Assembly (NCBI RefSeq): GCF_000327485.1 | Contig: NC_019943.1 | Span: forward strand, 806,001 to 870,000 | Direction: 5' to 3' | From: Methanoregula formicica SMSP | Lineage (GTDB): Archaea > Halobacteriota > Methanomicrobia > Methanomicrobiales > Methanospirillaceae | DNA length: 64,000 nucleotides | Shown here: positions 1 to 64,000 of the stretch, piece after piece | How the letters are laid out: each line of letters starts with the position of its first letter | Numbering within the stretch: position 1 is the stretch's first letter | Translations under genes and position numbers: made by a program | The notes under the pieces: model-generated | Told to the model about the DNA's origin: nothing | The model's input: only the letters and a program-made list of their open reading frames with translations | The model's database searches: none

Positions 1-859
1 AAAAGAGTTCTCCCGTTTGATATCGATCACCCGACCAGTACCCGGGATTAATGAATGATGTCTCTGAATTGATCTTTGTGTAAAAATATTCATACCCATC
101 ACCCGAAGTCACCTTAAAATAGACCCTATTGACCGTATCGGCATCATCTTCAAAACCAATTGTTTGGGTATATCCCCACAGGTTTCCACGAAACCTCAGT
201 GATGCATTATGGTTGAAATTTATTTTTGACTGGATTACGGTATTTTTCAGGATTAACTGCGAATTGCTGATCGAAATACCCCCCGCATTGTAAACTACAG
301 TCCATTTGGTCGTATCCAGCGACGATCCATTGAAATCGTCGAAGAGGGCAAACGTTGCTGCGCCGTCCGCACCGCTGCTGATTGTTGCACTGCCGTAATA
401 GATATCCACAGGGATGGTGTTCGCATATCCCGCCGGAATCGACGGCACTTTGATCCAGAAGGTGGCGTTGTCGATTCCCGCCGGGGTCTCCATCCAGTAG
501 TTCAGCGGTGTACCGTCAGAGAGCGCGAACCGGACATCGTCAAAGTCCGGCTGGGCGATGCCCGGCAGGTGGATGTTCTCCGAGGAGTCCGTACCGGTTA
601 CGTTGTACAGGACGAACTTTACCTGGTAATCCGAGAGATCGGTTGCGGCGCCGTGGATATACGCTTGGGTGTGGCCGGTGAAATCGGCCGGGGTCCAGTC
701 GGCAGCGGAGACTGCTGCCGTACACGCCAGCAGAACGCAGGCCAGGACGAGAAAAGACTTCCGTACGGACGCGTTTTTCTGCCATTCGCGGGAATACGGC
801 CCACCCTCCAACGGTCTCCGGTAATCATTGTTATGTACAACAAAAAAATTTGGCTGCAT
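1..859 (-). CDS. Secreted DUF2341 surface protein (3' part missing)
   Basis: The reading frame stays open from an ATG at 857-859 to the left edge, so about 286 N-terminal residues are present. A hydrophobic stretch at about residues 43-60 (SFLVLACVLLACTAAVSA) looks like a signal peptide. It is followed by a DUF2341-type region with the hallmark 'DFDDVRFALSDGTPLNYW' near residues 120-137, then 'IPVDIYYG' and 'FDDFNGSSLDTTKW', which resembles a concanavalin-like fold. DUF2341 proteins are extracellular in methanogens and their ligands are mostly unknown. The N-terminus before the hydrophobic core is long, so a later non-ATG start is possible. It points the same way as the DUF3344 gene to its right. 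Identification rests on motif recognition. Confidence 0.8.
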   Translation of the reverse strand, partial: MQPNFFVVHNNDYRRPLEGGPYSREWQKNASVRKSFLVLACVLLACTAAVSAADWTPADFTGHTQAYIHGAATDLSDYQVKFVLYNVTGTDSSENIHLPGIAQPDFDDVRFALSDGTPLNYWMETPAGIDNATFWIKVPSIPAGYANTIPVDIYYGSATISSGADGAATFALFDDFNGSSLDTTKWTVVYNAGGISISNSQLILKNTVIQSKINFNHNASLRFRGNLWGYTQTIGFEDDADTVNRVYFKVTSGDGYEYFYTKINSETSFINPGYWSGDRYQTGELF

Positions 860-1259
860 GTCTGACTCCACATATGGATCGTGCCTTACCGATCGCGATA
901 CCGGGTAGTGCACCATACCTCAGAATTATAACCGGGGAGTCCGGCCACCGGGGTATAAGAACAGCCCCTTTTTAGGGTTTGATCGTTTGGCAATACCGAT
1001 CCATTCTTATCAACTGATATCATTTTATTAAAAATTTATACTCTTTTAATTTTAATTATATTTAGTATGAAAATTATTTAATTTTGTAATACGTAAAAGG
1101 ATACATCTGTTGAGATTTCCGGTTGGTGAATCCTCAGCAGGGAACCTCCATACGCTACTGCCAGATCTCACGGCCTGATCCGGATACCGGTGTCTGTTGC
1201 ATGAATTCTCGCGGGATATCCTGAAACCAGCGGGGATTGCCTGTAAAAAAAGGGTGGGA
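860..1259. promoter_or_regulatory. Intergenic region with likely promoter for the DUF2341 gene
   Basis: This 400-base gap is very AT-rich from 1010 to 1090. On the minus strand it holds a TATA-like box (GAGTATAAATTTTTA, + coordinates 1031-1045) about 170 bases upstream of the DUF2341 start. No convincing coding sequence is seen. Confidence 0.4.
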
Positions 1260-2270
1260 TTAATAGATGAGTTTCAGGATAACCGTAGCAATACGATAGT
1301 AGGTGCCGCTTCGGTCATACCGGAAGTCGTTATCTCCGCTGACAGTACTGTTATTGATGAAGAACCTGTTGATTCGGGCATAACTGTTCGATGCTATGGT
1401 TGTCGGGGTGAGTGAAACTCCATTCCAACCGTACAAACCGTTTGACGATGAGATGTCATTCGTATACAACGTTGCATTCATGACATATCGATAATCGGGG
1501 ATTCCATCGAACCGTGAATGTCCAACATATGCATCATCAAAGCTGGTGCTCGGGTCGTGTCCAATGTTGATCCAGTACCGGGTCTTTGTCGGGGTGCCGC
1601 TAGTGACATTCCAGCCATAGATCAGCGTGGCCTCCTTGACCCGGCCGTCGAACCGATCAGTGACGTTCCCCGTCAGGACTGATACATTAATCCTCTTGGT
1701 GGTGATGTAGTCCTTGACATCGAAGTATGAGACGTAATCGCTCATGACGCGGCATAATCCGTTTCTCTGGGATATGAACGGAGGAGCCGAGATGGATGTG
1801 TTGCATACCATTCCGCTGGAGGAATTAACATAATTCAGATTCAGCGGTTCATAGTTTGCAAGGGTCTCAACGGTTCCGCCATGATCCAGCTTGATCGTCT
1901 CGTTCCCTTGCCAGTTGGCAGTGTTATTTGCAGTATATACAACGACCTTCAGCACGGCGAATTTGATTTCCACGTTGGAGGGATCGACTGCCAGCGTCAG
2001 GTTTGCCGTTGTGTTATCCCATTGAATCGGGTTGTCGCTCTTCCAGGTGTTGCCGAACTGGACATCGATACTTCCATTCACGACACCGGTGAAATTCGTC
2101 ATCGGGGGCTGGCCGGTATATGCAGCATCCGCCGAAACCACGCCGGCGAACGACATCACCGCAACGATCACCAGCGCCATCATGAGCGCGAGCGACCTGC
2201 GCGGCCGGGCCCTGCCCTTCAGCAGGGCGGCAAACCGGCCGAGCCTGCTCTCTGTTCGTTTCGTTTCCAT
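1260..2270 (-). CDS. Secreted DUF3344 surface protein
   Basis: This 336-residue protein starts at the ATG at 2268-2270 (METKRTES). A basic N-terminus (residues 1-25) is followed by a signal-peptide core 'LALMMALVIVAVMSFAGVVSADA' around residues 27-49. The mature part has DUF3344-type features: 'RFDGRVKEATLIYGW', 'RYWINIGHDP' and 'YVGHSRFDGIPDY', many Asn-X-Ser/Thr sites and a C-terminal beta-rich end. DUF3344 proteins are extracellular and common in Methanomicrobiales, without a proven role. There is no C-terminal membrane anchor, so it is probably secreted or bound to the S-layer. Its leader and promoter are copied elsewhere in the window (5.2, 8.2 and 11.6 kb). Confidence 0.8.
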   Translation of the reverse strand: METKRTESRLGRFAALLKGRARPRRSLALMMALVIVAVMSFAGVVSADAAYTGQPPMTNFTGVVNGSIDVQFGNTWKSDNPIQWDNTTANLTLAVDPSNVEIKFAVLKVVVYTANNTANWQGNETIKLDHGGTVETLANYEPLNLNYVNSSSGMVCNTSISAPPFISQRNGLCRVMSDYVSYFDVKDYITTKRINVSVLTGNVTDRFDGRVKEATLIYGWNVTSGTPTKTRYWINIGHDPSTSFDDAYVGHSRFDGIPDYRYVMNATLYTNDISSSNGLYGWNGVSLTPTTIASNSYARINRFFINNSTVSGDNDFRYDRSGTYYRIATVILKLIY

Positions 2271-2420
2271 TGGTTTTACTCCATGTCCGCGAGGCCGGCC
2301 ATGGATGGGATGGTGTAATCATCAGCAGACCGGTTGCGAACAGGTAACCCTCTGCGCAGAATCTATTAATACGTTTCTACTTATTCGTAACACTTTATTT
2401 TACAATTTTTCTATTTGTGA
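2271..2420 (-). promoter_or_regulatory. Promoter and 5' leader of the DUF3344 gene (repeat copy 1)
   Basis: Read on the minus strand, an AT-rich block with a TATA-like CGTATTAATAGATTC (about 2360-2374) precedes a leader of about 70 bases and the METKRTES start. The same block recurs at 5207-5330 and 11639-11760, which marks it as a mobile or recombined unit. Confidence 0.55.
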
Positions 2421-2540
2421 TACTAAGTCGGGGAAAGAACCATAGCAAATAAAGTATACTCATACGATTATTCCATAATGTACCAAGATATACTTTATAG
2501 GGTATACAAAAATGGGAGATACTCTATTGAACAATCTATA

Positions 2541-2605
2541 CTCGCGGCCGGAACGGTTCCCGGTGGTATACCAGGGTCGCAACGGGGAATCTTCATTACG
2601 CCGGG
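2541..2605 (+). repeat. 65-bp direct repeat, copy 1
   Basis: The segment starting CTCGCGGCCGGAACGGTTCC is nearly identical to 3452-3516, and weaker similarity extends upstream through a stretch of GTATAC-rich sequence. It lies in the leader between a TATA-like element (about 2489-2510) and hicA. Confidence 0.8.
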
Positions 2606-2627
2606 ATGCGATACGTACCACCATCCC

Positions 2628-2885
2628 ATGAAAAAAGCTGAGATATACACTAACCTTAAAAATCACCCAAAGAAGATAAGATTTGAATATCTCTGCAGAG
2701 CTGCGGAAGCGTTCGGATTCGTATACCGGGGCGGCCGGGGCAGCCACCGCGTTTATACCCGAGACGGTGTCCGCGAGATTGTCAATGTTCAGGAGGTGAA
2801 CGGAATGGCTAAACCCTATCAGGTAAAACAGTTCTGTAAAATCGTTGAAGGATATTCATTGCTAAAAGAGGATGCCGATGTATAA
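2628..2885 (+). CDS. hicA: HicA-type toxin (mRNA interferase family)
   Basis: This 85-residue protein resembles HicA/YcfA: a short dsRNA-binding-like fold with 'CRAAEAFGFVYRGGRGSHRVYTRDG' containing the key 'GSHRVY' histidine (near residue 36-42), followed by 'VNGMAKPYQVKQFCKIVEGY'. HicA toxins cleave mRNA and are neutralised by HicB. The frame is open further upstream, to 2478, but the extension does not look like HicA, so the ATG at 2628 is preferred. The stop overlaps the start of hicB, the usual layout for a translationally coupled pair. A decayed copy lies at 4989-5206. Confidence 0.75.
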   Translation: MKKAEIYTNLKNHPKKIRFEYLCRAAEAFGFVYRGGRGSHRVYTRDGVREIVNVQEVNGMAKPYQVKQFCKIVEGYSLLKEDADV

Positions 2886-3132
2886 ATACGCAATAGAAAT
2901 CTTCTACAGCGAAGAGGATGACGGGTATATCGCGGTGGTCCCTGAGTTGCCGGGCTGTTCGGCATATGGTGAGAGCGAAGAGCTGGCATTGCAGGAGATC
3001 AAAACAGCACTCGATCTCTGGCTTTCAACTGCCCGGGACACGGGCCGCGAAATCCCCCGGCCTTGCGGCAGGGAAGTACTCCGGGATCTCCTGGCAGAAC
3101 ATTCACGCCGGGACATTGTCTCGTGCGAGTAA
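2878..3132 (+). CDS. hicB: HicB-type antitoxin
   Basis: This 84-residue protein has the classic HicB N-terminal domain: 'YSEEDDGYIAVVPELPGCSAYGESEELALQEIKTALDLWL'. The family binds and blocks HicA. An alternative ATG six bases earlier (2872) gives MPMYKYA; the second ATG (MYKYA) matches the paralog at 4208. Either start overlaps the end of hicA by 8-14 bases. No clear C-terminal DNA-binding domain is visible, so autoregulation may need another factor. The gene is nearly duplicated at 4208-4468, with five differences in about the first 79 residues. Confidence 0.8.
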   Translation: MYKYAIEIFYSEEDDGYIAVVPELPGCSAYGESEELALQEIKTALDLWLSTARDTGREIPRPCGREVLRDLLAEHSRRDIVSCE

Positions 3133-3584
3133 CGGTGCACCGGGGCCCTCTGCCGCCGGTTATAATTCCGTATCGTATCTCTTCCGGTAACCCGCTGAAA
3201 TGTACCTGCAGGGCTGCCCGGGGAATATGTTCCGGGCATGCGTGCATGCCTCTACCGGTTACGAATGCCCCCTCCTGTGCGTTTCAGCCGGTATATGTTT
3301 TGAAAAGCACGCAGCATTTTGTATAAACAGATTTTTTAATACTAAGCCGGGGGAGAACCATGGGAAATGTAAGTATACTCTGGTGGTTGTGCCATACCGT
3401 ACGGGGATATTCATTATAGAATATACAAAAAAGAGAGATACGCGGTAGATCCTCGCGGCCGGAACGGTTCCCGGTGGTATACCAGGGTCGCAACGGGGAA
3501 TATTCATTACACCGGGAGGAGGGAGGTGAAAAGTTTCTTGTAATCCGTAAAACAATAGTTCCCAACGGGAAAAATGTGAGTTTG
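3133..3584. other. Intergenic stretch with repeat copy 2 (3452-3516)
   Basis: No convincing gene. It holds the second copy of the 65-bp repeat (3452-3516) and a 'TTTTTTAATACTAAGCCGG' block near 3331-3350 that resembles 2412-2430, so the upstream region of hicA seems to have been copied here in front of the next toxin-antitoxin pair. Confidence 0.6.
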
Positions 3585-3791
3585 ATGAACGATATCCAGT
3601 ATATCTATGATGCCGGAGGACACAAAAAAAGCGTCATCATTCCCGTTGAGTTATGGGAAAAGACCCTCGGGATAGAAATCCCCCGGCACGCGCCCTGCAA
3701 CCCACAGGAGTACTATGGCATATACCGGGATCTGATCAAAGATCCCGCCGGGGCAGCCCGGGCGCTCCGCACCGAGTGGAACCGGCTATGA
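3585..3791 (+). CDS. Probable antitoxin of a VapBC-like pair
   Basis: This 68-residue protein starts at ATG 3585 (GTG 3576 is an in-frame alternative). It begins 'MNDIQYIYDAGGHKKSVIIPVELWEKTLG', and the 'KKSVIIPVELWE' segment is typical of small antitoxins that precede PIN toxins in cyanobacteria and archaea. The C-terminus is polar with an Arg/Lys-rich end, as expected for a toxin-binding tail. Its stop overlaps the ATG of the downstream PIN gene by four bases (ATGA), so the two were made as a coupled pair. I infer the role mainly from this context; no specific family is certain. Confidence 0.65.
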   Translation: MNDIQYIYDAGGHKKSVIIPVELWEKTLGIEIPRHAPCNPQEYYGIYRDLIKDPAGAARALRTEWNRL

Positions 3792-4178
3792 CTACGTACC
3801 TTATCGACACAAATATCCTTATCTATTATCTTGCAGGGGCTTTCTCGCCAGAGAAGAAACCGGAAATCGATACTATCCTGAGGGAATCCTTCAATATTTC
3901 CATTATCACAAAGATCGAACTCCTCGGATGGAGTGGTCATACACCGGAGGGACTGGCCAAAGCCCGTCGGATGCTGGATTGCGCACGCTGTCTTTCACTC
4001 ACCGATGCAATTGCCTAAAAAAACGATCGAATTACGCACACATTCTTCCATATCCCTTCCGGATGCCGTTATCGCGGCATCAGCGCTGTCGCTCGATGCA
4101 ACCCTCGTAACCAGAAATGAGAAAGATTTTGTTCAGGCTGAGGGGCTTTCACTCCTTAATCCGTTCCAGCTGGAATAA
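3788..4178 (+). pseudogene. vapC: Frameshifted VapC PIN-domain toxin
   Basis: The N-terminal part (3788-4018) reads 'MTTYLIDTNILIYYLAG', with the first acidic PIN motif (LIDTN), and ends at a TAA right after 'LTDAIA'. The C-terminal part continues in another frame to 4178: 'KKTIELRTHSSISLPDAVIAASALSLDATLVTRNEKDF', with the PDA and TRNEKDF motifs. Placing two extra bases just before the A-run at 4016-4023 would restore one PIN protein of about 130 residues. VapC proteins are Mg-dependent ribonucleases; this copy should be dead unless the frame is corrected. The intact-looking antitoxin upstream is therefore left without a partner. A sequencing error cannot be excluded. Confidence 0.8.
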
Positions 4179-4207
4179 AATATCCCGTATCTCATGCGTC
4201 AAATGCG

Positions 4208-4468
4208 ATGTATACATACGCACTAGAAATCTTCTGCAGCGAAGAGGATGACGGGTATATCGCGGTGGTACCTGAGCTGCCGGGCTGTTTTGCATATGGT
4301 GAGAGCGAAGAGCTGGCATTGCAGGAGATCAAAACAGCACTCGATCTCTGGCTTTCAACTGCCCGGGACACGGGCCGCGGAATCCCCCGGCCTTGCGGCA
4401 GGGAAGTACTCCGGGATCTCCTGGCAGAACATTCACGTCGGGAGGCGATACGTACCATAATCTCATGA
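4208..4468 (+). CDS. Second HicB-type antitoxin (orphan duplicate)
   Basis: This 86-residue protein is a close copy of the HicB at 2878: it differs at five of roughly the first 79 residues and then diverges at the C-terminus ('REAIRTIIS'). DNA similarity covers about 4208-4445. No hicA precedes it; instead a fragment resembling the region just before and at the start of hicA (about 2600-2650) follows at 4440-4480, so the order of pieces has been reversed. It may still neutralise the HicA at 2628. The tyrosine at residue 10 is Cys here and the serine after 'LPGC' is Phe. Confidence 0.75.
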   Translation: MYTYALEIFCSEEDDGYIAVVPELPGCFAYGESEELALQEIKTALDLWLSTARDTGRGIPRPCGREVLRDLLAEHSRREAIRTIIS

Positions 4469-4493
4469 AAAAAGCTGGGATATACTATCGTGC

Positions 4494-4766
4494 GTGGAGG
4501 TTAACCGGTTGCAGTTTGCGCATAATCCGATACTGATCGATACCAGGATCATTTCCCGTGCCCGGACAATCCATGCCTTGAAGATCGATACCTTTGATGC
4601 CCTTCATCTTGCGTGTACTGAACGGTCCGGTGCGGTATTTTTAACAACCGATGTTCTCCTCCTCAACACCATTAAGAGGCACGCGGACAAAATCACCGTT
4701 GAAACAAAAAATCCCGTTCAGTGGTTCATGGAGGTGACCGCACATGGAAGCAAAGACGCTCAATGA
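4494..4766 (+). pseudogene. PIN-domain toxin missing its N-terminus
   Basis: The readable part, 'IISRARTIHALKIDTFDALHLACTERSGAVFLTTDVLLLNTIKRH', matches the C-terminal two thirds of a PIN domain, with the conserved 'DALHLA' and 'TTD' acidic motifs. The N-terminal strand with the first catalytic Asp is absent; upstream sequence is a hicA-like fragment. I conclude that recombination replaced the 5' end. The stop overlaps the next small gene by 23 bases. Confidence 0.7.
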
Positions 4767-4953
4767 AATTCGTATCCGGGGATTTGAAGTACTGGTTGAA
4801 AATCTCGGGCCTGCGGATGCAATACGGTTTATCCAGAGTTACACGCACGGGAGCGGCGATTATACAAAAGATCGCAAGAAATGGCTCGAAAAAGATTTCG
4901 ATACGGTCGTTGCAGGTATCATGAATCTCCGTAAGAAAAAAACCTGCCCGTAA
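4744..4953 (+). CDS. Small protein that usually accompanies PIN toxins (possible antitoxin)
   Basis: This 69-residue protein reads 'MEAKTLNEIRIRGFEVLVENLGPADAIRFIQSYTHGSGDYTKDRKKWLEKDFDTVV'. The 'GPADAIRFIQ...GSGDYTKDRKKWL' pattern is recurrent in small proteins beside PIN-domain genes in bacteria and archaea. It overlaps the end of the truncated PIN gene, which fits a former pair. I see no catalytic motif. Whether it is antitoxin or an accessory subunit is not known. Confidence 0.6.
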   Translation: MEAKTLNEIRIRGFEVLVENLGPADAIRFIQSYTHGSGDYTKDRKKWLEKDFDTVVAGIMNLRKKKTCP

Positions 4954-4988
4954 CTTTTCCTGTTTTACCGTGCGATAATAGGCCGGAC

Positions 4989-5206
4989 ATCTGAATATCT
5001 CTGCAGAGCTGCAGAAGCGTTCGGGTTCGTATTTAGGGGTGGCCGGGGCAGCCACCTCGTTTATACCCGTGATGGTGTCCGGGAGATTGCCAATTTTCCG
5101 GTGACGGACGGAATGGCTGAACCTTATCCGGTAAAACCGCCCGGTAAGATTATCGAGGATTATTCACTGCCGGGGAGGATGGCGGTGTATAAATATGCAA
5201 GAGAAA
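4989..5206 (+). pseudogene. Decayed copy of hicA with the first codons of hicB
   Basis: DNA from about 4989 to 5206 closely follows 2685-2900: the 'ATCTCTGCAGAGCTGC' start, the GSH-type motif region and the hicB start 'TATAAATATGCAAGAGAAAT'. It lacks a hicA start and stops abruptly after about seven hicB codons, where it is joined to the DUF3344 leader repeat at 5207. This junction shows recombination between two unrelated repeat families. Confidence 0.75.
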
Positions 5207-5330
5207 TCACCAGCAGACCGGTTGCGGACAGGCAGGCCTCTGCGCAGCAGCTATTAATACGTTTCACTTATTCGTAACACTGTATTTTACAACTTTTCTG
5301 TGGTACTGGGCCGGGGATAATGGTATAAGT
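5207..5330 (-). repeat. DUF3344 promoter/leader repeat, copy 2
   Basis: Similar to 2322-2440, including 'GCAGACCGGTTGCG', 'CTATTAATACGTTTC' and 'TTATTCGTAACACT'. It has no signal-peptide codons and no downstream surface gene; it abuts the hicA/hicB remnant. Confidence 0.75.
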
Positions 5331-5767
5331 AGTACATTATACGGATCCTCCTATACGATAGACGAAGTTGTATAGAATCTGCGGTATATTCCGGAGGGGA
5401 TTTTTCCGGCGGGCGGGGGAAGCGGGGTGTGTGCACTCCGGTACATGGCCTGCCCGTATCCGGCATCACCTCGCAAAAGAGAAATGGCAGGTGGAAACGG
5501 CCCCGGAATATCGATGGGAATGAACGGGACCGCTGTTCTGCGATACAGCCAGCCGTATCGATTACCAGACCGGAAACCCCAGATTGTCGGGAAGCCACCG
5601 GATATCAGGCAGCGCTATATGGAAAATCTTTACCGCCCGGCTGACGGAGTTGCCAAAAGAGCCCCATGGTCGCCCGGGGGGCGTATCTCCGGTGACCGGG
5701 AATTAGTGTAAACTCATGTAACGCACAAAAAAATGTCATAACTCCCGTTACCGTTACGTTTATTGCC
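5331..5767. other. Intergenic, no gene seen
   Basis: Open frames here are short and show no family signature. An element ending 'GGGGATTTTTCCGGCGGG' (about 5395-5416) resembles segments at about 8855-8878 and 11878-11900, which may be another minor dispersed repeat. Confidence 0.4.
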
Positions 5768-5786
5768 TTTACAGTAGTTTACAGTA
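5768..5786 (+). promoter_or_regulatory. Tandem TTTACAGTA repeat before the AlbA_2 gene
   Basis: TTTACAGTA occurs at 5768-5776 and 5778-5786, one helical turn apart and directly in front of the GTG start at 5790. This is a plausible operator for the downstream DNA-binding protein, but it may also overlap the promoter or ribosome site. Confidence 0.4.
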
Positions 5787-5789
5787 ATC

Positions 5790-7082
5790 GTGGATCTCGA
5801 CACATTTCTTGCCCTGATCCGGGGTGGAGAATCCGAGCGGGTCGAATTCAAAAAAATGCCCGTAAAAACACTCCATCACGAGATTGCAGCGTTTGCCAAT
5901 GCCGATGGCGGATACCTCATCATCGGTGTCGGGGATAACGGATCTATCGTGGGAACCGATATAAAAAAAGCCCTCGAACAGGTAACCGGGGCGCTCCAGT
6001 CAATTGTCCCCCCGCCACAGGTTACCACCCATAAACTGTCCGTCAACCAGCGACAGGTCCTGATCATAGAGGTCGGCAAGAGTCCATCCCTTTGTTCGAT
6101 AGGCGGAGTGGTCTATATCAGAATCGGAACGAGCGCCCGGCCGTTGTCCGTTCAGGAAATTCTCCTGCTCTCATCTGAACAGGGAACCTTCACGTGGGAT
6201 GAAGCGCCATCAGCTGCCGATATGAAAGCAAACCCCCGGTATATTGACTGGTTCTTTAAGAAAATTCAGGAATCCCGGGGCAAACATATCGACCCCAAAG
6301 ACCGGGACCGCTATCTTCGTAGCACGGGTGCATTCCGCAAGGACCGGCTTACCAATGCCGGGACTCTTTTTTTCCTGAACTCCACGGATGCGATCCCGCA
6401 GGCAAAAATCCGCATGATCGGTATGGAAAATGATGAACCTGCCTGGAGTAAAGAATATGAAGGCCCGGTATGGCAGACGATCGAGGGCGCATACACGGAC
6501 CTCGTACGGGAGATCAAAAAAATCGAGCTGATCGTAGGGGTACGACGGGTCCGGATTGAGGAATATCCACCTCGTGCGCTCCGCGAAGCGCTCATCAATG
6601 CGGTTGCCCATCGCAACTATGTAATCAGCGCGGATATCCGGATATTCCTTTACCCGGGCCGGATAGAAATCAGAAATCCCGGCGGGCTGATGCCAGGTGT
6701 GGATATCCTGGATCCGGAACATATCCCCCGCAATCCGGCACTTTCCAATCTCCTGTACGACACGGGCTTTATTGAACGCTATGGTTTTGGCATCCGCCTC
6801 ATTCAGGACGAAGTGAAACGCCACTCGTTCTGCTCGGTATCCTTTGAGACCACGGCCAACCGCTTCCGGGTGATCTTTGAAAGGAAACGGGATGCGCAGC
6901 TCGATGCAACAGACCGGCAGATCCTCGATGCAATCCATAATCCTTCAAAAAGCAGCGAGATTGCTTGTTCTCTGGGGATGTCCAAACCCGCAATTATCCG
7001 CAGGTTAAAAAACCTCGAAGAACTGGGTCTTGTCAAAAAAGAGGGATCCGGTGCCCATACAAGGTACACTGCATCCTCCTGA
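5790..7082 (+). CDS. AlbA_2/Schlafen-type (RecG-like) transcriptional regulator
   Basis: This 430-residue protein (GTG start) has an N-terminal AlbA_2/Schlafen AAA_4 domain (about residues 10-125: 'ESERVEFKKM', 'FANADGGYLIIGVGDNG', 'YIRIGTSARPLS'). The middle contains the C-terminal domain typical of these proteins: 'PPRALREALINAVAHRNY', 'IEIRNPGGL' and 'RNPALSNLLYDTGFIERYGFGI' at about 265-340. A winged-helix segment follows near 370-420 ('SSEIACSLGMSKPAIIRRLKNLEELGLVKKEG'). Such proteins are often misnamed ATP-dependent DNA helicase RecG but lack helicase motifs; they are putative regulators of accessory genes. It stands alone; its target is unknown. The tandem repeat at its start could be its own operator. 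Confidence 0.8.
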   Translation: MDLDTFLALIRGGESERVEFKKMPVKTLHHEIAAFANADGGYLIIGVGDNGSIVGTDIKKALEQVTGALQSIVPPPQVTTHKLSVNQRQVLIIEVGKSPSLCSIGGVVYIRIGTSARPLSVQEILLLSSEQGTFTWDEAPSAADMKANPRYIDWFFKKIQESRGKHIDPKDRDRYLRSTGAFRKDRLTNAGTLFFLNSTDAIPQAKIRMIGMENDEPAWSKEYEGPVWQTIEGAYTDLVREIKKIELIVGVRRVRIEEYPPRALREALINAVAHRNYVISADIRIFLYPGRIEIRNPGGLMPGVDILDPEHIPRNPALSNLLYDTGFIERYGFGIRLIQDEVKRHSFCSVSFETTANRFRVIFERKRDAQLDATDRQILDAIHNPSKSSEIACSLGMSKPAIIRRLKNLEELGLVKKEGSGAHTRYTASS

Positions 7083-7564
7083 ACGCATCCCGGATCTGCG
7101 GACCGGCCTTCATTCAGCTCCGGGCCAAAGACCGTACGAGAACCGGATATACGGCAGATTAAAACAAAAATCGGCCTGATATCGGAATTGCTGTATCGGG
7201 GCAGGACGATCGGGACTTGTTTCCGGGGCTGGGAAACCGGGATCCGGCGGGGGCCGGACGGTTATGCATGCGGAACCGTGAACGGGCACGCGAACCCGGG
7301 CAAAGGAGCGGTATTGCATTGACAAGGGAACAGTTCCTGAAAAAGATCCCGCTCTTCCGCGTTCCGGAGCCAAAAACCCTGCCTGGTAGGAATGACGTGC
7401 AGCTGCTTTGCGCGTGCCCCACACCAAATATTTCCCGAACCGCCTGTTGATATCGGCCAGGGTATTTTAAAAGATCCTATCGAACGCACCCCCGGGTGAG
7501 CGCAAAAGAGCAGAGACCCTATAAATAGGTTTTTTGAACAGAACGCCAATCTAGGTACAGGAAC
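7083..7564. promoter_or_regulatory. Intergenic; TATA box for mntA-hepT at its end
   Basis: No convincing gene in about 480 bases. A strong TATA element (CTATAAATAGG, about 7519-7529) sits some 36 bases before the ATG at 7565, so transcription should begin just before mntA. A short segment near 7161-7182 (AAAACAAAAATCGGCCTGAT) matches the end of the acylphosphatase-like gene at 13417-13437, probably a fragment. Confidence 0.5.
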
Positions 7565-7867
7565 ATGCGAACCGATACCGATATCTATGATATCATCATT
7601 CGGAAGCGGCACGAGATCCTATCCCTTGCAGAGCGGAGGGGTGCGAAAAACGTCCGTATCTTTGGATCCGTGGCACGAAAGGAAGCCGGCCCGGATAGCG
7701 ATATCGATCTCCTTATCGATCTGGACCCAGACCGGAGCCTCCTGGATCTCGGAGGACTGGCAATGGATCTGTCGCAGCTGCTTGATCACCCGGTAGATGT
7801 CGTGACCGAAGCGGGACTCCGGGAGCGGATACGTGCCCGCATATTAAGTGAAGCCCGCGCATTATGA
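7565..7867 (+). CDS. mntA: MntA-type minimal nucleotidyltransferase antitoxin
   Basis: This 100-residue protein has the polymerase-beta nucleotidyltransferase motif GS-X10-DXD: '[15 protein letters not shown]' near residues 35-49. In characterised MntA-HepT systems the antitoxin adenylylates the HEPN toxin and silences it. The gene overlaps the following HEPN gene by four bases (ATGA), the standard arrangement. A strong TATA box lies upstream. No frameshift or lost motif is visible, so the pair appears functional. Confidence 0.85.
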
Positions 7868-8181
7868 GAGACGATCCCGGGCGTGTACTGGATATCCTTG
7901 AGGCGATTGATAGAATCGATAAAGGAGCGGTCAAAGGAAAGGATTTTTTTTATCACGATGAAATGACCCAGGTCTGGGTAATCCATCACCTCCAGATCAT
8001 AGGAGAAGCAGTAAGGGGGATTTCACCGGAATTCCGTATGGCACACCCGGATATCCCGTGGTCGGAAATTATTGGCATGCGGAATATCCTGGTCCATCAC
8101 TATTTTGGTATTGACCGGGATGCCATCTGGAAAGTCGTAGAACACGATCTGCCGATATTAAAAAAGCAGTTTTCGCGCTAG
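7864..8181 (+). CDS. hepT: HepT-type HEPN ribonuclease toxin (DUF86)
   Basis: This 105-residue protein matches the DUF86/HepT family: helix-rich, with '[18 protein letters not shown]' and the RX4-6H active site '[12 protein letters not shown]' near residues 78-89. HepT is an RNase whose activity is controlled by adenylylation by the MntA partner. Translation is coupled to mntA. Its stop overlaps the end of a DUF3344 leader remnant on the other strand. Confidence 0.85.
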
Positions 8182-8294
8182 GTCCGGTTATGGCATAACC
8201 TCAAGGTCGGGGGGGTTTCCGGTGAGGCATTTGCCCTGCCCTTCAGCAGGTACGAGAATCTCCCGAGTATGCTTTCTGTTCTTGTTGTTTCCAT
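8178..8294 (-). pseudogene. N-terminal remnant of a DUF3344 surface gene
   Basis: The minus strand reads METTRTESILGRFSYLLKGRA, matching the first 21 residues of the DUF3344 protein (METKRTESRLGRFAALLKGRA), then runs into unrelated sequence and a stop at 38 codons. The signal-peptide core is missing. It marks a further copy of the leader unit. Confidence 0.75.
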
Positions 8295-8319
8295 TATTCT
8301 TCTCCATGTCCGCAGGGAA

Positions 8320-8775
8320 CCGGTCCTGCCTGCATGAGCTGACAGACATACGACCCGTGAATGATAATTATCATTCAGCAATTCCGGCACGTACCAAAAG
8401 GGGGGACATTACCATCCCGATAACCACGCGACAGAAAATGCAGACCCCAATCCAGAAGATTGTGGAGATCGTCACACGGACTGCAGATCCTGATCGAATC
8501 ATCCTTTTTGGCTCCCGGGCCCGGCGGAACAATAAAAAACAGAGCGATTATGACATATGCGTAATCAAACGGGGGATTACCCTGCGGCGGGATCTTGCAA
8601 TGCAGATCTATCGCAATCTCTATGGAGTCGGAGTTGCGGTGGATGTCATCGTAGAGACGCCGGATGCGTTTGATGAGCTCAAAGACAATCCATTCCTCAT
8701 CTACCATGATATTGCCCACCAGGGAAAAGTGATCTATGAGAAACCGGTTGCTTGCTCAGGCAGTGGCTGGGCCGG
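8320..8775 (+). repeat. 456-bp direct duplication, copy 1
   Basis: Nearly identical to 10543-10998 (constant offset of 2223 bases); only a few substitutions are visible. It includes about 118 bases upstream of the nucleotidyltransferase start and most of that gene. The duplicated blocks bracket the DUF234 ATPase gene. Confidence 0.9.
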
Positions 8776-8881
8776 GGGAAGCGGGATACGTGGTGCAGTA
8801 TATAGACTGTCCCATGCAATAGGCAAATTTGTATACAAACTACGCTACCTTCGGGAGTGGATTTTCCTGCGGGTGCGATAA
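8438..8881 (+). CDS. Nucleotidyltransferase-domain protein, copy 1 (altered C-terminus)
   Basis: From the ATG at 8438 the protein has 147 residues. It carries GS-X10-DXD ('GSRARRNNKKQSDYD' near residues 25-39), so it is a minimal nucleotidyltransferase. Residues 1-112 or so match the copy at 10661, then the frame continues into unrelated sequence up to 8881. No HEPN partner follows; an ATPase gene begins 38 bases later. The family normally pairs with HEPN toxins. The fused tail suggests the 3' end was lost when the duplication formed. Confidence 0.7.
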   Translation: MQTPIQKIVEIVTRTADPDRIILFGSRARRNNKKQSDYDICVIKRGITLRRDLAMQIYRNLYGVGVAVDVIVETPDAFDELKDNPFLIYHDIAHQGKVIYEKPVACSGSGWAGGSGIRGAVYRLSHAIGKFVYKLRYLREWIFLRVR

Positions 8882-8918
8882 CAATGATTATATCCATAAT
8901 AATTACAATCATAATCAT

Positions 8919-10295
8919 ATGAGGTTCTATGACCGGGAAAAAGAACGCGGGCTCATGGAGCAGCTGTACAGGACCGGGCCGTCATTTCTTGTTATTACCG
9001 GCAGGAGGCGGGTGGGAAAAACCGAATTGATAAAAGAGTTCTGCACGGACAAACCCGCTCTGTATTATTATGTCGACCAGAACAAGAGCATAGACATTTT
9101 AATGGAGGAGTATGGGCGGTTTACTGCCGCAAACCTTGACCTGCCCGAATATATCCGGCTTACCTCACCGGAAACCCTGCTTGAATTTCTCCTGTCGTAT
9201 GAGAAACCTCTTGTTGTCGTTTTCGATGAGTTCCAGAGGTTTTTAAAGATTGATCCCTCGTTCATTTCGCAGCTGCAGCGGTTCTGGGATCTCAAAGGAA
9301 AAAAATCCCGTATCTTCCTTATCATCTCCGGCTCATCCGTCGGGATGATCCGGAAAATCTTTCTTGAAGGGGGTGCGCCGCTCTTCAAGCGTGCAGACAA
9401 CATTCTCACGCTGGGTCCTTTCGGTCCAAAAGAATGCTTTTCTGTCCTTGCCGATCTTGGCATAACCGATCCCGCAGTACGGCTCGATCTCTATCTCCTG
9501 TTTGGCGGGACAATCTATTATTATCCGTATCTTTTCAAGTACGGTTGTACCGATCTTGAGAGTGCCCTTGATACCCTTCTCCTTTCAGACCTGGCGCCAC
9601 TCCGCCGCGAAATGAGCGATGTGCTCATCGAGGAATTCGGAAAGGAGCATGCAACGTACTACGAGATCCTTGCTGCAATCGCAGAGGGAAAGTGCGCCCA
9701 GAAAGAGATCGCAGATTACACGCACCTTGAACCGACTTCGTTACCTTCGTACCTCCGCGATCTCATCGATCTTATGGGGATCATCGAGTACCGGGTTCCG
9801 GTTACAGAAATTGATCGTCGTTCAAAGATGGGACGTTATTTTTATTCAGATAATTTTTTCCGGTTCTATGCACGGTATATCTACCGGAATATGAGCCAGT
9901 ACCAGAGCGGACAGTATGCACCCCTCAAAAAACGGGTTCTTCAGGAATGGAGGGCATTTTCCGGCTGGGCATTCGAAGAGATGGTACGGACACTTCTTCG
10001 CGAGGAACTCTCTGCCCGGTATGAACATATCGGATCGTGGTGGAACCGGAGGGGAGACGAGATCGACCTTCTCGCACTCAGCTCGCGTGGGTCTCTTGCC
10101 ATTGAGATCAAAAACCGCGAACTCTCTCTTTTTGAATCACAAAAAATCCTCGCGGACCTCGGAAAGAAGATCCCGCGTGTCAAGGGTTTGTCTGGACCGG
10201 TAACTCTGGGCCTTGCTGCCCGGTCAATCGCGGGAAAAGAGATCCTGATCGATGAAGGGCATTTTATTCGCGAGCTGACCGATATGGGGCTTTAA
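8919..10295 (+). CDS. Archaeal AAA ATPase with C-terminal DUF234 nuclease-like domain
   Basis: The 458-residue protein starts at ATG 8919 (MRFYDREKERGLM); the frame is open to 8829 but the extra part is low-complexity. The ATPase domain (ATPase_2) has Walker A 'GRRRVGKTEL' (about residues 29-38) and Walker B 'LVVVFDEFQ' (about 108-116). The C-terminus carries DUF234, with a PD-(D/E)XK-like core 'GDEIDLLALSSRGSLAIEIKN' near 390-410. This archaeal family is frequent near mobile or defence loci; its function is unproven. It lies between the two copies of the 456-bp duplication, so it may have moved in with them. Confidence 0.85.
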   Translation: MRFYDREKERGLMEQLYRTGPSFLVITGRRRVGKTELIKEFCTDKPALYYYVDQNKSIDILMEEYGRFTAANLDLPEYIRLTSPETLLEFLLSYEKPLVVVFDEFQRFLKIDPSFISQLQRFWDLKGKKSRIFLIISGSSVGMIRKIFLEGGAPLFKRADNILTLGPFGPKECFSVLADLGITDPAVRLDLYLLFGGTIYYYPYLFKYGCTDLESALDTLLLSDLAPLRREMSDVLIEEFGKEHATYYEILAAIAEGKCAQKEIADYTHLEPTSLPSYLRDLIDLMGIIEYRVPVTEIDRRSKMGRYFYSDNFFRFYARYIYRNMSQYQSGQYAPLKKRVLQEWRAFSGWAFEEMVRTLLREELSARYEHIGSWWNRRGDEIDLLALSSRGSLAIEIKNRELSLFESQKILADLGKKIPRVKGLSGPVTLGLAARSIAGKEILIDEGHFIRELTDMGL

Positions 10296-10542
10296 AAAAG
10301 GGTTTGCCCGCCGTTTCGTACAAACCTGATTGAGACGAAATGGTACCCCGTACACTATAGTGGAATGACACACGGTCTCCTTCTTCGCGCGCCACACCCC
10401 CGGAACACCACACAGTCTGCCGACACCATGCCGGCAGGGAATGATTCCCGCTACATACATTAACAGAACAGGATCCGGCCCGTGTTATCGTTACATCCGG
10501 TGATATCGATCTCCTGCTCCTTGTGCCCCGGGACCGCGGGCG
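10296..10542. other. Intergenic, possible nucleotidyltransferase scrap
   Basis: No full gene. The stretch near 10485-10520 translates to 'SGDIDLLLLV', reminiscent of the DXD strand of a nucleotidyltransferase, directly in front of repeat copy 2. This might be a leftover of another antitoxin gene. Confidence 0.35.
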
Positions 10543-10998
10543 CCGGTCCTGCCTGCATGAGCTGACAGACATACGACCCGTGAATGATAATTATCATTCA
10601 GCAATTCCGGCACGTACCAAAAGGGGGGACATTACCATCCCGATAACCACGCGACAGAAAATGCAGACCCCAATCCAGAAGATTGTGGAGATCGTCACAC
10701 GGACTGCAGATCCTGATCGAATCATCCTTTTTGGCTCCCGGGCCCGGCGGAACAATAAAAAACAGAGCGATTATGACATATGCGTAATCAAACGGGGGAT
10801 TACACGGAGGCGGGATCTTGCAATGCAGATCTATCGCAATCTCTATGGAGTCGGAGTTGCGGTGGATATCATCGTAGAGACGCCGGATGCGTTTGATGAG
10901 CTCAAAGACAATCCATTCCTCATCTACCATGATATTGCCCTCCAGGGAAAAGTGATCTATGAGAAACCGGTTGCTTGCTCAAGCAGTGGCTGGGCCGG
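10543..10998 (+). repeat. 456-bp direct duplication, copy 2
   Basis: Copy of 8320-8775 at an offset of 2223 bases. In this copy the nucleotidyltransferase gene ends soon after the repeat and a HEPN relic follows, so this copy probably keeps the ancestral context. Confidence 0.9.
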
Positions 10999-11014
10999 GC
11001 AAGGAGTAACCTGA
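10661..11014 (+). CDS. Nucleotidyltransferase-domain protein, copy 2
   Basis: This 117-residue protein has the same GS-X10-DXD motif as copy 1 and differs from it at only a few positions (for example Leu to Arg after 'RGIT' and Val to Ile after 'VAVD'). It ends at 11014 with a normal stop shortly after the shared part, so this is likely the original gene. Its natural partner is a HEPN protein and a damaged HEPN frame starts 12 bases downstream. Family members act as antitoxins by modifying the HEPN toxin. The gene could still be expressed but has no intact partner here. Confidence 0.75.
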   Translation: MQTPIQKIVEIVTRTADPDRIILFGSRARRNNKKQSDYDICVIKRGITRRRDLAMQIYRNLYGVGVAVDIIVETPDAFDELKDNPFLIYHDIALQGKVIYEKPVACSSSGWAGQGVT

Positions 11015-11025
11015 GTCGGGCCGCA

Positions 11026-11407
11026 ATGGGAAAAACCGGTCCTGATGTTGTCTACGAAGACCTTTGTTTTGATTTCAAGACCGGTGTTCACCAGGCTTGA
11101 GGAGAAGGCATAGTGATGAAATCACACTGCCTGCGACAGTCAGCAGGCTGCAGAAAAATCTCTCAAGGCGTTCATGGTTCTCAACAATCTTGTTCCTTCA
11201 GCCACGCATTCCCTCTCCCTGCTTACGGAAACGCTTGAGAAAAATGGCATAGATATCCTTGGAGAAGTAAAGGGAGCAGTTGGACTTTCTTACTATGCTG
11301 TGACAACCCGGTATCCCGGTCATTATGAACCAATTGAAGAACCGGAATTCCTTCAGGCACTATCCATGGCGAAGCAGGTTGTTGCATGGGTTGAGAGCCG
11401 GTTCTGA
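11026..11407 (+). pseudogene. Broken HEPN-domain toxin gene
   Basis: An ATG at 11026 opens 'MGKTGPDVVYEDLCF', typical of the first HEPN helix, but the frame stops at about 11100. The next HEPN part is readable from about 11135: 'QQAAEKSLKAFMVLNNLVPSATHSLSLL' through 'TTRYPGHYEP' to 11407. Stop codons separate the parts, so the coding frame is interrupted. The ATG at 11174 could allow expression of only a C-terminal piece. It follows the nucleotidyltransferase at 10661, its expected antitoxin partner. Confidence 0.7.
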
Positions 11408-11491
11408 GGGATCGGATCCCCGCGTAAACCCGGTTGTTTTGTGGCAGGGGATTTTTTCAGGACACCGTACAACAATACAAAAAAGAAACCA

Positions 11492-11638
11492 TTAACAATT
11501 ATCCGCCGAAACCACTCCCGCCATCACCGCAACGATCACCAGCGCCATCATGAGCGCGAGCGACCTGCGCGGCCGGGCCCTGCCCTTCAGCAGGTATGAG
11601 AACCTGCCGAGCCTGCTCTCTGTTCGTTTCGCTTCCAT
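11492..11638 (-). pseudogene. Signal-peptide-only remnant of a DUF3344 gene
   Basis: From the ATG at 11636-11638 the minus strand encodes 48 residues: MEAKRTESRLGRFSYLLKGR, then RARPRRSLALMMALVIVAV and 'MAGVVSADNC', then a stop. This is the complete leader and signal peptide of the gene at 1260-2270, ended right after the predicted cleavage site (VSA-D). The shared promoter is present upstream. It could be translated, but would give only a leader peptide. Confidence 0.8.
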
Positions 11639-11760
11639 TGGTTTTACTCCATGTCCGCGAGGCCGGCCATGGATGGGATGGTGTAATCATCAGCAGACCG
11701 GTTGCGAACAGGTATGCCTCTGCGCAGAAGCTATTAATTCGTTTTTGAAAAAACGTAGCA
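11639..11760 (-). repeat. DUF3344 promoter/leader repeat, copy 3
   Basis: Nearly identical to 2271-2375, including the shared 'ATGGATGGGATGGTGTAATC' block and 'GCAGACCGGTTGCGAACAGG', up to the TATTAAT box. Beyond about 11745 the similarity ends. Confidence 0.85.
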
Positions 11761-12039
11761 AATATTATTTGATATTAAATTTTTTTAATGCCATTGCCGG
11801 TGAAAGTGATATCACTCTGATGCTATATACGCTACAATATAGAATGGAGTCAACAGTATACAAAATACAATATCTTCTGGCAGGGATTTTTCCTGCTGGC
11901 AGGTGAGGCCGGACTGTAAAGGGGTATAGGGATAGCCGGAGAGGCGCGGGGGCTTAAAAGGTGGCATGTATCGATATGGTTCAGCGCTCCGGATAAAAGG
12001 GTTTCAATACTCATCAGCGATGTCCTTATCCCCCCGCGT
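11761..12039. other. Intergenic, no gene seen
   Basis: AT-rich at first, then GC-rich, without a supported gene. It includes a segment (about 11871-11902, 'GGGATTTTTCCTGCTGGCAG') like those near 5400 and 8860. Confidence 0.4.
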
Positions 12040-12297
12040 GTGCCCTTCAAAATTTTTATCAGATTCAAGGTAGCATTACTGTCTATTGATATAATCTTTA
12101 AAGTCGTCATAACACCGGATACTGAAGATGGGGGGTACACGGTCAGCTGCCCGGCACTCCCCGGGTGCCATTCCGAAGGGGAGAGCATGGAGGTGGCACT
12201 GGAAAACATCAAAGATGCCATTGAAGGATGCGTTGCCGTGCTGAACGAGCGTGCGCACCGCAGGCAGGGCAGCAAAGTCGTCGAAGTATCCGTATAA
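12040..12297 (+). CDS. hicB: HicB-type antitoxin (second family member)
   Basis: The protein is 85 residues if the GTG at 12040 is the start; no in-frame ATG precedes the domain. The HicB core is 'IFKVVITPDTEDGGYTVSCPALPGCHSEGESMEVALENIKDAIEGCV'. It is unrelated in detail to the HicB pair at 2.9 and 4.2 kb. The true start may lie closer to 'IIFKVV' with a rare initiation codon. The gene ends 11 bases before hicA, giving the hicB-hicA order. Expected role: neutralise the downstream HicA. Confidence 0.75.
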   Translation: MPFKIFIRFKVALLSIDIIFKVVITPDTEDGGYTVSCPALPGCHSEGESMEVALENIKDAIEGCVAVLNERAHRRQGSKVVEVSV

Positions 12298-12308
12298 ATC
12301 CGTATAAG

Positions 12309-12530
12309 ATGGCAAAACTTCCCGTTCTATCTGGTCACGCTGCAATAAAAGCCTTCAGTAAAGCCGGTTTTACCAGCAGCTGGCAGACAGCAAGACATGT
12401 CATCATGGAAAAAGCTGGTATGGAAGTTACTCATTCTGTTCCGCTTCATAAGGAACTGAAACGCGGGACGCTTCGGAATCTTATCAGGGATTCCGGACTT
12501 ACTGTGGATGAGTTCGTTGCGTTGCTCTGA
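12309..12530 (+). CDS. hicA: HicA-type toxin (second family member)
   Basis: This 73-residue protein has the HicA fold: 'LSGHAAIKAFSKAGF', a histidine in 'TARHVIMEKAG', then 'VPLHKELKRGTLRNLIRDSGLTVDEFVALL', the typical HicA C-terminus. The catalytic His is in 'RHVIM' near residue 30. The gene is intact and coupled to the hicB directly upstream. It belongs to the common bacterial/archaeal HicA group, unlike the variant at 2628. Confidence 0.85.
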   Translation: MAKLPVLSGHAAIKAFSKAGFTSSWQTARHVIMEKAGMEVTHSVPLHKELKRGTLRNLIRDSGLTVDEFVALL

Positions 12531-12795
12531 TTATGAGACCCGACACCCAATGTATGCCGTCCAACGCCCCTCCCGCTCACCGGGCTCCTGTCTTGCTGTT
12601 ACCGGGCTTGTATCCATGAACAACCGGATCGGGGGCACGCGATCCCATGGAGGTCAATGAATACGGATGATGGTATGCCTGTCTGCCACCAGCGAAACAG
12701 CAGCGGAATGCGGGGTGCGCGTGGATATGTCCCCATCGCAGGTCCTGGCCGCTCCGGAGACTATTTAATCCATACAATGAAAAATATATACAATC
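12531..12795. other. Intergenic, promoter likely at its end
   Basis: No gene is visible. An AT-rich block near 12763-12795 (with 'ATTTAATCCATACAATGAAAAATATATAC') is a likely promoter for the following gene. Confidence 0.4.
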
Positions 12796-13440
12796 ATGAA
12801 GATGCAGGCAGTCATCACCGGTAAAAAAGTCCATGACGTCGGGTACCGGGTGTTCCTGCTTGAGAAATCGCTCGAACTCGGTTTCCAGAGATTTAATGCA
12901 AGAAACCAGGTGCAGGACAACGGTCAGCAGGTAATCGTGCAGTATGAAGGCGAACCTGAACGTGTGGAAACGTTCAGTGCCGTTGTCCGCAAGGAACATC
13001 CCCCGGATGCAGATATTTCCGATATTGCCTTTGAACCGTATGAGGGGCATGTCATCTCCATCACCGATTATATGCATATGATCCAGATTGCGCAGCTCTC
13101 CAAAGGGATCCCGGCAATCATCAGTATTGATAAAAAGCAGGATCGGATGCTTGAGAATCAGGATCAGATGCTTGAGAATCAGGATCAGATGCTTGAGAAA
13201 CAGGATCGGATGCTTGAGAAACAGGATCAGATGCTGGGGAAACAGGATCAGATGCTTGAGAAACAGGATCAGATGCTTGAGAAACAGGATCAGATGCTGG
13301 GGAAAATGGATCGAATGGAAGCATCGATCACGGGCGAGATCCACGACCTGCGTACCGACCTGCGATCTTCCTTTGACCGGAAATTATCCGTTATTGAACA
13401 GGATATCCAGCAGATCAAAACAAAAATCGGCCTGATGTAA
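12796..13440 (+). CDS. Acylphosphatase-like protein with heptad-repeat coiled-coil tail
   Basis: This 214-residue protein has an N-terminal acylphosphatase-like domain (about residues 1-90): 'VHDVGYRVFLLEKSLELGFQ' corresponds to the family's VxGVGFR loop with its catalytic Arg, and 'RFNARN' carries the expected Asn. Residues about 113-175 are eight near-perfect seven-residue repeats of the KQDQMLE type plus a degenerate one, predicted to form a long coiled coil. The C-terminus ('IHDLRTDLRSSFDRKLSVIEQDIQQIKTKIG') continues as heptads. Acylphosphatases hydrolyse acyl phosphates; the fused tail suggests oligomerisation or docking to another protein. The gene stands alone. Similar archaeal proteins with variable repeat number may exist; I cannot check. 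Confidence 0.7.
   Translation: MKMQAVITGKKVHDVGYRVFLLEKSLELGFQRFNARNQVQDNGQQVIVQYEGEPERVETFSAVVRKEHPPDADISDIAFEPYEGHVISITDYMHMIQIAQLSKGIPAIISIDKKQDRMLENQDQMLENQDQMLEKQDRMLEKQDQMLGKQDQMLEKQDQMLEKQDQMLGKMDRMEASITGEIHDLRTDLRSSFDRKLSVIEQDIQQIKTKIGLM
13138..13304 (+). repeat. 21-bp coding minisatellite
   Basis: About eight tandem 21-base units of the type CAGGATCAGATGCTTGAGAA lie in frame within the acylphosphatase-like gene. Units differ by single substitutions (Arg/Gln, Asn/Lys, Glu/Gly codons). Unit length equals one heptad, so copy-number change keeps the frame and the coiled-coil register. Confidence 0.9.
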
Positions 13441-14354
13441 GAAACAATCCCCTTTCCGCATGATATACCGGTCCTGCTAATTCCGGTTTAATCCCTGACA
13501 ACAACCCTTTTAGCAATTACAGCCACCCGCTTATATTCCTGCCTTATCGATACGAATAATCTCTCTCTGGTACCTTGCAGGACCGTTCTCCCGGGGGAAG
13601 CATCATACCTGCTGAATAATATCGTTCATAATAATGGACATATGTTCAAAAAAATGAACGTCCTGGAGACTTCTTCTTTTGTAATTTTCACGTTTCTTAG
13701 CCGGAATTGCCGCAACTCGTGCCATGCTCGCGAGATCGCTAGTGTCCTTCCATTGAGTACCGGTGCTGCGAGCGGGTATCCCCGGGTAATGGAGCTCCGG
13801 AAAAGAGAATCCGATTATATTCGTTTATCTTCAGGTCTTGAAAGCGATATCATCATATTTTATGGCCCGGGTGCTGGCGGGAGTACCCGGTTAATTCCTG
13901 CCCGGGCCGGAATTTATCCTTCACGTACAGTATGTCCGGTGCTGTTATGCACAATACACAATCCATAGTACTGGAAAATAGTAATTCAGTTCTCAGGTAT
14001 TGTTACAGATAACGGACATCAGTATTACATTATCTAAGGTCATAGTATATTTATGATTTTCATATCGGGAACGTATGAAAACATATAAGGAAAAAACATC
14101 ACCCCGTGCCCGGGAGGATCGCCCGGCGGGCCGCTTTGTCCCGTCATGGGAAACCGTTCTCCGGCGATACGGATCCCGTAAGGCTGGCCGGTGTATGCCG
14201 GGCAGCCGTCCGGCCGGAATGATGCCAGCCTGTTTAGTAATACTTTTCCACCAAATTTGTAACACTTTTTTTAGAAAAGTATTACAAAGTAGTAAAATTA
14301 AGAAAATATTTATCATGAATGAATGAAAACCAGATTGCTACAGGAGATCGAGAC
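13441..14354. other. Long intergenic stretch with a vapC relic
   Basis: No confident gene in about 900 bases. Around 13538-13605 the sequence 'CTTATCGATACGAATAATC' resembles the start of the vapC at 3788 (LIDTN codons) and then degrades. Two open frames (13642-13968 and 14075-14326, + strand) have no family signature. A TATA-like element (AAAATATTTATC, about 14303-14314) probably drives the next gene, with transcription starting near 14335. Confidence 0.5.
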
Positions 14355-15167
14355 ATGAAATCGTCGCTTGGAAAGATGACCCGGAACGAAGCCGGGGCAA
14401 AGGAATTTCTCCTGAAGGCCGGCATACTCCACGGGGTCCAGCCCTGCATGCTCTGCGGCAGCACGCACGTGAGTCCGGCCGGGCGGGGACGGACACGGTG
14501 CAATGACTGCGGTTTCACCTGGGGCTTGCGGAGGGGGAGCATCATCGAGAACACGCGCCTCACCTACCTCCAGTTCATCCGCATCGCCCGCCTCTTTGCC
14601 GATGAGATCCCGCCTGCTGATGCTGCGGAGCGGCTCCATATCAGTCTCTCCGCTGTAGACCATCTTTACCACCGGATCCGCCTCTCCTTTGCCGATGGGA
14701 TGGCCGGGACTGCTATCCTGAAGGAGCCGGGCACCGAGCCGATCTACCCAAGGGCCCGGCCCGGCCCGGTAATCTTCGGCATCCACTACAGTCCCGAGAC
14801 CGTCCGGATCGAACCGCTCCCCCCGGCGACAACCGACCTGATCGTCAATATGGACATCCCGTGGCCCCTCCGGGGGAACATCCTCTTCATCGACACCTGC
14901 GAGAAGACCTACCACGGCCTGATCGCGTATTACCCGGACCGGGAGAACCAGGAAGTCGTCCTCGTCCAGCCGAAGAACCGGACGCACTGGCCCCCGCTTA
15001 CGGTCTTCTGGAAATACGCCCAGACCAGCTGGTCGCGGCACCGGTACCTGAAACGGGACGCTGTCCCGGCGTATGTCCAGGAACTCGCGTTCCGGTACAA
15101 CCACCGGCATAAGGACATGTTCCATGCAATCCTGGAACAACTGTCCGGATACGAACAACCCGCATAA
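14355..15167 (+). CDS. IS1595-like transposase-derived zinc-ribbon protein
   Basis: This protein has 270 residues from ATG 14355 (an in-frame ATG at 14319 lies before the probable transcription start; GGAG at 14343 supports 14355). The N-terminus has a zinc ribbon 'CMLCGSTHVSPAGRGRTRCNDCG', followed by a helix-turn-helix-like region ('PPADAAERLHISLSAVDHLYHRIR'). The C-terminal part resembles an ISXO2/IS1595 transposase domain and ends with the characteristic 'LAFRYNHRHKDMF'. A clear DDE set is not visible. No terminal inverted repeats were found around the gene. I suspect a domesticated transposase, perhaps a regulator of the surface-protein operon that starts 145 bases downstream. Confidence 0.65.
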   Translation: MKSSLGKMTRNEAGAKEFLLKAGILHGVQPCMLCGSTHVSPAGRGRTRCNDCGFTWGLRRGSIIENTRLTYLQFIRIARLFADEIPPADAAERLHISLSAVDHLYHRIRLSFADGMAGTAILKEPGTEPIYPRARPGPVIFGIHYSPETVRIEPLPPATTDLIVNMDIPWPLRGNILFIDTCEKTYHGLIAYYPDRENQEVVLVQPKNRTHWPPLTVFWKYAQTSWSRHRYLKRDAVPAYVQELAFRYNHRHKDMFHAILEQLSGYEQPA

Positions 15168-15312
15168 TCCCCGGCCGGCCCGGCAGCAGGTATCGCCGGC
15201 TGCCCGGTCTCACCACGCCGGATCGTGCCGGAACCCGCCGCAATAAAATCATCATATTTATCTGAAATTGTAACATGGAATTAATCATACGTAACAACAT
15301 CCGGTAATCATC

Positions 15313-17112
15313 ATGAGAAACACCACCCATGCAACCATTCTCCTCATCCTTCTTGCATCGGCGCTTCTCGCATATCCCGCAGGAGCGCTCTACGATTTCG
15401 AGGGGCTCCCCCTCGCCGTTGCCGCACAGGGCACCGTCGAAGGCAACGTCATCGTCTTCGGGCAGTACGGCCTGAAGAACCCGCCGTACGAACTCGGCTT
15501 TTCGCTCCCCTCGGCCCCCCGGTTCGCCCGGGTCTATACCGGGGTCTGGGGCGGAACGGAAAAGTATACCGGCTGGGCGGACATCACCATCAACAACAAG
15601 AAGAAAGTCAGGTACCTCCTCAACGGCGACCGGGACGTGAACCGCGAGCTCTACGAGTCCGGCCACGGCATCTACTGGATCGCGTACGACCCGACCGATC
15701 TCCTGACAAAGGGGGACAACCTCATCTCCGTGACAACAAGCAAGGGCGAAGCCGGCAACAAGCTGGACGGCCGGGTCTATGCGATCGTTGTGATTGCAGC
15801 AGTCGACGACCCGGGGGCCGGCGGGACCCAGTACTGGATCGCGGAGGGCAACGAGAACCTCCATGGCGAGGGCTGGGCCGGGACCAACCCCACGAAGCAC
15901 GAGGACACGAACGTCACCTTCGCCAGCGCAGGGCTGTCCGGCATGACCCGGGCCAACCTCTCGGTCCTCCTCCTGGCCGGGGGAAGGGGCCAGCCGGATT
16001 ACGTGCAGTTCAACGGGCAGTACCTCGGCAAACCGGTACGGAACGCCTCCGACCCGAAGGTCACGGACATCGGGGACGAGGTCTCGTTCAATGCGGAGGG
16101 GGGTGCAGGTACCCCTTCGCGGTATGCCGACATGGAGGTATTCGACGTCACAGCACTCGTATCGGAGGAGAACACGGTACGGTTCATCCGGGGCCTCGAC
16201 CTGGACGGGGACGGGACCATTGCCACGACGGGCGATGCACCGGAGGGCGAGGACTACATCCACCCGGTCCTCGCAATCCTCACCATAACAAAATCCGGCA
16301 CCGGCACGGGGACCGATCTTGCAGCAGAAGGCCTCCGGGCTGAGAACGCATTTGCAGGCGAGAACGCGGTCCTGGAGGCGACCGTACGGAGTTACGGTGT
16401 TCCCCCTGCCGGGCCTGTCCCCGTCACGTTTGCCGTCGATGGGAAGACCCTCAACACCACGCAGGTCGTGGTCCCCCGGAGCGGGATTGCCGTAGTGCAG
16501 GTCCCCTGGGTGGCAGCGGCAGGGAGCCACACCATTACCGCAGGGGTTGCAGCGCCCGCCGATACCCGGCCTGATAACAACGAGGCCTCGCTGTCGCTGA
16601 AAGCCGGCACCCCTCCCGACCTCTCTGTCCGTATCGGATCGCCTGTGGTAATGGGGAACACAGCTGCGGCCGTAACAAAGTCCCCGCTTTCGGCCTTTTG
16701 GGCAATCGCTGCGGTCGGGCTCCTTCTCGCATGGCATGGCAGGCGGAGATACCCGTCGCCCGTGCAGGCCGGATCGCTCCTCCTCGCCCTCATGCTGGTC
16801 ATCCCCGCCATTGCCGTACCGGTTGCAGCGGAGACGGGTGCACGGGAATATACCCTCCCCCTCCAGGTGACAAACAGCGGGGGGAGCGATGCCCCCGGGT
16901 TCACGGTGTCTGTATACCTCGATGGCGAGAAGATCGCCGCCAAACGAATCGATGCCGGGCTCGCAGCCGGGGCAACAACGGATATCCCGATCCCGGTCTT
17001 TGTCGCCCCGGGCACCCACGAAGTGAAGGTCGTTGTCGACGAAGAAGGGGCAATAAAGGACAGCAGCCGGGGCAACAACCATGCGCAGGGCCGGTATGAC
17101 TTCCCGGGCTAG
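15313..17112 (+). CDS. DUF3344/CARDB surface protein with internal membrane segments
   Basis: This 599-residue protein starts with a signal peptide ('ATILLILLASALLAYPAGA', residues 8-26). The DUF3344 domain spans about 28-330 ('ARVYTGVWGG', 'LDGRVYAIVVIAAVDD', 'QYWIAEGNENL'). A CARDB-like Ig domain follows (about 335-435), then two hydrophobic segments near 455-475 and 485-508 separated by 'HGRRRYPSP', then a second CARDB-like domain (about 512-595). The second segment looks like another signal peptide ending in 'VAA-ETG', so the gene may be a fusion of an anchored DUF3344 protein and a secreted CARDB protein. It is first in an apparent operon running to 24.9 kb; its 3' end overlaps the next gene by 32 bases. 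A role in ligand capture at the surface is inference. Confidence 0.75.
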   Translation: MRNTTHATILLILLASALLAYPAGALYDFEGLPLAVAAQGTVEGNVIVFGQYGLKNPPYELGFSLPSAPRFARVYTGVWGGTEKYTGWADITINNKKKVRYLLNGDRDVNRELYESGHGIYWIAYDPTDLLTKGDNLISVTTSKGEAGNKLDGRVYAIVVIAAVDDPGAGGTQYWIAEGNENLHGEGWAGTNPTKHEDTNVTFASAGLSGMTRANLSVLLLAGGRGQPDYVQFNGQYLGKPVRNASDPKVTDIGDEVSFNAEGGAGTPSRYADMEVFDVTALVSEENTVRFIRGLDLDGDGTIATTGDAPEGEDYIHPVLAILTITKSGTGTGTDLAAEGLRAENAFAGENAVLEATVRSYGVPPAGPVPVTFAVDGKTLNTTQVVVPRSGIAVVQVPWVAAAGSHTITAGVAAPADTRPDNNEASLSLKAGTPPDLSVRIGSPVVMGNTAAAVTKSPLSAFWAIAAVGLLLAWHGRRRYPSPVQAGSLLLALMLVIPAIAVPVAAETGAREYTLPLQVTNSGGSDAPGFTVSVYLDGEKIAAKRIDAGLAAGATTDIPIPVFVAPGTHEVKVVVDEEGAIKDSSRGNNHAQGRYDFPG

Positions 17113-18070
17113 GCTGGCGATGGCACTGGCCTGCACAGCCCTCCTCGTCGTGCCGGTCCTCGCGACCTATGCCGGCGACAAACCGCTTGCCGATGCCTTC
17201 ACCTGCGAAGGGAAATGCGGGTACAGCTTCTCGACCGGCAACAGCACGTACAGCGGGACGATCTATCCCGGCGACCGGTATGCGGTCTCGTTCGCCCCCG
17301 GTATACCGGAAGACGCGGTCGTGAAATACCAGCGATACTATGTCTACTGGGCCTGGAGCCGGAGGGACCAGCAGACCGTCTACCCGGAGATCTCCATTGT
17401 ACCGGGCCCCGGCACAGGAACCGTACCGGTCCGCGAAACACGGTATACCGACAACAAGGGATTCAGCAGCCCAAGCGACTTCTACTCGGGCGTGGACACG
17501 TTCTCCGGCGAACATATCATACCCGGTGCCGGCCCGGTCGCCGTCATGGTAGAGAACAGCGGGGAAGGGAACAGCACCTTCGTGATCCAGGGCATCGGGC
17601 TCCTCACCGTGTACGGGAGCGCCTCGTCCCCGGAAGGTCTCGTCATCGCAAAGGAAGGGTGCGACATGCTGTACAACAGCTACGGTATCACCCCTGACAT
17701 GGCCACGAGCAGCCTGGACTTCGGACAGGAGATCGACACAAAGAGAATAGAATCGGCCACGCTCCACCTCATCGCCCCATCCGGGGGGTACACACGCTCG
17801 GATGTCATCAGGAAAAACGCTTTGCAGTTCAACTACCGGCAGGGATCGGCGCTGCCGGAACTCTTCTCGGTGATAATCGGCCTTGTCTTCCCGGGTGCGA
17901 ACGGGAAGGAATGGGTCGACATCTTCGACTCCGACGCGCAGCGGCAGATCGGGACCGAGGTGCGGGACGTCACGGCGTTTCTCGCCCCCCGGGGGAACAC
18001 CGCGGCCGTACAGGACCGGGGAGACTACCTGCTTTTGACCAATGCCATCCTGCATGTCAGGTACCAGTGA
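17081..18070 (+). CDS. Secreted DUF3344-related protein
   Basis: This 329-residue protein has a signal peptide 'LAMALACTALLVVPVLATYAG' (about residues 11-31). The ATG at 17096 (MTSRARLAM) is an alternative start and reduces the overlap with the preceding gene from 32 to 17 bases. The mature part is beta-rich: 'VVKYQRYYVYWAWSRRDQ', 'VDTFSGEHIIPGAGPVAVMVEN', 'SYGITPDMATSSLDFG' and 'ATLHLIAPSGGY', consistent with DUF3344-like secreted proteins that organise around 'YVYW'-type strands. No anchor is seen at the C-terminus. Overlap with the upstream gene and the 9-base gap to the ABC ATPase show co-expression. Ligand unknown. Confidence 0.7.
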   Translation: MRRAGMTSRARLAMALACTALLVVPVLATYAGDKPLADAFTCEGKCGYSFSTGNSTYSGTIYPGDRYAVSFAPGIPEDAVVKYQRYYVYWAWSRRDQQTVYPEISIVPGPGTGTVPVRETRYTDNKGFSSPSDFYSGVDTFSGEHIIPGAGPVAVMVENSGEGNSTFVIQGIGLLTVYGSASSPEGLVIAKEGCDMLYNSYGITPDMATSSLDFGQEIDTKRIESATLHLIAPSGGYTRSDVIRKNALQFNYRQGSALPELFSVIIGLVFPGANGKEWVDIFDSDAQRQIGTEVRDVTAFLAPRGNTAAVQDRGDYLLLTNAILHVRYQ

Positions 18071-18079
18071 GGGATATTC

Positions 18080-18744
<665 letters not shown>

Positions 18745-18748
<4 letters not shown>

Positions 18749-19959
18749 CGAAACTGCTCGACTTTGCCCGGCTCTCCGCACGCCAGCTGATGAAAAAACG
18801 GATGCGGGTGCTCCTGACCGCATTCGGGATCGCGATCGGCATCGCCGCCGTTGTCGCGATGGTCTCGTTCGGCGAGGGGATCCGGTACCAGGCGATCGAG
18901 ACCATCAGGCAGCAGTCGGACCTCACGCTCATCGAAGTGACCGGGTCCATAAAAGACGGGACAGTCATCCCGATCACGGAGTCCAAGGCTGAGCTTGTGC
19001 AAAAGATCCCGCATGTCGGAGCGGCCGGGCCGGTATACAGGGTCTCCTTCTCCACCCTCCGCCAGACCTATATCGATGTGCTGGGGATCCGTGCGGGAGA
19101 CCTCAAGGCACTGTTCCGGCCTGTCCTGGCCTCGGGGGAACTCTACCCTGCATCGTCCAACCAGGTACTTCTCGGCCACGAACTGGCCGGGAAGCTGAAG
19201 AAGTACGAAGGAATACGCGAAGGCGACCTCTTCACGGTCGTTATCCGCGACTATAACGAGTACGGCGCGCCATCGGACCGCAAGCTTGCGATAAAACCGG
19301 GAGGCACGCTTCGTGCACGGGAGGATGCGCTCGACAACCTGCTTATCATGGACCTGGATTCCGTCAGCGCCCTTTCCAACGAGTCCATGCCATACAATGC
19401 GGTGTACGTGCGGGTGGACGACCCGGAGAACGTGATGGCCGTGGCACGGGACGTCCAGTCCCTCGGGCTGACGGCAAACGGGGCATTCCGGCAGATCGAG
19501 TCGGTCAACCGGTTCATGGACCTCGTCATCCTCTTCCTCTCGATCTTCGCGGCCATCTCGCTCGTTGTCGGCGCCCTCATGATCGTCAACACCATGGTCA
19601 TGTCGGTATACGAACGGACCCGCGAGATCGGCGTCTCCATGGCGCTCGGGGCCTCGCAGGGGGACGTAGTGACGCTGATCCTTGCAGAGTGCCTGTATAT
19701 CGGCATGATCGGCGGGATCCTGGGGGATCTCCTCGGGATATTCTTCTCCTGGGTGATCAACACCGCGGGAAAGGCATACCTGCTCTCCCAGACCGGGGAC
19801 CTCTTTTCCGCGTTCGCCCGCTACGACCTGGCACTGGTCACCCCCGGGATCCTTGTCGCAGCGTTCCTTGTCGCGGTTGTCCTCTCGCTGGTCTCCGGCA
19901 TCTACCCGGCCCTCCAGGCAGCCCGCCTGAACCCGGTCGAGGCGATACGGCATACATGA
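18745..19959 (+). CDS. MacB/FtsX-type ABC permease
   Basis: This 404-residue protein has the MacB layout: one N-terminal membrane helix ('VLLTAFGIAIGIAAVVAMVSFG', about residues 23-44), a large extracytoplasmic domain (about 50-265) and three C-terminal helices within FtsX ('LVILFLSIFAAISLVVGALMIVNTMVM', 'IGMIGGILGDLLGIFFSWVIN', 'ILVAAFLVAVVLSLVSGIYPALQAARL'). The ending 'YPALQAARLNPVEAIRHT' is a family hallmark. It forms a complex with the ATPase encoded just upstream. The substrate is unknown; the genomic setting points to secreted lipoprotein or surface-protein handling. Confidence 0.88.
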
Positions 19960-19993
19960 TTTTCTTACGAACAGGAAAAGGACAAGAACAGCC

Positions 19994-21097
19994 ATGACAG
20001 AAAGAACCATGAAGAAAAAACCCTCCCGGTGGTCCGGTATCGCAGCCACGATGATCCTTGCGCTCCTGGTCCTTGCCGTGTGCGCCGGGACAGGGTGCGT
20101 GTCGAACCCGGACAGGACAGTAACCCCGGCAACGGCAGCACCACCTCCCCTCACCCCGGATACGGTACCGTCAGCCAGTCCCACCGGCACCGGGCAGGCC
20201 CCCGGCACACCCGTCGGGCGCATCATCGTCACCAATGCCGATGCGGCAGAACTCCTCCTCGCAATCGGCGCAGCGGACCGTGTCGTCGGGATATCCGACA
20301 CGGTGAAGAACCATCCCGTGCTCGGCCCGCGCTATGCCGGTGCAGAAAGTATCGGGTCCTGGCAGGCTCCCGATATCGAGACGATCCACTCGCTCCATCC
20401 CGATGCAGTCATCAGCTATTCGAGTTACACCCCGAAGAATGTCGACCGGATAACCTCGGCAGGCATCCCCCTCCTCCTTATCGACTGCTACAAGATCGAT
20501 ACCCTCGCGTCCGATACAAGAAGGCTCGGGAACCTGACCGGCAGGGATGCGGAGGCAGAAGAGTATATCGCCTTCCTCGAACGGTACGAGGCGCTGGTCC
20601 GGTCCCCTGCCGCAGCTCACCCGCCCGCCAGCCCCCCACGGGTCTATATCGAGTCGTACTCCGATTACTCCGCCCTGACCGGGGGGAGCGGCGGCGACCT
20701 GCTGGTGACGATGGCCGGTGGCGAGAATATCGCAGGGCTGCTCCCGGTCTCCTCGCCGAAGGTCAATGCCGAATGGGTAATGGCCCAGGATCCCGACGTG
20801 ATCATCAAGACCGCGGCATCGGGAAAGAACGAGACCGAGCTTCGCGAGATCCATGCAAAACTTGTCGGCAGGACCGGCATCGCGAACACCAGCGCGGTCA
20901 GGAACGGGAGGGTATACGTGATCTCGGGAAGCGTCACCTACGGCCCCCGTTCGGTGATCGGGCTCGCCTGGGTTGCACGGATCCTCAATACCGATAATTC
21001 CGGTGACATCGATCCCCGGGAGATCCAGGACGAGTATGCCGGCCGTTTTGTGGCAGGGACGAACACGACCGCCGCGATCTACCCGCAGCCCGGATAG
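19994..21097 (+). CDS. Metal-complex/cobamide-type ABC substrate-binding lipoprotein
   Basis: This 367-residue protein has a signal peptide with lipobox 'LAVCAGTGC' (cysteine near residue 35), followed by a Thr/Pro-rich linker. The PBP2/TroA-like BtuF/FecB domain includes 'RIIVTNADAAELLLAIGAADRVVGIS', 'VISYSSYTPKNVDRITSAGIPLLLID', 'NAEWVMAQDPDVIIKTA' and 'VRNGRVYVISGSVTYGPRSVIGLAWVARIL'. Such proteins bind siderophores, heme, cobalamin or other metal chelates and pass them to FecCD/BtuCD permeases. The matching permease and ATPase lie at 25.0-27.0 kb on the other strand. It follows the MacB pair by 34 bases. Confidence 0.88.
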   Translation: MTERTMKKKPSRWSGIAATMILALLVLAVCAGTGCVSNPDRTVTPATAAPPPLTPDTVPSASPTGTGQAPGTPVGRIIVTNADAAELLLAIGAADRVVGISDTVKNHPVLGPRYAGAESIGSWQAPDIETIHSLHPDAVISYSSYTPKNVDRITSAGIPLLLIDCYKIDTLASDTRRLGNLTGRDAEAEEYIAFLERYEALVRSPAAAHPPASPPRVYIESYSDYSALTGGSGGDLLVTMAGGENIAGLLPVSSPKVNAEWVMAQDPDVIIKTAASGKNETELREIHAKLVGRTGIANTSAVRNGRVYVISGSVTYGPRSVIGLAWVARILNTDNSGDIDPREIQDEYAGRFVAGTNTTAAIYPQPG

Positions 21098-21258
21098 CCC
21101 TGCCGGTGCGGATAGTGCCGGAATCCCCGGTGGCTGCCCCGGGCATTTCCCGGAACCCTGCCGGGATAGTTACTTTGCTACTTTTTAATACTTTTTTCAT
21201 AAAAAATCTGATAAATACTATAAAATTTTTTAATACCGTCAGTCATATAAGATCCTGT

Positions 21259-24200
21259 ATGATCATGGTCCTCTCTCATCTGTCCCGGTGCCTTCCCCAT
21301 CCTGTTGCCCCGGCAGCTGCCTGCACTGCGCAAATCCCTGGTACGATTAAGGAGAGGTCCTCTTCAGCGGCGAAGCGCCAGGGTATCGCCATAACAATCC
21401 TGGTCCTGCTTGCAGCCCTGTTCGCCCTCGCCCCGGCAGCGAATGCCAATGACAACATGGGCGGCATCCACCTCAGGACCGTGGACTCGGGAGTTGTCTC
21501 GGGAGGGGTCTGGTACGATACCTACAACGGGTTCGAGAAGGGGTACGCGTACAAGTCCTTCAACCCCCCGGCCGCTACCGAAATCCAGTGGGCCCGGCTC
21601 TATGTCGGGATCTATTGCGGCCACATGCAGAACAATTACCCGGGAAAGGCGGAGATAAGCCTCGATACGGACAACGACGGGAAAGGCGACCAGATCCTTG
21701 GCCAGGAGGAGATGAATGTCGAGTACACGTATCCCGGGAACGGCGGCACCGGCCCGGTCTACCTGGGCAATGGCAACCGGGTGACCAGCGACTACATCTT
21801 CTCGTACGACATGAAGAGCCAGCTGATGGGAAAACCCATCGGCGTTGCGGTCAAAACCGAGAAGGCCCCCGCGTCTTCGTTTGACGGCAGGATCAAGTTC
21901 ATGGCGCTGGTGGTCGCCTATAACGACAACGACGGGGACAAGATCTATTACTGGATCAACGAAGGGCACGACCCCATGAGCCAGCTGAACGACGGGGGAT
22001 ATACCGGGGAGACCACCTTTTCAACCTCCCGGGTATCCGAAAGCGAGGACAAGGAATTTTCAGCAACCCTCTCGTCTCTGTACATGGCCAGCGTGGACGG
22101 CATCTACACCCTGAACGGCGACGAGCTCATGGGGAACGGGGCCCCGCAGGGAGAGTATTTCGGCACCGAGGACTGGGATGTGACCGACTCGATCGAGCTC
22201 GGGGAGGACACGGAACTCCAGTACGAACGTTCGGGCGCCTACTTCAAGATTCCCCTCGCACTCCTCCGGATCAGCTACAGGGAACGGCCGGAAGGGACGC
22301 TTGAGGTGACCTCATTCCCCCCGGGCGCACAGATCCTGCTGGACGACCAGGAGACCGAAAAGGTCACGAACGCAACCCTCCTTTCGGTAGCAGCGGGGGA
22401 GCATACTGTCCAGGCAGTCCTTGAGGACAATGAAAAATACCGGGAAGCCAATCCGGTCACCGTCACGGTCAGGAACAAGGAGACCACCACGGTCAACATC
22501 ACCTTCCCCCAGATCAACGGGTCTATCGATATCACCTCCGAGCCGCACGGGGCCTGGGTCTATCTCGACGGGAAGAACATGTCCGTCCTCTCCGATACGT
22601 TCCTTGAGGGTGTGATTATCGGGGAACACACGGTAGAACTCCTCAAACCCGGGTACGGGAATGCCACTGCCACCGTTCTCCTTGAGGAAGACCAGACGGA
22701 GTCCGTTGAACTGGAACTCGTGGAGCTGGCAGCCAATGCATCGGCAAATGGAACCGTCCAGACCGCAGGGGTTGGATATACCGGCCGGCCCTTCTCCCTG
22801 TACCGCCACGGCGCGGTAAAAGGAAACGTGGCGGTCCAGAAATCCGAAGGATACTCCGGCCTGCTCGGGAAGGGCATGAGCGCAACCTACCCGGTCGAGG
22901 TGAGCGTCCCGGAGGCTGCCACGGTCACGGACGCCCGGCTGTACGTGTACACCACCTGGAGCCACGATGCCGGAATCCTCCAGGGAAAGGCGTCCTCGCC
23001 TGGCGTGGAGATGGATGGCGAATCCCTGGAGAGGGAAGCGGTATACTCCGACCGGAAAGGGAACGGCACGTACGACTACCCGGTGGAGACCCACTGCTAT
23101 GCCCTGACCGGGATCCGGCCCGGGAACCGGACGATTACGTTCACGGTCACCAATACCGGTGGGCCCGAGGACAAGTTCGCCACGTACGGCGTCGTGCTTT
23201 TCCTTGTCGCCGAAGATCCTGACGGAAAGGAGATCGAGTACTGGGTCGGTGAGGGATCCGATGCGGTATATGCGAACCCCGAATTCAATGTCGATACCTC
23301 AACTGCGGAGACGAGTATCCAGTTCCCCGGCACGCTCAACATGACCGCGATCGCGGAGGGCGAGCTCTATGCCATCAGCACGGCGGCATCCGGCAGCGGC
23401 AACCGCGTCCTGTTCAATGGCCGGACCCGGGCGAACGTACTAAGCGGCGGGTCTTCCGGGATCAGCATTGCACGGATGAATGTCAGCGCGGACGTCCTGC
23501 GTTCCGAAAACATCGCGGGTATCGGGAGCGTGGGGGAAGAGACCAAGGGCGATTACCTGGAGAACCGGAACCTCATTCTTATTGTGACAAAGGCGCTGGA
23601 AGGAGGTTTTCCCGTTTCCACTGCGCCATCTTCAAAGGGCGGGGAGGGGGATGATTCCGAAGAGAACAGTTCCGATCCCACCAGCACGGTCAACCTGACA
23701 AACCCGTCCCTGCATGCGACCGGGCCGATCGAGGAGATCCTCGACCCGTCGCAAAGGACGTACGAGGTCCGGGTGATCTCGAACCCCCCCGGGGCGCTCA
23801 TCTCCGTAGATTACGAATACCGCGGCAAGACCTCCCCCGGCACTGTCACCGGCCTTGCTGCAGGAAACCATACGGTATCCGTTGCACTGGATGGCTTCGA
23901 GCCGGTGGAAGAGCGGTTTTTCCTGACAACAAACCAGACCATGAACTTTGACCTCAAGACCCGGGCCACAACTGTCCTGCAACGGGAGAAGATCGAAGCC
24001 GGGCAGGAGGGATTGCTGGACCAGGAAGAGTATGGCGGGATCTATGTCACGTCAAGCCCTGAAGGAACGATCTTTGTGGACGGGAAGAAGACCGGTTTCA
24101 CCTCACCGGCTGTTGTCTATGGTCTCAAAGAGGGTAAACATACTGTGCAGGTGAAGGTGGCTTCCGTGCAGGGGACAAAGGCACAGGATAAGATAATATT

Positions 24201-24918
24201 CCCGATTGAGAAGAAGGAAGTGATTGTCGGCAAGGGTGTGATAACGCCCATCTCGATCACCTCGTTCGAGAACCCGGTCCTTGCACGCCCGGCAATCAAC
24301 TCGACCGCTTTCAACCAATCCGTATTCACCGTGAACGGGGAACCGCGCCAGTACCGTGTCGGGGAGAGTTTCGCCGTCCAGTCCACCCAGAATTTCATCA
24401 CCCTCCGGCAGGACGATGCTTACGTCACCTACACGATCTTCGCCGATAATACGAGCGAGCTTGTGCTGGAGCCGCGGAGCTATACGCTGAACAGTATCCG
24501 GGTGGAATCAGACCCGCCGGGAGCCGATATCAGCGTTGACGGGTACCCGACGGGCTATACCACGCCGTACCTGGTGAGGAACATCTCCGACCAGGAGCAC
24601 GTCCTCCTGGTGTCAAAACCGGGCTATTACCCGATCCGGACCACGGTCCGTGTCAGCGGTACCGATCTTGTCCGGCGCTTTGTCCTCGAGCCGTACCTGT
24701 ACGGGAGCCTCTCCGTCCAGAGCAACCCTGCCGGGGGCAAGATCTACCTCAACGGCAAGAATACCGGCCGGAAGACCCCGTTTGTCTTCCAGTACATGGC
24801 CGTCGGAGAATACTCCATCAAGGTCACCCAGAACCAGACCAAGGCAACCTACGAAGGATTCATGGTGGAACCCTACAAAATGAACGAACTCAACCTCACG
24901 CTGAAGAAAGGCAGGTGA
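21259..24918 (+). CDS. Giant secreted DUF3344/PEGA repeat protein
   Basis: The frame is open from 21106, but the promoter-like AT-rich block at 21180-21240 lies inside that extension, so ATG 21259 (MIMVLSHLSR) is preferred, giving 1219 residues. A signal peptide ('GIAITILVLLAALFALAPAANA') is near residues 38-60. Domains in order: DUF3344 (about 65-340), two PEGA domains (345-495), a second DUF3344 (about 503-780), then four PEGA domains starting near 834, 925, 1077 and 1148. PEGA repeats carry the 'SxPPGAxIxxDG' pattern. There is no C-terminal anchor. It probably spans or decorates the S-layer. With its own promoter and position between the binding protein and transporter genes, it is a candidate ligand-capture protein. 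Confidence 0.8.
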   Translation: MIMVLSHLSRCLPHPVAPAAACTAQIPGTIKERSSSAAKRQGIAITILVLLAALFALAPAANANDNMGGIHLRTVDSGVVSGGVWYDTYNGFEKGYAYKSFNPPAATEIQWARLYVGIYCGHMQNNYPGKAEISLDTDNDGKGDQILGQEEMNVEYTYPGNGGTGPVYLGNGNRVTSDYIFSYDMKSQLMGKPIGVAVKTEKAPASSFDGRIKFMALVVAYNDNDGDKIYYWINEGHDPMSQLNDGGYTGETTFSTSRVSESEDKEFSATLSSLYMASVDGIYTLNGDELMGNGAPQGEYFGTEDWDVTDSIELGEDTELQYERSGAYFKIPLALLRISYRERPEGTLEVTSFPPGAQILLDDQETEKVTNATLLSVAAGEHTVQAVLEDNEKYREANPVTVTVRNKETTTVNITFPQINGSIDITSEPHGAWVYLDGKNMSVLSDTFLEGVIIGEHTVELLKPGYGNATATVLLEEDQTESVELELVELAANASANGTVQTAGVGYTGRPFSLYRHGAVKGNVAVQKSEGYSGLLGKGMSATYPVEVSVPEAATVTDARLYVYTTWSHDAGILQGKASSPGVEMDGESLEREAVYSDRKGNGTYDYPVETHCYALTGIRPGNRTITFTVTNTGGPEDKFATYGVVLFLVAEDPDGKEIEYWVGEGSDAVYANPEFNVDTSTAETSIQFPGTLNMTAIAEGELYAISTAASGSGNRVLFNGRTRANVLSGGSSGISIARMNVSADVLRSENIAGIGSVGEETKGDYLENRNLILIVTKALEGGFPVSTAPSSKGGEGDDSEENSSDPTSTVNLTNPSLHATGPIEEILDPSQRTYEVRVISNPPGALISVDYEYRGKTSPGTVTGLAAGNHTVSVALDGFEPVEERFFLTTNQTMNFDLKTRATTVLQREKIEAGQEGLLDQEEYGGIYVTSSPEGTIFVDGKKTGFTSPAVVYGLKEGKHTVQVKVASVQGTKAQDKIIFPIEKKEVIVGKGVITPISITSFENPVLARPAINSTAFNQSVFTVNGEPRQYRVGESFAVQSTQNFITLRQDDAYVTYTIFADNTSELVLEPRSYTLNSIRVESDPPGADISVDGYPTGYTTPYLVRNISDQEHVLLVSKPGYYPIRTTVRVSGTDLVRRFVLEPYLYGSLSVQSNPAGGKIYLNGKNTGRKTPFVFQYMAVGEYSIKVTQNQTKATYEGFMVEPYKMNELNLTLKKGR

Positions 24919-25046
24919 CCCGGAACGGGGGAGAATGCCCGTACTGTCGGGCCATCCCGGTATTTGGGAAACACTCCTTGGCGACTGCAACAGGGGGCCG
25001 GAGGCAGTTTCGGATACCGTGATCATTGCCGCCATTTCCGGCCCGT

Positions 25047-25823
25047 TTATGGCGCTGATCCTGCCCTGAACGGGACCAGGAATTTTCCCTGCTCGTTCTC
25101 AATGACAAATGCATCCACACCGTATACCTTCCGGATGCACTCCGGGGTGAGGATCTCCTGCGGTTTCCCGTAGCCGGCCATCTTTCCCCCGTGCAGTACG
25201 ACAACGGTGTCCGCGTACCGGTACGCGAGGTTGAGGTCGTGGACCGCGATGATCATGCCGGCCCCGCGTTCCCACGTGATCTCCCGCATGGTCTCCATCA
25301 CCTCGATCTGGTACCGGATGTCGAGCGCACTGGTTGGTTCATCGAAGAGGAAGAGCTTCGGGTCCTGGGCAAGCGCCCGGGCAATGAAGACCTTCTGACG
25401 CTCCCCTCCCGAGAGCTGGTCCATGTAGCTCCCTGCCATGTGCTCCATCTCCAGTGCTTCAAGCGAGTGCTGGACCCGGGAGAGTTCCTCGTCTGAGACC
25501 GACCACTTGATGTGCTGCCGCCTGCCGAGAAGGACCGTCTCGAAGACGGTCGAGTAGAGCGTGTACGTGAAGTGCTGCGGCACGTACCCGATGCACTTGG
25601 CCAGCTCGATGGGATCGATCTTCCGGATGTCGGTCCCGTCGATGCCAATGCTCCCTGAGGTCTGGCTGTGAACCCCCGCGATGATCTTGATGAGGGTCGA
25701 TTTCCCGGAGCCGTTCGGCCCCACCAGGGCAACGATATCGGCCTTCCCAAGGGAGAACGAGATGTCATCCAGTACCCGTTTTTCACCATAGTCCTTGCAG
25801 ACATTGTCAAGAGTGATCTCCAT
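25047..25823 (-). CDS. FecE/BtuD-type ABC transporter ATP-binding protein
   Basis: This 258-residue ATPase has Walker A 'GPNGSGKST' (about residues 35-43), the Q-loop in 'YVPQHF', signature 'LSGGERQKV' (about 138-146), Walker B 'LFLFDEPTSALD' and the His switch 'IIAVHDLN'. 'LGRRQHIKW' between Q-loop and signature is typical of the siderophore/heme/B12 group. It is encoded directly after its permease on the same strand (12-base gap) and forms an importer with it and the lipoprotein encoded at 19994. A nearly identical copy is at 63092-63868. Confidence 0.92.
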   Translation of the reverse strand: MEITLDNVCKDYGEKRVLDDISFSLGKADIVALVGPNGSGKSTLIKIIAGVHSQTSGSIGIDGTDIRKIDPIELAKCIGYVPQHFTYTLYSTVFETVLLGRRQHIKWSVSDEELSRVQHSLEALEMEHMAGSYMDQLSGGERQKVFIARALAQDPKLFLFDEPTSALDIRYQIEVMETMREITWERGAGMIIAVHDLNLAYRYADTVVVLHGGKMAGYGKPQEILTPECIRKVYGVDAFVIENEQGKFLVPFRAGSAP

Positions 25824-25835
25824 TCCTGCCAGCTC

Positions 25836-27008
25836 CTAGTACAAACCTCTGCCCTTTCCCCGCATGATCAGGAATAGGAAGAAGACGCCCCCGATTGCGT
25901 ACATGATGATCCCGACCGGGATCTCGACCGGGCTCATGATTGTCCGTGCAACGGTATCGGAAAGAAGCAGGATCGCTGCGCCCATCAGGCCGGCACACGG
26001 GATAAGGTACCGGTGGTCGCTGCCAATGATCATCCGGCAGATATGCGGCCCCATGAGGCCGACAAAGCCGATGATGCCGGTGAAGGCAAGGCAGCAGGAC
26101 GCAGCAAAGGTCGAGATCATCAGACCGGAGAGGCGGAGTCGCTCGACATTGATCCCGAGATTCTTTGCCACGTCATCCCCCGCCGAAAGAGCGTTCAAGT
26201 CCCATGCCCTCCGTTCGAGCAGGAAGAAACAGACAATGACAAGAGGGATGAGGAGGAGGACGGCATTCCAGCTTGCCCCCCACATCCCTCCCATCAACCA
26301 GACCATCAGTTCCCGGAGTTTCTCGTTGTTGGTGAGGTACTTGAGTGCCATGACCCCGGCGGTGAAGAGGTACCCGATAACGACCCCGGCAAGAATGAGG
26401 GTGGACTGCGTTGTCCCCCGCGATTGTGAGATCCAGTAAACGAGGAGCATCGAGAGCCAGCCAAAGACAAAGGCGAAAACAACGATCCACATATCGTAGC
26501 TGAGCAGGAAGTACGAGACCAGGACCCCCGGCCCGATTACGATGGCGAGCGCAGCGCCAAACGATGCAGCCGACGAAAGCCCGAGCGTGAACGGGCTCAC
26601 GAGGGGGTTTCGCAACAGGCCCTGCATGACTGCCCCTGCCCCCGCAAGGCTAATCCCGGTCAGGATAGCGAGGAAGATCCGGGGCAGCCGGAACCCGACA
26701 ACGATCAGCTCGGCCTGCGGGTTCTGCGGGGCAGGAATCGTGAACGGGACAGCGTCGTACCACGCAGCAACAGCAGGCAGGTGCGTATGCAGGAAGTCCT
26801 GGAGGGAGACCGCACAGGAATGGCCGATGGCAAGGACAGTGTCCTGCGGGGTGATGGCGACCGTCCCGATCCCTGCGGAGAGGATTGCCGTCACGATGAC
26901 GAGAGCCGAGAGCCCCGCAATCAGGGCCAGGCGCCGTGCGCTTCCGGCCTTGTACAGGGTATGGACGGATTCCTTTACAGCCGGATCGGGTGAGCACGTC
27001 TCTGGCAT
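25836..27008 (-). CDS. FecCD/BtuC-type ABC permease
   Basis: From ATG 27006-27008 (MPETCSPDPAVKESV) the protein has 390 residues; the frame extends to 27182 but those residues lack homologous character. It has about ten hydrophobic segments, starting with 'LALIAGLSALVIVTAILSAGIG', and BtuC hallmarks 'RLPRIFLAILTGISLAGAGAVMQGLLRNPLVSPFTLGLSSAASFGAAL' and 'GFVGLMGPHICRMIIGSDHRYLIPCAGLMGA'. An insertion between the first helix and 'RLPRI' (about residues 55-105) is predicted to lie outside the membrane. The family imports siderophores, heme and cobamides. Its 3' end is duplicated at the right edge of the window. Confidence 0.92.
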   Translation of the reverse strand: MPETCSPDPAVKESVHTLYKAGSARRLALIAGLSALVIVTAILSAGIGTVAITPQDTVLAIGHSCAVSLQDFLHTHLPAVAAWYDAVPFTIPAPQNPQAELIVVGFRLPRIFLAILTGISLAGAGAVMQGLLRNPLVSPFTLGLSSAASFGAALAIVIGPGVLVSYFLLSYDMWIVVFAFVFGWLSMLLVYWISQSRGTTQSTLILAGVVIGYLFTAGVMALKYLTNNEKLRELMVWLMGGMWGASWNAVLLLIPLVIVCFFLLERRAWDLNALSAGDDVAKNLGINVERLRLSGLMISTFAASCCLAFTGIIGFVGLMGPHICRMIIGSDHRYLIPCAGLMGAAILLLSDTVARTIMSPVEIPVGIIMYAIGGVFFLFLIMRGKGRGLY

Positions 27009-27066
27009 AATAGTCCGCGGTTTTTCAGGTTTTTTCCTGTTGGAAAGGCAACAACCGGGCCGGCAT

Positions 27067-29016
27067 TCACATCCCGATACCTTTGACGATCCCGGCAAGC
27101 TTGTCGGCCTGCAGGTCTTCGAGCCGGAGGTACTGCGCTCCGAGATCGCCGGCAAGAGCCTGGGCAAGACCGAACGTGACAAAGCCCTGCTCGGAGTCGA
27201 TCACGAACGAGGGGATACCGGCTTTCTGGATATGGGAGGCCATGCCGCGGGCATCGTCCATCGGGGAACCGGACCCCATGCTGACGTTCGCCTTGCCATC
27301 CGAGATGAGGTAGAGCCGGGGGATCGTATGATGATTGATCATCATCTCTCGCATCAGGACCTCGTACGCTTTTGAGAGCCCGTGGGCCAGCGGGGTCTTC
27401 CCGCCAACGGGAATCTGTTGCAGGGAGATCCGGGCCAGCTCCACGCTCGATGTCGGGGGGAGGAGGACTTCTGCGCCTTTGCCCCGGAAGACCACGAGGC
27501 CGACCCGGTCGCGCTTCTGGTAGGCATCGATAAGTAACGACAGGATGGCACCCTTGACGGCCGTCATCCTCTGCTCTGCACCCATGCTCCCGCTGGCGTC
27601 GACAACAAAGAGCACGGTGTTTCCCATCCTGCGTTCCCGCACCTTCTCCCGGATATCGGATGTCCCGATCTTCACGGCGAGCGTTCCTTCCCGTTCCTTC
27701 TGGCGGGGCGCAGCGGCCCGGATCGTTGCATCGAGTGCAATATCCGGCCCGGCTCTCTCCGGGATCCTGCTCCGGACATACTTCCCGTCCCGCGATTCCG
27801 TGACGCTCCGTCTCCCGTTCCCTTCCCGTTTGAATGAATCGATGCGACGGGGAACGGAGAGGGTCGCAGGGTCTATTGTAAAGGGCTGCCCCTCGGCAAA
27901 CCGGGTTGTCGCGGAACCGTCCGGCGTTGCGTTCTCCCCGGGCTGATGCGGGTGCCGGTGCTCGGGTTCATGATGGGGCTGCTGCCGCTCGTTTTGCGAT
28001 TTTTGGATCGACTGCTCCATCTTCTGCCGGTCCATCTGCTGCTCGGAGAACGGCCGCCTCCGCATGCGGTGGGAGAGCACGAGCTCCGCTGCTTCCCGTA
28101 CATCCTCGTCGTTCACCGCAGTGCGCCCGTTGTATGCCGCAATGGTTGCCGCGGTTTTCATCATCGTGATGTCGGCCCGGTGACCGTCAACTGCCATATC
28201 GATACAGACCTGTGCGATCATCTTCACCATAGCATCGGACACTCCTACCCCCGGCAACAGTTCCCGTGCCCGGACGATCCGTTCGCGCAGTTCCTCCTCC
28301 TGCGATTCGAAGGATCGGATGAACGCTTCCGGTGCATCGTCGTACTTCTGCCTCCTCCGGATCACCTCGACCCGGGTATCCACATCGCGGATGCCCCCGA
28401 TCTCCACGCAGAGGCCGAAACGGTCGAGGAGCTGGGGCCGGAGTTCCCCTTCCTCGGGGTTCATGGTGCCGATGAGGATGAACGCGGACGGGTGGACATA
28501 GGAGACCCCCTCCCGTTCGACAAAGTTCATGCCCATCGCCGCGGCATCGAGCAGGACATCGACGATATGGTCGTTCAGGAGGTTTACCTCGTCCACGTAC
28601 AGGATGTTCCGGTGCGCCTGCGCAAGGATGCCCGGTTCGAACTTCACCTCCCCGTTCTTCAGCGCATGCCCGATGTCGAGGCTTCCCACGACCTTGTCTT
28701 CCGTTGCACTGATCGGGAGTTCGACGACTCTCATGCGGGCTTTCCCTTCAGGGAGATCCGGGGCCCTCTTCCTGCAGTCCGGGCAAAGCCCTCCCGCATC
28801 GGCAGGGTCGCAACCGAAGATGCACCCGTCGACGACCAGCCGGTCCGGGAGCAGGAGGGCAAGCGCCCGGGCTGCGGTTGACTTCGCCGTGCCTTTCTCC
28901 CCCTTGATCAGGACCCCGCCGATCCGGGGGTTGATTGCGTTCAGGACCAGGGCCTTCTTCATCTGCTCCTGGCCGACGATGGCTGTGAACGGGTAGATGT
29001 CATGGAAGTGGTTCAT
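27067..29016 (-). CDS. Fused ChlI/ChlD-type chelatase subunit (AAA+ plus VWA)
   Basis: From ATG 29014-29016 ([16 protein letters not shown]) the protein has 649 residues. The AAA+ domain (about 1-340) has Walker A 'GEKGTAKST' (about residues 36-44) and '[14 protein letters not shown]' as Walker B. A polar Pro/His/Gln-rich linker (about 345-395) leads to a C-terminal VWA domain with MIDAS '[10 protein letters not shown]' (about 465-475). This fused I-D architecture is used by magnesium chelatases and by archaeal cobaltochelatase-like complexes with a CobN/BchH large subunit. A CobN-type gene is divergently placed next to it. The metal and tetrapyrrole are not known. It may be co-transcribed with the permease gene, 58 bases downstream. 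Confidence 0.88.
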
Positions 29017-29100
29017 ACGGGGACTTCCCGGCGGGTAATGGTGCGGAACAGTTCCTGCTCGTCCTGCATTCCAGTCCGGACTCCCGCCCGGGTTCTGGCT

Positions 29101-29143
29101 GGTAATAACTACAATGAGAGATATCTTAACATTTAGTATTACC
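29101..29143. promoter_or_regulatory. Inverted repeat in the divergent chelatase/CobN promoter
   Basis: GGTAATA (29101-29107) and TATTACC (29137-29143) form a perfect seven-base inverted repeat with a 29-base spacer, in the gap between the divergent chelatase genes. It may be an operator, for example for the NikR encoded at 34.9 kb, whose own upstream region has GGTAATAC at 35378-35385. Confidence 0.4.
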
Positions 29144-29272
29144 TGTTTCATTTTCGTACACTCCTGATAACATGATTAACAAAATTATTAACAATAGAAG
29201 TATCAGAATTCACGATACGCGGTATCCGGGACAGCCGTTATCCCCGCCCCGGGTGCCCGCCATGGACGGCCA

Positions 29273-32200
29273 ATGAAGATCACTTCTGTTATGTGGGGGT
29301 CCTATGCCCCTGTCATGAAACGTGCAGCGGAAACCTGCGCGATCCGGTGTGCCATCTACCCCACCCGGATTCTCGAAGAATCACCGGAGAAACGGGAGGA
29401 AGCGGTCGCTTCGATGAAGGACTCCGACGTCATCCTCCTGTACCATACATCCGACCTGTTCTGGGAAGAGCTTGACCGGGAGGTCGAGGAGATCAAAAAG
29501 ACGGTCCCGGTCATCTCGCTCGGTCCCGATCCGTCCTTCTGGGCCCGGTCCACGGTACGACCGGAGATAGTGACCACCTGTCACCGGTACATCACCAACA
29601 ACGGGGATGAAAATTTTAAAAACCTGCTCCGGTATATCGACCGGGAACTGACCGGCACTCTCTCTCCGGTGGATCCCCCCGCCGATGTACCCTGGGAAGG
29701 ACTGTACCATCCCGAAGCACCGCAGGTGTTTTCCGGCGTGGACGAGTACCTTGCCTGGTACGGCAGTCGTGCAGGGGATAAGTACCGCGTTGCCCTTGTC
29801 TTCTCCCGTACATCGTGGGCGGCGGGAAACGTGGCACTCGAAGACCAGCTCATCGCAAGCCTCGAAGCCGAAGGCCTTGCCGTTATTCCTGTCTTCACCT
29901 ACGCGATCCGCGACGATGCGCTCGGCGCCCGGGGCATGGACGAGGTGGTGTCCGATTACCTTGTCCGGAACGGGACCCCCCTTGTCGACGCGATGGTCAA
30001 GCTCATCCCGTTCCTCTTTGGCTCGGTACGGGGCAGCGGCCCTTCCCCGGCCGGGACTTCGGCCGGGATCGGGCTGCTCCGGTCCCTTGACATCCCGGTC
30101 TTCTCCCCGGTCGTGACCATGTACATGGATCTTGCCCAGTGGCAGGCATCGGACGGTCTCAGCAGGGATGTCGGCTGGTCGGTAGCCCTGCCGGAGTTCG
30201 AAGGGGTGATCGAGCCGGTCTTTGCCGGGACCAGCCGGAGCAAGCCCGATGGCGGCAAGACCCGGGAGGCTGTCCCGGACCGGTGCGCGAAGATCGCCCG
30301 CAGGGTCCGGAAGTGGATAATGCTTGCAAAAAAACCGGCAGCCGACCGGAAGGTTGCGTTCATCCTGAACAACAACCCGTGTGCCGGCACCGAGGCAAAT
30401 ATCGGCGGGGGATCCAACCTCGACACGCTGGAGAGCGTTGCCCGTATCCTTGCCCGCATGGCGGAAGCCGGGTACCGGGTTTCGCCTCCGGCATCCGGCA
30501 AAGAGCTTGTCGATGCTATCCAGGAGAAGAAGGCACTATCGGAGTTCCGGTGGACAACGGCGCAGGACATCGTTGCCTGCGGGGGGGCCCTCGACCTGAT
30601 GGACCTGGATACGTACCTGCCGTATTTCAGATCGCTGCCTCCGGTGGTCCAAAAGAACGTGGCAGGGACCTGGGGCGAGCCTCCCGGGGAAGGGATGGTG
30701 CTGGGCAACCGTATGCTGATTACGGGAATATCCCTTGGCAATGCCACGGTGCACGTCCAGCCCAAGCGGGGATGTTATGGATCGCGGTGCGACGGAACCG
30801 TCTGCAAAATACTCCACGATCCGAAATGCCCGCCGCCGCACCAGTACCTTGCCACGTACTACTGGCTCGACCAGGTCCGAAAGGCCGACCTCATCGTCCA
30901 CGTGGGCACGCATGGCAGCCTCGAATTCCTGCCGGGCAAGGGCACCGGCCTCTCGCAGGAGTGTTTCCCGGACATCGCTGCCGGTAACCTGCCCTGCCTG
31001 TATATCTATAATTCCGACAACCCTGCGGAAGGAACGACCGCCAAGCGGCGCGGTTATGCCGTCCTGGTCGACCACATGCAGGCAGTCATGACCGGCAGCG
31101 GGCTGTATGACGAGCTTCTCGAGATCGACAGCATCCTTTCCGAGTACGAGACTGCCCGCCACGACCCGGCCCGCGCCCACGCCCTCCAGCACCAGCTCAC
31201 CGAAGCCCTGATCCGGGCGAACCTGGACAAGGATATGCACCTGGATCACGGGATGCCCCTCGATGTCATGGTGGCGAAGGCTCACGAAGCGCTCTCGAAG
31301 ATCCGCAATACCCGGATCCCGTCCGGCATGCATGTCTTCGGCAGCGTTCCCGCAGGTGCGCAGCGGGTGGAGTTTGTCAGCTCCGTCATCCGGTTCGATA
31401 ACGGCCCCGCGTCACCCCGCCGACTCATTGCGGGGGTCATCGGGTCTGACCTGGACGAGCTCCTTGAAGGGCAGGACCGGTATTCTGAGGATCGCGGGAT
31501 GTCGTACGGCGCCCTGCTCGAAGAGGTTGACCGGGAGCTGGAGCGTTTTGTCGCTGCCGTACTCGACGATCCCGCGGTCCCGGCTGCCCTGGTCTTCGGC
31601 AGGAGGATATCCGAAGGGCAGGTGGAGGCCCTCGATATCGTGAGGGATCGGGTGATCGACATCAGCCGGCGGATCGACGAATCACGGGAGACAGATTCCC
31701 TCCTGCACGGTATGGACGGCCGCTATGTCCCGGCAGGCCCCTCGGGCCAGATCACGCGGGGGCACGAGGACGTGCTGCCGACCGGCCGGAACTTTTACTC
31801 GCTGGACCCGCACCGCGTCCCGACCCAGGCCGCATGGCGGGTGGGGCAGCGCCTGGCAGACGCTCTCATCGAGAAGTATTCGCGCGAAGAAGGTACCGTT
31901 CCCGAGAACATCGCCTTTTACTGGATGGCTGGCGACATCATGGCGTCCGACGGGGAGATGTTTGCCGAGATGCTCTGGCTGATCGGCGCCCGCCCGGTCT
32001 GGCAGAAGAACGGGCAGGTCAGGTCTTTTGAGATAGTCCCGCTCCACAAGCTCGGCCACCCCAGGATAGACATCACGGTCCGGACTACGGGGATCCTGCG
32101 GGACAACTTCGCCAGCTGTTACGAGCTGCTCGACGATGCTATCCGGGCCGTTGCCGCGCTCGACGAACCTTCCGAGAAAAACTTCGTCCGCCGCCACACG

Positions 32201-33079
32201 CAGAAGAGCATGGTCGAGACGGGGGCGGGATTCCGGGATGCAACGATCAGGATCTTCTCCTCGCGGCCGGGCTCGTACGCAAGCGGCGTCAACCTTGCCG
32301 TGCTCTCAAGCGCATGGAAGACGCAGGCCGACCTCGCCGATATCTTTGTGGCGTACAACGGGTATGCCTATGGCCGGGACATTGCGGGAAAGGACGCCCA
32401 TGAGCACCTCGCGGCAAGCCTTTCGACCGTCTCGGTCACGTTCAACAAGATCCAATCCGACGAACATGACCTCCTCGGCTGCTGCTGCTACTTCGGCACG
32501 CACGGTGGGTTCACGGCGGCAGCCCGGCATTACTCGGGCAACAACGTGAAGCCCTATTACGGCGACACCCGTGAACCGGAGAACGTCGAGGTGCGGGACC
32601 TCGGCGACGAGATCCGCCGGGTTGTCCGGACCCGGCTCCTCAACCCGAAATGGATCTACGGCATGAAGGATCACGGGTATAAGGGGGCTTCCGATATCAT
32701 GAAGCGGGTGACGCGGGTCTATGGCTGGTCGGCATCCACGCAGGAAGTGGACGACTGGATCTTCAACGATATTGCCGATACGTTTGTCAACAATGAGGAG
32801 ATGCGGGACTTCTTTGAGCAGAACAACCCCTATGCCCTCGAAGAGATTGCCCGCCGGCTTCTCGAAGCCCATACCCGCAGCCTCTGGGATGCAGATCCCC
32901 GGGTGCTGGACGAGCTGAAGAAGAACTACCTTGAGATCGAGTCCTGGATGGAGGACCGGTCCGGGCAGGGGGATTACCAGGGCGGCACCGTGGATGTTGT
33001 TACCATGGACGACAATCCCTTATGGGGCGACGCGATGAAAGATATCCTGGAAAAAGTCCATGCACGACACCAGCGGTAA
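29273..33079 (+). CDS. cobN: CobN/BchH-family chelatase large subunit
   Basis: This 1268-residue protein matches cobaltochelatase CobN: 'RGCYGSRCDGTVCKILHDPKCPPPHQYLATYYWLDQVRKADLIVHVGTHGSLEFLPGKGTGLS' (about 500-565), 'YIYNSDNPAEGTTAKRRGYAVLVDHMQAVMTGSGLY' and 'FGTHGGFTAAAR' (about 1075). CobN binds the tetrapyrrole and performs metal insertion with an AAA+ partner; some homologues, such as HmuS of Bacteroidetes, are tied to heme uptake and metal removal. Here it is next to a fused ChlID subunit and a BtuCD-type importer, with no other cobamide synthesis genes. Start ATG 29273 is the first in frame. Insertion into sirohydrochlorin-type rings or dechelation are both possible. Confidence 0.88.
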   Translation: MKITSVMWGSYAPVMKRAAETCAIRCAIYPTRILEESPEKREEAVASMKDSDVILLYHTSDLFWEELDREVEEIKKTVPVISLGPDPSFWARSTVRPEIVTTCHRYITNNGDENFKNLLRYIDRELTGTLSPVDPPADVPWEGLYHPEAPQVFSGVDEYLAWYGSRAGDKYRVALVFSRTSWAAGNVALEDQLIASLEAEGLAVIPVFTYAIRDDALGARGMDEVVSDYLVRNGTPLVDAMVKLIPFLFGSVRGSGPSPAGTSAGIGLLRSLDIPVFSPVVTMYMDLAQWQASDGLSRDVGWSVALPEFEGVIEPVFAGTSRSKPDGGKTREAVPDRCAKIARRVRKWIMLAKKPAADRKVAFILNNNPCAGTEANIGGGSNLDTLESVARILARMAEAGYRVSPPASGKELVDAIQEKKALSEFRWTTAQDIVACGGALDLMDLDTYLPYFRSLPPVVQKNVAGTWGEPPGEGMVLGNRMLITGISLGNATVHVQPKRGCYGSRCDGTVCKILHDPKCPPPHQYLATYYWLDQVRKADLIVHVGTHGSLEFLPGKGTGLSQECFPDIAAGNLPCLYIYNSDNPAEGTTAKRRGYAVLVDHMQAVMTGSGLYDELLEIDSILSEYETARHDPARAHALQHQLTEALIRANLDKDMHLDHGMPLDVMVAKAHEALSKIRNTRIPSGMHVFGSVPAGAQRVEFVSSVIRFDNGPASPRRLIAGVIGSDLDELLEGQDRYSEDRGMSYGALLEEVDRELERFVAAVLDDPAVPAALVFGRRISEGQVEALDIVRDRVIDISRRIDESRETDSLLHGMDGRYVPAGPSGQITRGHEDVLPTGRNFYSLDPHRVPTQAAWRVGQRLADALIEKYSREEGTVPENIAFYWMAGDIMASDGEMFAEMLWLIGARPVWQKNGQVRSFEIVPLHKLGHPRIDITVRTTGILRDNFASCYELLDDAIRAVAALDEPSEKNFVRRHTQKSMVETGAGFRDATIRIFSSRPGSYASGVNLAVLSSAWKTQADLADIFVAYNGYAYGRDIAGKDAHEHLAASLSTVSVTFNKIQSDEHDLLGCCCYFGTHGGFTAAARHYSGNNVKPYYGDTREPENVEVRDLGDEIRRVVRTRLLNPKWIYGMKDHGYKGASDIMKRVTRVYGWSASTQEVDDWIFNDIADTFVNNEEMRDFFEQNNPYALEEIARRLLEAHTRSLWDADPRVLDELKKNYLEIESWMEDRSGQGDYQGGTVDVVTMDDNPLWGDAMKDILEKVHARHQR

Positions 33080-33100
33080 TCAGAGCGGGGATGGCCGGCG

Positions 33101-34057
33101 ATGAACGCGATCGAGACCGAAGGCCTGACCAGGTATTACGGGGATCTCTGCGCCGTGGACAACCTGAACCTCTCGGTAGATAACGAGATCTTCGCCCTGC
33201 TTGGCCCCAACGGTTCCGGCAAGACGACAACAGTGCTGATGCTGACAACGCTGCTCGCCCCGACGAAAGGCAGGGCGAGCGTCTGTGGGTACGATGTCCG
33301 GCGCGAGGGGGAAAAGGTGCGGCGTGCACTCAGCTACGTGCCGCAGGACATGGCGGTGGACATCAAGCTGACCGGCCGGGAGAACGTCCGGTTCTTCGCA
33401 GACCTGTACGGTGTGCCCCATGCCGCGGACCGGGTAGACGAGGCACTGGCCGTGATGGAACTGACCGACCGGGCCGACGACCTCATACGGACCTACTCCG
33501 GGGGAATGCGCCGGCGGCTCGAGCTTGCGCAGGCCCTTGTCCACGAACCGTCCGTCCTCTTCCTCGATGAGCCGACCATCGGGCTCGATGTAGCGGCCCG
33601 GAAACGGATCTGGGAACACATCCGCTCGCTCCGCAGGAAGGGCATGACGGTCTTTGTCACCACCCACTACATGGACGAGGCGGACCAGTTCTGCGACCGC
33701 GTCGGGATCATCAGCCAGGGCAGGATCGCGGCGCTCGGGACGCCTGCCGAACTGAAAACGCGGCTGATGAAGGACGTGATAACGGCCAGGGTCGAGGGCC
33801 CGTTTACCCCGCCGGAACTGGAGGGGACTGCCTTTGTCGGCAGGAATGGCGACGAGGTATCGTTCACTGCCGCGAACGGGAGACTGGCGCTTCCCCTCCT
33901 TGCCGATGCGCTGAAGAACAATGGGTGCGTTGTCCGGTCCATGGCGCTCCGGGAACCGACCCTCGACGACGTCTTCCTGCAGGCCGTGGGCCGGCAGGAG
34001 GAGCCGCAGGGATTCGCGTTCGACAAGTTCCGGATCATGCTCAGGAGGAGGAAATGA
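33101..34057 (+). CDS. ABC-2 type exporter ATP-binding protein (DrrA/NatA type)
   Basis: This 318-residue ATPase has Walker A 'GPNGSGKTT' (about residues 33-41), signature 'YSGGMRRRL', Walker B 'VLFLDEPTIGLD' and His switch 'VTTHYMDEADQF'. The C-terminal 100 residues ('VITARVEGPFTPPEL') form the DrrA-type extension. It begins 21 bases after cobN and its stop overlaps the permease ATG (ATGA), so all three are likely co-transcribed. The family exports drugs, lipids or small molecules; here it could extrude a tetrapyrrole by-product, but the substrate cannot be read from sequence. Confidence 0.88.
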   Translation: MNAIETEGLTRYYGDLCAVDNLNLSVDNEIFALLGPNGSGKTTTVLMLTTLLAPTKGRASVCGYDVRREGEKVRRALSYVPQDMAVDIKLTGRENVRFFADLYGVPHAADRVDEALAVMELTDRADDLIRTYSGGMRRRLELAQALVHEPSVLFLDEPTIGLDVAARKRIWEHIRSLRRKGMTVFVTTHYMDEADQFCDRVGIISQGRIAALGTPAELKTRLMKDVITARVEGPFTPPELEGTAFVGRNGDEVSFTAANGRLALPLLADALKNNGCVVRSMALREPTLDDVFLQAVGRQEEPQGFAFDKFRIMLRRRK

Positions 34058-34779
34058 ACGGTATTGTCGCCTACATGAAACGGGATTTCCTGAAGTGGGG
34101 CCGCGGCAGGGTGGCTGTGGTCTCCTCGCTCGTCATGCCGGCGGCATGGCTGGTCTTTGTCGGGCTTGCCCTGCCGGTGCAGTTCACCGGCAACTATCTT
34201 GATTTCATCGTGCCGGGCATCCTGGTCATGACCATGCTCACAGCCGGCCTCTCCGGGGGAGCACTCCTGATGTTCGATAAGATCCTCGGCTTCCTCAACA
34301 AGTTTTTGGCCCTGCCGGCTCCCCGGAGCAACATCCTTATCGGGAAGATCCTCTTCATCACCGGCCGCGGGCTGGTCCAGGCAACCATCATCCTGGTCAT
34401 CGCGCTCCTGATCGGGGCGAGCCTGCTTGACCCGGTACAGTACGGCATCACGTATCTCGTGCTCTTCCTCTTCGGGGTCCTGATCTCCGGTTTTGCAACA
34501 ACGATCGCGCTCTATCTCGAAGACCATGACTCCTATGCTGCATTCAACACCATGATCTCGATGCCGCTCTTCTTCACGTCGAGCGCCCTGATGCCGTACA
34601 GCGTCATGCCCCCATGGCTCCGTACCATCGCGCACCTCAACCCGCTCAGTTATGCGATCGATGCAGTACGGGAGGTGACTGCCGGGGGCTTCCCGGCAGG
34701 AGCGATCCTCCTTCTCCTTGTATTGGATGCTGCGTTCCTGGCAATCTGCCTGCGCGTTTTCCGCAAGGTTACCATCTGA
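34054..34779 (+). CDS. ABC-2 type permease
   Basis: From ATG 34054, preceded by a strong AGGAGGA (34043-34049), the protein has 241 residues. About six hydrophobic segments are visible, including 'VVSSLVMPAAWLVFVGLAL', 'FIVPGILVMTMLTAGLSGGALLMFD' and 'MISMPLFFTSSALMPYSVMPPWLRTIAHLNPLSYAIDAVRE', the ABC-2 signature region. It pairs with the ATPase upstream. The end of the transcript is probably near 34800-34870, where T-rich sequence follows. Confidence 0.88.
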   Translation: MNGIVAYMKRDFLKWGRGRVAVVSSLVMPAAWLVFVGLALPVQFTGNYLDFIVPGILVMTMLTAGLSGGALLMFDKILGFLNKFLALPAPRSNILIGKILFITGRGLVQATIILVIALLIGASLLDPVQYGITYLVLFLFGVLISGFATTIALYLEDHDSYAAFNTMISMPLFFTSSALMPYSVMPPWLRTIAHLNPLSYAIDAVREVTAGGFPAGAILLLLVLDAAFLAICLRVFRKVTI

Positions 34780-34879
34780 CTCAATTGCGGGCCGGAGGGG
34801 ATGTTTTCCCTGTTTTTTGGGGAAGACCCGGATCCGGCAGGATAATTCTTCAATAATCGTCCGATAATGTCCGAAGGAA

Positions 34880-35302
34880 CTATTCTTCGATCGCGATGGT
34901 TGTGAGCTTCACGGACTCGACGCCCTTGTGTGCCATCAGCTTCTCGGCAAGGGCCTTGAGTTTGGTCCCGTCGCCATGGACAAGGATCACTTCAAGGCAG
35001 CGCTGTTGTGTAACATGGGAGTGAAGTGAGGCCTTGATGATATCGTGGTAATCGTGCTCGATTTCCATAATGGTCTGCAGGAGGTTTCTCTGCTCGTGGT
35101 CGTAAACCATCGTGATGACTCCCTCCCGCTCACCCTTGACATCGCTCATCCACTTGTAATACGTAATATACGTCCGGATTGCATCGCGTATGCCTTCCGA
35201 ACGTGAGGAGTAGCCGCGGTAGTTCAGGATCTCATCGAACTTTTCGAGCAGGTTCTTCGGCAGCGAGATGCCGATCCGCGAGAGGTCGTCGTCCATGGTC
35301 AT
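34880..35302 (-). CDS. nikR: NikR nickel-responsive regulator with full ligand set
   Basis: This 140-residue protein has a ribbon-helix-helix N-terminus ('DLSRIGISLPKNLLEKFDEILNYRGYSSRSEGIRDAIR') and an ACT-like C-terminal domain. The nickel ligands of E. coli NikR (His76, His87, His89, Cys95) are all present: 'EHDYHDI' and 'HSHVTQQRC'. NikR represses nickel uptake or nickel-dependent genes when nickel is available. It is convergent with the CobN/ABC-2 cluster. Upstream (35376-35385) is TTGGTAATAC, also found before hcgG/Hmd-related genes at 47052-47061; a shared operator is only a guess. ATG at 35296 is an alternative start. Confidence 0.92.
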   Translation of the reverse strand: MTMDDDLSRIGISLPKNLLEKFDEILNYRGYSSRSEGIRDAIRTYITYYKWMSDVKGEREGVITMVYDHEQRNLLQTIMEIEHDYHDIIKASLHSHVTQQRCLEVILVHGDGTKLKALAEKLMAHKGVESVKLTTIAIEE

Positions 35303-36455
35303 GGGGTATCAGTGATGGGAATATCATAATTACTTGGTCTTAAGGATTTTGAACAAACGCGGATATGCGTTGTACTTGGTAATACAATAAATAACGAAAA
35401 CCATGGTTTTTATCGCCTGGCCTGTGCGAAAGTGTTCTGGCTCTCGTACGCTGCCAGTCTGCATCCCGGCTGCCGGATCCACTCCCTCAAAGCACACGAC
35501 CGGATCTGATGGCCCCGTCTTCGCATCCCTGTTCATGAAGCAATACCGGTAAGCGGAGTCGGACACTACTATGGGGATAACAAAGAAGGCACCGGAGAAG
35601 ACCATAACAAAAATCCGGCAACAAAAACCGCAGGGAAACCTGTCGCCAAAAAAAGAATCTTTCTTCCGTACCAGGTTCCCTTTTTCTGTCTTACCGCCGC
35701 TTCTTATCCCATATTCCGGGCGCTGGTGAGAGTGCGGCTGCTACGCTCGTTCCCGATGCAATAGGACTTCTCTTCCGCGTTCATGTGAATACCGATGACT
35801 TTCGCATCAAACGTAATTCAGGACACCCCCTCCCCTTCATGTCTCTCAAATCGATCCTACCCCCCTGCCCCGTGGGAGGGGGGTGTCCGTGATACCCCTC
35901 CCCCCGTTTGCCGGAAGAGACCTCCCGCTTCCCGGTTTGGGGAGGGTTACGCTGCCATCTCTCCGCCGGAAGTCTGGTCCGGAAAAACCGTGCAATAATG
36001 CACAACTCCCAAAAATGAGGCGGGGGGGTATCCGGCATACCTCCCCCCCATGGTGCGTTCCGGTCGGATCATACCCCCCCGCCCGGGGCCTGGAGGGTAT
36101 ACCTGATACCCCCAGCTGCGACCGGAAATTGCGGGAACCGGGGGGCTGCCGGGCGGTCGTATTGCTGTGGTTTTACGTCGGCCGTAAATAGTGAGGGTCA
36201 AGGGTGGGGCCGGGACCGGTTGGCGGGGGGTGTGCGGGAGACCCCCCTGCCAGTTCCCGGATCGGGCCCCCTCCCCGCCCCACCACAAGTACCTGCGTGG
36301 TATGTTGTTCAGACAATTCACGTAGCACCAGGTACCAATGTTTTCTTAATGGTGCATAAAAAACGTGAAAATCCGGGCCGAATTTTAATTTTATCGCCAA
36401 ATCGAGGTTGTAATGACAAAAAAGGATTAATATAAGCACGTTTTTAGTATCTGCT
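35303..36455. other. Long intergenic region with C-run/G-run inverted repeats
   Basis: No convincing gene in about 1.1 kb. From 35815 to 36260 the DNA is dominated by runs of C and G, with an inverted pair GGACACCCCCTCCC (35821-35834) and GGGAGGGGGGTGTCC (35874-35888), and related blocks at 36020-36050 and 36068-36112. Related blocks recur at 37875-38045. Such DNA could fold into hairpins or G-quadruplexes. Short open frames across it are artefacts of the low-complexity composition. A promoter for the next gene likely lies in the AT-rich part near 36420-36450. Confidence 0.6.
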
Positions 36456-36833
36456 ATGCCAGCAGGAATCATGGTACCCGGGCTCCACTATCCTGTCCCT
36501 GTTTGCCAGGCGCTGGAGGAGGACGCGGCACGCCGCATTCTTGAGCTCGTCCTCATTCTTGCCTCATTGTTCCTGCTCGATATCGTGACAACGGAGATCA
36601 TCCTCCTGATGGGTGGCATCGAGCTCAACCCGTTCATGGTCGCCGTGGTTGCGCATCCCGTGATCCACCTGGCGCTCAAGGGTGCAATCCTGGCAGTGAT
36701 AGTTATCGTTGCACTGGTTGCAGAGATGCGGGTGCAGGGCTCGGGCGTGTTCTTTTACTGCCTGCTTATCACGATGTACATCTTCGTTGTCGTGAACAAC
36801 GTGTTTGTGATCCTGCCGCAGGTACTGGCGTGA
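36456..36833 (+). CDS. Small DUF5658-type membrane protein
   Basis: This 125-residue protein has three to four hydrophobic helices: 'LELVLILASLFLLDIVTTEIILLMGG', 'MVAVVAHPVIHLALKGAILAVIVIVALVAEM' and 'VFFYCLLITMYIFVVVNNVFVILPQ'. The pattern 'LDIVTTEIILLMGGIELNPFM' (helix, then Gly-x-Glu-x-Asn-Pro) and the helix ending 'VVVNN' fit DUF5658, an uncharacterised membrane family of archaea and bacteria. Start ATG 36456; MVPGLHYP at 36471 is another option. It has no operon partner. Confidence 0.75.
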   Translation: MPAGIMVPGLHYPVPVCQALEEDAARRILELVLILASLFLLDIVTTEIILLMGGIELNPFMVAVVAHPVIHLALKGAILAVIVIVALVAEMRVQGSGVFFYCLLITMYIFVVVNNVFVILPQVLA

Positions 36834-36911
36834 AACGGGAGTTGGTATAGGAGCAGTTCAGAACTGCCCGGGTCCAAAAAGAGATGATGGGATGTGTGCA
36901 ATTAACCGGGA

Positions 36912-37253
36912 TCAGAACTCTTCTGCTATTCCGTAACCCCAGCGGTAGAGTGTTGCAATGGGATCGTTTTTCGGGAACAGGTTGCAGACAAGTCCTTTTC
37001 CCCTCAGGAAGCGCTCTGCGGTTGCCGGTGAGACCGGCATGATCTTATCTTTTACTGTACGATCGGTTGACCAGAGATGGAGGTAGTAGGTGATCCGTTT
37101 TTCCGGATCGGTGTGGATGTAGAGATCTTTCCCTTGGTGCTGGAACCCGTTGGATCTCTTCTGTGGCCGGGGGGCTGCATAGAGGCACTCATCAAACTGC
37201 GTGTCGATCTCGGCTCTCCTGCTGCCATTAAACAGTGTTGTCTTCATTCCCAC
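36912..37253 (-). CDS. Conserved hypothetical protein, copy 1
   Basis: This 113-residue protein reads MGMKTTLFNGSRRAEIDTQF at the start and later 'GKDLYIHTDPEKRITYYLHLWS', 'MPVSPATAERFLRGKGL' and 'LYRWGYGIAEEF'. I do not recognise a family. No signal peptide or membrane helix. The basic, short, compact make-up with a 'PATAERFLRGKGLV' helix could fit a small nucleic-acid-binding or adaptor protein, but that is speculation. A near-identical copy at 59096-59416 stops six codons earlier. Both have the same conserved hairpin leader directly upstream. Confidence 0.7.
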   Translation of the reverse strand: MGMKTTLFNGSRRAEIDTQFDECLYAAPRPQKRSNGFQHQGKDLYIHTDPEKRITYYLHLWSTDRTVKDKIMPVSPATAERFLRGKGLVCNLFPKNDPIATLYRWGYGIAEEF

Positions 37254-37260
37254 AACTCCC

Positions 37261-37301
37261 GTTGTACCGGGAATCGGTTTCCCCGCCGTTCCAGGTACAA
37301 C
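37261..37301 (-). promoter_or_regulatory. Hairpin in the leader of the hypothetical gene
   Basis: GTTGTACC (37261-37268) pairs with GGTACAAC (37294-37301), a perfect inverted repeat just upstream of the ATG at 37251-37253. It is conserved at 59424-59464. On the minus-strand transcript it could form an RNA hairpin near the start codon, or it may be a protein-binding operator. Confidence 0.5.
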
Positions 37302-37490
37302 GATTGTTTATTTGTCTTGTCGAAAGTGCGGGTGTTTCTGGAGGTCCAGGCATACCCTGTATATTATGTTGGATTCGGATACACATAAACTTTTTTATTA
37401 TTGTATGAAAAAATATGTAAAATTTTTAAAAATGTGATACTAATTAAATGTTGCAGCCTGCAAACACACGTCCAATTACTATACAGACTA

Positions 37491-37685
37491 TCACAGGTCC
37501 GGTGCCCTGCCGGATCCGGGTTTCCGGTAGTTCATGTAGAGCTGGTTGTGCTGCCTTGCCCATTTCATCATGGGACCGAGCACCTCGCGGAGTTCCCTCC
37601 CATGTACTGTAGGATGGTACTCTACTCGCGGCGGGACTTCGTCATAGGAAATGCGCCCGATCAGCCCGGTGGCGGAATGACCGGC
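37491..37685 (-). pseudogene. C-terminal fragment of an HxlR-type regulator
   Basis: The frame encodes 'TGLIGRISYDEVPPRVEYHPTVHGRELREVLGPMMKWARQHNQLYMNYRKPG', matching the C-terminal half of the HxlR protein at 52803-53180. The N-terminal half with most of the winged helix is gone; sequence before 37685 is unrelated. It is a truncated duplicate, next to repeat copy 1. Confidence 0.85.
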
Positions 37686-37859
37686 GCCAGGAGACATTCT
37701 GTCTTATTGGCAAGCATATAGATGGTAAGGAAAAGATCCGGGTGGAAGGGTACCATGCATTTGACCTTTCAGATATCCCAAAATGATAATCCCGGCCCCT
37801 GACGGTTCCTGTTTCAACCAGGGGCCTGACACGTATGGGTTCAGGATGATGTCGTTAGC

Positions 37860-38062
37860 GTTCTCATCGTTCGAGATTCCGGACACCCCCTTCCCCACTT
37901 CTCTTTCGGTCCGATCATACCCCTTAGCCGGAACAGCTGAATATTCCAGTAATCCCTTTCTTTGTAGTATAGTGGGCTTAGTCTGTCATTTATGATTATA
38001 CGGGTGGGGGGAGGTAGCACCCCCTCCTGGGGGCAAGGAGGGGTGGATAAGGGATCCATCAT
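37860..38062. repeat. Second C-run/G-run repeat block
   Basis: 'GGACACCCCCTTCCCC' at 37881-37896, preceded by 'CGTTCGAGATTCC', resembles 35805-35836, and a G-rich inverted partner lies at 38001-38035. Same family as the blocks at 35.8-36.3 kb. Confidence 0.6.
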
Positions 38063-38114
38063 TTGGATTTTAAAACAGTATGGTTGGGGGAATCTTCAGC
38101 TGGGGGCGGAAGGA

Positions 38115-38534
38115 CTATGACAACGATACCGTTGTGATCCGGACGGACTCAATCCCCTTCTTTTCCGCCAGTGAATCGGCCAGTTCACGAAGTTCCGTAC
38201 TTGTTCCCCTGACAACCATGATCTCTACCCGGCGTTCTTCCGATACCTGTCGCATGAAGATTGTCTGGATTGCGTCCCTGTACTGATTCCGGATATCGGA
38301 AATGAACTCAGAAAGATTCGCGGTCCTGAAATTGTAGACGATTGTAATGACACCTTTACGGAGGCCCGTTGAATCGGAAATCCACTGGTTGTTGATGGTA
38401 TAGATCCGGATAGCATCGCGTATGCCTTCGGAACGGGATGTGTATTGTCGGTATTTCAGGATTTCATCGAATTGCCCGAGCAGGTTATTGGGGAGGGATA
38501 CTCCAATACGGCAGAGATCGTCTTCGGTTATCAT
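38115..38534 (-). CDS. NikR paralog lacking the nickel ligands
   Basis: From ATG 38532-38534 (MITEDDLCRIG) the protein has 139 residues. The ribbon-helix-helix 'DLCRIGVSLPNNLLGQFDEILKYRQYTSRSEGIRDAIR' is very close to that of the NikR at 34880. In the C-terminal domain every nickel ligand is replaced: aligned to 'DYHDI', 'HSH' and 'C' of the other NikR it has 'QYRDA', 'MRQ' and 'R'. It should therefore not sense nickel in the known way. DNA contacts appear kept, so it could compete for NikR sites or sense another signal. It lies just before the FrhD, DUF4198 and hcg genes. Confidence 0.88.
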   Translation of the reverse strand: MITEDDLCRIGVSLPNNLLGQFDEILKYRQYTSRSEGIRDAIRIYTINNQWISDSTGLRKGVITIVYNFRTANLSEFISDIRNQYRDAIQTIFMRQVSEERRVEIMVVRGTSTELRELADSLAEKKGIESVRITTVSLS

Positions 38535-39112
38535 GGTTATAGGTAGTCTCTCTTTTCTCTCCACCATTTCAATCTTATGAAATCTTATTTTTTTAATACT
38601 ATGTAAGAATACTATACATAATCTCAATTACTATCCGACCGGTTTATACCGGATATCTTGAGGTCTTCATGATTGTTCTCCGGGTGGGTGCCGTAGCAGG
38701 TTCCGGGATATCGTCCAGCATCGGCAAAAATCTCCAATATCCTTATAAATGTAATATATAATCATACAAAAAAGAAAAAACTTAATACTTTATATGCTGA
38801 ATTTTGTACGGTGACGGAATCTGAGCCTCACCGGAAATCACTCCGATGTTCACGGGTTTCTCCCAGTCTACTGGCGAAAGGTAATTTTTGCACGTCCCTT
38901 TTTTTATATCGCCCATGAAGAACCCGGATCCCGTTTTCTTGTCGGATTGACCGATGAATTCGGCGATCAGCGATCTCTGGCACGCCACGGTCCGGGATTA
39001 CCGGCGTCATAATCCCCCTCTCATTCAAATACCACGACCTGCCCAGAGTAGAGTGCCTGCCTGCAAGATTCCGTTTCCGGCCGGGGAAAAATGTGCCGCT
39101 GTGGATTTCAGT
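38535..39112. other. Intergenic, one doubtful small frame
   Basis: Mostly AT-rich with no firm gene. A minus-strand frame at 38782-38988 (68 codons, 'EFIGQSDKKTGSGFFMGDIKKG' and 'LSPVDWEKPVNIGVISGEAQIP') has a protein-like composition and could be a small gene, but I recognise no family. Confidence 0.4.
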
Positions 39113-39664
39113 TCAGTTGTCTCCGGTGAGCCCGATAGCGGTTTTTTGGAGGATGCAACAGAGCGGGCAGCCGGTGTCCATGTCCAGAAGCTCCAGGACT
39201 GTTCTGGTTGCCATGGGGATCGCCCGGGCAACCTCATCGGAAAGGTCAATTTTCAATTCAGGCCAGGTATTCTCCCGTGGCTGGCACCCGATAATCGTGA
39301 TTTTGATATGCGGAGCAAGATCGCTCAGAGCTGCGATTATCCCCCCCGGCTGCGCATCACGGATACCGGCAGGAACGGGATATGACAGGTTGAAAACACG
39401 GATTGTCCCGGGTTGTGCACCAAAATCGGCGCAATCGATGACGATAAGGTGTTTTGTGGCAGCCGGATCGAGGATATCGAAGATCATTGCCGGCCCGCTG
39501 GTCCCGGCATCGATTATCCTGATGTTCTCCGGGAAGTAAAATCTCTGCAAGGCTTCGGCAACAGCAGGCCCGAACCCGTCATCGCCAAAAAGCGGGTTGC
39601 CGCATCCTGCGATGACTGTCTCAGTATACAGAAGAAATTCCCTGTTATCGGTATCCCCTTTCAT
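39113..39664 (-). CDS. frhD: HyaD/FrhD-type hydrogenase maturation protease
   Basis: This 183-residue protein has the hydrogenase endopeptidase pattern: 'VIAGCGNPLFGDDGFGPAVAEAL' (about residues 17-39, with the metal-binding acidic residue), 'RIIDAGTSGPAMIFDIL' and 'HLIVIDCADFGAQPGTIRVFNL'. These proteases trim the C-terminus of [NiFe]-hydrogenase large subunits after nickel insertion; 'GCQPRENTW' and 'CPLCCIL' near the C-terminus are typical of the F420-reducing hydrogenase type. No hydrogenase structural genes are in the window. It is divergent from the DUF4198 gene with a shared 95-base promoter region. Confidence 0.82.
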   Translation of the reverse strand: MKGDTDNREFLLYTETVIAGCGNPLFGDDGFGPAVAEALQRFYFPENIRIIDAGTSGPAMIFDILDPAATKHLIVIDCADFGAQPGTIRVFNLSYPVPAGIRDAQPGGIIAALSDLAPHIKITIIGCQPRENTWPELKIDLSDEVARAIPMATRTVLELLDMDTGCPLCCILQKTAIGLTGDN

Positions 39665-39759
39665 CGGGCCATCCCCATTATGTCATTTTGCATATAATGT
39701 TATTAAATTTTGCTACGTTTTAATAAATTTTTAATACTGTGCCTTTGCAATACTGGGTT

Positions 39760-40500
39760 ATGTATGATGTGCCCGGACAAGGCCAGGACTCCCTTTTGCG
39801 TATGATTAATGGACACGAAATATGGCTGGAGGTTGCACAGCGCGCTGATCGCGGCTTGGATATCGAGATACTCTACGGGGACTGCATGCGTACAGACGGC
39901 AGTATCGACATGTCCCGGATCGTGTCCCGGGTATTTGATCCGGATGGATTGGAGATTATACCGGAAATGAAGAGCGTCGATACGCGCCATTTCCTGGAAC
40001 TGAAGGCAGTCAAAGACGGGTATTATACATCGTTTGCCGATCTCAATCCGGTGCTTATATCCATTTCCCAGACTGCCGGTTGCAAACTCGGGCCCCGGAG
40101 GTGTTATGATGATATCGTGTATGCCGGAGCGTTTCGCCAGATGGCAAAAATCATCATTCCTTTCGGCAATACCGGGGGCGCCCCTCCCGGGCACCTTCAT
40201 GGAATCCTCGACATTATTCCCCGGTCCGCACATCTGGTTGCCGGAAGGGAGATTGCCCTTTCCCTGGTGTACGAGGGAAATCCGGTTTCCGGTGTCTGCG
40301 TGGAAGCCGTTTCAAAAGAGCAGGGCCGTATCGCTGCACGGGGGAAAACGGGTGCAGACGGGATTGTTTGTCTCCCGGTTTCCGGCCCGGGTACCTGGAT
40401 GTTCCTCGCCCGCCATCGGGACCGTGCAAAATCGATGGCAGATGAATTCGATGAAACGGTCTTTGTCACGACCCTGGTTATGGGGACTGTTCCTGTATGA
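39760..40500 (+). CDS. DUF4198 (NikK/COG5266-like) protein without signal peptide
   Basis: From ATG 39760 the protein has 246 residues; a GTG at 39739 is in frame but lies at the likely promoter. 'INGHEIWLEVAQ' near the start and the C-terminal carboxypeptidase-like Ig domain 'LVYEGNPVSGVCVEAVSKEQGRIAARGKTGADGIVCLPVSGPGTWMFLARH' are hallmarks of DUF4198. Bacterial members are periplasmic and linked to nickel or cobalt uptake. No signal peptide is seen here, so it may be cytoplasmic. Neighbours (hydrogenase protease, NikR paralog) support a nickel theme. A role in nickel handling is inference. Confidence 0.75.
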   Translation: MYDVPGQGQDSLLRMINGHEIWLEVAQRADRGLDIEILYGDCMRTDGSIDMSRIVSRVFDPDGLEIIPEMKSVDTRHFLELKAVKDGYYTSFADLNPVLISISQTAGCKLGPRRCYDDIVYAGAFRQMAKIIIPFGNTGGAPPGHLHGILDIIPRSAHLVAGREIALSLVYEGNPVSGVCVEAVSKEQGRIAARGKTGADGIVCLPVSGPGTWMFLARHRDRAKSMADEFDETVFVTTLVMGTVPV

Positions 40501-40616
40501 TCGATAGGATCGCCGCCGATCCTGTCCGGTATCACGGTGTCCGGGTAAAGATAGAATAATGTATATTGTATCACTTCTTAATAATATTTTATTTATTCAT
40601 CATACGTGGTGTTAAT

Positions 40617-41657
40617 ATGATTAAGAAAATTATTAAAAAAATCCGGGGGGGAGAACGGCCGGATACCCATGAGATACTAGCGCTCTTCCATATCACGCGC
40701 GACGAAGATCTCGCCAGCCTGAGCAGGGCTGCATTCCTGATTAAGAAGGAGCATGGAAAGACCATCAAGCTGACCTCGACAGTCCATCTCACCAACCAGT
40801 GCCAGGTTACCCCAAAATGCCATTACTGCGGTTTTGCCGCAGGGACCTCTCCTTCCGGTTATTTCCACCCGTTTTTCAAGACCGATGATGAGATCCGGGA
40901 AGCAGTAATGAATATCGGGAGGTCGGGCATACCCCGGGTAAGCTGCTCCGGTGCACATGGATATGGGGGCAGGCAGGCCGTGAATGCCGCCCGGATCGTC
41001 AAGGAAAATTCTTCGCTTGAACTTCTGATCAACGTGGGTTCCGATCTTACGAAGGAGTCCGTTGCATCTCTTGCACGCTATGGGACAGACACGGTCTGCT
41101 GCAACCTGGAGACGGTAAACCGTTCCATTTTCCATGCAATAAAACCCGGTGAGACCCTGGACCGGCGTATAAATGCCTGCCGGATGATCTCGGACAACGG
41201 GATCGAGCTCTCCTCTGGTCTGTTGATTGGTATCGGTGAATCCTGCGAAGACCGGGTACGGCACCTGGACTATCTCTCCGCTTTCGATACTCTCGGGGAG
41301 ATCCCCATCATGGGGTTCAATCCCTATGCCGGCACACCCATGGAGAATCATCCCCCGTGTTCCCTGAAGGAGCAGATCAAGACGATTGCCATCACAAGGA
41401 TCCTCTACCCGGAGATACGGATCACCGTTCCGACCCCTACGATAGGCCCGGAGAACCTGAAGTACCCGCTCCTTGCCGGGGCAGACAATGTGGCAACAGT
41501 GATTCCGGATCAATACCCCCTCCCTATCAAAGGTGTGGGGTCGCCGGCCTTTGGAACCCTGGCCGGGGTGCTGAAGGTAATCCGGGATCTCGGCCTGGAT
41601 CCCCAGATAACCCGGCAGGAAATCCGGCACGACGCCGGTCTGCCTACCCTGAGCTGA
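40617..41657 (+). CDS. hcgA: HcgA radical SAM enzyme of FeGP-cofactor synthesis
   Basis: From ATG 40617 the protein has 346 residues. It is a BioB-like radical SAM enzyme with the unusual CX5CX2C cluster motif 'CQVTPKCHYC' (about residues 62-71) that is characteristic of HcgA, followed by 'GFAAGTSPSGYFHPFF'. HcgA is thought to help build the guanylylpyridinol (FeGP) cofactor of [Fe]-hydrogenase. It leads the hcgA-B-C-D operon; the ATG is preceded by an AT-rich promoter (about 40579-40600). Cytoplasmic, oxygen-labile [4Fe-4S] enzyme. Confidence 0.9.
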   Translation: MIKKIIKKIRGGERPDTHEILALFHITRDEDLASLSRAAFLIKKEHGKTIKLTSTVHLTNQCQVTPKCHYCGFAAGTSPSGYFHPFFKTDDEIREAVMNIGRSGIPRVSCSGAHGYGGRQAVNAARIVKENSSLELLINVGSDLTKESVASLARYGTDTVCCNLETVNRSIFHAIKPGETLDRRINACRMISDNGIELSSGLLIGIGESCEDRVRHLDYLSAFDTLGEIPIMGFNPYAGTPMENHPPCSLKEQIKTIAITRILYPEIRITVPTPTIGPENLKYPLLAGADNVATVIPDQYPLPIKGVGSPAFGTLAGVLKVIRDLGLDPQITRQEIRHDAGLPTLS

Positions 41658-41673
41658 GGTGGCCCTCGTGTTT

Positions 41674-42162
41674 ATGGAGGATCTGATACGGGGAGCATAC
41701 CATGAATCCCTGGCAGGCGCCCGCAAAGGCGATACCGATGCTGAACTGGAAGCAATCCGCCATTATATCCGCGGCGCAAGGACCATCATCGTTCCTAATC
41801 GTAACACCGTCAAGATATCCGTTATCAATACCGTCCTTGCCGAATTCGGGCTGCCCCGTGCCGTTCACCTGCACTGTGACACCAACTGCTGCGATATAAG
41901 CCGGATGCCGGCACTGACGAAAGCGCTTATGGCGCTTGATATATCGGGGTGCGACCTGGTCATTGCCCGGGGACGATTAGGCATGCCCGGATCGGGATCG
42001 ATGCTTGTAATCCTCGACAACCGGGGCCGGATACTGACGGCGGGACTCTCGCCATCCCACAGTATCCATAAAAAACCCGTGGAACTGGCCGTCCATGATG
42101 AGATGGTGATGGCGCTGGAGCGTATCGGGCTCACCAGTCAGTTGGAGAGGCAGGATCCGTAA
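41674..42162 (+). CDS. hcgB: HcgB pyridinol guanylyltransferase
   Basis: The protein has 162 residues from ATG 41674; GTG 41659 and GTG 41668 are in-frame alternatives, and a GAGGTGG at 41655-41661 fits either 41668 or 41674. 'DISRMPALTKALMALDISGCDLVIARGRLGMPGSGSMLVILDNRGRILTAGLSPS' matches HcgB (DUF3236). HcgB joins the pyridinol precursor to GMP using GTP, giving the guanylylpyridinol of the FeGP cofactor. The stop overlaps the start of hcgC. Confidence 0.88.
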   Translation: MEDLIRGAYHESLAGARKGDTDAELEAIRHYIRGARTIIVPNRNTVKISVINTVLAEFGLPRAVHLHCDTNCCDISRMPALTKALMALDISGCDLVIARGRLGMPGSGSMLVILDNRGRILTAGLSPSHSIHKKPVELAVHDEMVMALERIGLTSQLERQDP

Positions 42163-43058
42163 TGGCAAGATCTTCTCTGCCGGAATACGGTATCACCCAT
42201 GCGGTGCGTACCTGCACCTCCCGCGTAATGCTGGCCCATGTGATGAACTCCGTCATATCGACCAAGGCCCGGGCAGTGGCCGCCTGGCTGGCCGATCGCG
42301 GACGGGAACCCCGCAATGCTCTCATCATCGGAACGTATCTTACCGGCGCGGGAATTGCAAACAGGCTTATCGGAAAATGCCCGGTAACCGTCCTTGATGT
42401 CCATCCTCACCTGAACTGCCTGCTCCACCCGGGAGTATCGTTCACTACCTCTCTTGAAGAAGTAACGGGCCGGACCTGGGATTTTGTCATGGATACCAGC
42501 GGGATTGGGGGTATATCCCCGGAGGATATCCATCGTCTTCCCCGTTGCAGGACATTCGTGACAGAGGACCCGGCATCCGACGGGAGCGATACGATGATCC
42601 GCCAGGTACGGCAGTGCTGGGAGAGAGCCGGGAGTATACGGGCTGATGAGAAGGGCATCCTGCATACCAGCGGTCTGGCTGCGAAAACGTCCGGGACAAT
42701 GACTCTCTCGATGGGCGTGCTACGGCATGCCATGGCCGCCGCGCATCGGCAGGAGGGGGTCCTTTACTGTACCGCACCGATGGAATTCTCCGAACGGATC
42801 CTTTTTGGGGACCGGGACCCTGCACGTTTTTTCGAGAGCCTGGAACGCCCTGCGCTTACCGTTTCCTCGCTGACAGATGTGGATTGCGATGCCCTTGTCT
42901 GGGGAACCCTTGAACGGCTGAAGTCATATGTTGCCGGTGTCCGGGGAGGTGATATGCTTGAAGGCAACGACATTGTTCAGAAATGTGGAGGAAATCATCC
43001 CCTTGGATCTGTCGTTGGCGGGAGATCGGGTTGGTTTTATCGGCCCGGGAGACGCTGA
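42162..43058 (+). CDS. hcgC: HcgC pyridinol C-methyltransferase, with extended C-terminus
   Basis: This 298-residue protein matches HcgC (DUF1188): a Rossmann-type SAM-dependent methyltransferase with 'NALIIGTYLTGAGIANRLIG' (about residues 49-68) and 'DFVMDTSGIGGISPEDI'. HcgC methylates C3 of the pyridinol ring. The last 35 or so residues are encoded within hcgD in another frame, ending '...GWFYRPGRR'; this 101-base overlap makes the protein longer than the roughly 265 residues I recall for other HcgC proteins. The original stop may have been lost. Confidence 0.85.
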   Translation: MARSSLPEYGITHAVRTCTSRVMLAHVMNSVISTKARAVAAWLADRGREPRNALIIGTYLTGAGIANRLIGKCPVTVLDVHPHLNCLLHPGVSFTTSLEEVTGRTWDFVMDTSGIGGISPEDIHRLPRCRTFVTEDPASDGSDTMIRQVRQCWERAGSIRADEKGILHTSGLAAKTSGTMTLSMGVLRHAMAAAHRQEGVLYCTAPMEFSERILFGDRDPARFFESLERPALTVSSLTDVDCDALVWGTLERLKSYVAGVRGGDMLEGNDIVQKCGGNHPLGSVVGGRSGWFYRPGRR

Positions 43059-43701
43059 CGGCCTGGCAGTCCGACACATCCTCATCTCTCTTGATTATCC
43101 CCTGGAAAAGGATCTTGGCGGGACAGATCTGGGGGAGTATGATCTCCTTATCCTGCACCATCCTCCGGTATGCGAACCCGAGATCCCTACCTACGTCATT
43201 CATTCCAACTGGGATGTGCTGGAGGGAGGTGCGTGCGACGCACTGGCGGATTGCCTCGATATCGCGGTCGACGGTGTCATGGATCCCGCGACCGGGATTG
43301 GGAGAACCGGTACAATCCGGGGCGGACCGGTGCCCCTCTCCCGGTTCACGTGGGAGGTCATGGGTAAACTCCGGACGGATGATATCAGGATTGTCAATTA
43401 CCGGCATGACTGCAGGATCGGGTCGGTCGGCCTTGTTTCAGGATTCGGGTTATCACCCGATCTCATTTCCCTTGCAAAGGAGTGCGGCGTCGATCTTTTC
43501 CTTTCGGGGGATCTCACTCATAAGGGAGCGGTACTGGCACAGAATCTTGGCATCGTACTGCTGGATGCCACCCACCAGGCGACCGAACTCCCCGGGCTTT
43601 TCCGCCTGGCTGAGGTGATCTCCCGTGCCGGCCGGGTTACGGTACGGCTGGCCGAATCATCCCGTCCATGGAGGTCCGCGGCCCTGAAACATAATTTTTA
43701 A
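42958..43701 (+). CDS. hcgD: HcgD NIF3-like iron-handling protein
   Basis: The frame has upstream candidates ATG 42928 and GTG 42949, but TTG 42958 has a perfect GGAGGTGA (42943-42950) seven bases before it and is preferred, giving 247 residues. NIF3-family motifs are clear: 'LDLSLAGDRVGFIG', 'ILISLDYPLEKDL', 'YDLLILHHPPV' and 'VDLFLSGDLTHKGAVLAQNLGIVLLDATHQATELPG', with the His/Asp metal-binding residues. HcgD binds iron and is thought to deliver it to the FeGP cofactor. It is last in the hcgABCD operon. Confidence 0.85.
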   Translation: MKATTLFRNVEEIIPLDLSLAGDRVGFIGPGDADGLAVRHILISLDYPLEKDLGGTDLGEYDLLILHHPPVCEPEIPTYVIHSNWDVLEGGACDALADCLDIAVDGVMDPATGIGRTGTIRGGPVPLSRFTWEVMGKLRTDDIRIVNYRHDCRIGSVGLVSGFGLSPDLISLAKECGVDLFLSGDLTHKGAVLAQNLGIVLLDATHQATELPGLFRLAEVISRAGRVTVRLAESSRPWRSAALKHNF

Positions 43702-43731
43702 CAGAATCCGGCGTGCAAAAACGATATCCTC

Positions 43732-44355
43732 TTATTTTTTTACCGCTGCAACTACATGTTCCCCCAGCATCCTGCCTTTCCGGTATGCCTCATCGAGAAT
43801 TTCAGGGAACCTGTTCAGGTCTTTTTTCCCATCCATGTCCCGCACCAGGATTTCGTCAGTGAGGGGACAGTCGATGATATCGCAGAATGCCAGAGCTGAC
43901 TGCCTTACCCCATCGAAGTTATCCGGGAGGTTCATTCCTGCAATGGAGATGAAGAGAGTATTCCGGTATTTCCGTTTTTCCGGTGCGACAAGCGGGGAGT
44001 TCCGCAGGTATTTTGCACAATAAAAGACCTGAAAGCGATCCATGAATGATTTGAGGGCGCCGGGGACTCCCATGGTCATGACCGGTGTAGCGATGATGAG
44101 ACTGTCGAGTGAGGCGAAGAGCGGATAGAGGCCGGTGATGCCGTCCTGCAATTTGCACCTGTCATTGTCGCGGCAGAAGTAGATCTCGCGGCATGGCGAA
44201 AATTCGAGTGACGGCACAATGACTGTCGTAACAGTGCATCCCGCCTCCCGCGCCCCGGCCACAGCGCGGCTGAGAAGCAGGGCCGTGTTTCCCTGCCGGC
44301 GCGGGCTGCCGAGGAGGGCGCAGATTGCTGGCTTTTCGTTATTTCCGGGTGACAT
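43732..44355 (-). CDS. NADPH-dependent FMN reductase-like flavoprotein
   Basis: This 207-residue protein has the flavodoxin-like FMN reductase start 'ICALLGSPRRQGNTALLLSRAVAGARE' (phosphate-binding loop) and 'SLIIATPVMTMGVPGALKSFMDRFQVFYCAKY'. A cysteine segment 'SPCREIYFCRDNDRC' sits where iron-sulfur flavoproteins (Isf) have CX2CX2CX4-7C; the spacing here is CX5CX5C, so cluster binding is uncertain. It lies on the opposite strand between hcgD and hcgE, convergent with hcgD. An electron-transfer role in cofactor synthesis would be a guess. Confidence 0.8.
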   Translation of the reverse strand: MSPGNNEKPAICALLGSPRRQGNTALLLSRAVAGAREAGCTVTTVIVPSLEFSPCREIYFCRDNDRCKLQDGITGLYPLFASLDSLIIATPVMTMGVPGALKSFMDRFQVFYCAKYLRNSPLVAPEKRKYRNTLFISIAGMNLPDNFDGVRQSALAFCDIIDCPLTDEILVRDMDGKKDLNRFPEILDEAYRKGRMLGEHVVAAVKK

Positions 44356-44592
44356 TTCCGGATTTGTTATTACATTTTTTACAATATTTAATACTTTATG
44401 TTATCTCAATTGAAAATAACCGGTATCGTCCCCCTTCCCCGCCAGAATGGTTAACACAGGGCGAAATCATCTTATGTTTTTAAAAGGGTCTTCAATGCCA
44501 AAAACTATAATTTTCCGGACTGCAAGGGATCCTATCATATTGTATTATGAAAATATGATTTTGTAACATTTATTCATAAAATATGGTGAAAT

Positions 44593-45231
44593 ATGGATCT
44601 GGCAGAGATGGAGAAGAGGAAGGCGCCATGGGGTGACGTTACCCTGATCGGGCTTGGCAGGCTTGGTCTGAGGACTGCCCTGAACCTGATGCAGGCGCAC
44701 CGGGGAGGCCCGTCCCGCATCACGGCAATAGACGAACAGACAATATCGCCGGACGACCTGATCTTCCGGTCCCTCGGTGGCATCGTGGGGGAGTATAAGG
44801 TCAGTTTTCTTGAAAAACTGGCCGGTCGCGGGTTTGGCAGGGATATCCAGGGAATTCCCCTCTATATCTCAGAAGAAAACCTGGACCTGATTCGCGGCGA
44901 TGTGGTATGTATCGAGATCGCCGGGGGCGATACCCTGCCGGTGACCGTACAGATTATCAGGCACGCCCAAAAGAACGGCATCGCGACAATCAGTACCATG
45001 GGGGTTTTCGGTGTCGGGGATGTGCCAGTACGGGTCTTGGAGATCGATGAAGCAGATATCAAAAATCCTATTGTTGATTACCTCAGGCAGAATGGAGTGA
45101 AGAATCACCGGCTTGTCGGCACCGGCAAGCTGATCCGGGACTGGGAGCCGGTCATCCCACCGGTCCTGGACCGTGTATCGCTTGCCATGGCATCAGAAAT
45201 CTTAAAAATGCTTCACGAAAAGAGATCATGA
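44593..45231 (+). CDS. hcgE: HcgE ThiF/E1-like adenylyltransferase
   Basis: This 212-residue protein has a Rossmann ATP-binding start 'VTLIGLGRLGLRTALNLMQAHRGGPSRITAIDEQTISPDDLIFRSLGG' typical of ThiF/E1 enzymes. HcgE adenylylates the carboxyl group of guanylylpyridinol before transfer to HcgF, a step toward the acyl ligand of the FeGP iron. It overlaps hcgF by four bases (ATGA). An AT-rich promoter precedes it (about 44550-44585). Confidence 0.88.
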   Translation: MDLAEMEKRKAPWGDVTLIGLGRLGLRTALNLMQAHRGGPSRITAIDEQTISPDDLIFRSLGGIVGEYKVSFLEKLAGRGFGRDIQGIPLYISEENLDLIRGDVVCIEIAGGDTLPVTVQIIRHAQKNGIATISTMGVFGVGDVPVRVLEIDEADIKNPIVDYLRQNGVKNHRLVGTGKLIRDWEPVIPPVLDRVSLAMASEILKMLHEKRS

Positions 45232-45755
45232 TCCGCATTGCCACGGCCGAATGTTTCACCCATGGGCTGGTCGGGAAAGAGATCCATGCGCTCTCCCGGG
45301 GTTATCCGCTGGATTTTGGGTGGCGTCCCGATCCCGCGCTCCCCTGCGTCTCGCTGGTTGCAGCACTCTTCATTCCCACCCTCTCCGGTGTCCACCATAT
45401 CCTCGGCATCAGGCCGGTGCCGCCATTCGAGGTCATCGATGATATCAAGGTGTACGACCAGCAGGGCGACGAGATGATGGCGCTGAAGATGGCGGAGGCG
45501 GTCCGGGAGATAACGCAGGCCGATATCGGCATCGGCACGACAGCCGGCATCGGGAAAGGGGGAATCGCCGTTGTCACGACGGAGATCAAACTGCTGACAA
45601 CCTCCGGGATCGATGCCGATCTCCGATCATCGCCTGCCGGACGCATTCTCGAACGGCAGGCACATGGCGTTAAGAAAACCCTCCATACTCTGGAATGCCT
45701 GCTGATGAACCGGATTCCCCCTGAGTGCGGGGAGGATTTTCTCCGGCTTGATTAA
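45228..45755 (+). CDS. hcgF: HcgF cofactor-synthesis protein (UPF0254)
   Basis: This 175-residue protein matches HcgF/UPF0254: 'ATAECFTHGLVGKEIHALSRGYPLDFG', with the Cys near residue 9 that forms a thioester with the guanylylpyridinol, and 'DIGIGTTAGIGKGGIAVVTTEIKLLTTSGIDADLRSS'. It receives the adenylylated precursor from HcgE. The gene is translationally coupled to hcgE. An acidic C-terminus ends in 'ECGEDFLRLD'. Confidence 0.88.
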   Translation: MIRIATAECFTHGLVGKEIHALSRGYPLDFGWRPDPALPCVSLVAALFIPTLSGVHHILGIRPVPPFEVIDDIKVYDQQGDEMMALKMAEAVREITQADIGIGTTAGIGKGGIAVVTTEIKLLTTSGIDADLRSSPAGRILERQAHGVKKTLHTLECLLMNRIPPECGEDFLRLD

Positions 45756-45991
45756 TATTTTCTCCGTCTGCTGGCAATTTCTGTTTTGTACCGGTGAGAG
45801 AGTATACCGGATGAGTGTGTAATAAACGGGGTTTACCGACAATCCTTCAGCATATATGTGAGTAGTTGCCGGCGACAATATTTACTGCCGGAAACCGGGG
45901 TAATCTTCTGAGTGCCTGACTGAATACTATTCGGACCCGCTACACAGGGACTTGGCCAGGAGATGCCGGCAGTCCGTGTTCTCTCGGGTAA
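45756..45991. other. Convergent intergenic region
   Basis: About 235 bases between convergent hcgF and the Hmd-related gene; only short T-rich runs that could act as terminators are visible. Confidence 0.35.
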
Positions 45992-47017
45992 TTACTCGAA
46001 CATCTTCCGCATGCAGCGCTTGATGATCCCGTCTGCCGCCGTTGCTCCCATGATGGTCTTGAGTTCCCGGGTCAGCGCCTGGGCAGCGACCAGATCCGTG
46101 TGACGGATTTCCCCGCTGTTGATCCACTTCAGGTAATCCCCGTCAATCCCCGAGAGGGTGGCGAGCGCGGCATCGAGTTCTCCCTGACCCTCCCGGATAT
46201 GCATGGAGCGGGCGCTCTTTACCAGCAGTTCCGGGTTGATGGCCTTCAGCATTCCGTTGACGCCCGATGTCTCGACAAGCGATGCGATCGTCTGAAGAGT
46301 CAGGAGGATCTGCTTCTCGACCATCTCCGGCGGAGCCTTTATTACATTTATCCCAACGTCGAAATAATCGATGATGCCCGAGACGGTGACTGCCGTGACA
46401 AGCGATCCCATGTCCGAGACGGCAGCGGATACATCGGCAGGGACAACATATGCATCCTTCCCGCAGCTCTTCGCCAGGGCAACGCACTTCTGGATCTGTG
46501 CATCTGTTGCAAGGTCGAGATCGTTGGTGGCATGCCCGCTGATCACATAGTGGCCGTGCTTCGGGGTACCGGGCACAGCGGCCGGGTGCAGGGAGGTGAT
46601 CCCCACATCCTTCCGTTCGAGCCGGATTTCCCGTTCCAGTACGTACCAGACGACGACGGGGGAGACGGTACAGGTCGTTGCAATGATGCCGTCCGGCAGG
46701 AGATGTTTGACAATATTCTTGGCGATACGGAAGGTGCTCTTCCCAAAGGGCGTGAAGAAGACCGCGATCTCGGCATGGCGGGCTGCTTCCGTATCGTCGG
46801 AAGTGACCTTCACGCCGGCCGTCTCGACGGCTTTCCAGTGGTCGGCCGTGAGCATGTTCCGGTTCGGTTCCGCGAGGTACGTCTCGTGGCCGGCCTTTGC
46901 AAATTCCATTGCCATCCTGCTCCCGCCAAATGGCGGCTCTCCCCCGAATACCAACGGGAGATTCAGCTGGTTCACGTAGAGATCCTGGTTTCCGGCACCG
47001 TACACTGCAACTTTCAT
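45992..47017 (-). CDS. Hmd-related dehydrogenase-like protein (TIGR01724 type)
   Basis: This 341-residue protein starts 'MKVAVYGAGNQDLYVNQLNLPLVFGGEPPFGGSRMA', a Rossmann fold matching the M. jannaschii MJ1338 group of H2-dependent methylene-H4MPT dehydrogenase-related proteins. Compared with the true Hmd here, the segment with the catalytic His ('GCYRTHAAAG') is absent, but a Cys is kept in 'TTCTVSPVVVW' where Hmd has its iron ligand ('THACTIPATKF'). 'HPAAVPGTPKHGHYVISG' replaces the 'HPGAVPEMKGQVFISEG' of Hmd. Function is not established. It is divergent from hcgG, which suggests co-regulation with the cofactor genes. Confidence 0.85.
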   Translation of the reverse strand: MKVAVYGAGNQDLYVNQLNLPLVFGGEPPFGGSRMAMEFAKAGHETYLAEPNRNMLTADHWKAVETAGVKVTSDDTEAARHAEIAVFFTPFGKSTFRIAKNIVKHLLPDGIIATTCTVSPVVVWYVLEREIRLERKDVGITSLHPAAVPGTPKHGHYVISGHATNDLDLATDAQIQKCVALAKSCGKDAYVVPADVSAAVSDMGSLVTAVTVSGIIDYFDVGINVIKAPPEMVEKQILLTLQTIASLVETSGVNGMLKAINPELLVKSARSMHIREGQGELDAALATLSGIDGDYLKWINSGEIRHTDLVAAQALTRELKTIMGATAADGIIKRCMRKMFE

Positions 47018-47171
47018 GGATTCACCAAAACCCTGTTCGGGCAGAGAAATGTTGGTAATACTTTGTATAAAGATTGTAGCACGGATTAATACGTGTTAAG
47101 TAATTTGTATAAAATTTTATATACAATGCTGGCGAAGACCTAACCGGATTATCCCGTGTTCAGGTGATCGT

Positions 47172-48689
47172 GTGTCCGATATTGTCCGGGAAGCAGCCCG
47201 TAATGCCGATGCAGCGTGGGAGTTGTCGCGGATGAAAAAGGATCCCGCGGAGATCGTCAGTGCGGTCTCCGAATTGCACCGGGAGGAGGCGATCGCGCTC
47301 GGGAACAACTTCAAGCGGTTCCCGCTGGGATGCGACCTTACGGAGATCTTTGTCGGGACCTGTGCATCCGATATGGAAAAGATCGATATCCTGGGCAATT
47401 GCCAGCTCTCCGATGCCATCGGGGCATCCATCCATGTCTGTGCCTATGCGTTTGCCGATATTGCCGAAGCGCACGGTATGAAAGGCATTGACCTGTACCG
47501 GGAAGTGCGGGAACTTACCGAAGTCCCGCTCGATCTGGATCATTTCGGGAGTTTCGGGCCCATGAGGCTCCCCAAGGATATCATCGGCTGCCAGGGACAA
47601 TGTTATAATACCGGGCCCCCGTTCTCCGGCTGTCCGCGCGACCGGATCCATTCCCGGCTGCTGGACAAAGAAAAGGAAGCGATCGCTGACCGGGAAGAGT
47701 GGGTGAAGATCTCCTCATCTGTTGCAGTGAACGTGAGTTGTGTGCAGGGCGCACAGGGTCATGCTGCCCCGCTCGAAGAGGCGCGCGAGATCGCAGAACT
47801 GGCAATAAAATTCGGTAAGGTGGTTGAGGCGATCCTCTTCGTGGGCGATGGGGACGAGGATCTGCTACGCGGGTTTACTGCCGCACTGGAACTGGGTGCC
47901 GACGTCTTTGTCATCGAAGGCGGCCCGTTCAATTGTGCAAAAAACCGCCTGGATGCTTTTGCCCGCGCGGTTGCAGCCGCACGCATCCTTGCTCCCGGAA
48001 AGGTCGTGGCAACCAATGGTGCGTACGAGGATGAATGCCGCATCGGCCTTCGAGCAGGGCTCAACGCGATCATCACCGGGTTCCCGAAAAACCATCACGG
48101 GTACATGTGCGGGTATGCCCCGGGAACGGCCCGGCGGGGAAATTTCGGTTTGCCCCGGGTGCTCCGGATAATCCGGGAGGAAGTACGGGACGGGCAGACG
48201 CGGGCTCCGATAATGAAGGAGGAGGTGGAGGCGTTGGCCCGTGCAGTCAAGATCGTTGGCCCCGAACATGTCTACCCCGAAAAGATCGGGGATTGCGCTG
48301 TCGGTGACGCCCACTGGGTCTGCCTGCAGTCAACGCCACTCTACCACCGGGTCGGGATTTCAAAGACAGCGGCCGGTATTTCCTCAATGGCAAAAGAGGG
48401 ATTGCTTGGCGATACTGTTGCGCTTCTTGGCGGCAGGTTCGTCTCATGGGTCCTTGCCCGGGAACTGGAAGGGTATGTTGACCGGATTATTATCAGCGAC
48501 ACCGATCCCCGGGTTGAGAACGTGACGGTTGAGAACCTCCGGGGCGCCCTCAGGATGGATATCGAGCAGGGCGGGTCTGACGATCGGTTGTCGGCCAGCC
48601 GGTCTGATGCCGCGATCGTCTGTTCAACAATCCCTTCAATTAACCGGAAGATTTCCCTGGGTGTCAGGAACCCGATCTCCCTTCTTTGA
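47172..48689 (+). CDS. hcgG: HcgG, FeGP-cofactor synthesis protein
   Basis: This 505-residue protein (GTG start with AGGTGAT just upstream, 47162-47168) matches HcgG: 'ALGNNFKRFPLGCDLTEIFVGTCASDMEKIDILGNCQLSD', a Cys-rich 'IIGCQGQCYNTGPPFSGCPRDR' and 'NHHGYMCGYAPGTARRGNFGLPR'. The last 150 residues form a fibrillarin-like or NAD-binding-like domain. HcgG is needed for cofactor assembly, perhaps for the CO or acyl ligands. It lies between the Hmd-related gene and hmd. Upstream TTGGTAATAC (47052-47061) sits in the divergent promoter. Confidence 0.88.
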   Translation: MSDIVREAARNADAAWELSRMKKDPAEIVSAVSELHREEAIALGNNFKRFPLGCDLTEIFVGTCASDMEKIDILGNCQLSDAIGASIHVCAYAFADIAEAHGMKGIDLYREVRELTEVPLDLDHFGSFGPMRLPKDIIGCQGQCYNTGPPFSGCPRDRIHSRLLDKEKEAIADREEWVKISSSVAVNVSCVQGAQGHAAPLEEAREIAELAIKFGKVVEAILFVGDGDEDLLRGFTAALELGADVFVIEGGPFNCAKNRLDAFARAVAAARILAPGKVVATNGAYEDECRIGLRAGLNAIITGFPKNHHGYMCGYAPGTARRGNFGLPRVLRIIREEVRDGQTRAPIMKEEVEALARAVKIVGPEHVYPEKIGDCAVGDAHWVCLQSTPLYHRVGISKTAAGISSMAKEGLLGDTVALLGGRFVSWVLARELEGYVDRIIISDTDPRVENVTVENLRGALRMDIEQGGSDDRLSASRSDAAIVCSTIPSINRKISLGVRNPISLL

Positions 48690-48954
48690 TCCACCCGGCC
48701 ATTTTTCCAGGAAGAGTCCGTTATTCATATCCTGTCTTCTGTACGGGCCCCGGTCGATAGATGGAAGATACAATAGCGGATATCAAATCAAAAAATATAT
48801 TACTGAATAAGTAGAGTCGATCATACTACTTGTAAAAGTCGTAAGATTATATGCTACTTCTTTTACAGGTATTGGGAAAAATTGTTACACTGTTAAAAAT
48901 ACGTGATAACGTGTTTTACATGGATTTGGCAGCGTGACAATGCGGAGAATTACA
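48690..48954 (+). promoter_or_regulatory. hmd promoter region with inverted repeat at 48827-48871
   Basis: TACTTGTAAAAG (48827-48838) and CTTTTACAGGTA (48860-48871) form an inverted repeat with one mismatch and a 21-base spacer, about 85-130 bases before hmd. An AT-rich stretch with TATA-like potential (48886-48920) follows, then GGAG (48943) before ATG 48955. The repeat could be an operator for control of [Fe]-hydrogenase. Confidence 0.55.
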
Positions 48955-49992
48955 ATGAGCATAAAAAAAGTTGCAATACTCGGTGCAGGATGTTATCGTA
49001 CCCACGCAGCCGCGGGAATCACGAACTTTGCACGAGCCTGTAAAGTTGCAGAGCAGGTTGGAAAGCCGGAAATTTCCATGACCCACTCAACCATCATCAT
49101 GGGCGCGGAACTCAAGTACCTGGCAGGAATCAATGATATCACGGTATCGGATCCCGTTTTTGACGGCCAGTTCACCGTGATCAAAGACTTCGATTACAAA
49201 GAAGTCATGAAAGCCCACAAGAGCGGCAATCCCGAATCGATCATGCCGCAGATCCGGAAGAAAGTGAAGGAAGTGGCAAAGGACCTGCCCAAGCCCCCGA
49301 AGGGTGCGATCCATTTCACCCACCCCAAGGATCTCGGGATGAAGGTCACGACCGATGACCGGGAGGCTGTCAGGGATGCGGACTGGATCATCACCTGGCT
49401 CCCCAAGGGAGACATGCAGAAAGCGATCATCGAGAGGCACGCGGATGTCATCAAGGACGGCGCCATCATCACCCATGCCTGCACTATCCCGGCCACCAAG
49501 TTCCACCATATCTACGATGAACTGGGCCTGCTCAAGAAGAAGAACGTCCAGGTTTCCTCGTATCATCCCGGTGCGGTACCGGAGATGAAAGGGCAGGTCT
49601 TCATCTCTGAAGGGTATGCATCTAAGGATACTATCGACCAGCTGATGACGATCGGGAAGACCGCACGCGGCGAGGCATTCACGCTCCCGGCGGATATGCT
49701 CGGACCTGTCTGCGACATGTGCGCAGCACTCACCGCTGTCACCTATGCCGGTATCCTGACCTACCGTGAATCCGTCATGAACGTACTTGGAGCACCGGCC
49801 GGATTCACGCAGATGATGGCTAAGGAATCTCTCGAGCAGATCACGGCGCTCATGAACCGGGTGGGCATTGACAAGATGGAGGAGCACCTCAACCCCGGCG
49901 TATTCCTCGGGACCGCAGATTCGATGAACTTCGGTGCAGTTGGCGAAATTCTGCCCCCTGTTCTCAAGGCACTCGAGAAGCGGAAGAAATAA
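48955..49992 (+). CDS. hmd: Hmd, H2-forming methylene-H4MPT dehydrogenase ([Fe]-hydrogenase)
   Basis: From ATG 48955 the protein has 345 residues; GTG 48934 and ATG 48940 are upstream options, but GGAG at 48943-48946 fits 48955. 'VAILGAGCYRTHAAAGITNFARA' contains the catalytic His (His14 in M. jannaschii), 'ITHACTIPATKF' the Cys that ligates the iron (Cys176), and 'SYHPGAVPEMKGQVFISEGYAS' is diagnostic. Hmd uses H2 to reduce methenyl- to methylene-H4MPT and contains the FeGP cofactor, with no nickel. It is favoured under nickel limitation. All seven hcg genes lie within 9 kb upstream. Confidence 0.95.
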   Translation: MSIKKVAILGAGCYRTHAAAGITNFARACKVAEQVGKPEISMTHSTIIMGAELKYLAGINDITVSDPVFDGQFTVIKDFDYKEVMKAHKSGNPESIMPQIRKKVKEVAKDLPKPPKGAIHFTHPKDLGMKVTTDDREAVRDADWIITWLPKGDMQKAIIERHADVIKDGAIITHACTIPATKFHHIYDELGLLKKKNVQVSSYHPGAVPEMKGQVFISEGYASKDTIDQLMTIGKTARGEAFTLPADMLGPVCDMCAALTAVTYAGILTYRESVMNVLGAPAGFTQMMAKESLEQITALMNRVGIDKMEEHLNPGVFLGTADSMNFGAVGEILPPVLKALEKRKK

Positions 49993-50040
49993 TCCATCCC
50001 CCTTTTTGTTCACCTCGGTAATTATGTCCGGGCCGCATCC

Positions 50041-50871
50041 ATGAATCCCCTTTTTTTGCACCATCACGACCATGCTGTCCCCCCTGATGCACCGGGAGGA
50101 AAGATCGCAGGGTCTTCCCCGTTCACTATCGCGGTCTCGGGAAAAGGCGGTACCGGAAAGACGACGTTTTCCGCGCTCTTAATCCGGGAACTGGTTTCGC
50201 TGGGCGAGAGCCCGATCCTTGCCGTGGATGCGGACCCGAATGCAAACCTCCACGAAGCACTCGGCCTTGTAGTGGGCGAGACGCTCGGGTGCATGAGAGA
50301 AGACGCTTTCAACCGGCAGATCCCCGGTGGAATGGGCCGCAAGGAGTACCTCCGCTACCGGTTCCAGCAGGTGCTTGTCGAAGCCGAGCACCTGGACCTG
50401 GTTGCGATGGGGCGGCCGGAAGGACACGGATGCTATTGTTTTGCCAACGATGTTCTCAGGGAATCCATGCTGCAACTCGGGCAGCATTACCGGTTCCTGG
50501 TCATCGATACCGAGGCAGGGATGGAGCATATCAGCCGGGGTACTATCGGGCACCCCGACCTGCTCCTGATCGTAAGCGATCCCGGTGCCCGCGGCCTCCG
50601 GACAATCGTGCGAATCCGGTCGATTGCCGCCCAGCTGGGCCTTGAGGACGGCCGTATCCATACCGTAATCAACCGGTTCAGGGGCGATCTGGCTCCTGTC
50701 GGGATCGGGGATCGGGATCCGCTCTGCGTGATCCCGTATGATCCAGAGATCGAACAGGCCGACCTTGCGGGTGAGCCGGTTTCCCAGATCGCTACCGCGA
50801 GCCCTGCCCGTACCGCGATCCGGGATCTTGCCCGGAAAATCCGGGAAATGGCCCGGAACGAACCCGGATGA
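50041..50871 (+). CDS. CooC/MinD-like metallo-ATPase
   Basis: This 276-residue P-loop protein has the deviant Walker A 'VSGKGGTGKTT' (about residues 32-42), 'ILAVDADPNANLHEALGL' and the CooC-type CXC motif in 'GHGCYCFANDVLR' (about 129-141). CooC proteins mature Ni-CO dehydrogenase; the CXC pair binds metal at the dimer interface. No CO dehydrogenase gene is in the window. The N-terminus 'HHHDHAVPPD' is His-rich and could bind metal. It is 48 bases after hmd on the same strand, so they may share a transcript. Confidence 0.8.
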   Translation: MNPLFLHHHDHAVPPDAPGGKIAGSSPFTIAVSGKGGTGKTTFSALLIRELVSLGESPILAVDADPNANLHEALGLVVGETLGCMREDAFNRQIPGGMGRKEYLRYRFQQVLVEAEHLDLVAMGRPEGHGCYCFANDVLRESMLQLGQHYRFLVIDTEAGMEHISRGTIGHPDLLLIVSDPGARGLRTIVRIRSIAAQLGLEDGRIHTVINRFRGDLAPVGIGDRDPLCVIPYDPEIEQADLAGEPVSQIATASPARTAIRDLARKIREMARNEPG

Positions 50872-51018
50872 AAAAATGTCCGCTGGAGGGGGTCGCCCAT
50901 GGGCGATCCAGTCATTCCCGCCTGTCTGGGTCAGATCGGTTTTCCCTGGCGGAAGGGGATCGGCGGTGTTCCGTTTGCCGGGGAATTCTGTATAATCCTT
51001 GATAATCTGGTGAGTTTC

Positions 51019-52239
51019 ATGGTGGCTGTAACCGAAGAGATCGAGTTCCAGGGTCATATCATCGATTCATCGATCCTGCCAAAAGCTCTGGACACGATCA
51101 TCGACATGAAAGGATCCTTTGAGATCCTGCGGCTTGATGTGGGGAAAAAGAAGAAGGATGAGAGTTATTGCCGGATCCTTGTCCGGGGTCCTAGTAAATT
51201 ATTTGCCGAACTGGAGAACCAGGGAGCACTTCTTCCCAGGACAGAAGTGAAAACCAGGGCCGCTCCGCGTGACGGCGTACTGCCGGACAATTTCTATGGG
51301 ACAACCCCTCACCCGACCCGCGTCTTCCTCAAAGGCAGGTGGAGGGAGGTTAAGGATATCGAGATGGACTGCATCATTGTCATCGATAAGGGAAAACCCG
51401 TTTGCCGGAGGCAGGGTATTGTCAGGAAAGGGGATCGTATCGTCACCGGTTTTGCCGGCGTGAAGGTCGAGCCGCCCCAGCGATCGCGGTCGCCTGCCAA
51501 TATCTTTGGTTTTATGTCAAGCACGGTCTCTCCTGAAAAGCCGGTCAATGCCATGATAAAAGACCTGGCACGGGAGATGAAGAAGATCCATGACCGGAAC
51601 GGTTCCATCATCCATGTCATGGGGACGGCAATGGCTCATACCGGGGCAGACAAGGCCCTGCAGGACCTGATCGGGCTGGGATATGTCCAGGCTCTCTTCA
51701 CAGGGAACGGCTTCGCTGTCATGGATGTGGAGAAACAATTGTTCGGGACCACGCTCGGGATGGACGGCAGGACCGGCAGGGTCCTTATGAGTGGCTATAA
51801 AAGTCATCTCATTGCAATAAACGAGATCCGCAAGGCAGGCAGCATACGGAAGGCGGTGGACAAGGGGGTACTGAAAAGCGGCGTGTTGTTCGATTGCGTG
51901 ACAAAGAAGATCCCCTTTGTGATTGGGGGCTCACTGAGAGACGACGGCCCCCTGCCGGACACCATCAGCGATGTCATGCGGGCACAGGACGAGATGAGGA
52001 CCTTTGTCAGGAAAGCGGATATGTGCATCATATGCGCATCCATGCTGCACGGGATCGCTGTCGGCAACATGCTCCCTTCGCGGGTGAAGACCATTGCCGT
52101 GGATATCAATCCCTATGTCGTGACGCGCTTACAGGACCGTGGAACGACTCATGCACTCGGTCTCGTAACTGATCCGGCGATCATGCTCCCCCGCCTTGTG
52201 CGGGAGATCCAGTTCCTTGAATCGGGCATCCCTGAATGA
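51019..52239 (+). CDS. TIGR00300 (LOR/SDH-like) protein, candidate archaeal ornithine cyclodeaminase
   Basis: The frame is open from 50899, but the ATG at 51019 (MVAVTEEIEFQGHIID) begins the conserved protein, 406 residues. It has the LOR/SDH N-terminal part ('IEFQGHIIDSSILPKALDTIIDMKGSFEILRLDVG') and a Rossmann-like C-terminal part ('IIHVMGTAMAHTGADKALQDLIGLGYVQALFTGNGFAVMDVE', 'VKTIAVDINPYVVTRL'). A methanococcal homologue has been described as an ornithine cyclodeaminase converting ornithine to proline with NAD. It follows the CooC-like gene, but a functional link is not clear. Confidence 0.78.
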   Translation: MVAVTEEIEFQGHIIDSSILPKALDTIIDMKGSFEILRLDVGKKKKDESYCRILVRGPSKLFAELENQGALLPRTEVKTRAAPRDGVLPDNFYGTTPHPTRVFLKGRWREVKDIEMDCIIVIDKGKPVCRRQGIVRKGDRIVTGFAGVKVEPPQRSRSPANIFGFMSSTVSPEKPVNAMIKDLAREMKKIHDRNGSIIHVMGTAMAHTGADKALQDLIGLGYVQALFTGNGFAVMDVEKQLFGTTLGMDGRTGRVLMSGYKSHLIAINEIRKAGSIRKAVDKGVLKSGVLFDCVTKKIPFVIGGSLRDDGPLPDTISDVMRAQDEMRTFVRKADMCIICASMLHGIAVGNMLPSRVKTIAVDINPYVVTRLQDRGTTHALGLVTDPAIMLPRLVREIQFLESGIPE

Positions 52240-52802
52240 GTGAAAATCTGAAGAAGAGAACGCGGGGTCCGGATAAAACGCATTGCCCGCCCGTGAAAAC
52301 CGGGGAATGCCCGGGGGGCATTTCCCGGAGATTATGGTGTCTGACCGTCCCCGTCTCACCGAATCCTATGCTGGTCCGGTATGGACGGCTCGTGATCATG
52401 CTGGCAGCTTGTAGCCACGATTCCTTGCGGAACCGAACCGTACCCAGCCTCCCGATACGGGGGGCAGGTATCCTGTAAGTCGTTTCGTTCTGGTTATCGG
52501 ATCGCACCCGGCCCCATCGAGGCATATGGGCGGGCTGACCATCCTTCTCATCCCTGCTTGTTCTCGTATTCTGTACCTGTTTCCGGGGGGACTCATTCCC
52601 GCATCCCCGGAAACGCCCTGCTGGTTGTGAGGGAACCTGGGTGAATGAGCCGGTCCGGCTGGCGAACCAGTCGCAACCTGATTTCTTTATCCGGCTTACG
52701 AGGTAATAAGTTTTTATATTTTCATATGAAAAAGTGTGATGCTGGAACCTTGTACCTGCCTGGTGTTTTCTGCACCCGGTATCCAGATCTCCCGGTGGAT
52801 AC
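52240..52802. other. Intergenic, no gene seen
   Basis: About 560 bases. A block at 52703-52740 with 'TTTTTATATTTTCATATGAAAAAGTGTG' resembles AT-rich blocks at 37387-37420, 58840-58872 and 59552-59582, which may be related promoter elements. Confidence 0.45.
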
Positions 52803-53180
52803 CTAGAGGTCCGGTGCCCTGGCGAATCCGGGTTTCCGGTAGCTCATGTAGAGATGGTTGTGCCGCTTTGCCCATTTCATCATGGGGCCGAGCGCCTCGC
52901 GGAGTTCCCTCCCATGTTCCGTAAGGTGGTATTCCACCCTTGGCGGGACTTCGTCATAAGAGATACGCTCGATCAGCCCGGTATCGGAGAGCTCTTTGAG
53001 CACATCGGCAAGCGACTTGGGACTGATCTCACCGCAGTCTTTCATGATGTCCTTAAACCTCATCGAAGGTCGCCGGCCCAGCTCCCAGACAATGCAGATC
53101 GTCCATTTCCGTGCGATCGTCGGCATGATCCCCCGCAGGCAGCAGACGCAGAGGTGGTCGTAGTCGCTTTCGTCCGCCAT
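52803..53180 (-). CDS. HxlR-family winged-helix regulator
   Basis: This 125-residue protein has the HxlR domain: 'MPTIARKWTICIVWELGRRPSMRFKDIMKDCGEISPKSLADVLKELSDTGLIERISYDEVPPRVEYHLTEHGRELREALGPMMKWAKRH'. A cysteine cluster 'CVCC' lies just before the domain (residues 11-14), with another Cys in 'TICIVW' and 'KDCGE', so redox or metal sensing is possible. It is transcribed divergently from mcrB with a 184-base shared gap, making the mcr operon its best candidate target. A truncated copy lies at 37491-37685. Confidence 0.88.
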   Translation of the reverse strand: MADESDYDHLCVCCLRGIMPTIARKWTICIVWELGRRPSMRFKDIMKDCGEISPKSLADVLKELSDTGLIERISYDEVPPRVEYHLTEHGRELREALGPMMKWAKRHNHLYMSYRKPGFARAPDL

Positions 53181-53364
53181 AGTTACTGCATTACTATAAA
53201 GTTTATACTATTAATAATTCGGCAACACAAGTTTTAAGAAATCAGAATAATTTTTCCATTGGTGCTATTATGTATTACAACAAACAGCTACGACTATTGG
53301 CCGCCACCGGTATGCCAACGCAGGCCGGCTCCCTGAAGGCCCGTTATCTGGGAAGGGGATGACC
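53181..53364. promoter_or_regulatory. Divergent hxlR/mcr promoter region and mcr leader
   Basis: AGTTTATACTATTAAT (about 53199-53214) can serve as TATA element in both directions. For mcr this leaves a 5' leader of roughly 130 bases before ATG 53365; for the HxlR gene the transcript would start near its ATG. GGGGATGA (53356-53363) just before mcrB is the likely ribosome site. Confidence 0.5.
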
Positions 53365-54669
53365 ATGGCGCACTACTCTGAGACCATCGACCTCTATTCC
53401 GATGACGGGAAACTGCTGAAGAGCAACGTGCAGCTGCACCGCATCAGCCCGCTCCTGAACCCGGCGGCCCGGACGATCGTTGACCTGACGAAACGGACGA
53501 TCAACGTGAACCTTGCCGGGATCGAGGAAGCCTTAAAAACAGCAAGGCTCGGCAAGGGCCGCATTCCCGGCCGGGAACTCGATCTCCCCATCATGGAGAA
53601 GAAAGACGAACTGATAGCGAAGATCCGGGAAATGGTGCAGGTTGAGGAAGGCGACGATACCGGCATCCAGCAGTTCAATGGCGGCAAGCTCCTGCTTGTC
53701 CGGGCGCCTACGCTGCGGCTGAGCGGAGCATCAACGTACGATGCCGCCATCACCGCTGTTGCTTCTGCCGTGACCTATGCGATTGTCGATACGTTCGATA
53801 TCGATGCGTTCAATGCCTCGACCGTCAAGGCGGCAGCGTGGGGCAGTTACCCGCACACGCAGGACATGGAAGGTGCGCTCGTCACCTCCATCCTCACCAT
53901 CCCCCAGAACAACGAGGGGATCGGGTATGCGCTCCGCAATATCAGCGTCAACCACTTCGTCATGATGACCAACCGGAATGCCCTGCAGGGATCCGCGCTG
54001 GCCTCGACGCTGGAGATGGCCGGGGTCTTCGAGATGGGCGGGGCAATCGGCCCGTTCGAGCGCAACCAGCTTCTCTGCTACGCGTACCAGGGCCTCAATG
54101 CCAATAACATGGTGTACGATATCGTGAAGGAGAACGGCCAGACCGGGACGGTCGGATCCGTTGTCCAGTCACTTGTCGACAGGGCTGTCGAAGACCGCGT
54201 GATCGCCCCCGGGAAGAAAGGCGGGTATTTCCAGTTCTACGACACGAAGGATCCGATGCTCTGGAACGCATACGTATCGGCGGGCACCCTTGCCGCAAGC
54301 ATCGTCAACTGCGGTGCAGGCCGGTTCGTCCAGGCCGTCTCGTCAACGCTCCTGTACTTCAACGATCTGATCGAGCACGAGACCGGTCTTCCTGGCGCGG
54401 ATTTCGGCCGTGTCATGGGGACTGCTGTCGGCTTCTCGTTCTTCAGCCACTCGATCTACGGTGGCGGCGGCCCGGGCATCTTCAACGGCAACCACGTGGT
54501 TACGAGACACGCGTACGGCATGGCCATTCCCTGCGTGGTAGCCGCAGCGGCCATGGACGCCGGCACCCAGATGTTTGCCCCGGAAGGAACCTCGAAGATC
54601 ATGGGCGAGACCTATGGCCGGATGGATGCTTTTGCAAAACCGATCCACCAGATCGCACAGGAGGCCTGA
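53365..54669 (+). CDS. mcrB: McrB, methyl-coenzyme M reductase beta subunit
   Basis: From ATG 53365 (MAHYSETIDLYSDDGKLL) the protein has 434 residues, the normal size. Typical segments are 'RGRxLDLPIMEKKDEL'-like 'GRELDLPIMEKKDELIAKI', 'NQLLCYAYQGLNANNMVYD' and 'FFSHSIYGGGGPGIFNGNHVVTRHAYG'. MCR (alpha2 beta2 gamma2, two F430) makes methane from methyl-CoM and CoB in the cytoplasm; the beta subunit helps form the active-site channel. First gene of the mcrBDGA operon. Confidence 0.95.
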   Translation: MAHYSETIDLYSDDGKLLKSNVQLHRISPLLNPAARTIVDLTKRTINVNLAGIEEALKTARLGKGRIPGRELDLPIMEKKDELIAKIREMVQVEEGDDTGIQQFNGGKLLLVRAPTLRLSGASTYDAAITAVASAVTYAIVDTFDIDAFNASTVKAAAWGSYPHTQDMEGALVTSILTIPQNNEGIGYALRNISVNHFVMMTNRNALQGSALASTLEMAGVFEMGGAIGPFERNQLLCYAYQGLNANNMVYDIVKENGQTGTVGSVVQSLVDRAVEDRVIAPGKKGGYFQFYDTKDPMLWNAYVSAGTLAASIVNCGAGRFVQAVSSTLLYFNDLIEHETGLPGADFGRVMGTAVGFSFFSHSIYGGGGPGIFNGNHVVTRHAYGMAIPCVVAAAAMDAGTQMFAPEGTSKIMGETYGRMDAFAKPIHQIAQEA

Positions 54670-54672
54670 GGC

Positions 54673-55176
54673 ATGCAGCCCGATCATCATGTGTATCCCC
54701 AGTGCCGTATCGTCCCGATGCGCCTCCTCTCCCCGGACACGACAAAACGGCTGCTCGAACGTATCGTGCCCGTTCCCGGCATCCGCCGGATGCTCCTGAA
54801 CGGCCAGAATATCCCCGTTGTCGTGCCGTATGGGCCGGCGCGGGGAACCGCGAACAAAACGAACCTGAGAAAGAGCATCGAGATTGCCGGTAACACCGTT
54901 GACCTGCACGTGCAGGTCGGCACGATCACCCTTGAGGTAGAAGATAAAAGCGTTATTGCGGCCATCCGTGCCATTTGCGACAACTATTTTGTCAATTTCC
55001 CGTGCAGCGTCCAGGAAGGGCGGTTCATGAAGACCCGGCCGAGCCTCGTGGATTATGCAAAATATGGTCCGGAGGCAGATCCGTCCGTTATTGGCCTTGT
55101 CGACCCGAAACGGAAAGAGAAGCCCGCGTTCATCAGTCCTTTGAGCGACCGGGTCTCTGGGGGGTGCGAGCTGTGA
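54673..55176 (+). CDS. mcrD: McrD, methyl-coenzyme M reductase operon protein D
   Basis: This 167-residue protein begins three bases after mcrB. McrD features: 'QCRIVPMRLLSPDTTKRLLERIVPVPGIRRMLLNGQNIPVVVPYGPARGTANKTNLRKSIEIAG' and 'DLHVQVGTITLEVED'. McrD associates with MCR and is thought to assist assembly or cofactor F430 loading; it is not part of the final enzyme. Its stop overlaps the mcrG start (GTGA). Confidence 0.93.
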   Translation: MQPDHHVYPQCRIVPMRLLSPDTTKRLLERIVPVPGIRRMLLNGQNIPVVVPYGPARGTANKTNLRKSIEIAGNTVDLHVQVGTITLEVEDKSVIAAIRAICDNYFVNFPCSVQEGRFMKTRPSLVDYAKYGPEADPSVIGLVDPKRKEKPAFISPLSDRVSGGCEL

Positions 55177-55940
55177 GCGCAAGGAAACCGCAATACGGCC
55201 CGGGGACCTCGGTCGTGGCGGCCAACCGGCGGAAGCAGATGGACCCGGGGCAGGTCCTCACCAAGATGCGGAGCATTACGGACGAGGACATCGTGCTCCT
55301 CCTTGGCCACCGCGCCCCGGGCGAGCGTTTCAGGAACGTCCACCCCCCGGTGACCGAGCAGACCGAGCCGGCCTGCCCCATGCGCAAGCTGGTCAGACCC
55401 ACGGAAGGGGCAAAGAACGGCGACCGTGTGCGATACGTCCAGTTCGCCGACTCGATGTTTAATGCCCCCTGCCAGCCCTACCAGCGGACCTATGCCGAGA
55501 TGTACCGCTTCCGGGGGATCGACCCTGGCACTCTTTCAGGACGTCAGATCGTCGAATGTCGCGAGCGCGATCTCGAACAGTACTGCCGGCTCCTGATCGA
55601 GACCGAGATGTTCGATCCGGCGCTCGTGAGCCTGCGGGGCGCAACGGTTCACGGGCACTCCCTCCGGCTTGCCGAGGACGGGATGCAGTTCGATGCGCTC
55701 CAGCGATGCGTTCTTGGGACCGACGGCATGGTCCGGTACGTGAAAGACCAGATCGGGCTCCCGCTCAACCGGCCGGTCGAGGTGGGAAAACCGCTCGGCC
55801 AGCCCTGGTTAAAAGAGCATTCTACCATCTTCCACTGCCTCGTGGGAACGGCCCTGCGCGACGATGCCGAGTATGTCGAATACCTCAAGCGGATCCATAC
55901 CCTGAGGACACGGTACGGGTTCATGCCAAAGGAGACCTGA
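55173..55940 (+). CDS. mcrG: McrG, methyl-coenzyme M reductase gamma subunit
   Basis: The frame is open upstream, but the GTG at 55173 ([25 protein letters not shown]) gives the expected 255 residues and a four-base overlap with mcrD. '[27 protein letters not shown]' and '[44 protein letters not shown]' are diagnostic of McrG. No mcrC lies between mcrD and mcrG, unlike the usual mcrBDCGA order. GGAG near its 3' end serves mcrA. Confidence 0.95.
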
Positions 55941-57652
55941 TGCAGATGGCATCCGTAGAACATTCCCAGAAACAATTCTTAAAAGCGCTGAAGGAGAAGT
56001 TCAAGGGGCAGGACGTAGAATCGCAGAAGACCGGATTCTACAAGTTCGGCGGGGTGCAGCAGTCCCCGCGCAAGCGCGAGTTCATGGCGGCAACAAAGAA
56101 GATCGAAGCGGATCGCGGGATCTCGATGTACGATCCCGAGCACTGCCACCTGAACGGTATCCCCATGGGCCAGCGGCAGCTGATGACCTACGAGGTCTCG
56201 GGCACCGGTACGTTTGTCGAGGGCGATGACCTCCACTATGTCAATAACTCCGCCATCCAGCAGATGTCGGACGAGATCAAGAGGACGATCATTGTCGGGA
56301 TGGACATTGCGCACAACACGCTCCAGAAGCGCCTGGGGAAAGAGGTCACGCCCCAGACCATCAACGAATATCTCCATATCCTCAACCACGCAATGCCCGG
56401 CGGGGCCGTGGTGCAGGAGCACATGGTGGAGACAAACCCGGGGCTTGTCGACGACTGCTACGTCAAAATTTTCACGGGCAACGACGAGGTAGCCGACGAC
56501 ATCGAGCCGCAGTACCTGCTCAACATCGAGAAGCTCTTCCCGAAGAAGCAGGCCGAGGCGCTCAAGGCCGAGATCGGGAAGTCGATGTACCAGGCCATCC
56601 ACGTGCCGACAATCGTGGTCCGGACCTGCGACGGCGGTACCACCAGCCGGTGGTCGGCCATGCAGATCGGGATGTCGTTCATTGCAGCGTATCGTACCTG
56701 TGCCGGGGAAGCAGCGGTGGCCGATCTGTCGTTTGCTGCAAAGCATGCCGGTGTCATCCAGATGGGTTCCCACCTGCCGGCCCGCAGGGCACGCGGCCCC
56801 AATGAGCCGGGCGGGATCAAGTTCGGGATGTTCTCGGATATGATCCAGGCGGACCGGAAGTATCCCGACGACCCGGCAAAGGCTTCGCTTGAGGTCGTTG
56901 CTGCCGGCGCAGCCCTCTTCGACCAGATCTGGCTTGGCTCCTACATGTCGGGCGGCGTAGGGTTCACCCAGTATGCGACTGCGGCATATACCGACAACAT
57001 CCTCGATGATTTCACGTACTACGGCATGGACTATGTCAAGGACAAGTACGGCTACAACTTCCGGCAGCCGGGCGCAGACAAGGTGATCCGGCCCACGCAG
57101 GATATCGTCAACGACATTGCCACGGAAGTAACGCTATACAGCATGGAGCAGTACGAGAAGTTCCCGACCCTGATGGAGGACCACTTCGGCGGCTCGCAGC
57201 GGGCTGCCGTGATGGCTGCGGCAGCCGGCCTCTCTACGTCCATCACCACCGGTAACTCGAATGCCGGCCTGAACGCGTGGTATCTTTCGATGATTATCCA
57301 TAAGGACGGCTGGTCGCGGCTCGGATTCTTCGGGTATGACCTCCAGGACCAGTGCGGTTCGGCCAACTCGCTCTCCATGGAACCGGACCGGGGCGCCATG
57401 GGCGAGCTCCGCGGCCCCAACTACCCGAACTATGCGATGAACGTGGGCCACCAGGGCGAGTATGCGGCGATTGTCGCGAGTGCGCATTATGGCCGGGCAG
57501 ATGCCTTCTGTTTCGATCCGAGGGTCAAGATCACGTTCGCCGATCCCTCGCTCAAGTTCGATTTCTCGGAGCCGAGAAAGGAGTTTGCGAGAGGGGCGAT
57601 CCGCGAGTTCGAGGCGGCCGGGGAGCGGTCGCTGATCATGCCGGCACGGTAA
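55940..57652 (+). CDS. mcrA: McrA, methyl-coenzyme M reductase alpha subunit
   Basis: From ATG 55940 (overlapping the mcrG stop by one base) the protein has 570 residues; ATG 55946 ([11 protein letters not shown]) is an alternative. Conserved sites are present: '[27 protein letters not shown]' with the normally methylated His and Arg, '[15 protein letters not shown]' with the Gln that contacts F430, and '[19 protein letters not shown]' with the thioglycine and the adjacent Cys. This is the catalytic subunit of methane formation. A T-rich stretch (57697-57712) after a short GC-rich part could terminate the transcript. Confidence 0.97.
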
Positions 57653-58150
57653 GCGTTGCTCCGGGTTGCACGCCCCCTTAACGGAAATATCCCGCTTTTT
57701 ATTTTTCTTGTCCTGTATGCCCTGTTTTTAACCTCAAAAGGGGTCGCTGTCTGTATTCAAGACCCGTCGGCTAAAGGATTTTACTTAAAGATTCATACGA
57801 ATGTAATATTTTTTTTAATAATAGTCATACGTGTCCCCATGATAATACGGGAATATCTTTACCCGCGTCTCTCATTATTATCGATAAAATTGCATCTCCG
57901 CTTTAGGCAAATCATTCCCGTTTTGTTTTTGCACAAATGTATTCGTGCACAGGAAAAATGTTTATTAATTCATACGATTTTGAAAAAATTTAATATCGTG
58001 TCCAACATATGGAATAGCAGGGGTGATGATTCCTGCATCTGGTCGATCCGTCCACCCGATACCATTCGTGGTCATTCCCTTGATGGATCCCCTGCAGGGT
58101 TTATCATCCTCTCGTAGTATGAATAATTTTTATTCCGGAGTGAAATACCG
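57653..58150. other. Intergenic after mcrA
   Basis: Mostly AT-rich. A T-run 'CTTTTTATTTTTCTTG' at 57696-57711 is a likely archaeal terminator for mcr. The open frame across this region has no protein-like character. Confidence 0.5.
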
Positions 58151-58297
58151 ATGGTTGAAACCAGGAAAGCAAAAGGTGCCAAGAGCACACCGGCAAAGAA
58201 AGCAGAACCCAAAAAGGAAGTACCCAAGAAAGCTTCCTCAAAGACAGCAGTTGCAGGAAATCCAACTGCCAAACCTGCCGCCAAAACAAAAAAATAA
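58151..58297 (+). CDS. Tiny Lys/Ala-rich basic protein
   Basis: From ATG 58151 to TAA 58295-58297 the frame encodes 48 residues: MVETRKAKGAKSTPAKKAEP, then KKEVPKKASSKTAVAGNPTA and KPAAKTKK. Over a quarter is Lys, and Lys, Ala, Pro, Ser and Thr dominate, as in histone H1-like tails or ribosome-associated peptides. An AT-rich promoter-like block lies upstream (58110-58140). T-rich sequence follows the stop. It was too short for routine ORF calling. A role as DNA- or RNA-binding protein is inferred from composition only. Confidence 0.65.
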   Translation: MVETRKAKGAKSTPAKKAEPKKEVPKKASSKTAVAGNPTAKPAAKTKK

Positions 58298-59095
58298 TTT
58301 CTTTTCTTTTTAATCATCGATAAGGTCAGTCGGACCGCCAGATAACAACAGCGGGAAGACTCAGGTATTCCTGCAATTAACGGTTGCCTGAAATATCGGG
58401 ACGATCCGCTGTACGGGGGAATCCCGGGATGGCAGGTTTTTCTGAACTACGAAATCGATAAAAAAGATGCCGGACGGGTGTATCCCCGGTCAATACTTCG
58501 GAAGGTACCAAAGATACTGACGGGAGAACACTGCCCGATGCTTGAAGAACGATAGTTCCGGTGTATTCCTTTCTGACATAGTCCCCGTAACGTGACAAGG
58601 TCTCCCTCCTTTTTGATAATTGCGATCCTGTCTGCTCTTATCGCAGGAATGAGGCAGACTTGTCAACAGCGGTATTATTGTACTCTTTTCTCACGGTAAT
58701 GATCTTCTCCGGGCACCTCCCTCTTCCGGTAACCGGAAGTGTGTGATGAGATCCTGTGTTCTTGTGTGTTTGTTTCAGATATGCAGGTCTCCTGGTTGAC
58801 CCGGGAGACCCTGTATTCCGGATCTGACCCGGACAATGTTAAACTTTTTGATTCTTATATGAAATAATGTGAATTTTTTTACCATTACTACTATTATCAA
58901 CAATAACCAGGTTGCGGTGCAGGTAGTCCGTCCCGGGACCCGGCTCGTGGGCGTGTCTATGGTGAAACAACGAACGATTATCCGGTCCGGAAACGACAAG
59001 TCAGTGGTCCGTGAGTATGGATTGCGCACCATTGTTTGAGGAAAAGGAAGAGATGAGGGATGTGCAATGATGAGTCAGAACTCTTCTGCAATCCC
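58298..59095. other. Long intergenic region with a degenerate leader-like element
   Basis: No supported gene in about 800 bases. The segment 58780-58875 ('CAGGTCTCCTGGTTGACCC', then 'CTGTATTCC', then 'GTTAAACTTTTTGATTC' and 'TATGAAATAATGTG') follows the order of elements upstream of the repeat genes at 37330-37430 and 59500-59590, so it may be a decayed third copy of that leader. Confidence 0.5.
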
Positions 59096-59600
59096 CTATC
59101 CCCAGCGGTAGAGTGTTGCAATGGGGTCGCTTTTCGGGAACAGGTTGCAGACGAGTCCTTTTCCCCGCAGAAAGCGTTCTGCGGTTGCCGGTGAGACCGG
59201 CATGATCTTATCTTTTACTGTACGGTCGGTTGGCCAGAGATGGAGGTAGTAGGTGATCCGTTTTTCCGGATCGGTGTGGATGTAGAGATCTTTCCCCTGG
59301 TGCTGGAACCCGTTGGATCTCTTCTGTGGCCGGGGGGCTGCATAGAGGCATTCATCAAACCGCGTGTCGATCTCGGCTCTCCTGCTGCCATTAAACAGTG
59401 TTGTCTTCATTCCCACAACTCCCGTTGTACCGGGAATCGGTTTTCCCGCCGTTCCAGGTACAACGATTGTTTATTTGTCTTGTCGAAAGTGCGGGTGTTT
59501 CTGGAGGTCCAGGCATACCCTGTATACCTTGTGAGTCCCGAATTCGCATAAACTTTTTTATTTTTGTATGAAAAAGTATGTAAAATTTTTTCAAATATGA
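59085..59600 (-). repeat. About 520-bp direct repeat, copy 2 (gene plus leader)
   Basis: Partner of 36912-37435, same orientation. The region between the copies holds the NikR paralog, hcg, hmd and mcr genes. Confidence 0.85.
59096..59416 (-). CDS. Conserved hypothetical protein, copy 2 (six codons shorter)
   Basis: This 106-residue protein is nearly identical to the one at 36912-37253 (for example Gln to Arg in 'DTQF', Ser to Pro in 'LHLWS'). A TAG replaces the Tyr codon after 'LYRWG', so the last six or so residues are lost. The same hairpin leader lies upstream (59424-59464), with TATA-like sequence near 59550-59580. I do not recognise the family. Whether the shorter form works is unknown. 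Confidence 0.65.
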   Translation of the reverse strand: MGMKTTLFNGSRRAEIDTRFDECLYAAPRPQKRSNGFQHQGKDLYIHTDPEKRITYYLHLWPTDRTVKDKIMPVSPATAERFLRGKGLVCNLFPKSDPIATLYRWG

Positions 59601-59721
59601 TACGATAACCGCGAATGAACCTGGGTAGCGCATGCTATGCAATGCTCTCCCTCACATATCAATGGTATAGAATGAGAGGAAGGATCCATTTCCCTATGAT
59701 GCCCGTTCCCGTGACCTGATC

Positions 59722-60627
59722 TCAGTCTGCCCTCACCACAATGCCGGTGATCTTCCTGTTCAGGGTCAGGTTGGGGATGGGATCGAATTGCACCCCGATT
59801 TCCGGATCGACAGCACCAGTTAATACCGAACGGTAGGTCACGTGCATGTTGCTGCAGGAAACCTCGTTAAGACTCCGGTTCACTGATTCGAAGAGAGCAT
59901 CCCGGAATCCTCGTGGCAGGTTGCGATACAGGGTCACGTTCACCTGAGTCGTGTTGGGATACCCCTGGCTTACCACCGAACTTTCCAGTGCCAGCTGAGC
60001 GTTGCCGTTCCCGCTTGCCATCGGATGACCGGGATCCGGGGTGATATTGACCACCTGGATTTCCACAAGGGAGCAGGCTGCGGAATCGTTCACCCAAGGC
60101 GTTGTACCGATATCGAAAAGCGTCTCCGTTATCCCGTACGTGACCTCATCCATGCTGGCATACTGGAGCGGTGCCGAGAGTGATCCTTTCGTCACGTTCA
60201 CGTTGCCAAAAGACCAGGTGTATCCCTGATCCTGCCAGAAGTTGTTCACGGGCTGGTACGTGAAATTCACCATCCGGAGGGCGCTAGAGGGTTGTGCCGT
60301 GCTGTCGTTGACAATGTCTGTCCGCAGGTATCCCTTGTCTTCGCCCTGTATCCGGAGAACTCCCCCGGATTTCACCGGATCGAAGGTGAAGTCCCCGCCC
60401 CCCAGCGGAACTGGCTCGGAGAATCGCGTCTTCCTTTTTAAGGATGCCGCAGTCTCGATGTCCGATGAGAATTTCAGGATACCGGTCTCGACCAGCCTGA
60501 TATGCGTGATCTCGGACTGCTCTTTCATTGACGGGACAAAGTACGCGTTCCATGCTGCAAAGAACGTCACGATGACTGCGAGGATGAGCATGGCGGCAAC
60601 AACCGGGGCGACAGCGTCATCGGTCAT
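59722..60627 (-). CDS. Archaeal type IV pilin-like protein, large
   Basis: This 301-residue protein begins 'MTDDAVAPVVAAMLILAVIVTFFAAWNAYFVPSMKEQ', a class III-type N-terminus with a hydrophobic helix directly after the start. The remainder is a large extracellular beta-rich domain with many Asn-X-Thr/Ser sites ('ALRMVNFTYQPVNNFWQDQGYTWSFGNVNVTKGSLSAPLQYASMDEVTYG'). Members attach by the N-terminal helix to pilus-like assemblies or to the membrane. Start overlaps the stop of the upstream pilin-like gene at 60624 by four bases. Confidence 0.75.
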   Translation of the reverse strand: MTDDAVAPVVAAMLILAVIVTFFAAWNAYFVPSMKEQSEITHIRLVETGILKFSSDIETAASLKRKTRFSEPVPLGGGDFTFDPVKSGGVLRIQGEDKGYLRTDIVNDSTAQPSSALRMVNFTYQPVNNFWQDQGYTWSFGNVNVTKGSLSAPLQYASMDEVTYGITETLFDIGTTPWVNDSAACSLVEIQVVNITPDPGHPMASGNGNAQLALESSVVSQGYPNTTQVNVTLYRNLPRGFRDALFESVNRSLNEVSCSNMHVTYRSVLTGAVDPEIGVQFDPIPNLTLNRKITGIVVRAD

Positions 60628-61043
60628 GGGCCGGCCCTCCCGGTATAGATCACGGTACGGGGGGTGATCATCTTTATTGTCTCATTCCCTTCAGGCGATC
60701 CAGGCATTTTCACCGTCACGTTGCTGCCAAGGTCAAACACCGTTTTGTCGGGAGCAACGACGAGGTTGCCGGACTTCCCGCTGAATGATCTCTTCCAGGT
60801 CTCGTTCACGATCACCACGTTCAGGTCTTCGACCTTTACCCAGTCTCCTCCTTTGTGCCAGAACGTGAAATTACCGGTTGCATCGCTTGTCATCATGATG
60901 GTGACCGTTGGTTCGCGGTCTACCGGCAGGTAATTGAAGAGTGCTGCGGAAAAGACCGCGAGCAGCACAACGACCAGGGCGATCATGAGCATCTCCCCGA
61001 CAACCTCAGAGACTCCCGGTTCATTGTGTTCCTTTAGGTTCAC
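60624..61043 (-). CDS. Archaeal type IV pilin (DUF1628-type N-terminus)
   Basis: This 139-residue protein reads 'MNLKEHNEPGVSEVVGEMLMIALVVVLLAVFSAALFNYLP': a short positively charged start, 'GVSEVVGEMLMIALVVVLLA' as the pilin N-helix with the cleavage region before it, then a beta-rich domain with Asn-linked glycosylation sites. It is the first gene of a minus-strand pair with the large pilin-like protein. Divergent pilin genes lie to its right. Expected function: minor or major pilin in an adhesion pilus. Confidence 0.8.
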   Translation of the reverse strand: MNLKEHNEPGVSEVVGEMLMIALVVVLLAVFSAALFNYLPVDREPTVTIMMTSDATGNFTFWHKGGDWVKVEDLNVVIVNETWKRSFSGKSGNLVVAPDKTVFDLGSNVTVKMPGSPEGNETIKMITPRTVIYTGRAGP

Positions 61044-61349
61044 GAGTGTTCACGTCCTGTCGCTGCTGGAGTTGTATGGTGAAATGCTGCGGGATACCCG
61101 GCATCCCGCACCTGCCGGATTTCGTTCATGGATTTTACTATGTTTTTCCCAGCGTAATTAAGCATAAAGTAATAAAAAATTTTCTTTTTATGTTATTCTG
61201 GCAGAGGCGTTTTTCCGGAATATCTGTCATAAAAAATTATACGAATCTGCGTACCGGGGAATGTCAAATAGTCATATTCATATAACATTGAATGTTACTT
61301 TATGAAAAATAAGTATAATTTTTCTTTGAATGTTGGTGGGAGGAAGACT

Positions 61350-61991
61350 ATGTGCCGCAACGAACACGCCGTATCCCCGGTTGTCGGCGTCATGCTGATG
61401 CTTTCGGTGACAATCATCATTGCAGCGATCGTGAGCGCAACGGCCGGCAGTTATTCGGGCACGCAAAAATCCGCCCCCTCCGGTGTTCTCGAAGTCCATT
61501 TTTACGAGAACCGTTCGTATGGAAGTTTTTCTGCTCATGCGATGACCATCGAGCATATCAGCGGGGCTCCCCTCCAGACAAAGGACCTGAGTATATCCAC
61601 CTATTACCGGAATGAGTCCGGGCAGTTGATCAAAGGTACGCTTTCCGGGGAGAAGTCCGTGGAGATCGATTCGGGTGATTACTGTGCGCCCCTCTTCATC
61701 AACGACCAGGACCGGTTCGAGGGATCGCCCCTCCAGCATTCCTCTTCCGCCCGGCACAGGAGCTGGTTCGGGAACTCTTCTGCGGTCCTGATGGCCGGAG
61801 ATGTTCTTGTAACCCCGGCCCAGTTCTGCGGATCTGTTGCCGGCCACGAGAACCTGGGCCTGAATACCCTCCTGAACCTTGGCGAGAAGACCTCGGATGA
61901 CGGGTACAAGGCCGGAGACGTCATTACCGTCAAGATTGTCCATATCCAGAGCGGGCAGGTGATCTTTGACAAGGATGTGGTGGTCGTTTGA
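61350..61991 (+). CDS. Archaeal type IV pilin, first of tandem pair
   Basis: From ATG 61350 (MCRNEHAVSPVVGVMLMLSV) the protein has 213 residues; the frame is open to 61302 but the extension is low in hydrophobic or pilin character. 'AVSPVVGVMLMLSVTIIIAAIVSATAG' is the archaeal pilin N-terminal domain. The rest is a secreted domain with 'HISGAPLQTKDLSISTYY' and 'GYKAGDVITVKIVHIQSGQVIFDKDVVV', typical of the family. Its stop overlaps the start of the next pilin gene. Confidence 0.85.
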   Translation: MCRNEHAVSPVVGVMLMLSVTIIIAAIVSATAGSYSGTQKSAPSGVLEVHFYENRSYGSFSAHAMTIEHISGAPLQTKDLSISTYYRNESGQLIKGTLSGEKSVEIDSGDYCAPLFINDQDRFEGSPLQHSSSARHRSWFGNSSAVLMAGDVLVTPAQFCGSVAGHENLGLNTLLNLGEKTSDDGYKAGDVITVKIVHIQSGQVIFDKDVVVV

Positions 61992-62497
61992 AGTACAGGA
62001 ACGATCATGAGACGGCAGTGTCACCGGTTGTTGGCGTTATGCTGATGCTCTCGGTTACCGTTCTGATTGCGGCTATCGTGAGCACCTATGCGGGCGGTTT
62101 CACTGGTGGCGCGGAGAAGAGTCCCCAGAGTTCGGTCAAGGCGAACCCAAACCTGCTCCAGCACCGGATCTATTTCGAGCACAATGGCGGCGACCCGTTC
62201 ATGCTCAGCTCTGTCCAGGTAGTTCTGCGCGAGCATGACAACAAAACCGCGCTCTCCCTCATCGATGCAAAGAGCAGTCGTGTCCAGAATTTCACGGAAG
62301 TGGGTATTGAGGCTCTGAACAGCGATACCACCATCCAGGCCGGTGATACCTTCTATATCGAGAGTGTTGACTGGAAAGCGGGTGAGGTGTGGATGAAATT
62401 CGGGAACCTGGATCTGTCCCCGGATCAAAAAATTACCTGGCTTCTTGTCGACAAAGGGACGGGAAAGACTATCTCGACCGGGTCGTTCTACCTGTAA
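61988..62497 (+). CDS. Archaeal type IV pilin, second of tandem pair
   Basis: This 169-residue protein, started at TTG 61988 by overlap with the preceding stop, has the same N-helix 'AVSPVVGVMLMLSVTVLIAAIVSTYAGGFTGG'. The C-terminal domain resembles that of the first pilin ('GDTFYIESVDWKAGEVWMKFGNLDLSPDQKITWLLVDKGTGKTI'). The pair probably arose by tandem duplication and forms heteromeric pili. A rare start codon and overlap imply coupled translation. Confidence 0.8.
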   Translation: MKYRNDHETAVSPVVGVMLMLSVTVLIAAIVSTYAGGFTGGAEKSPQSSVKANPNLLQHRIYFEHNGGDPFMLSSVQVVLREHDNKTALSLIDAKSSRVQNFTEVGIEALNSDTTIQAGDTFYIESVDWKAGEVWMKFGNLDLSPDQKITWLLVDKGTGKTISTGSFYL

Positions 62498-62673
62498 TCC
62501 TTCACTGGTTCTGTAATCGGATTCCTACATTTTCTCTGGTTTTGCTGGATTGAGTCAGATTGCCTCTTAGCATGTTCTGTCTGACAGGCATCCGTTAATG
62601 GACATATAAATATGGAAAAATCTCACAAAAAAATAATGTTTTTATAAAAATTATTATTACGATTATTTTCCAT

Positions 62674-63003
62674 ATGGTTGGTTTGGGGAGTATCATGCGA
62701 TATCAGAGGAAGTTACCTCCGGATCAACGGGATTGGTTGGGTCGTCTAAAAAATCAACGCATTTCAGCCAGTACAGTTGCTTTTATCCAGGGTATTCTGA
62801 TTTTGGTTGGGATGCTATATCTGGCATATATCACACCCGGAATCGTGGAATCCCTGATGCGATCCATTCTTGGTGATAATTCGGCGTTTCTGCAGGGCAA
62901 TCTCTATAACAACACCAGTACCAGATTCCAGATTAACGGGCTGACTTACGATACAAAAGAATTAGTCATTCAATTTTTCCAGACGGGGAGAGTTCCTGTT
63001 TGA
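62674..63003 (+). CDS. Small single-helix membrane protein, unknown
   Basis: This 109-residue protein has a basic N-terminus, a membrane helix 'STVAFIQGILILVGMLYLAYIT' (about residues 33-54) and a polar C-terminal part with Asn-X-Thr/Ser sites ('GNLYNNTSTRFQINGLTYDTKELVIQFFQTGR'). MRYQRKL at 62695 is an alternative start. A TATA-like stretch (TTTTTATAAAA, about 62640-62650) is right upstream. I do not recognise the family; proximity to pilin genes may hint at the envelope. Confidence 0.55.
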   Translation: MVGLGSIMRYQRKLPPDQRDWLGRLKNQRISASTVAFIQGILILVGMLYLAYITPGIVESLMRSILGDNSAFLQGNLYNNTSTRFQINGLTYDTKELVIQFFQTGRVPV

Positions 63004-63091
63004 AATACCTGCTCATGCATTGATGCATGGCCATTTTTTAAACCGTCATGTGAAAAAACGAGGTGCCGCTGCCCCACTATCTGCCGGATGG

Positions 63092-63868
63092 TTAATTGGA
63101 TGCCCTTGCCCGGAATGGTACCAGGAATTTCCCCTGCTCGTTCTCGACAACAAATGCATCCACGCCGTATACCTTCCGGATGCACTCCGGGGTCAGGATC
63201 TCCTGCGGTTTACCGTAACCGGCCATCTTTCCCCCGTGCAGTACGACAACGGTGTCTGCATAACGGTATGCAAGGTTGAGGTCGTGGACAGCGATGATCA
63301 TACCGGCCCCGCGTTCCCACGTGATCTCCCGCATGGTCTCCATCACTTCGATCTGGTACCGGATGTCCAGTGCACTGGTTGGTTCGTCGAAGAGGAAGAG
63401 CTTCGGATCCTGGGCAAGCGCCCGGGCAATGAAGACCTTCTGGCGCTCTCCCCCCGAAAGCTGGTCCATGTAATTCCCTGCCATGTGTTCCATCTCCAGT
63501 GCTTCAAGCGAGTGCTGGACCCGGGAGAGTTCCTCGTCTGAGACCGACCACTTGATGTGCTGGCGCCGGCCAAGGAGGACGGTCTCGAAAACCGTGGAGT
63601 ACAAGGTGTAGGTGAAATGCTGGGGGACATACCCGATGCATTTTGCCAGATCAATGGGATCGAGCTGGCGAGTATCCGTCCTGTCGATACTGATGGTTCC
63701 CGAGCTCTGGCCATGCACTCCCGCAACAGCTTTGATGAGTGTTGACTTGCCTGAACCGTTCGGGCCTACCAGTGCAACGATCTCTGCTTTGCCAAGGGAG
63801 AACGAGATGTCATCCAGCACCCGTTTTTCACCATACTCCTTACAGATCTTCTCCAAGGCCACTTCCAT
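63092..63868 (-). CDS. FecE/BtuD-type ABC ATP-binding protein, second copy
   Basis: This 258-residue ATPase is nearly identical to the one at 25047-25823: the same Walker A 'GPNGSGKST', signature 'LSGGERQKV' and 'LFLFDEPTSALD', with differences mainly in the first 70 residues ('VHGQSSGTISIDRTDTRQLDP'). The DNA is also highly similar, so one copy derives from the other. Its permease lies directly upstream and runs off the window. The 3' end is slightly different ('PFRARASN'). Confidence 0.92.
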   Translation of the reverse strand: MEVALEKICKEYGEKRVLDDISFSLGKAEIVALVGPNGSGKSTLIKAVAGVHGQSSGTISIDRTDTRQLDPIDLAKCIGYVPQHFTYTLYSTVFETVLLGRRQHIKWSVSDEELSRVQHSLEALEMEHMAGNYMDQLSGGERQKVFIARALAQDPKLFLFDEPTSALDIRYQIEVMETMREITWERGAGMIIAVHDLNLAYRYADTVVVLHGGKMAGYGKPQEILTPECIRKVYGVDAFVVENEQGKFLVPFRARASN

Positions 63869-63880
63869 CCTTCACACCCC

Positions 63881-64000
63881 CTAGTATAATCCCCTACCTT
63901 TTCCCCGCATGATCAGGAACAGGAAGAAGACGCCCCCGATTGCGTACATGATGATCCCGACCGGGATCTCGACCGGGCTCATGATTGTCCGTGCAACGGT
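63881..64000 (-). CDS. FecCD/BtuC-type permease, second copy (5' part missing)
   Basis: Only the last 39 codons are present. They match the end of the permease at 25836 almost base for base: 'TVARTIMSPVEIPVGIIMYAIGG' and 'LFLIMRGKGRGLY'. A second importer locus must continue beyond the right edge. Confidence 0.92.
   Translation of the reverse strand, partial: TVARTIMSPVEIPVGIIMYAIGGVFFLFLIMRGKGRGLY

Follow-up and report, generated by a model that had tools for sequence, protein, structure and literature searches.

A stalked acylphosphatase-like protein of Methanoregula formicica with a heptad-coding minisatellite belongs to a recurrent archaeal family, in which array and C-terminal foot appear to behave as a cassette

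The gene described here lies in a 64,000-base stretch of the Methanoregula formicica SMSP genome (hereafter the window, in which all positions are counted from its first base unless a locus of another genome is named). It specifies a protein with an acylphosphatase domain, or head, followed by a predicted helical stalk that includes a tandem heptad array. Within its own genome, a single contig of 2,820,858 bases, no other locus matched the protein over its whole length. The parts of the gene, and the basis on which each was placed, are as follows.

12796..13440, + strand: whole gene, 214 aa, acylphosphatase head and helical stalk (ORF and translation)
12805..13047, + strand: acylphosphatase domain, residues 4-84 (Pfam PF00708, AF2 elements, Foldseek)
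12847..12849, + strand: codon of R18, the catalytic Arg position within VHDVGYR (family alignment)
12904..12906, + strand: codon of N37, the catalytic Asn position (family alignment)
13060..13137, + strand: predicted start of the long helix, linker ITDYMHMIQIAQLSKGIPAIISIDKK, residues 89-114 (AF2 helix from 89)
13138..13312, + strand: 21-base minisatellite, 8.3 copies, heptad L-E-K-Q-D-Q-M per unit (Tandem Repeats Finder)
13313..13437, + strand: conserved C-terminal 'foot' helix, LRTDLRSSFDRKLSVIEQDIQQIKTKIGLM and preceding residues (array phase in relatives; Ile-rich core)

The upstream neighbours, at 12040-12297 and 12228-12530 (+), are genes for a HicB-like antitoxin and a HicA toxin according to Pfam, and an MNT-like nucleotidyltransferase and a HEPN protein that adjoin each other (10523-11014 and 11174-11407, +; Pfam) represent a possible second toxin-antitoxin pair. 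The product of an ORF at 14319-15167 (+) weakly resembled, below the Pfam cut-offs, a TFIIB-like zinc ribbon and a helix-turn-helix, and is possibly transposase- or regulator-like.

The acylphosphatase-like domain that the preliminary description had read in this ORF was recovered by Pfam profile search, with PF00708 matching residues 4-84 at E 6.7e-7 (score 30 bits, cut-off 22.5). A single-chain AF2 model made with 19 sequences (mean pLDDT 91.8, pTM 0.56) places an acylphosphatase fold up to residue 81, followed by one helix of 123 residues (89-211). The elements of the predicted head (E2-11, H17-27, E32-40, E43-51, H54-66, E73-81) follow the ferredoxin-like order beta-alpha-beta-beta-alpha-beta, and Foldseek placed acylphosphatases at the top of its PDB matches (E 1e-5). 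The fold and the active-site Arg and Asn are held in common with the acylphosphatases (PF00708) of Sulfolobus and Pyrococcus (PDB 2bjd, 1w2i). However, the matching solved proteins are about 90 residues long and stalkless, while here the domain runs into the predicted 123-residue helix. An ordinary acylphosphatase occurs in the same genome, with an open frame of 92 aa and the match at G000:C1:970405-970653.

The reading of the repeat as 21-base units, each encoding one heptad, also held. Tandem Repeats Finder gave, at 13138-13312, a period of 21, 8.3 copies, 92% matches and a score of 280, and it reported one further array in the 64 kb, with a score of 61. Base identity at a lag of 21 was 0.91 in the array, compared with a maximum of 0.42 and a mean of 0.28 in other 182-base stretches of the window, sampled every 5 bases. 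In translation there are eight units led by ML, in the order MLENQDQ (twice), MLEKQDR, MLEKQDQ, MLGKQDQ, MLEKQDQ (twice) and MLGKMDR. An antisense ORF of 255 residues (12577-13344, - strand) crosses the array and is stop-free through the repeat in that frame; two of the three reverse frames of the array repeat are without stops.

Judged from the genomes scanned, stalked acylphosphatases are a widespread archaeal family. The whole-protein scan of 84,980 species, one genome for each, returned 35 loci; distant members were missed because the scan was seeded by six short peptide patterns. Among the 35 are loci labelled Methanoregula, Methanoculleus, Methanospirillum, Methanothrix, Methanoperedens, Archaeoglobaceae, Thermoproteota, Caldarchaeum and Aenigmarchaeota, and 34 are archaeal. 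The exception, L032, is labelled Bacteroidetes bacterium ADurb.Bin145, which is probably a binning error, because L033, from a Methanomicrobiales bin, encodes an identical protein. A close head was found in 9 of 100 genomes searched and, within the genus, in 5 of 39, many of which are incomplete assemblies (the present genome is included in both counts). A query with the tail matched 104 of the 392 genomes of the phylum, where weak hits may in part come from unrelated coiled-coil proteins. An acylphosphatase head was present in the same ORF at 26 of 30 tail-query loci, the window's own included and the head of L101 being partial; the other four are cut, three by a contig end and one by masked bases. 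The fusion had at first been called unusual, a wording not kept here since it recurs as an archaeal family, of which 74 members were collected. This set was obtained after removing exact duplicates, and leaves out HypF-locus hits, ORFs with masked-base runs and ORFs with fewer than 60 residues past the head. A few of its members in all (L046_3960, L009, L107_879) are cut or damaged.

Two classes of head can be distinguished. Class A, to which the window protein belongs, typically has VHxVGYR and an extra residue ahead of the ARN motif, while class B heads look closer to ordinary acylphosphatases. All 25 class A members submitted matched PF00708 at E 0.001, and the linker ITDYMHMIQIAQLSKGIPAIISIDKK is mostly conserved across the class A alignment. 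When 100 heads were placed in a tree, 33 of them, essentially class A and without exception from the stalked set, formed a clade with a support of 0.98; class B was intermixed with ordinary acylphosphatases at low support and HypF was not monophyletic, the deep nodes being unreliable. The tree is thus compatible with one origin of the stalked heads or with several. The L109 locus (7278-10984) holds five stalked acylphosphatase genes in a cluster; one of the heads is class A and the other four are class B, and a 79-residue ORF is predicted between the first two family genes.

Arg and Asn are the residues with which acylphosphatases bind and hydrolyse acyl phosphates. Loss of the Arg in homologues had been named beforehand as a finding that would count against the preliminary description; across species it is kept in 72 of 73 resolvable heads, the single replacement being VGYL in L105 (1075-1752, +), and the Asn is kept in all 74 members. 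The glycine of the phosphate loop is not conserved to this degree. It is retained in 12 of 73 members (the window protein has VHDV, not V-Q-G-V), whereas 26 of 27 other acylphosphatase domains of relatives (14 ordinary, 13 HypF) possess it; the exception among the 27, L071, clusters with class B heads in the tree. In the 61 heads where it is replaced, the substitute is Arg, Asp, Lys, Glu or Asn in 54. Thus, as aligned, the catalytic pair is conserved and the phosphate loop is changed, a departure from ordinary acylphosphatases, and with the Gly in 12/73 members against 26/27 other domains, catalysis may therefore be weak, altered or lost. These changes, together with the residue inserted ahead of the ARN motif in most class A heads, would fit a non-catalytic domain of acylphosphatase fold whose role is to sense a phosphorylated ligand or to bind a protein, the stalk being purely a scaffold. 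We regard this as an unlikely reading, though one to be taken seriously, as a scaffold alone would not need both the Arg and the Asn that are so consistently maintained.

Repeat number differs widely among relatives, from 0 to 16 units by one strict motif count, so that the fixed number that would have spoken against the preliminary description was not found across species. That description had further proposed that repeat changes keep both frame and register, and this is visible between relatives. Among 41 close pairs (head DNA more than 80% identical; genes are shared between pairs, which are therefore non-independent), the length difference was a multiple of 7 residues in 38, and zero in 4 of these. 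Of the three exceptions, L016/L006 is an effect of start trimming (the full lengths are 186 and 172, a difference of 14), in L111/L044 the C-terminus is longer by one residue, and the 3-residue difference of L098/L108 is real. Near-identical genes do differ in repeat number: the heads of L021 and L022 are 99.6% identical in DNA, those of L092 and L109 98.1%, and each pair is one unit apart. For exact LEKQDQM units, DNA identity was 97.5% over 33 comparisons inside arrays and 84.9% over 1,293 comparisons of units from different arrays. The arrays are evidently homogenised per lineage, as by slippage or unequal exchange, while the encoded unit is constant. In paralogues, other heptads have been expanded at the same place (LDLQHQS in L008, IGLQKET in L010, LAVSKEN in L042, LQVGKET in L068, INASNKE in L009), and the period is conserved more than the residue letters. 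The stalk of L117 (3167-3820, -) repeats an 11-residue unit, MNENLSGKIDR, in place of a heptad.

The heptad consensus, from 284 in-phase units of 57 proteins, is L-x-K-Q-D-x-M. Position a is Leu/Ile in 278 of the 284, c is Lys in 281, d Gln in 270, e Asp in 279 and g Met in 238, with b and f varying freely. Since the units were located by their KQD motif, the search itself partly determined c, d and e, and it left b, f and g unconstrained and a loosely constrained. The freely varying b and f share one helix face, as would be expected of an outer face. Judged by its residues, the array is not a canonical coiled coil, because d is occupied by Gln, not by a hydrophobic residue, in 270 of 284 units; in the foot, but not in the array, a and d are both hydrophobic. 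The core of the foot has Ile at four positions in 51, 43, 62 and 38 of 69 members, and the first of its five positions is Phe in 39 and Leu in 20 of the 69. Ile at both a and d favours trimers, following the GCN4 rules. Sequence searches found no convincing homologue of the stalk among solved structures. A class B member with LAVSKEN units (L042), modelled by AF2 as a single chain, had a mean pLDDT of 80.6, with predicted helices at 94-148 and 155-231 and a break at 149-154.

Across relatives the heptad period is kept and, with some exceptions, stays in phase with the helix that flanks it. Taken modulo 7, the spacing between the array and the LRxDL-like motif of the foot fell into classes 6, 3, 0, 5 and 4 in 32, 15, 4, 2 and 1 of 54 proteins; the foot anchor was the first motif match past the array, which is probably the wrong motif for L024 and L029. 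Counted by cluster (27 at 60% head identity), classes 6, 3, 0 and 5 had 16, 7, 3 and 1 members. The chance of a top class of at least 16 of 27 at even odds is 8e-8, a rough guide, as the clusters are still related. The two main spacings between array and foot, 13 and 24, differ by 11 residues, and 11-residue steps are tolerated in coiled coils; class 5 (2 of 54) is explained by neither one nor two such steps. Taken together, the array seems to be mostly phase-locked to the C-terminal foot helix.

These data also bear on whether the array is a neutral minisatellite, heptad helices simply tolerating slippage, with a length that has no function. The 0 to 16 range of unit number would fit this, as would the scarcity of the close head within the genus (5/39, many assemblies being incomplete) and the expansion of several unrelated seeds (LDLQHQS, IGLQKET, LAVSKEN, LQVGKET). 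Against it, LEKQDQM recurs with different codons in genomes labelled as different phyla, position a hardly varies and g is mostly Met, in contrast to the variable b and f, and the register to the foot is mostly kept. A functionless length is in our estimate possible but on balance improbable.

A new finding is that, in the comparisons made, the array and the C-terminal foot behave together as a cassette. Feet were compared over 1,953 pairs with a measurable foot, and in the 1,401 pairs whose heads were less than 40% identical, the median foot DNA identity was 0.46. The four top pairs combined class A and class B heads, 21-25% identical, with a foot DNA identity of 0.92-0.95 over 35 codons, so that a class A head can sit on a foot whose DNA is 95% identical to the foot of a class B protein when the heads are 22% identical. 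Compared in 21-base blocks from the stop codon towards the start, L042 and L109_7218 agreed at 17-21 bases per block across foot and array, falling to 14/21 in the first array block and to chance level (4-6/21) upstream of the array edge; the 300 bases downstream showed no similarity past 11 bases. L097 and L093 had the same similarity profile. These patterns are best read as recombination or gene conversion of the array-and-foot cassette. Cassette sharing was confined to one genome group (L042, L084, L092, L093, L097, L109). L085/L087, with a foot DNA identity of 0.82, is a weaker second candidate for an exchange, and in L028, a same-locus pair with different heads, the feet are 48% identical in DNA.

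The genomic surroundings were compared using 583 ORFs around 48 sources, all against all, with ORFs called by a crude longest-ORF rule. Nine sources, the window's among them, gave no neighbours to the list used for the family scans below because this rule hid the family gene, which a longer antisense ORF may displace. No recurrent operon partner, and no neighbour pointing to a pathway, was found in this comparison; beside the family itself, sets were common to 3-5 loci at most, and several of these reflect synteny within one clade (L014, L017, L020, L045, L119). Scans for protein families covered 88 neighbours (87 of 136 listed and one between two L028 family genes), and the most frequent Pfam families, among the 25 of 136 matched families listed, were found in 3 of the 88.

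Aspartyl phosphate is an acyl phosphate, and the chemistry would therefore fit an aspartyl-phosphate phosphatase of two-component signalling, whose foot or array pairs with the coiled coil of a histidine kinase while the head dephosphorylates the receiver. The absence of a conserved neighbour would also suit an orphan signalling part. However, kinase and receiver families are absent from those 25 listed Pfam families of the 88 neighbours, and we hold this role to be very unlikely. A mobile or defence gene (phage, plasmid or toxin-antitoxin cargo) could be proposed from the HicAB and MNT/HEPN-like pairs upstream in the window and from the patchy distribution of the family. Searches of phages, plasmids and viral contigs with the window protein gave no match, nor did phages and viral contigs with a class B query or viral contigs with a Methanoperedens query; plasmids gave the class B query one distant match, covering the head only at 38% identity. 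No PADLOC family, among the first 25 of 71, was present in more than 3 of the 88 neighbours (the top one in 3). With phages and viral contigs matchless, a single head-only plasmid match and defence neighbours that do not recur, a mobile or defence origin was rejected as highly improbable.

The explanation that we consider probable, with real room for doubt, is that of a stand-alone, cytoplasmic, homo-oligomeric stalked acylphosphatase, whose stalk changes in length while staying in register. The head, keeping the Arg and Asn, would act on acyl phosphates, an activity suggested by these residues, and a cytoplasmic location would agree with a sequence in which no signal or membrane segment is obvious. 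From the head, the chain would run on into a single helix of about 123 residues, or about 18 nm at 0.15 nm per residue in the AF2 single-chain model. This helix would comprise the KQDQMLE heptad array and the Ile-rich foot, by which the chains would be held together, most likely as a parallel trimer if the Ile at core positions is a guide. Slippage or unequal crossing-over of the 21-base unit would presumably be the means by which whole heptads are gained or lost; the comparison of relatives shows that stalk length changes in such steps, each worth about 1 nm, with frame and coiled-coil register intact. In one genome group, the array is also the joint at which different heads have been placed on one cassette. 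We can only guess that stalk length sets the spacing or clustering of the heads, or of a partner that binds to the foot.

A more ambitious reading, which we put forward tentatively and which is rather more doubtful than not, is that the minisatellite serves both as a ruler, with 1-nm steps in a polar-cored stalk, and as a joint where unrelated acylphosphatase-type heads are swapped, in frame and register, on one array-and-foot cassette. If true, an archaeal cell could keep several heads on a common foot (compare the five-gene L109 cluster).

The nearest counterpart in working is NeuO of E. coli K1, an enzyme that likewise carries a repeat-coded, variable run of heptads. In NeuO, a slippage-prone repeat encodes RLKTQDS heptads with a natural range of 1 to 31, and catalytic efficiency rises linearly with heptad number (PMC3046976). 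An earlier coiled-coil model of the heptads was, according to the same text, unconfirmed by the crystal structure, which spoke against a triple coiled coil (PMC3046976). This is a caution for the present array too. The two systems differ in several ways: enzyme and host are unrelated; the NeuO DNA unit is 7 bases, which makes it a frame on/off switch too, whereas the 21-base unit here keeps the frame; and the NeuO heptads are N-terminal and not seen in the crystal, whereas the present array is predicted to be helical and mostly in phase with the foot. Nearest in kind is the Red Borg acylphosphatase, a PF00708 protein with a 7-residue tandem repeat (KLVEGQN) in an archaeal setting, given one table line (PMC9879509). 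Borg repeats are described there as mostly disordered, and homologues in Methanoperedens or other microbes as almost never repeat-bearing (PMC9879509); here, by contrast, the genes come from genome assemblies of many archaeal lineages, and a helix is predicted for the array. The Red Borg protein was not found in the viral contigs searched. Trimeric coiled coils with Asn triads, which are reported to bind chloride (PMC12933892), likewise have polar core residues, with Gln instead in nearly every heptad here. An acylphosphatase was also noted on the contig of the hamus gene, in a paper that does not contain the word 'coiled' (PMC4460559). No account of a stalked acylphosphatase family was found in the literature covered, which leaves out most subscription journals, and no paper was found with KQDQMLE-type strings or with the combination of acylphosphatase, coiled coil and tandem repeat.

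Change of length by whole heptads, with both frame and register safe, is an unusual property for a protein, and in NeuO changes of heptad number set enzyme activity (PMC3046976). On a small and well-understood enzyme fold, the family provides a natural gradation from 0 to 16 strict-motif units in methanogens and other archaea, making functional as opposed to neutral stalk length directly testable. Head exchange at the array suggests, in addition, that repeats may be a route to new domain combinations. Elsewhere in the window, a different 21-base unit is present in two copies at 50818-50858 (+), at the C-terminal end of a gene (50041-50871) that carries the P-loop motif GKGGTGKTT.
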